Shown one piece after another: positions 1 through 12,633 of a DNA stretch of 12,633 nucleotides. Positions within the stretch are counted from its first letter, which is position 1. Each line of letters starts with the position of its first letter. This DNA comes from Aquifex aeolicus (GTDB lineage: Bacteria; Aquificota; Aquificia; Aquificales; Aquificaceae), in the NCBI GenBank assembly GCA_015661465.1, contig DQVZ01000030.1, forward strand, positions 1-12,633. Reading direction: 5' to 3'. Position numbers and translations under genes: made by a program. The notes beneath the pieces are model-generated. The model saw only the letters and a list, made by a program, of their open reading frames with translations, made no database searches and had not been told where the DNA came from.

Positions 1-1308
1 AAGGTTGTTATCTTTTATCCATTTTTCCATACTTTTTAATGCCTTTTTAGCCATAAATTCTTTTCTTTTCCTTTTATCTTTAATTTTTTTCTTCAGTGGT
101 GGAAGTAATCCGAAAACAGGATTCATAGGCTGTAGTTCCCCTTCTTTCGTAGTAATGTATTTGACAAGGGCACCGAGCATAGTTTCCTCTGGTACTTGAA
201 TTAATTTTTCCCCCCGCACTAATCTACCTGCATTTATCCCAGCTAAGATACCTGTAGCAGAGGATGCAACGTAACCTTCTACTCCTGTAATTTGTCCTGC
301 AAAGAATATATTTTCCTTCTTTCTTAAATTAAGAAATTGGGTTAAAACCTTATTGGACTGAATAAAAGTGTTCCTATGCATAGAACCTAGCCTTACAAAT
401 AGGGCATTTTTCAGACACGGAATTAATCTGAAAACTCTCTTTTGCTCCTTGTAGGTAAGCTTTGTTTGGAAACCCACTAAGGAAAGAAGTGTCCCCTCTT
501 TGTTTTCCTTTCTGAGTTGAACTACCGCAAAGGGTTCTTTGCCAGTTCTTGGGTCTATTAATCCTACTGGTCTCATAGGTCCGTAAAGGAGGGTTTTATA
601 ACCTCTTTGAGCCATTTCCTCTATAGGTAAACAACCTTCAAAGTGCACTGCTTTTTCAAAGTCTTTTGGCTGAACCTTTTCCGCTTTGAGAAGTTCCTCG
701 TAAAATACCTTGTACTCCTCTTCCGAAAGAACGCAGTTGAAATAATCATCTCCTCCTTTGCCGTATCTTGAGCCCCAAAAACCCTTACTGAAATCTACGC
801 TTTCTGCATCCACTATAGGAGCTATTGCATCGTAAAAATAAAGCGTATCGTATCCTACCAGTTCTTTAATCTTCTCGGATAAAGCTTCGGAAGTAAGAGG
901 GCCCGTAGCTATTATAACGATGTCGTCTTCCGGTATTTCTTTTATTTCTTCTCTGATAACCGTTATGTTGGGATGGTTTTCTATCTTCTCGGTAATATAT
1001 TCGGAAAATATTTTTCTATCTACTCCGAGAGCTCCACCTGCTGGAACCCTGGAAACAGATGCAGCCTCAATAACCAATGAACCGAGCATTTTCATTTCAG
1101 CCTTTAACAATCCTGCACCGGTTGTAAGTTCCAATCCTCCTAACGTATTACTACATACAAGTTCTGCTAAATTTCCCGTTTTATGGGCAGGGGTCAATTT
1201 TTTAGGTCTCATTTCGTAAAGTATTACCTTATGCCCTTCATTGGCCAGACGCCATGCAGCTTCTGAGCCTGCAAGTCCGCCACCGATAACTATTACTCTT
1301 TCCTTCAT
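1..1308 (-). CDS. trmFO: tRNA m5U54 methyltransferase TrmFO (folate/FAD-dependent), 3' end cut by window edge
   Basis: The minus-strand frame from ATG at 1308 stays open to the window edge, giving 436 codons with no stop. The family is usually about 435-450 residues, so only the extreme C-terminus is missing. TrmFO methylates U54 of the tRNA T-loop using methylene-tetrahydrofolate and FAD in the cytosol. Visible evidence: an N-terminal dinucleotide-binding motif VIGGGLAGSEAA (residues 7-18); the conserved stretch around LVCSNTLGG with Cys52; FEGCLPIEEMA with Cys226; and the C-terminal FAD-contact segment AGQITGVEGYVASSATG. Cys52 and Cys226 match the two catalytic cysteines known in the family (Cys53 and Cys226 in Bacillus subtilis). 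The gene diverges from kdsB with only 32 bp between the starts, and no Shine-Dalgarno sequence precedes its ATG. It was formerly annotated as gid. Identification is secure. Confidence 0.95.
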   Translation of the reverse strand, partial: MKERVIVIGGGLAGSEAAWRLANEGHKVILYEMRPKKLTPAHKTGNLAELVCSNTLGGLELTTGAGLLKAEMKMLGSLVIEAASVSRVPAGGALGVDRKIFSEYITEKIENHPNITVIREEIKEIPEDDIVIIATGPLTSEALSEKIKELVGYDTLYFYDAIAPIVDAESVDFSKGFWGSRYGKGGDDYFNCVLSEEEYKVFYEELLKAEKVQPKDFEKAVHFEGCLPIEEMAQRGYKTLLYGPMRPVGLIDPRTGKEPFAVVQLRKENKEGTLLSLVGFQTKLTYKEQKRVFRLIPCLKNALFVRLGSMHRNTFIQSNKVLTQFLNLRKKENIFFAGQITGVEGYVASSATGILAGINAGRLVRGEKLIQVPEETMLGALVKYITTKEGELQPMNPVFGLLPPLKKKIKDKRKRKEFMAKKALKSMEKWIKDNNL

Positions 1309-2048
<740 letters not shown>

Positions 2049-2059
2049 ATTTATACAAA

Positions 2060-3748
2060 ATGAGAATTTTGTTTCTTTGTTATAGATTCAATTCTCTTTC
2101 TCAACGTTTATATTGTGAACTCACAGAAAGAGGACACGATGTTTCAATAGAACTTGACGTTCACCCAGAGCTTACGATAGAAGCTGCCGAGCTTTACAAG
2201 CCTGATTTAGTAATAGCTCCTTTCCTAAGAAGAAAGATTCCGGCTGAAGTGTGGAAAAAGTATAAAACCTTAATTGTTCATCCCGGACCTCCCGGAGACA
2301 GGGGCCCTCACGCGATAGATTGGGCTATTCTTAACAACGCTAAGCAGTGGGGTGTAATGCTTATAGAAGCATCGGAGGAATACGATGCAGGCGATATATG
2401 GGCATACAGAACTTTCCCCATGAGGTTTGCAAGAAAATCAAGTGTATACAGAAATGAAGTTACAGAAGCTGCCGTTGAGTGTGTATTAGAAGCTTTAGAA
2501 AAGTTTGAAATAGGAAACTTTGAACCTATTCCCCAAAGTGGAGAATTTACCTGGAACAAGATAGATAGGGAAGACAGAAGAGTAGATTGGGGAAAAGACG
2601 ATACCCAAACGGTTTTGAGAAAAATATATGCCTCCGACAGTCAACCAGGTGCTATAGGAATTGTGGAAGGAAACGAGTACTATCTTTACAACGCTTATCC
2701 CGAAGAACAGTTAAAGGGAAAACCAGGAGAAGTTCTAGCTCACAGAGATGAAGCAATATGTATAGCCACGAGGGACGGAGCAGTCTGGATTACACACCTG
2801 AGGGAAGTTAAAAAGGAAAGTATTAAATTGCCGGCGCTAAGGATTCTTCCCCATTTAGCAGATAAGGTTCCGGAATTAGTTATAAAGCCGTGGGAAAGAG
2901 TGGATTTTAAAACATACAGAGAAATTGAATATGTAGAAGAAGAAGGAATAGGGTACATATACTTTAGGTTCTACAACGGTGCTATGTCTACCGAACAATG
3001 TTATAGACTCCTTGAAACAATAAGATACGCTAAAAGAAGACCTATTAAAGCAATAGTTTTATTAGGCCAGGAGGATTTCTTTTCGAACGGAATGAACTTA
3101 AATACGATAGAACATTCAGAAAGCCCTCCGGATGAAAGCTGGAGAAATATAAACGCGATAGATGACGTGTGTGAGGAAATACTAAAGACTACCGATAAAT
3201 TAACAGTTGCAGGTATGCAAGGAAACGCCGGTGCAGGAGGAGTTTTTATGGCTTTAAACTGTGACCTGGTATATGCCAGAAAAGGTGTAGTATTAAACCC
3301 CCACTATAAAAATATCGGAAATCTATATGGTTCCGAGTTTTGGACTTATATTCTCCCGAAGAGGGTAGGATTAGATAAAGGGAAAGAAATAATGGATAAC
3401 AGAATGCCTATAAGCTCCTACACAGCCTTTAAGGTAGGACTAATAGACGGTGTTTTCGGAAAAACTCCTTTGGAGTTTAGAAAAATTTTAAGGAGTAAAA
3501 TAAAAGAATTTATAAACTCTCCCGAGTACCATAAGTTCATTGAAAATAAAAAAAGAGAAAGAACTAATCCTAAGTGGTTAGAAGAAATCCAAAAAGCCCG
3601 TAAGCATGAACTTGAGAGGATGAAACTTAATTTCTACGGTTTTGATACAAGCTATCACATCGCCAGATATTACTTTGTTCACAGGAAACCCCATTTCAGA
3701 ACTCCACCTTATCTTGCGAAGCACAGAAGGAAAGTAAATATAGATTGA
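2060..3748 (+). CDS. hypX: HypX/HoxX, CO-ligand synthesis protein for [NiFe]-hydrogenase maturation
   Basis: The protein has 562 residues and two domains. The N-terminal half is a formyltransferase-like domain that binds N10-formyl-tetrahydrofolate (conserved HPGPPGDRG at 74-82). The C-terminal half, from about 285, is a crotonase fold (FSNGMNL 341-347; oxyanion-hole GNAGAGG 388-394). HypX moves the formyl group to CoA and releases CO, which becomes the active-site iron ligand under aerobic or microaerobic conditions. Tyr416 and Glu426 sit where I recall the catalytic pair of the structurally studied A. aeolicus HypX, at identical numbering. The protein is cytosolic. It is encoded 11 bp after kdsB without a Shine-Dalgarno sequence and ends in a tandem stop TGATAA. 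Its position beside a hydrogenase operon fits its role. hypA-F are not in the window and must lie elsewhere. Confidence 0.95.
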   Translation: MRILFLCYRFNSLSQRLYCELTERGHDVSIELDVHPELTIEAAELYKPDLVIAPFLRRKIPAEVWKKYKTLIVHPGPPGDRGPHAIDWAILNNAKQWGVMLIEASEEYDAGDIWAYRTFPMRFARKSSVYRNEVTEAAVECVLEALEKFEIGNFEPIPQSGEFTWNKIDREDRRVDWGKDDTQTVLRKIYASDSQPGAIGIVEGNEYYLYNAYPEEQLKGKPGEVLAHRDEAICIATRDGAVWITHLREVKKESIKLPALRILPHLADKVPELVIKPWERVDFKTYREIEYVEEEGIGYIYFRFYNGAMSTEQCYRLLETIRYAKRRPIKAIVLLGQEDFFSNGMNLNTIEHSESPPDESWRNINAIDDVCEEILKTTDKLTVAGMQGNAGAGGVFMALNCDLVYARKGVVLNPHYKNIGNLYGSEFWTYILPKRVGLDKGKEIMDNRMPISSYTAFKVGLIDGVFGKTPLEFRKILRSKIKEFINSPEYHKFIENKKRERTNPKWLEEIQKARKHELERMKLNFYGFDTSYHIARYYFVHRKPHFRTPPYLAKHRRKVNID

Positions 3749-3763
3749 TAATCTGTGGATGAA

Positions 3764-4219
3764 TTACCTGATGTCTTCTTCTCCCTCTATAACTTTCCCC
3801 ACCTTTTTCATTAGAAGAAGCAGAAAACCTATAGTTAGTTTTACTTCCGGGTCTCTTAACTCCTTTAAAGCCTTCCACATACCCATTTTCGGTTTTTCCC
3901 TCTTCGCTTCCAAGAAGGCTTCATAGTTAGCCCTTGCTAATGATTTTAAGTTTCCAAATTCCAGTGTGCTTACTAATTCGTCAATCATAAACTTTAGCTT
4001 TTCGGTGTGTTCTCTAATGTAGGATTCTCTCATCCCACCGGAGCTATACACTGCCGTTTTCAAATTAGGGTCAACATTTACATATTTATGTAAAACCTCT
4101 GCAAAGTATGCAAGAGCGTCAATACTGTTCAGAAAAGTTACCAGGTGCTTTATATTCTCTGGATTAGAAAAGTATTTCTCTATTATCTCATCCTCGGGTT
4201 GCCTTAAAAATACGTACAT
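3764..4219 (-). CDS. DUF1641-like protein, paralogue A, hydrogenase-associated
   Basis: The protein has 151 residues, no cysteines, and is predicted helical throughout. The C-terminal part carries the DUF1641-like signature: a Met/Gly-rich turn, then WKALKELRDPEVKLTIGFLL (residues about 115-134) and a basic LLLMKKVGKVI helix. The neighbour upstream on the same strand has the same layout (GLVRALTDEDIQRALAFILL), so the two are paralogues. DUF1641 proteins are known near formate dehydrogenase and hydrogenase genes but have no established chemistry. Lack of Cys or clustered His argues against a redox cofactor and suggests a structural or docking role. An AAGGAG sequence lies 9 nt before the ATG at 4219 and overlaps the stop of the upstream gene, so translation is probably coupled. 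The gene converges on hypX with 15 bp between stops. The family call is from memory of the motif. Confidence 0.8.
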   Translation of the reverse strand: MYVFLRQPEDEIIEKYFSNPENIKHLVTFLNSIDALAYFAEVLHKYVNVDPNLKTAVYSSGGMRESYIREHTEKLKFMIDELVSTLEFGNLKSLARANYEAFLEAKREKPKMGMWKALKELRDPEVKLTIGFLLLLMKKVGKVIEGEEDIR

Positions 4220-4232
4220 AGTTCAACACTCC

Positions 4233-4655
4233 TTATTTATGCAAATTTTGCCCTATACGCTTTAAAGCCAAAAGAATGAAAGCCAAAGCTCTTTGTATAT
4301 CTTCATCAGTTAAAGCTCTTACCAATCCCGTTATACTCGTTCTGTAGTCATTCTCCTTGGTTTCAATGTATGCACTTTTTAATCCTTCTACCAATCCTGC
4401 AAATTCCGGAGAAAGCACGAATTCTATAAGTGAAGATATAGCTTTTACATCTCCCTTGTTTGCTAATTGTTCCCTCATCCTGATAATATCGTTATTTAGG
4501 CTTTCGAGTATTATAGGACTTCTCTTTATGAAACCATTTAAAGCTTCAAGCAAGAAAGCGATTATTTCGATTTTATCGTCTATATTTTCTAAAAATTCCT
4601 CTTTAATCTCTGTATTGCTCAGAAAATTTACACCATTGCTTTTATTGTAAGCCAT
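4233..4655 (-). CDS. DUF1641-like protein, paralogue B, hydrogenase-associated
   Basis: The protein has 140 residues, is helical and cysteine-free. The C-terminal DUF1641-like segment is ITGLVRALTDEDIQRALAFI (about 111-130), followed by a hydrophobic LLALKRIGQNL helix. The N-terminal half is a further helical region (about 18-95) with a weak resemblance to paralogue A. Function is unknown. Divergent transcription from the hydrogenase operon, across a shared 164-bp intergenic region, suggests co-regulation. A scaffold or membrane-docking role is inferred only. The start at 4655 is supported by an AGGAGGG Shine-Dalgarno sequence (4664-4670, minus strand) 8 nt upstream. Paralogue A follows after 13 bp, forming a two-gene operon. 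The hydrophobic C-terminal helix could pack against a partner or a membrane. Confidence 0.75.
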   Translation of the reverse strand: MAYNKSNGVNFLSNTEIKEEFLENIDDKIEIIAFLLEALNGFIKRSPIILESLNNDIIRMREQLANKGDVKAISSLIEFVLSPEFAGLVEGLKSAYIETKENDYRTSITGLVRALTDEDIQRALAFILLALKRIGQNLHK

Positions 4656-4819
4656 GATTTGTACCCTCCTTTGTAAAAAGTTCTTAACTTTAGAGATTAA
4701 GTCTGTAATTGGTATGTTATCAATTAAATTAACTTATCGAACACATAAGAAGAATAAATATTCATTCAGAAATTTTTGTCCATATTATAAGGGAGAAAAA
4801 CCTCAAGGGAGGAAATGTC
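4656..4819. promoter_or_regulatory. Divergent promoter region between DUF1641 pair and hydrogenase operon
   Basis: This 164-bp AT-rich spacer is the only place for the promoters of both divergent operons. It holds a Shine-Dalgarno sequence on each flank (minus 4664-4670; plus AAGGGAGG 4805-4812). A possible plus-strand -10 box is TATTAT at 4783-4788, with a poor -35 candidate near 4761-4766 at 16-bp spacing. On the minus strand TTGATA (4723-4718) could be a -35 element, with a weak TAATCT (4699-4694) 18 bp on. A short inverted repeat CTTAA/TTAAG flanks 4688-4696. No sigma-54 type GGCAC/TTGC element was found. Box assignments are tentative; the region call rests on gene orientation. Confidence 0.5.
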
Positions 4820-5791
4820 ATGGCTACCTTGCTTTGGTTGCACGGTGGTGCATGCAATGGAAATACAATGTCTTTTTTAAATGCTGAATATCCTTCTGTG
4901 TGTGACCTGGTTACAGATTTTGATATAGAGATTTTGTGGCACCCTTCTGCAGGCCTTGAAATGGGTGACCAAGTTAAAAATTTACTTAACGATATACTTG
5001 CAGGAAAAATACCTTTAGACATCTTCGTTTTTGAAGGAACAGTCATTTTGGGCCCTAATGGAACAGGAAGATATAACATGTTTGCAGGAAGACCTATGAA
5101 AGATTGGGTTTGGGATCTCGCTCATGTAGCAAAGTACGTAGTTGCTGTTGGAAACTGTGCATGTCAAGGTAATATACCTGCTGTTCCTCCTAATCCTACG
5201 GAATCAACCGGTTTACAATTTCATAAGACAGAAAAAGGTGGTTTCTTAGGTGCAGATTTTGTATCAAAAGGAGGACTGCCCGTAATAAACATTCCAGGTT
5301 GTCCTGCTCACTATGACTGGATTACTCAGATATTGGTAGCTTTAGCTGTAGGGAGGGCTGAGGACATCCAACTCGATGAGTTTAATAGACCTGTGACCTT
5401 CTTTAAAACCTTTTCCCAAACAGGTTGTACAAGGGTTCAATATTTTGAATGGAAAACTGCTGCTGAAGAATTTGGACAGGGAACGCGAAAAGGTTGTCTC
5501 TTTTACGAATTAGGTTGTAGGGGACCTATGACCCACGCACCGTGCAATAGAATTCTGTGGAACGGTGTAAGTTCAAAACAAAGGTCAGGACATCCTTGTA
5601 TTGGATGTACAGAGTTCGGATTTCCACACTACGACCTTGCTCCTGGAACAATATTCAAAACCCAAAAAGTTGCGGGAGTTATTCCTAAAGAGGTTGTTCA
5701 TGAAGGAGATAAGCTCACTTATATGATTCATGCAGCTGCAGCTAGAGTAGCTGCACCTAAATGGGCTAATGAAGATATGTTTGTAGTTTAA
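4820..5791 (+). CDS. hupS: [NiFe]-hydrogenase small subunit, group 2 (Huc-like, 2a/2d)
   Basis: This is the electron-relay subunit of an uptake [NiFe] hydrogenase, 323 residues. It has no twin-arginine leader and starts directly at LLWLHGGACNGN, so the enzyme is cytoplasmic. Candidate Fe-S ligands: proximal Cys12, Cys115 (or Cys113) and Cys161; distal Cys203, Cys226 and Cys233; medial Cys242, Cys260 and Cys263. Two ligands usual in standard enzymes are absent: the second Cys of the N-terminal CxxC is Asn15 (CNGN), and the His before the distal Cys is Gln200 (QTGC). The same replacements occur in Mycobacterium smegmatis HucS as I remember it (CSGN, QTGC), along with long shared stretches such as DIFVFEGTV, GLQFHKTEKGGFLG and INIPGCPAH. 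The start is fixed by AAGGGAGG seven bases upstream. It is first in the operon, 20 bp ahead of the large subunit. hucS is an equally apt name. Confidence 0.95.
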   Translation: MATLLWLHGGACNGNTMSFLNAEYPSVCDLVTDFDIEILWHPSAGLEMGDQVKNLLNDILAGKIPLDIFVFEGTVILGPNGTGRYNMFAGRPMKDWVWDLAHVAKYVVAVGNCACQGNIPAVPPNPTESTGLQFHKTEKGGFLGADFVSKGGLPVINIPGCPAHYDWITQILVALAVGRAEDIQLDEFNRPVTFFKTFSQTGCTRVQYFEWKTAAEEFGQGTRKGCLFYELGCRGPMTHAPCNRILWNGVSSKQRSGHPCIGCTEFGFPHYDLAPGTIFKTQKVAGVIPKEVVHEGDKLTYMIHAAAARVAAPKWANEDMFVV

Positions 5792-5797
5792 CTTTTC

Positions 5798-5803
5798 AGG
5801 AGG
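5798..5803 (+). promoter_or_regulatory. Ribosome binding site of the large-subunit gene
   Basis: AGGAGG lies 8 nt before ATG 5812. It rules out the in-frame GTG at 5803, which begins at the last base of this site, and fixes the start of hupL at 5812. Confidence 0.85.
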
Positions 5804-5811
5804 TGTTAGCC

Positions 5812-7446
5812 ATGGCTAACAAGCAAACTTTAGTTATAGATCCTCTTGCAAGGTTAGAAGGAGATGTAAGAGCAGAAGTTATAGTAGAAGATGGATATGT
5901 TACAGATGTTAAAGTCGAAGCCGTAATGTTCAGAGGATTTGAAATAATCCTTAAAGGCAAGGACCCGCTGGCAGGTCTAATAGTAACTCCCCGTGTATGC
6001 GGTATATGTGGAGGAAGTCACCTTTATAAGGCAGCACAGGCTATAGATACTGCATGGAAAACAGAGGTACCACCAAATGCTTGGTGGATTAGGAATATAG
6101 CCCAAGCTTGTGAAACATTACAGTCTATACCGAGGTGGTTCTATGCAATATTTGCTATAGACTTTACCAATAAAAATTACGCAAAGAGTTCACTGTACGA
6201 TGAAGTTGTAAGAAGATGGGCACCCTTTGTCGGTACGAGTTATAAAATAGGCCTTGAAATATCAGCAATACCCGTAAAAATATACGCACTTTTTGGAGGA
6301 CAATGGCCCCACTCTTCCTTTATGGTGCCCGGAGGAGTTATGTGTGCACCTCAACTGGACCACATAACCCGTGCACATGCACTCCTTGAAAGGTACAGAA
6401 CAGAATGGTTAGAAAAAGTTTGGTTGGGTTGCTCGGTAGATAGATGGTTGGAAAATAAAACATGGCAGGATATTCTAAATTGGCTTGAAGAAAATGAAAG
6501 TCACTATAACTCGGATTGTGGATTGTTTATAAGATTTTGTCTGGAAAATGGTCTTGATAAATACGGCCAAGGAGTCGGAAATTTCATTGCCTGTGGAACT
6601 TACATAGACCCAAGCTTCTACCCTGTTTCAACTATAGAAGATAGAAATAAAGCTTTAATTGCTCCATCAGGTGTAATTTACAACGGAAAATACTATACTT
6701 TCGACCATTTAAATGTTAGAGAAGATATAACCCATTCCTACTTCGAAGGTTCATGGTTACTACATCCCTGGGATGAAGATACCATTCCCCTTGACCCTGA
6801 AGAAGCTAAAAAGCAAGGAAAGTATTCTTGGGCTAAAGCTCCAAGGTATATCATAAATGGAAAGCCTGTACCATTAGAAGCAGGACCTTTAGCAAGACAG
6901 GTAGTAGCAGGATATGAAGAAGCAAAACAAAGTTGTCAGGCATCGTGCAAAATAGAACATGCTATTGATCCGCTATTTAGGAACATAGTTGAAGAGATAG
7001 GTCCAAGTGTCATGGTAAGAGTATTAGCACGTATGCACGAAGCGGTTAAGTACTACAAATGGGTAAAAGAGTGGTTAGGAAAAATAGATTTCCAAGACGA
7101 TAGGTTTTACCAAAAACCTAAGGAATTACCCGAAGGAAAAGGCTTTGGTGGAACAGAGGCAGCAAGAGGAGCGTTAATGGATTGGATTGTTATAGAAAAT
7201 GGAAAAATAAAGAATTACCAGATAGTTACTCCTACTGCATGGAACATAGGGCCGATGGACAGTCAGGGTCAAATGGGACCAATAGAAAAGGCTATAGTAG
7301 GAGCACCTATAAAGAATCCTGAAGATCCCATTGAAGTAGCCCATGTAGCCCGTAGTTTTGACTCTTGTTTAGTATGTACAGTTCACGTTTATGACAAAAA
7401 GAAAGGAAAAGAACTCGCCAGATATAAACTTGGAACCTTCAAATAA
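5812..7446 (+). CDS. hupL: [NiFe]-hydrogenase large (catalytic) subunit precursor, group 2 (Huc-like, 2a/2d)
   Basis: The 544-residue subunit carries the Ni-Fe(CN)2CO site that splits H2. The N-terminal L1 motif is RVCGICGGSH (61-70) with Cys63 and Cys66. The C-terminal L2 motif is DSCLVCTVH with Cys519, Cys522 and His525. A 19-residue tail follows His525 and should be removed by the maturation protease encoded next. Conserved RLEGD with Glu16 and GGQWPHSSFMVPGG also mark the family. Ser replaces the Pro of the usual DPCxxC motif. Like the small subunit it matches Huc-type group 2 enzymes. In Aquificota this lineage is called group 2d or hydrogenase III and has been proposed to feed low-potential electrons to the reductive TCA cycle; an Huc-like respiratory role is the alternative. 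The sequence does not decide between them. The downstream protease gene starts 22 bp later. Confidence 0.96.
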   Translation: MANKQTLVIDPLARLEGDVRAEVIVEDGYVTDVKVEAVMFRGFEIILKGKDPLAGLIVTPRVCGICGGSHLYKAAQAIDTAWKTEVPPNAWWIRNIAQACETLQSIPRWFYAIFAIDFTNKNYAKSSLYDEVVRRWAPFVGTSYKIGLEISAIPVKIYALFGGQWPHSSFMVPGGVMCAPQLDHITRAHALLERYRTEWLEKVWLGCSVDRWLENKTWQDILNWLEENESHYNSDCGLFIRFCLENGLDKYGQGVGNFIACGTYIDPSFYPVSTIEDRNKALIAPSGVIYNGKYYTFDHLNVREDITHSYFEGSWLLHPWDEDTIPLDPEEAKKQGKYSWAKAPRYIINGKPVPLEAGPLARQVVAGYEEAKQSCQASCKIEHAIDPLFRNIVEEIGPSVMVRVLARMHEAVKYYKWVKEWLGKIDFQDDRFYQKPKELPEGKGFGGTEAARGALMDWIVIENGKIKNYQIVTPTAWNIGPMDSQGQMGPIEKAIVGAPIKNPEDPIEVAHVARSFDSCLVCTVHVYDKKKGKELARYKLGTFK

Positions 7447-7468
7447 ACAAAGAGCAAGGTGTAAAACT

Positions 7469-8230
7469 ATGCCTAGGGATATTGTTATAGTAGGATGCGG
7501 CAATCCGGTAAGGGGAGACGATGGAGTGGGACCATATATAATAAAAAATCTTTGGGAGAGGGGGGTGCCCCCTTACATAGAACTTTTTGATGGGGGAACA
7601 TCCGGTATTGATGTAATTTTTCACATAAAGGGAGCAAAAAAAGTTATCTTCATCGATGCTTGTAAAACGGAAGATAAACCCGGAACCGTGTATGAGCTTC
7701 CATTAAAAGAAATAGAAGAGTTACCCAATCCGCGAGAGGGTAATCTCCATTCCATAAAATGGTTTGAAGCTATAGCAATAGGTAAAGAAATTTTAAAAGA
7801 GTCATTTCCCAGAGATTGTACTGTATTTTTGATTAACGGAAAAAACTTTGAAGTAGGTGCTCCTATGTCTGATGAGGTAAAGGTGGCAGCCAGAGAGGTA
7901 ATTAATATAATTATTAATAAATATATAAGAGATTTGAGGGAAACTTATGAAGTGGAAATAACTCCCGAGGGCTACATAATATTTCCCTCTGAACTTTCTG
8001 AAAAACACTTTAAAGATTACATGAATATAGTTGTTTTCCCAAAAGATATGAAACTTTACATAACCCCTGTAAAAAGACCAGCACAGGGCGGATTATTATT
8101 GAAACGATTTAACAAAAAGGGAGATAGAGCTGCTCTAATATGGGAAATCCTTCCACCTGGAAACGTTTATGGCAAGAAAAAAGCTATCTGGTTTGATGAG
8201 GAAAAAACTTTGATAGTCTCACTAATTTAG
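7469..8230 (+). CDS. hupD: Hydrogenase maturation protease (HupD/HycI family) with C-terminal extra domain
   Basis: This endopeptidase removes the C-terminal tail of the large subunit after nickel insertion. Residues 1-150 form the protease: GCGNPVRGDDGVG (9-21), DGGTSGID (41-48), FIDA (61-64) and GNLH (91-94). Asp18, Asp63 and His94 occupy the positions of the nickel ligands Glu16, Asp62 and His93 of E. coli HybD. Residues about 160-253 are an extra segment not found in ordinary HybD/HycI (about 150-165 residues). It begins like an AbrB-type strand pair (ITPEGYIIFPSELSE) and contains GGLLLKRFNKKGDRAALIWE (207-226). I recall similar segments in proteins of group 2a operons but cannot name a function. 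ATG 7469 is chosen because AAGGTG lies 7 nt upstream and the protease core begins there. A longer in-frame ORF from 7391 would overlap hupL by 56 bp. Confidence 0.9.
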   Translation: MPRDIVIVGCGNPVRGDDGVGPYIIKNLWERGVPPYIELFDGGTSGIDVIFHIKGAKKVIFIDACKTEDKPGTVYELPLKEIEELPNPREGNLHSIKWFEAIAIGKEILKESFPRDCTVFLINGKNFEVGAPMSDEVKVAAREVINIIINKYIRDLRETYEVEITPEGYIIFPSELSEKHFKDYMNIVVFPKDMKLYITPVKRPAQGGLLLKRFNKKGDRAALIWEILPPGNVYGKKKAIWFDEEKTLIVSLI

Positions 8231-8245
8231 TAGGAGGTGTAAATC

Positions 8246-8431
8246 ATGGTTAAATTTTTAATACTTTCACTTTTATTAATGTTAGACGATGCTTCTGCCC
8301 ATATCAAACCCGTTCCCCATATACATATAGGCTTATTTCATATAGAGGATATTATCCTTGCGATTTCCATCTTTCTAATTGGAATTCTCGCATTGATATT
8401 TTTAAGGAGAAGAAGATATGTTTCCCGATAA
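8246..8431 (+). CDS. Small His-rich single-span membrane protein in hydrogenase operon
   Basis: The protein has 61 residues and I do not recognise its family. Its start is certain: AGGAGGTG (8232-8239) lies six bases before the ATG. The N-terminus (residues 2-13, Lys then a hydrophobic run) looks like a signal peptide with an ASA site at 16-18. Cleavage there would leave His19 as the N-terminus. Next comes a short His-rich segment with His19, His25, His27 and His32, then a strong transmembrane helix (about 36-54) and a cytoplasmic RRRR cluster. Predicted topology is a short periplasmic peptide, one span, and a basic cytoplasmic tail. The tail could anchor the otherwise soluble hydrogenase complex, and the histidines could bind metal or haem; both are inference. 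It overlaps the next gene by 14 bp. Confidence 0.8.
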   Translation: MVKFLILSLLLMLDDASAHIKPVPHIHIGLFHIEDIILAISIFLIGILALIFLRRRRYVSR

Positions 8432-8636
8432 AGCTTTACTTGCAGAAACCTTTGTTGAGTACCGTAGAGGTCAATGGATAGTGTATATAGAGGTTATCTT
8501 TAAAGATGAAATAGTAAAGAAAGAAGTTGGTAGATACTTTACAAAGAAAAAAGCGGAAATAGCAGCAAACTATATTCGCCGTGTTGCAAATAAAGAATTA
8601 CCATTTCCTCCAGATGGTTTAGGAGGATGCTGCTAA
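8418..8636 (+). CDS. 72-residue hydrogenase-operon protein with C-terminal GGCC
   Basis: This is a small soluble protein of unrecognised family. Residues about 8-37 look like a beta-hairpin (ETFVEYRRGQWIVYIEVIF), followed by a helix rich in Lys and Ala (about 43-59) and a Pro-rich tail ending PFPPDGLGGCC. The only cysteines are the last two residues, which could ligate a metal, form a disulphide or carry a persulfide; none of this is shown. AAGGAG (8404-8409) lies eight bases before the ATG. The gene overlaps the membrane peptide gene by 14 bp and the TPR gene by one base (TAATG), so translation is coupled on both sides. The GGA GGA codons of the tail also serve as the Shine-Dalgarno sequence of the TPR gene, which may partly constrain the Gly-Gly. 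Confidence 0.8.
   Translation: MFPDKALLAETFVEYRRGQWIVYIEVIFKDEIVKKEVGRYFTKKKAEIAANYIRRVANKELPFPPDGLGGCC
8621..8626 (+). promoter_or_regulatory. Ribosome binding site of the TPR gene, inside the preceding gene
   Basis: AGGAGG sits 9 nt before ATG 8636 but directly abuts the in-frame ATG at 8627. Spacing therefore favours 8636 as the start of the TPR protein, giving a TAATG stop/start overlap. Confidence 0.75.
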
Positions 8637-9829
8637 TGGCATGGGAAAAGATTTTTCCTCAAACAGTAGGTATTCTTCCTTCTCCTTTCTCAGTTATTTT
8701 AGTACCTTATACGAATACGGAAAATCTCAATGAGATTTTAGAGCTAAATTTTTCAAATATACCAAGCGAATGGAGATTTTTTAAAGAAATTTATCTAGGA
8801 AATTTTGATAAAGCTAAGGAAGAGATAAGTTATCTAGAAGATGAAGAATTAAAGGATTATACTATAACAATTTTAAAGTTTTCACAAAGTAATGATTTTT
8901 CTGTATTAAAGAATTTTAAGGGACACAGGTTGTTAGAAAAGTTGTTATCCCTTCTAAATCCGGAAGAAGTTATGAATGTAGAATTAACCGAAAGAGAAGA
9001 TTTTTATGTGTTTTCGGAATTTATAAAAGCCAAATTCCTTCAAAATAAAGATACATCCCGAGCTATAGCCCATTTAGACAATGCTCTTAGATACTTTTCC
9101 TTTGAATCTCCCATTTTTAAAGCTCAAGTACTCCTTTCAAAAGCCAACATTATATTCAATGAAAAAGGAGCCAGCTATCATTTAATACAGCTTTATTTGG
9201 AAATCTTAGAGTTATTAAAGAATGTAAACATACCTGAACTTAAAGGAGAAATTTTTTACCAACTGGGAAATTTGTATTCCACATTCGGAGATATTTACGA
9301 AGCTGTAAAGTATTACAGTAAAGCTTTAGAAGTTTTCACTAAAGAGAATAATCCCTATATGTATGCTTTGATAAACAACAACATGGGCTTAGCATACTTA
9401 TCCATTCAGGCGACAGATATTGAAAGTCAAGTAAAGCTTGCCTTGGGAGTACAGTGTTTGAAAAAAGCTTTAGAAGTTTTTAAAAAAGAAGAATTTCCCG
9501 AGGAGTGGGCAAGTGCTACTTTGAACTATGCAAATGCTCTCGTATACCTGCCTACCTCAAATCCTACGAAGAACCTTATTAGAGCTTTAGAGCTGTATAA
9601 GGAAGTTTTAGCGTATAGAGAGAAAACCGGAAATATGGAAGGATACGCAAGAGTTCTAGCCAATATGGGAAACGTTTTAGCTCATTTAGGTCACCTAAAG
9701 GAAGCAAAGAAAAAGTTGAAGAAAGCAAGGGAAATATTTATATCCTTAAAGCTTTTTGAAGAAGCTGCAGGTGTTGATGAAATCTTAAAAGAAATTCAAA
9801 GTATGGAGGCGGCTAAAAATGGAGAGTAA
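8636..9829 (+). CDS. TPR-repeat protein of the hydrogenase operon
   Basis: The protein has 397 residues, no signal peptide and is mainly helical. The first 120 or so residues are a less repetitive region (ending near the EDFYVFSEF segment). Helical hairpins follow. Clear tetratricopeptide units lie at about 204-237 (QLGNLYSTFGDIYEAVKYYS), 242-284, a degenerate one at about 289-331, and one at about 335-372 (MGNVLAHLGHLKEAKKKLKK). TPR arrays bind partner proteins, so an assembly or scaffold role for the hydrogenase complex is inferred. A TPR gene at this position, between the protease/small proteins and the NifU-Rieske and NHL genes, is a feature I recall of group 2a (Huc) loci in mycobacteria and Nitrospira. 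The next gene starts 11 bp before this one ends. Confidence 0.85.
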   Translation: MAWEKIFPQTVGILPSPFSVILVPYTNTENLNEILELNFSNIPSEWRFFKEIYLGNFDKAKEEISYLEDEELKDYTITILKFSQSNDFSVLKNFKGHRLLEKLLSLLNPEEVMNVELTEREDFYVFSEFIKAKFLQNKDTSRAIAHLDNALRYFSFESPIFKAQVLLSKANIIFNEKGASYHLIQLYLEILELLKNVNIPELKGEIFYQLGNLYSTFGDIYEAVKYYSKALEVFTKENNPYMYALINNNMGLAYLSIQATDIESQVKLALGVQCLKKALEVFKKEEFPEEWASATLNYANALVYLPTSNPTKNLIRALELYKEVLAYREKTGNMEGYARVLANMGNVLAHLGHLKEAKKKLKKAREIFISLKLFEEAAGVDEILKEIQSMEAAKNGE

Positions 9830-10625
9830 AAGTAAAATTTCATTGGAAAAGATAGCTGAGGAAATAGACAATTTAATAGATAGTTTTAAAGAAGAGGATG
9901 AATCTGTAAAAGAGAGAGTTAAAAAACTAATTGAGTTAATAGAAGAATTTAACCGTATAGGTATTAAAAAAATTGTGAAATTATTAAAAGAACATCCTGA
10001 GGGTAAATCTATTTTAATGACGTTAGTAAAAGAACCTGAGGTCTACGCTTTATTTTTAAAACACGGGATTATTAAGCCAAACGTAAAAACACAAATAGCT
10101 ATGGTACTGGAAAAGGTGAGACCTTACGTAAAATCACACGGTGGCGATATTGAATTTGTAGAACTTCAAGGGGATACTGTTATAGTCAAAATGTACGGTT
10201 CATGTGTAGGATGTTCACAAATAGAAACCACTTTACGGGAGGGAATCCTCGAAATTATAAAACAAAAGTTTCCTCAGATAAATAATATAAGGGTCATACC
10301 CGTAAGAGTTAAAAATAAAAACGGTAAAGAAAAGAGAATCATTCCTTTAGATACTTTGAAAGAAGGTGAAGTATTTAACTACAAGGATGAGGATATAGAT
10401 ATCATACTTATACAATATAATGGGGGAATATACGCCTATTACAACGCGTGTCCACATCAAGGACTTAGCCTTGAAAATGGGGATTTGTCGGAAGAAGTTT
10501 TAACTTGCCCATGGCACGGGTTTAAATATTTAGTTACCTCCGGAGAATGTTTAACGGTAAATTACCTTCAGTTAGAACCTGTCGAAATATTCGTAAAAGA
10601 TAATTGGATATGGGCGAGAGTTTAA
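9819..10625 (+). CDS. NifU-domain/Rieske [2Fe-2S] fusion protein (HucE-like)
   Basis: The protein has 268 residues in three parts. Residues 1-85 are a charged helical region. Residues about 90-162 are a NifU C-terminal-like domain with GSCVGC (Cys129, Cys132) after the typical SHGGDIEFV stretch; this domain binds an Fe-S cluster between two chains in other proteins. Residues about 172-268 are a Rieske domain with CPHQG (Cys211, His213) and CPWHG (Cys230, His233), the full ligand set for a [2Fe-2S] cluster. No signal peptide or membrane helix is seen, so it is cytoplasmic. It resembles the predicted Fe-S protein HucE of the M. smegmatis huc operon, a candidate electron acceptor from the hydrogenase; that role is inference. 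GGAGG (9805-9809) lies nine bases before the ATG, inside the TPR gene. Confidence 0.9.
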   Translation: MESKSKISLEKIAEEIDNLIDSFKEEDESVKERVKKLIELIEEFNRIGIKKIVKLLKEHPEGKSILMTLVKEPEVYALFLKHGIIKPNVKTQIAMVLEKVRPYVKSHGGDIEFVELQGDTVIVKMYGSCVGCSQIETTLREGILEIIKQKFPQINNIRVIPVRVKNKNGKEKRIIPLDTLKEGEVFNYKDEDIDIILIQYNGGIYAYYNACPHQGLSLENGDLSEEVLTCPWHGFKYLVTSGECLTVNYLQLEPVEIFVKDNWIWARV

Positions 10626-11665
10626 AAGCACATCCTATACTTGAACTTGGTGAACCCTCAAAGGGAGGTTTTATGCTACCCTGTAAATCTGTATCAAACA
10701 GAGCAATGTATAGTCCCAGAGGGGTTTTTTATGACGGAAACATTTTAGTAGTAGCTGATACGGGAAATCACAGGGTATTAATATGGTTTTCCTTACCTGA
10801 GGAAGATTATACACCTGCCGATGTGGTACTAGGTCAAAGAGATTTTTTATCTGATAGTCCAAATGCGGGAGGAAATCCGGAGATAGGAATGTATATGCCT
10901 TGCGGTGTATTTATAAAAGATAGAAAATTATTCGTAGCAGATTCCTGGAATCACAGAATACTCGTTTGGGAAACTATTCCTGAGGAAAATGGTAAAAAGC
11001 CTGATTACGTTATAGGCCAAAAAAATCTAAAGGAAGTAGAGCCTGTGAAAGGATTAGAAGCAAAAGGCTTTTTCTGGTGCTACGGTCTATCTTTTTATAA
11101 AGACTACCTTTTAGTTTGTGATACGGGAAATAGAAGAATCATAGGTTGGAAAGGTGAATTTGATTATTGGAAAGAACCTGATATCATTATCGGTAAACGC
11201 TACAATTATCAATGGCCTCACCATATTTCTTCTAACGGAGAGATAACGTTTATAGCTGATGCCGGGTTACACCGTGTGGTCGGATACAAAAAAATACCTC
11301 AAGATTCCGTCCCAGAAGTTGTTTTAGGTCAAAAGGACCCTTTTCATGTTTCTGAAAACTTAGAAATGCAGAGTGAAAAAACTTTAAGATTTCCTTACGG
11401 AGTCGGTTTATCGGATAAATTTTTAGCTATTGCCGATACGGGTAATCATCGGGTTCTCGTATGGAAAAATATACCTGAGCGGGGATATGGAATTCCGGCA
11501 GATATAGTATTAGGACAGAGAAACTTTCAAGAATGCGGGGAAAATAGATGGGAAGGAATCAAGAAAGATACACTGTGTTGGTGTTATGGGGTACATGTAT
11601 ATGACAATCTTATATTTATTGCAGATTCCGGAAATAACAGAATTGTTGTTTGGAAACTGGGCTAA
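10610..11665 (+). CDS. NHL-repeat beta-propeller protein of the hydrogenase operon
   Basis: The protein has 351 residues and no signal peptide or membrane helix. Six NHL blades are readable from the pattern PxGVxxxxxxxxVADTGNHRVLxW: cores near residues 49-60, 110-121, 169-180, 216-227, 275-286 and 338-349. Loops carrying VLGQRDF link most blades. This predicts a six-bladed propeller, typical of a protein-binding platform; catalysis is less likely. Cysteines recur at equivalent blade positions (PCG in blade 2, WCYG in blades 3 and 6). An NHL gene closes the huc-type accessory set in other group 2a loci as I recall them. ATG 10610 is preferred because the first repeat (ILELGEP) needs it; it overlaps the Rieske gene by 16 bp and lacks its own Shine-Dalgarno sequence. 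TTG 10604 and ATG 10673 are alternatives. Confidence 0.87.
   Translation: MGESLKAHPILELGEPSKGGFMLPCKSVSNRAMYSPRGVFYDGNILVVADTGNHRVLIWFSLPEEDYTPADVVLGQRDFLSDSPNAGGNPEIGMYMPCGVFIKDRKLFVADSWNHRILVWETIPEENGKKPDYVIGQKNLKEVEPVKGLEAKGFFWCYGLSFYKDYLLVCDTGNRRIIGWKGEFDYWKEPDIIIGKRYNYQWPHHISSNGEITFIADAGLHRVVGYKKIPQDSVPEVVLGQKDPFHVSENLEMQSEKTLRFPYGVGLSDKFLAIADTGNHRVLVWKNIPERGYGIPADIVLGQRNFQECGENRWEGIKKDTLCWCYGVHVYDNLIFIADSGNNRIVVWKLG
10661..10668 (+). promoter_or_regulatory. Internal Shine-Dalgarno-like sequence in the NHL gene
   Basis: AAGGGAGG lies four bases before an in-frame ATG at 10673. Initiation there would remove 21 residues, including the first repeat strand. The spacing is short, so this is a possible secondary start only. 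Confidence 0.3.
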
Positions 11666-11678
11666 AAAGCATTTTGAA

Positions 11679-11696
11679 CTTGAGTTACTGCTCAAG
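11679..11696. terminator. Short perfect stem-loop after the hydrogenase operon
   Basis: CTTGAG and CTCAAG form a six-base perfect inverted repeat around a six-base loop, starting 14 bases after the NHL stop codon. The sequence after it is not a T run, so it does not look like a strong intrinsic terminator. It may be a weak pause site or a 3'-end stabilising hairpin, or chance. The rest of the spacer up to 11740 holds nothing else convincing, only a TATTAT at 11726-11731 without a partner -35. Confidence 0.3.
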
Positions 11697-11740
11697 GGCA
11701 TAGAATAATACCGCAGGTAAGGTGATATTATGTATTGGTT

Positions 11741-12633
11741 ATGAAGTAGATTAAGTTAAAAAGGAACAAAGTAAAAGTTTATGGAAAGCCTGCAAAAATT
11801 TTAATGAAAGGTTTAACAGCTCCCGAAGAACATACCCACTTTCTCCACGGACTACTTACCAATGACATAAAATCCTTGAAACCTTATACATTCAATTACA
11901 ATTTGTGGTTAAAACAAAATGGTAATCCGATAGCGGATTTTTTGTTTATAAAATCAAGGATTACTATATACTCGATACTGAAGAAGATGGGGAATTTGTA
12001 ATAAATGAGTTCACAAAATTAAAATTATCCTTAAAGGTTTATTTCGATAACTTAGATTCATACGAACACATTTTTATCTACGGGGAAGGAGCTGAAGCCT
12101 TTGTAAAAGAAAAATTGGGAATCCGATTAAAAGATTACGAAGTGAAAGAGATTAAAGAGGATGTATTCCTGGCAAAGAATCCGGTAAGACTGAAAGAAAT
12201 AGGTTTTGATTTGTTTGGCAATATAGGGAAATTAATCAAGGAATTGTCCGAAAAGGCTAAAGTTTCCGAAGAAGAGTTTGAAGAGGAAAGGATAAAGAAC
12301 TGTATTCCCAGAATCCATAAAGAATTAAGGGAAGGATTTTCACCTTTAGAAGCGGGAGTACTTTCTTACGCAATAAGCTTGAATAAAGGTTGTTATGTAG
12401 GCCAGGAAGCAATAGCAAGAGTATACTTCAGAGGTAGAACTCCCAGAACTCTCATTAAATTTAAAGTTTTGGAAGGTGTTAAGGAAGGAGATAGAATACT
12501 GGAAGAGGGGAAAGCAGTAGGATTAATAACTTCTCTATCACCTTCCGGAAACATAGCATTAGGGTATATGCTTAGAGCTAAATTAGAGTTGGAAAAGGAA
12601 TATAAAACCGAGGAAGGAAGAGTAAATGTCTTA
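11741..12633 (+). pseudogene. ygfZ: YgfZ/GcvT-like folate-binding protein gene, broken by a stop and a frameshift; 3' end cut by window edge
   Basis: YgfZ proteins bind folate and support repair or assembly of Fe-S enzymes. The C-terminal part shows the family signature KGCYVGQEA (near 12388-12414), and the N-terminal part has FLHGLLTND. The reading is broken twice. From ATG 11741 the frame reads Met-Lys-TAG (11747-11749) and then continues IKLKRNKVKVYG into the conserved region. The stop probably stands for a Trp codon (TGG to TAG), although ATG 11804 could start a shorter product. At the T6 run 11938-11943 one T is missing relative to a coherent reading. The original frame stops at 11999-12001, while the shifted frame (ADFFVYKIKDYYILDTE) stays open to the window end. 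Two lesions suggest a decayed gene; assembly or homopolymer errors could also explain them. It lies 75 bp after the hydrogenase operon on the same strand. Confidence 0.8.

What the first reader, a model, noticed from the sequence alone, without database searches (positions are those of the whole stretch)
4820..5791. Huc-type Fe-S ligand changes in a hydrogenase of a putative thermophilic Aquificota
Seen: CNGN (Cys12, Asn15) instead of CxxC at the proximal cluster and QTGC (Gln200, Cys203) instead of HxxC at the distal cluster, with three Cys left for each of the three clusters. Known, from memory: M. smegmatis HucS has the same substitutions and was reported to contain three [3Fe-4S] clusters and to oxidise H2 at atmospheric levels in air. 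Inference: this enzyme may have the same unusual high-potential relay, which sits awkwardly with the proposal that the Aquificota enzyme supplies low-potential electrons to the reductive TCA cycle.
Basis: partly seen in the sequence, partly recalled or inferred. Interest (0 to 1): 0.7.

Follow-up and report, generated by a model that had tools for sequence, protein, structure and literature searches.

The report
Huc-type quinone-reducing hydrogenase of an Aquifex
A relative of the heat-loving bacterium Aquifex carries an operon for the hydrogen-burning enzyme Huc, beside two overlooked partner genes that probably connect the enzyme to the membrane's quinone pool.

Summary
Window 4820-5791 encodes a HucS orthologue with CNGN (Cys12/Asn15) and QTGC (Gln200/Cys203), 70% identical to M. 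smegmatis HucS. It is a group-2a (Huc) enzyme, a subgroup already reported in Aquificota. It is not the 2d-like enzyme linked to the reductive TCA cycle: the same genome has a separate 2d-like pair, so the "awkwardness" falls away. Asn15 also occurs in 2d-like and some group-1-like small subunits. Gln200 is typical of Huc but is His in some Actinobacteria. Three [3Fe-4S] clusters cannot be inferred from ligands alone: cyanobacterial HupS with the same pair was assigned [4Fe-4S] by EPR. New here: the two divergent DUF1641 genes beside hucS belong to the Pfam family that includes HucM, Huc's quinone-delivering stalk. All 14 Huc genomes found among 136 Aquificota have one beside hucS. A same-genus genome without Huc hits keeps only decayed copies. 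In 8 of 10 other genomes DUF1641 follows an SQR-like gene. Best reading: a cytoplasmic H2:menaquinone oxidoreductase feeding O2 respiration, a known kind of enzyme with a neglected second half.

The parts
4820..5791 (+). hucS: group 2a [NiFe]-hydrogenase small subunit, no signal peptide by eye; Lys212, Tyr229 and Tyr301 (menaquinone site of HucS) conserved
   Evidence: quinone residues named in PMC10017518
4853..4864 (+). codons of Cys12-Asn-Gly-Asn15, proximal-cluster motif CxxN
5417..5428 (+). codons of Gln200-Thr-Gly-Cys203, distal-cluster motif QxxC
5803..7446 (+). hucL: [NiFe]-hydrogenase large subunit; RVCGICGGSH and DSCLVCTVH motifs; His170 aligns with PDB-chain position 165, taken to be the D-His166 of the Huc paper (offset of one assumed)
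7469..8230 (+). hucD-like maturation protease (start chosen at the MPRDIV Met) with a C-terminal extension of about 90 aa that is a separate ORF in some other Huc operons
8246..8431 (+). 61-aa small protein with a hydrophobic stretch (by eye); found in 2 of 13 other Aquificota Huc loci; weakly constrained (dN/dS 0.64)
8418..8636 (+). 72-aa small protein of unknown function, found in 11 of 13 other Aquificota Huc loci
8627..9829 (+). TPR protein of the Huc operon (12 of 13 other loci; the 13th contig ends before it)
9819..10625 (+). hucE: NifU-like domain (CVGC) fused to a Rieske domain (CPH-x16-CPWH); 12 of 13 other loci
10604..11665 (+). NHL-repeat protein of the Huc operon; 11 of 13 other loci
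4233..4655 (-). DUF1641a: HucM-family subunit, divergent from hucS, 140 aa
3764..4219 (-). DUF1641b: second DUF1641 paralogue, 151 aa, adjoining DUF1641a
4656..4819 (.). 164-bp divergent intergenic region between DUF1641a and hucS; Shine-Dalgarno-like sites on both sides (by eye)
2060..3748 (+). hypX-like gene, close to solved HypX/HoxX 6j0p; found beside the locus only in the window and L055 of the 14 Huc genomes, and present in the Huc-less G002, so not Huc-specific

Best explanation
The operon encodes a cytoplasmic, Huc-type (group 2a) H2:menaquinone oxidoreductase. HucL splits H2. Electrons pass along three clusters in HucS that lack the usual fourth ligand at the proximal and distal positions, to a quinone bound beside the distal cluster (Tyr229/Tyr301/Lys212). 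The divergently transcribed DUF1641a, probably with its paralogue DUF1641b, is the HucM-family membrane adapter that scaffolds the enzyme and gives it access to membrane quinone. HucE (NifU-Rieske), TPR, NHL and HucD support assembly or electron transfer. Reduced quinone is re-oxidised by haem-copper oxidases. Low-potential electrons for CO2 fixation, if a hydrogenase supplies them at all, would come from another enzyme such as the separate 2d-like pair. Shown by sequence: the ligand residues, the 2a placement, the operon, the DUF1641 family membership and association, and a second hydrogenase in the genome. Inferred: complex formation, quinone reduction, aerobic role. Unknown: cluster nuclearity, H2 affinity.
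For: HucS and HucL match M. smegmatis Huc over nearly full length (E 1.5e-160 and 3e-241). In a 30-row tree the window sits in a 14-row 2a clade with HucS (93/99, just short of the tool's strong mark), apart from an 8-row 2d-like clade (100/99). Quinone-site residues are conserved. The operon matches the published companions HucE, NHL and maturation factors. DUF1641: 11 of 11 alignment members hit PF07849. A fragment of M. smegmatis HucM scores 23.9 bits against a cut-off of 21. A mixed 11-member profile finds HucM at E 1.4e-12 and ForE1 at 8.7e-6. DUF1641a-type versus actinobacterial HucM gives hhalign probability 88, E 3.2e-6. All 14 Huc genomes of 136 Aquificota have DUF1641 beside hucS; 10 of 122 others have DUF1641 anywhere (Fisher p 4.6e-13, not corrected for relatedness). 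It tracks Huc, not 2d: 54 genomes have a 2d-like match of 180 bits or more (label by identity only), 40 of them without Huc, and 35 of these 40 have no DUF1641. G002 has no Huc hit and keeps only decayed DUF1641 pieces at the syntenic spot. Eight of the 10 non-Huc cases lie directly downstream of SQR-like genes. ForE (DUF1641) is required for menadione reduction by a formate dehydrogenase (PMC8808070). dN/dS is 0.08 and 0.06 for DUF1641a and b. Own genome: two COX1 matches (68), two PF02621 menaquinone-pathway matches (106), two PF01855 POR/OGOR-type matches (107).
Against: Without intermediate sequences HucM is not found significantly. DUF1641a alone: HucM E 0.15, ForE1 0.45. The L015 protein alone: ForE1 0.0092, HucM not listed at E up to 10. 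Profile A2: HucM 0.053-0.17, with an unrelated effector at 0.17. Profile A7: HucM 0.16-0.17. DUF1641b profiles: no HucM, hhalign probability 17. ForE1 is the better match of these profiles (0.0041, 0.00044, 0.061, 0.0033). The significant profile contained an actinobacterial gene in the HucM position. Both DUF1641 proteins are shorter than HucM (140 and 151 versus 188 aa). In two of the 14 loci (L058, L059) the DUF1641 pair is also followed, in the same direction, by a 2d-like pair (in L058 after a CobW/HypB-like gene), so there it could serve that enzyme. Two 2a loci, Sphingopyxis and Runella, have no DUF1641 within 7 kb. Models of DUF1641a are poor (pLDDT 58.4 and 65.5) and the better one matched nothing in the PDB. 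I found no biochemistry on this enzyme.
Confidence: 0.78

Rival explanations
1. One reading: a Huc-like relay of three [3Fe-4S] clusters, tuned to high potential for trace or atmospheric H2 oxidation in air.
For: Same ligands and 70% HucS identity to M. smegmatis Huc, for which three [3Fe-4S] clusters were reported. Group 2a-bearing species of three other phyla oxidise sub-atmospheric H2 as whole cells (PMC7784904).
Against: Cyanobacterial HupS with the same Asn/Gln pair was assigned [4Fe-4S] proximal and distal clusters. Atmospheric H2 is an unlikely main substrate for a presumed vent hydrogenotroph (inference). Some Huc enzymes keep a HucM-family gene yet have His at the distal site.
Confidence: 0.45
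2. Proximal and distal [4Fe-4S] clusters ligated by Asn and Gln, as proposed for cyanobacterial HupS; potential less raised than in Huc.
For: PMC6616624 and PMC5297734 passages, citing EPR work that I could not read.
Against: M. smegmatis Huc was assigned [3Fe-4S] from 1.5 A maps and EPR of the whole enzyme. By its title, the 2013 HupS work used the isolated small subunit.
Confidence: 0.35
3. A group 2d (hydrogenase III) type enzyme that reduces ferredoxin for the reductive TCA cycle.
For: The host is Aquificota with POR/OGOR-type genes. Hase III was proposed for this role.
Against: The window enzyme is outside the 2d-like clade. The genome has its own 2d-like pair. H2-derived electrons may be too weak for these ferredoxins (PMC10052474 discussion).
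Confidence: 0.05
4. The DUF1641 genes serve assembly, or another enzyme such as the 2d-like hydrogenase, rather than quinone coupling of Huc.
For: Direct similarity to HucM is weak. In L058 and L059 a 2d-like pair follows the DUF1641 pair in the same direction.
Against: 14 of 14 adjacency to hucS, 35 of 40 2d-like-only genomes without DUF1641, decay in Huc-less G002, and adjacency to SQR-like genes elsewhere; ForE precedent.
Confidence: 0.14

Closest known systems
Huc, group 2a hydrogenase of Mycobacterium smegmatis (PDB 7utd, 7uur, 7uus, 8dqv; PMC10017518)
   Same: Asn15/Gln200 ligands, nine cluster Cys, Lys212/Tyr229/Tyr301 quinone site, HucL His position, HucE; HucM belongs to the same Pfam family as the neighbouring DUF1641 genes
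   Different: Two divergent, shorter DUF1641 genes instead of one hucM directly upstream of hucS; HucD with an extra domain; cluster types and affinity unmeasured
Group 2a hydrogenases of other Aquificota (PMC7784904 counts 4 genomes and names Hydrogenobacter thermophilus)
   Same: Same operon core, and a DUF1641 gene beside hucS in all 13 other genomes found here
   Different: Sequence divergence only as far as seen (HucS 77-91% identical in 12 of them, 100% in G003). Thermocrinis and Hydrogenobacter names for G050, G052 and G024 are inferred from equal contig lengths
Cyanobacterial HupS/HupL
   Same: Reported Asn proximal and Gln distal ligand changes
   Different: EPR assignment there is [4Fe-4S] proximal and distal; I fetched no cyanobacterial sequence
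2d-like hydrogenase of the same genome (L068)
   Same: CxxN proximal motif, Tyr229/Tyr301
   Different: His distal ligand, 41-46% identity, no DUF1641 on its 3.7-kb contig
ForE1/YjgD (8rqz) and YjlC / NDH-2 membrane coupling protein (9snk, 9pxk)
   Same: Matched by the DUF1641 profile; ForE is a partner of a soluble quinone-linked enzyme
   Different: Partners are a formate dehydrogenase and, by PDB names, NDH-2, not a hydrogenase

Membership tests
Group 2a (Huc) [NiFe]-hydrogenase | Small and large subunits most similar to HucS/HucL, small subunit within 2a by tree | tested here: met
   HydDB itself not run, no large-subunit tree
Group 2a (Huc) [NiFe]-hydrogenase | CxxN proximal and QxxC distal motifs, nine cluster cysteines | tested here: met
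Group 2a (Huc) [NiFe]-hydrogenase | Operon with HucE (NifU-Rieske), NHL protein and maturation factors | tested here: met
   set described in PMC7784904 and PMC6883350
Group 2a (Huc) [NiFe]-hydrogenase | Menaquinone-site residues Lys212, Tyr229, Tyr301 | tested here: met
   also present in 2d-like enzymes, so not discriminating
Huc complex with HucM stalk | HucM homologue encoded beside hucS | tested here: met
   Met at Pfam-family level; direct similarity to HucM weak
Huc complex with HucM stalk | Octameric complex on a membrane stalk, direct menaquinone reduction | not testable with these tools
   needs purification and cryo-EM
Three-[3Fe-4S] relay | All three clusters are [3Fe-4S] | not testable with these tools
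   ligands compatible; conflicting precedents
High-affinity atmospheric H2 oxidiser | Sub-atmospheric H2 consumption in air | not testable with these tools
   needs whole-cell or enzyme kinetics
Group 2d hydrogenase (A. aeolicus Hase III type) | Placement in the 2d-like clade; distal His | tested here: not met
   the 2d label of the comparison clade is inferred
DUF1641 (PF07849) | Score above the curated Pfam cut-off | tested here: met
   39.6 and 46.1 bits versus 21

The most novel reading that the evidence does not exclude
HucM is one branch of a broad DUF1641 family of plug-in quinone-access subunits that attach unrelated soluble enzymes (Huc hydrogenase, formate dehydrogenase, NDH-2, sulfide:quinone reductase) to the quinone pool. 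The Aquificota Huc uses a two-component stalk made of two DUF1641 paralogues encoded divergently from hucS.
Probability: 0.4. Interest if true: 0.65.

Novelty: new member of a known kind. Interest (0 to 1): 0.45.

Why it matters
The ligand changes alone are ordinary for group 2a. What adds value is that a 'domain of unknown function' next to Huc in 14 of 14 Aquificota Huc genomes found belongs to the HucM family. This suggests how these thermophiles put H2 electrons into quinone and separates that route from the reductive-TCA question. Cultured Huc-bearing Aquificota would be a source, probably heat-stable, for settling whether Asn/Gln ligands hold [3Fe-4S] or [4Fe-4S] clusters, a real conflict in print. 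Actinobacterial Huc enzymes with His instead of Gln give a natural comparison.

Tried and rejected
Group 2d reading: rejected by the tree and by finding a separate 2d-like pair. Asn15 as a Huc mark: rejected, because 2d-like small subunits and group-1-like ones of Hydrogenothermus, Persephonella and Sulfurimonas also have CxxN. Gln200 as strictly required: rejected. Of 158 HucS sequences 145 are Asn/Gln, 11 Asn/His, and two have a gap at residue 15 (one Gln, one His). Those 158 are the listed hits of two capped searches, the second seeded with a His-type query, so the fraction is biased. Cys28 or Cys115 as replacement ligands: unlikely. Structure: two AlphaFold runs on DUF1641a gave pLDDT 58.4 and 65.5. 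Foldseek and VIA-align on the second returned no chain, so structure is uninformative. Double entries: L005, L006, L007, L008, L013 and L015 are the same records as L055, L056, L057, L066, L065 and L067, and were not counted twice.

Literature: no paper in the held library carries both 'DUF1641' and 'HucM'. One lists a DUF1641 gene in a Huc operon and does not contain 'HucM' (PMC12976888, passages). HysM, an archaeal HucM homologue, is in print (PMC11018855, passages). A search for DUF1641 with quinone terms gave 432 papers; none of the 10 rows listed holds DUF1641. Preprints and most subscription journals are not covered, and no paper behind PDB 9pxk or 9snk was found. Seen of each paper: PMC7784904 passages and one section; PMC10017518 abstract, outline and passages; PMC12976888, PMC8808070, PMC11018855, PMC10052474, PMC5297734, PMC6616624 and PMC6883350 passages; all others only as search listings.

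Full report
WHAT IS THERE. The ORF at 4820-5791 (323 aa) is the small subunit of a [NiFe]-hydrogenase (PF01058 + PF14720). It aligns from residue 2 to the end with M. smegmatis HucS (7uur_D, E 1.5e-160; 70% identity). Cys12-x-x-Asn15 and Gln200-x-x-Cys203 stand at the same positions as in HucS; the group-1 chain 1e3d has CxxC and HxxC there. Nine conserved cysteines, these two included, fit three clusters. The next ORF is HucL (E 3e-241 to 7uus_A), with both nickel-binding motifs and the His taken to be the D-His of Huc. Downstream follow a maturation protease, two small proteins, a TPR protein, a NifU-Rieske HucE and an NHL protein. HucE and NHL proteins are published companions of group 2a (PMC7784904 section; PMC6883350 passages).

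HOW SPECIAL ARE THE LIGANDS. Asn15 is not a Huc mark. It is in the 2d-like enzymes of Aquificota and Campylobacterota (L016-L024, L058, L059, L068) and in group-1-like small subunits of Hydrogenothermus, Persephonella and Sulfurimonas. The C. necator regulatory hydrogenase has Cys there and an Ideonella relative has Asp. Gln200 discriminates better. The Huc loci examined from Aquificota, Thermus, Sulfobacillus, a Bacillota MAG, Sphingopyxis, Runella and M. smegmatis have it. The 2d-like loci have His, and so do three Microbacterium Huc loci, although these group with M. smegmatis HucS (93/99) and keep a DUF1641 gene; this looks like a reversion. Over 158 collected HucS sequences the counts are 145 Asn/Gln, 11 Asn/His and 2 with a gap at residue 15 (partly seeded with a His-type query).

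WHAT THE LIGANDS DO NOT TELL. M. smegmatis Huc was reported with three [3Fe-4S] clusters and a raised onset potential (PMC10017518 passages). For cyanobacterial HupS with the same Asn and Gln, two papers report, citing Raleiras and colleagues, [4Fe-4S] clusters at proximal and distal sites (the first speaks of the distal cluster only); the original was not held. The nuclearity of the Aquificota enzyme is therefore open. I lean slightly to the Huc assignment because it rests on a high-resolution map plus EPR of the whole enzyme. I have no cyanobacterial sequence to say which is closer.

2a, NOT 2d. In a 30-row tree the window enzyme falls in a 14-row clade with HucS (93/99), and the 8 2d-like rows form a separate clade (100/99) (midpoint root, several long branches). 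The window's own genome (1.32 Mb, 82% complete, 307 contigs) carries a separate 2d-like small and large subunit on contig C151 (L068). All 14 Huc genomes also show a 2d-like match. The idea that a cytosolic Aquificota hydrogenase feeds ferredoxin concerns Hase III / group 2d, and the 2023 paper doubts it (PMC10052474 passages). Group 2a in Aquificota, including H. thermophilus, is already in print.

THE OVERLOOKED HALF. Divergent from hucS lie two small genes with DUF1641 domains (46.1 and 39.6 bits, cut-off 21). A profile of 11 such neighbours from several phyla finds HucM in the PDB at E 1.4e-12, then ForE1 at 8.7e-6, YjlC at 7.3e-4 and an NDH-2 membrane coupling protein at 1.4e-3. A fragment of M. 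smegmatis HucM itself passes the Pfam cut-off (23.9 bits). Taken without intermediates the match to HucM is in the noise: DUF1641a alone E 0.15; its profiles 0.053-0.17 and 0.16-0.17; the L015 protein alone and the DUF1641b profiles do not list HucM. ForE1 is found somewhat better (0.00044 to 0.061 by profile). Profile-profile comparison gives probability 88 for DUF1641a-type versus actinobacterial HucM, 17 for DUF1641b-type, and 97.8 for a versus b (some rows of these profiles are unnamed, one is filed under an archaeal MAG). Both genes are under purifying selection (dN/dS 0.08 and 0.06).

ASSOCIATION. Of 136 Aquificota genomes, 14 have Huc (HucS at least 77% identical) and 24 have DUF1641 (3 of 14 named control genomes also have it). 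All 14 Huc genomes are among the 24, and in all 14 a DUF1641 gene adjoins hucS: 11 as the divergent pair, one (L065) with a single divergent gene, two (L066, L067) with one co-directional gene. In L058 and L059 a 2d-like pair follows the DUF1641 pair in the same direction. Against a general link to 2d: 54 genomes have a 2d-like match of 180 bits or more, 40 of them lack Huc, and 35 of these 40 have no DUF1641. Of the 10 non-Huc genomes with DUF1641, 8 have it directly downstream of an SQR-like gene: G029, G031, G032, G033, G080, G088, G089 and G090. In G033 that gene is matched in three pieces. In G093 the contig ends inside DUF1641. The family call was run on the G080 protein only; its best NCBIfam match, type III SQR, is below that model's cut-off (345 versus 525 bits). 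The tenth, G002 (91% complete), is of the window's genus and has no Huc hit. Its syntenic TrmFO-KdsB-HypX block is followed by a broken DUF1641b and a 28-aa stub of DUF1641a, and no huc gene is matched on that contig. Fisher's test gives p 4.6e-13, but the genomes are related, so this is only a guide. Outside Aquificota, DUF1641 lies near hucS in Thermus, Sulfobacillus, a Bacillota MAG and Microbacterium, but not within 7 kb in Sphingopyxis or Runella.

MECHANISM. ForE, a DUF1641 protein, is required for menadione reduction by a Bacillus formate dehydrogenase (PMC8808070 passages). HucM scaffolds Huc around a stalk that brings in menaquinone (PMC10017518 abstract and passages). The simplest reading is that DUF1641 proteins give soluble oxidoreductases access to membrane quinone, and that the window's pair does this for Huc. 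The genome has two menaquinone-pathway PF02621 matches and two haem-copper oxidase matches; no cytochrome bd was found (the genome is incomplete). HypX, which works in aerobic maturation (recalled), adjoins the locus in the window and L055, but also stands in Huc-less G002.

VERDICT. The cluster inference is plausible but unproven, and the carbon-fixation conflict is removed. The HucM-family neighbours are the part worth following.

Noticed in passing
L106 3982-4600 (G002:C136): Same-genus genome without Huc hits keeps the TrmFO-KdsB-HypX block followed by decayed DUF1641 remnants, probably the relict of a lost huc locus.
   Followed up: yes
L107, L108, L109, L118-L122: In eight Aquificota genomes DUF1641 proteins lie directly downstream of a type III sulfide:quinone-reductase-like gene.
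   Followed up: partly
L058 10010-13792; L059 1002-5842: In two genomes the DUF1641 pair stands between hucS and a 2d-like hydrogenase pair and runs in the same direction as the latter, so both hydrogenases are clustered.
   Followed up: partly
L011, L012, L014 8001-8972: Microbacterium Huc small subunits have His instead of Gln at the distal site yet group with M. smegmatis HucS and keep a DUF1641/HucM gene.
   Followed up: partly
window 7469-8230: HucD has a C-terminal extension of about 90 aa that appears as a separate small ORF in Microbacterium and some Hydrogenothermaceae Huc operons: a fusion or a split.
   Followed up: partly
window 8246-8431; L006 15797-15991: A 61-aa protein with a hydrophobic stretch in the Huc operon has a relative beside a second protease gene in L006; it is only weakly constrained (dN/dS 0.64).
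   Followed up: no
window 11804-12633: A GcvT/YgfZ-like reading frame is split over two frames; both pieces match GCV_T models only below the cut-off. Real decay or a sequence error.
   Followed up: partly
L016 5860-7101, L022 3571-4821, L023 8733-10007: Group-1-like small subunits with twin-arginine-like leaders (by eye) carry CDGN/CAGN, i.e. Asn at the proximal ligand position outside group 2.
   Followed up: partly
L071, L072: 2a loci of Sphingopyxis and Runella have no DUF1641 gene within 7 kb, so their quinone coupling may differ or be encoded elsewhere.
   Followed up: no
L009; protein P0141: A 3.3-kb Huc contig filed under an Anaerolineae MAG and a DUF1641 protein filed under an Aigarchaeota MAG look like Aquificota sequence, perhaps misbinned.
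   Followed up: no
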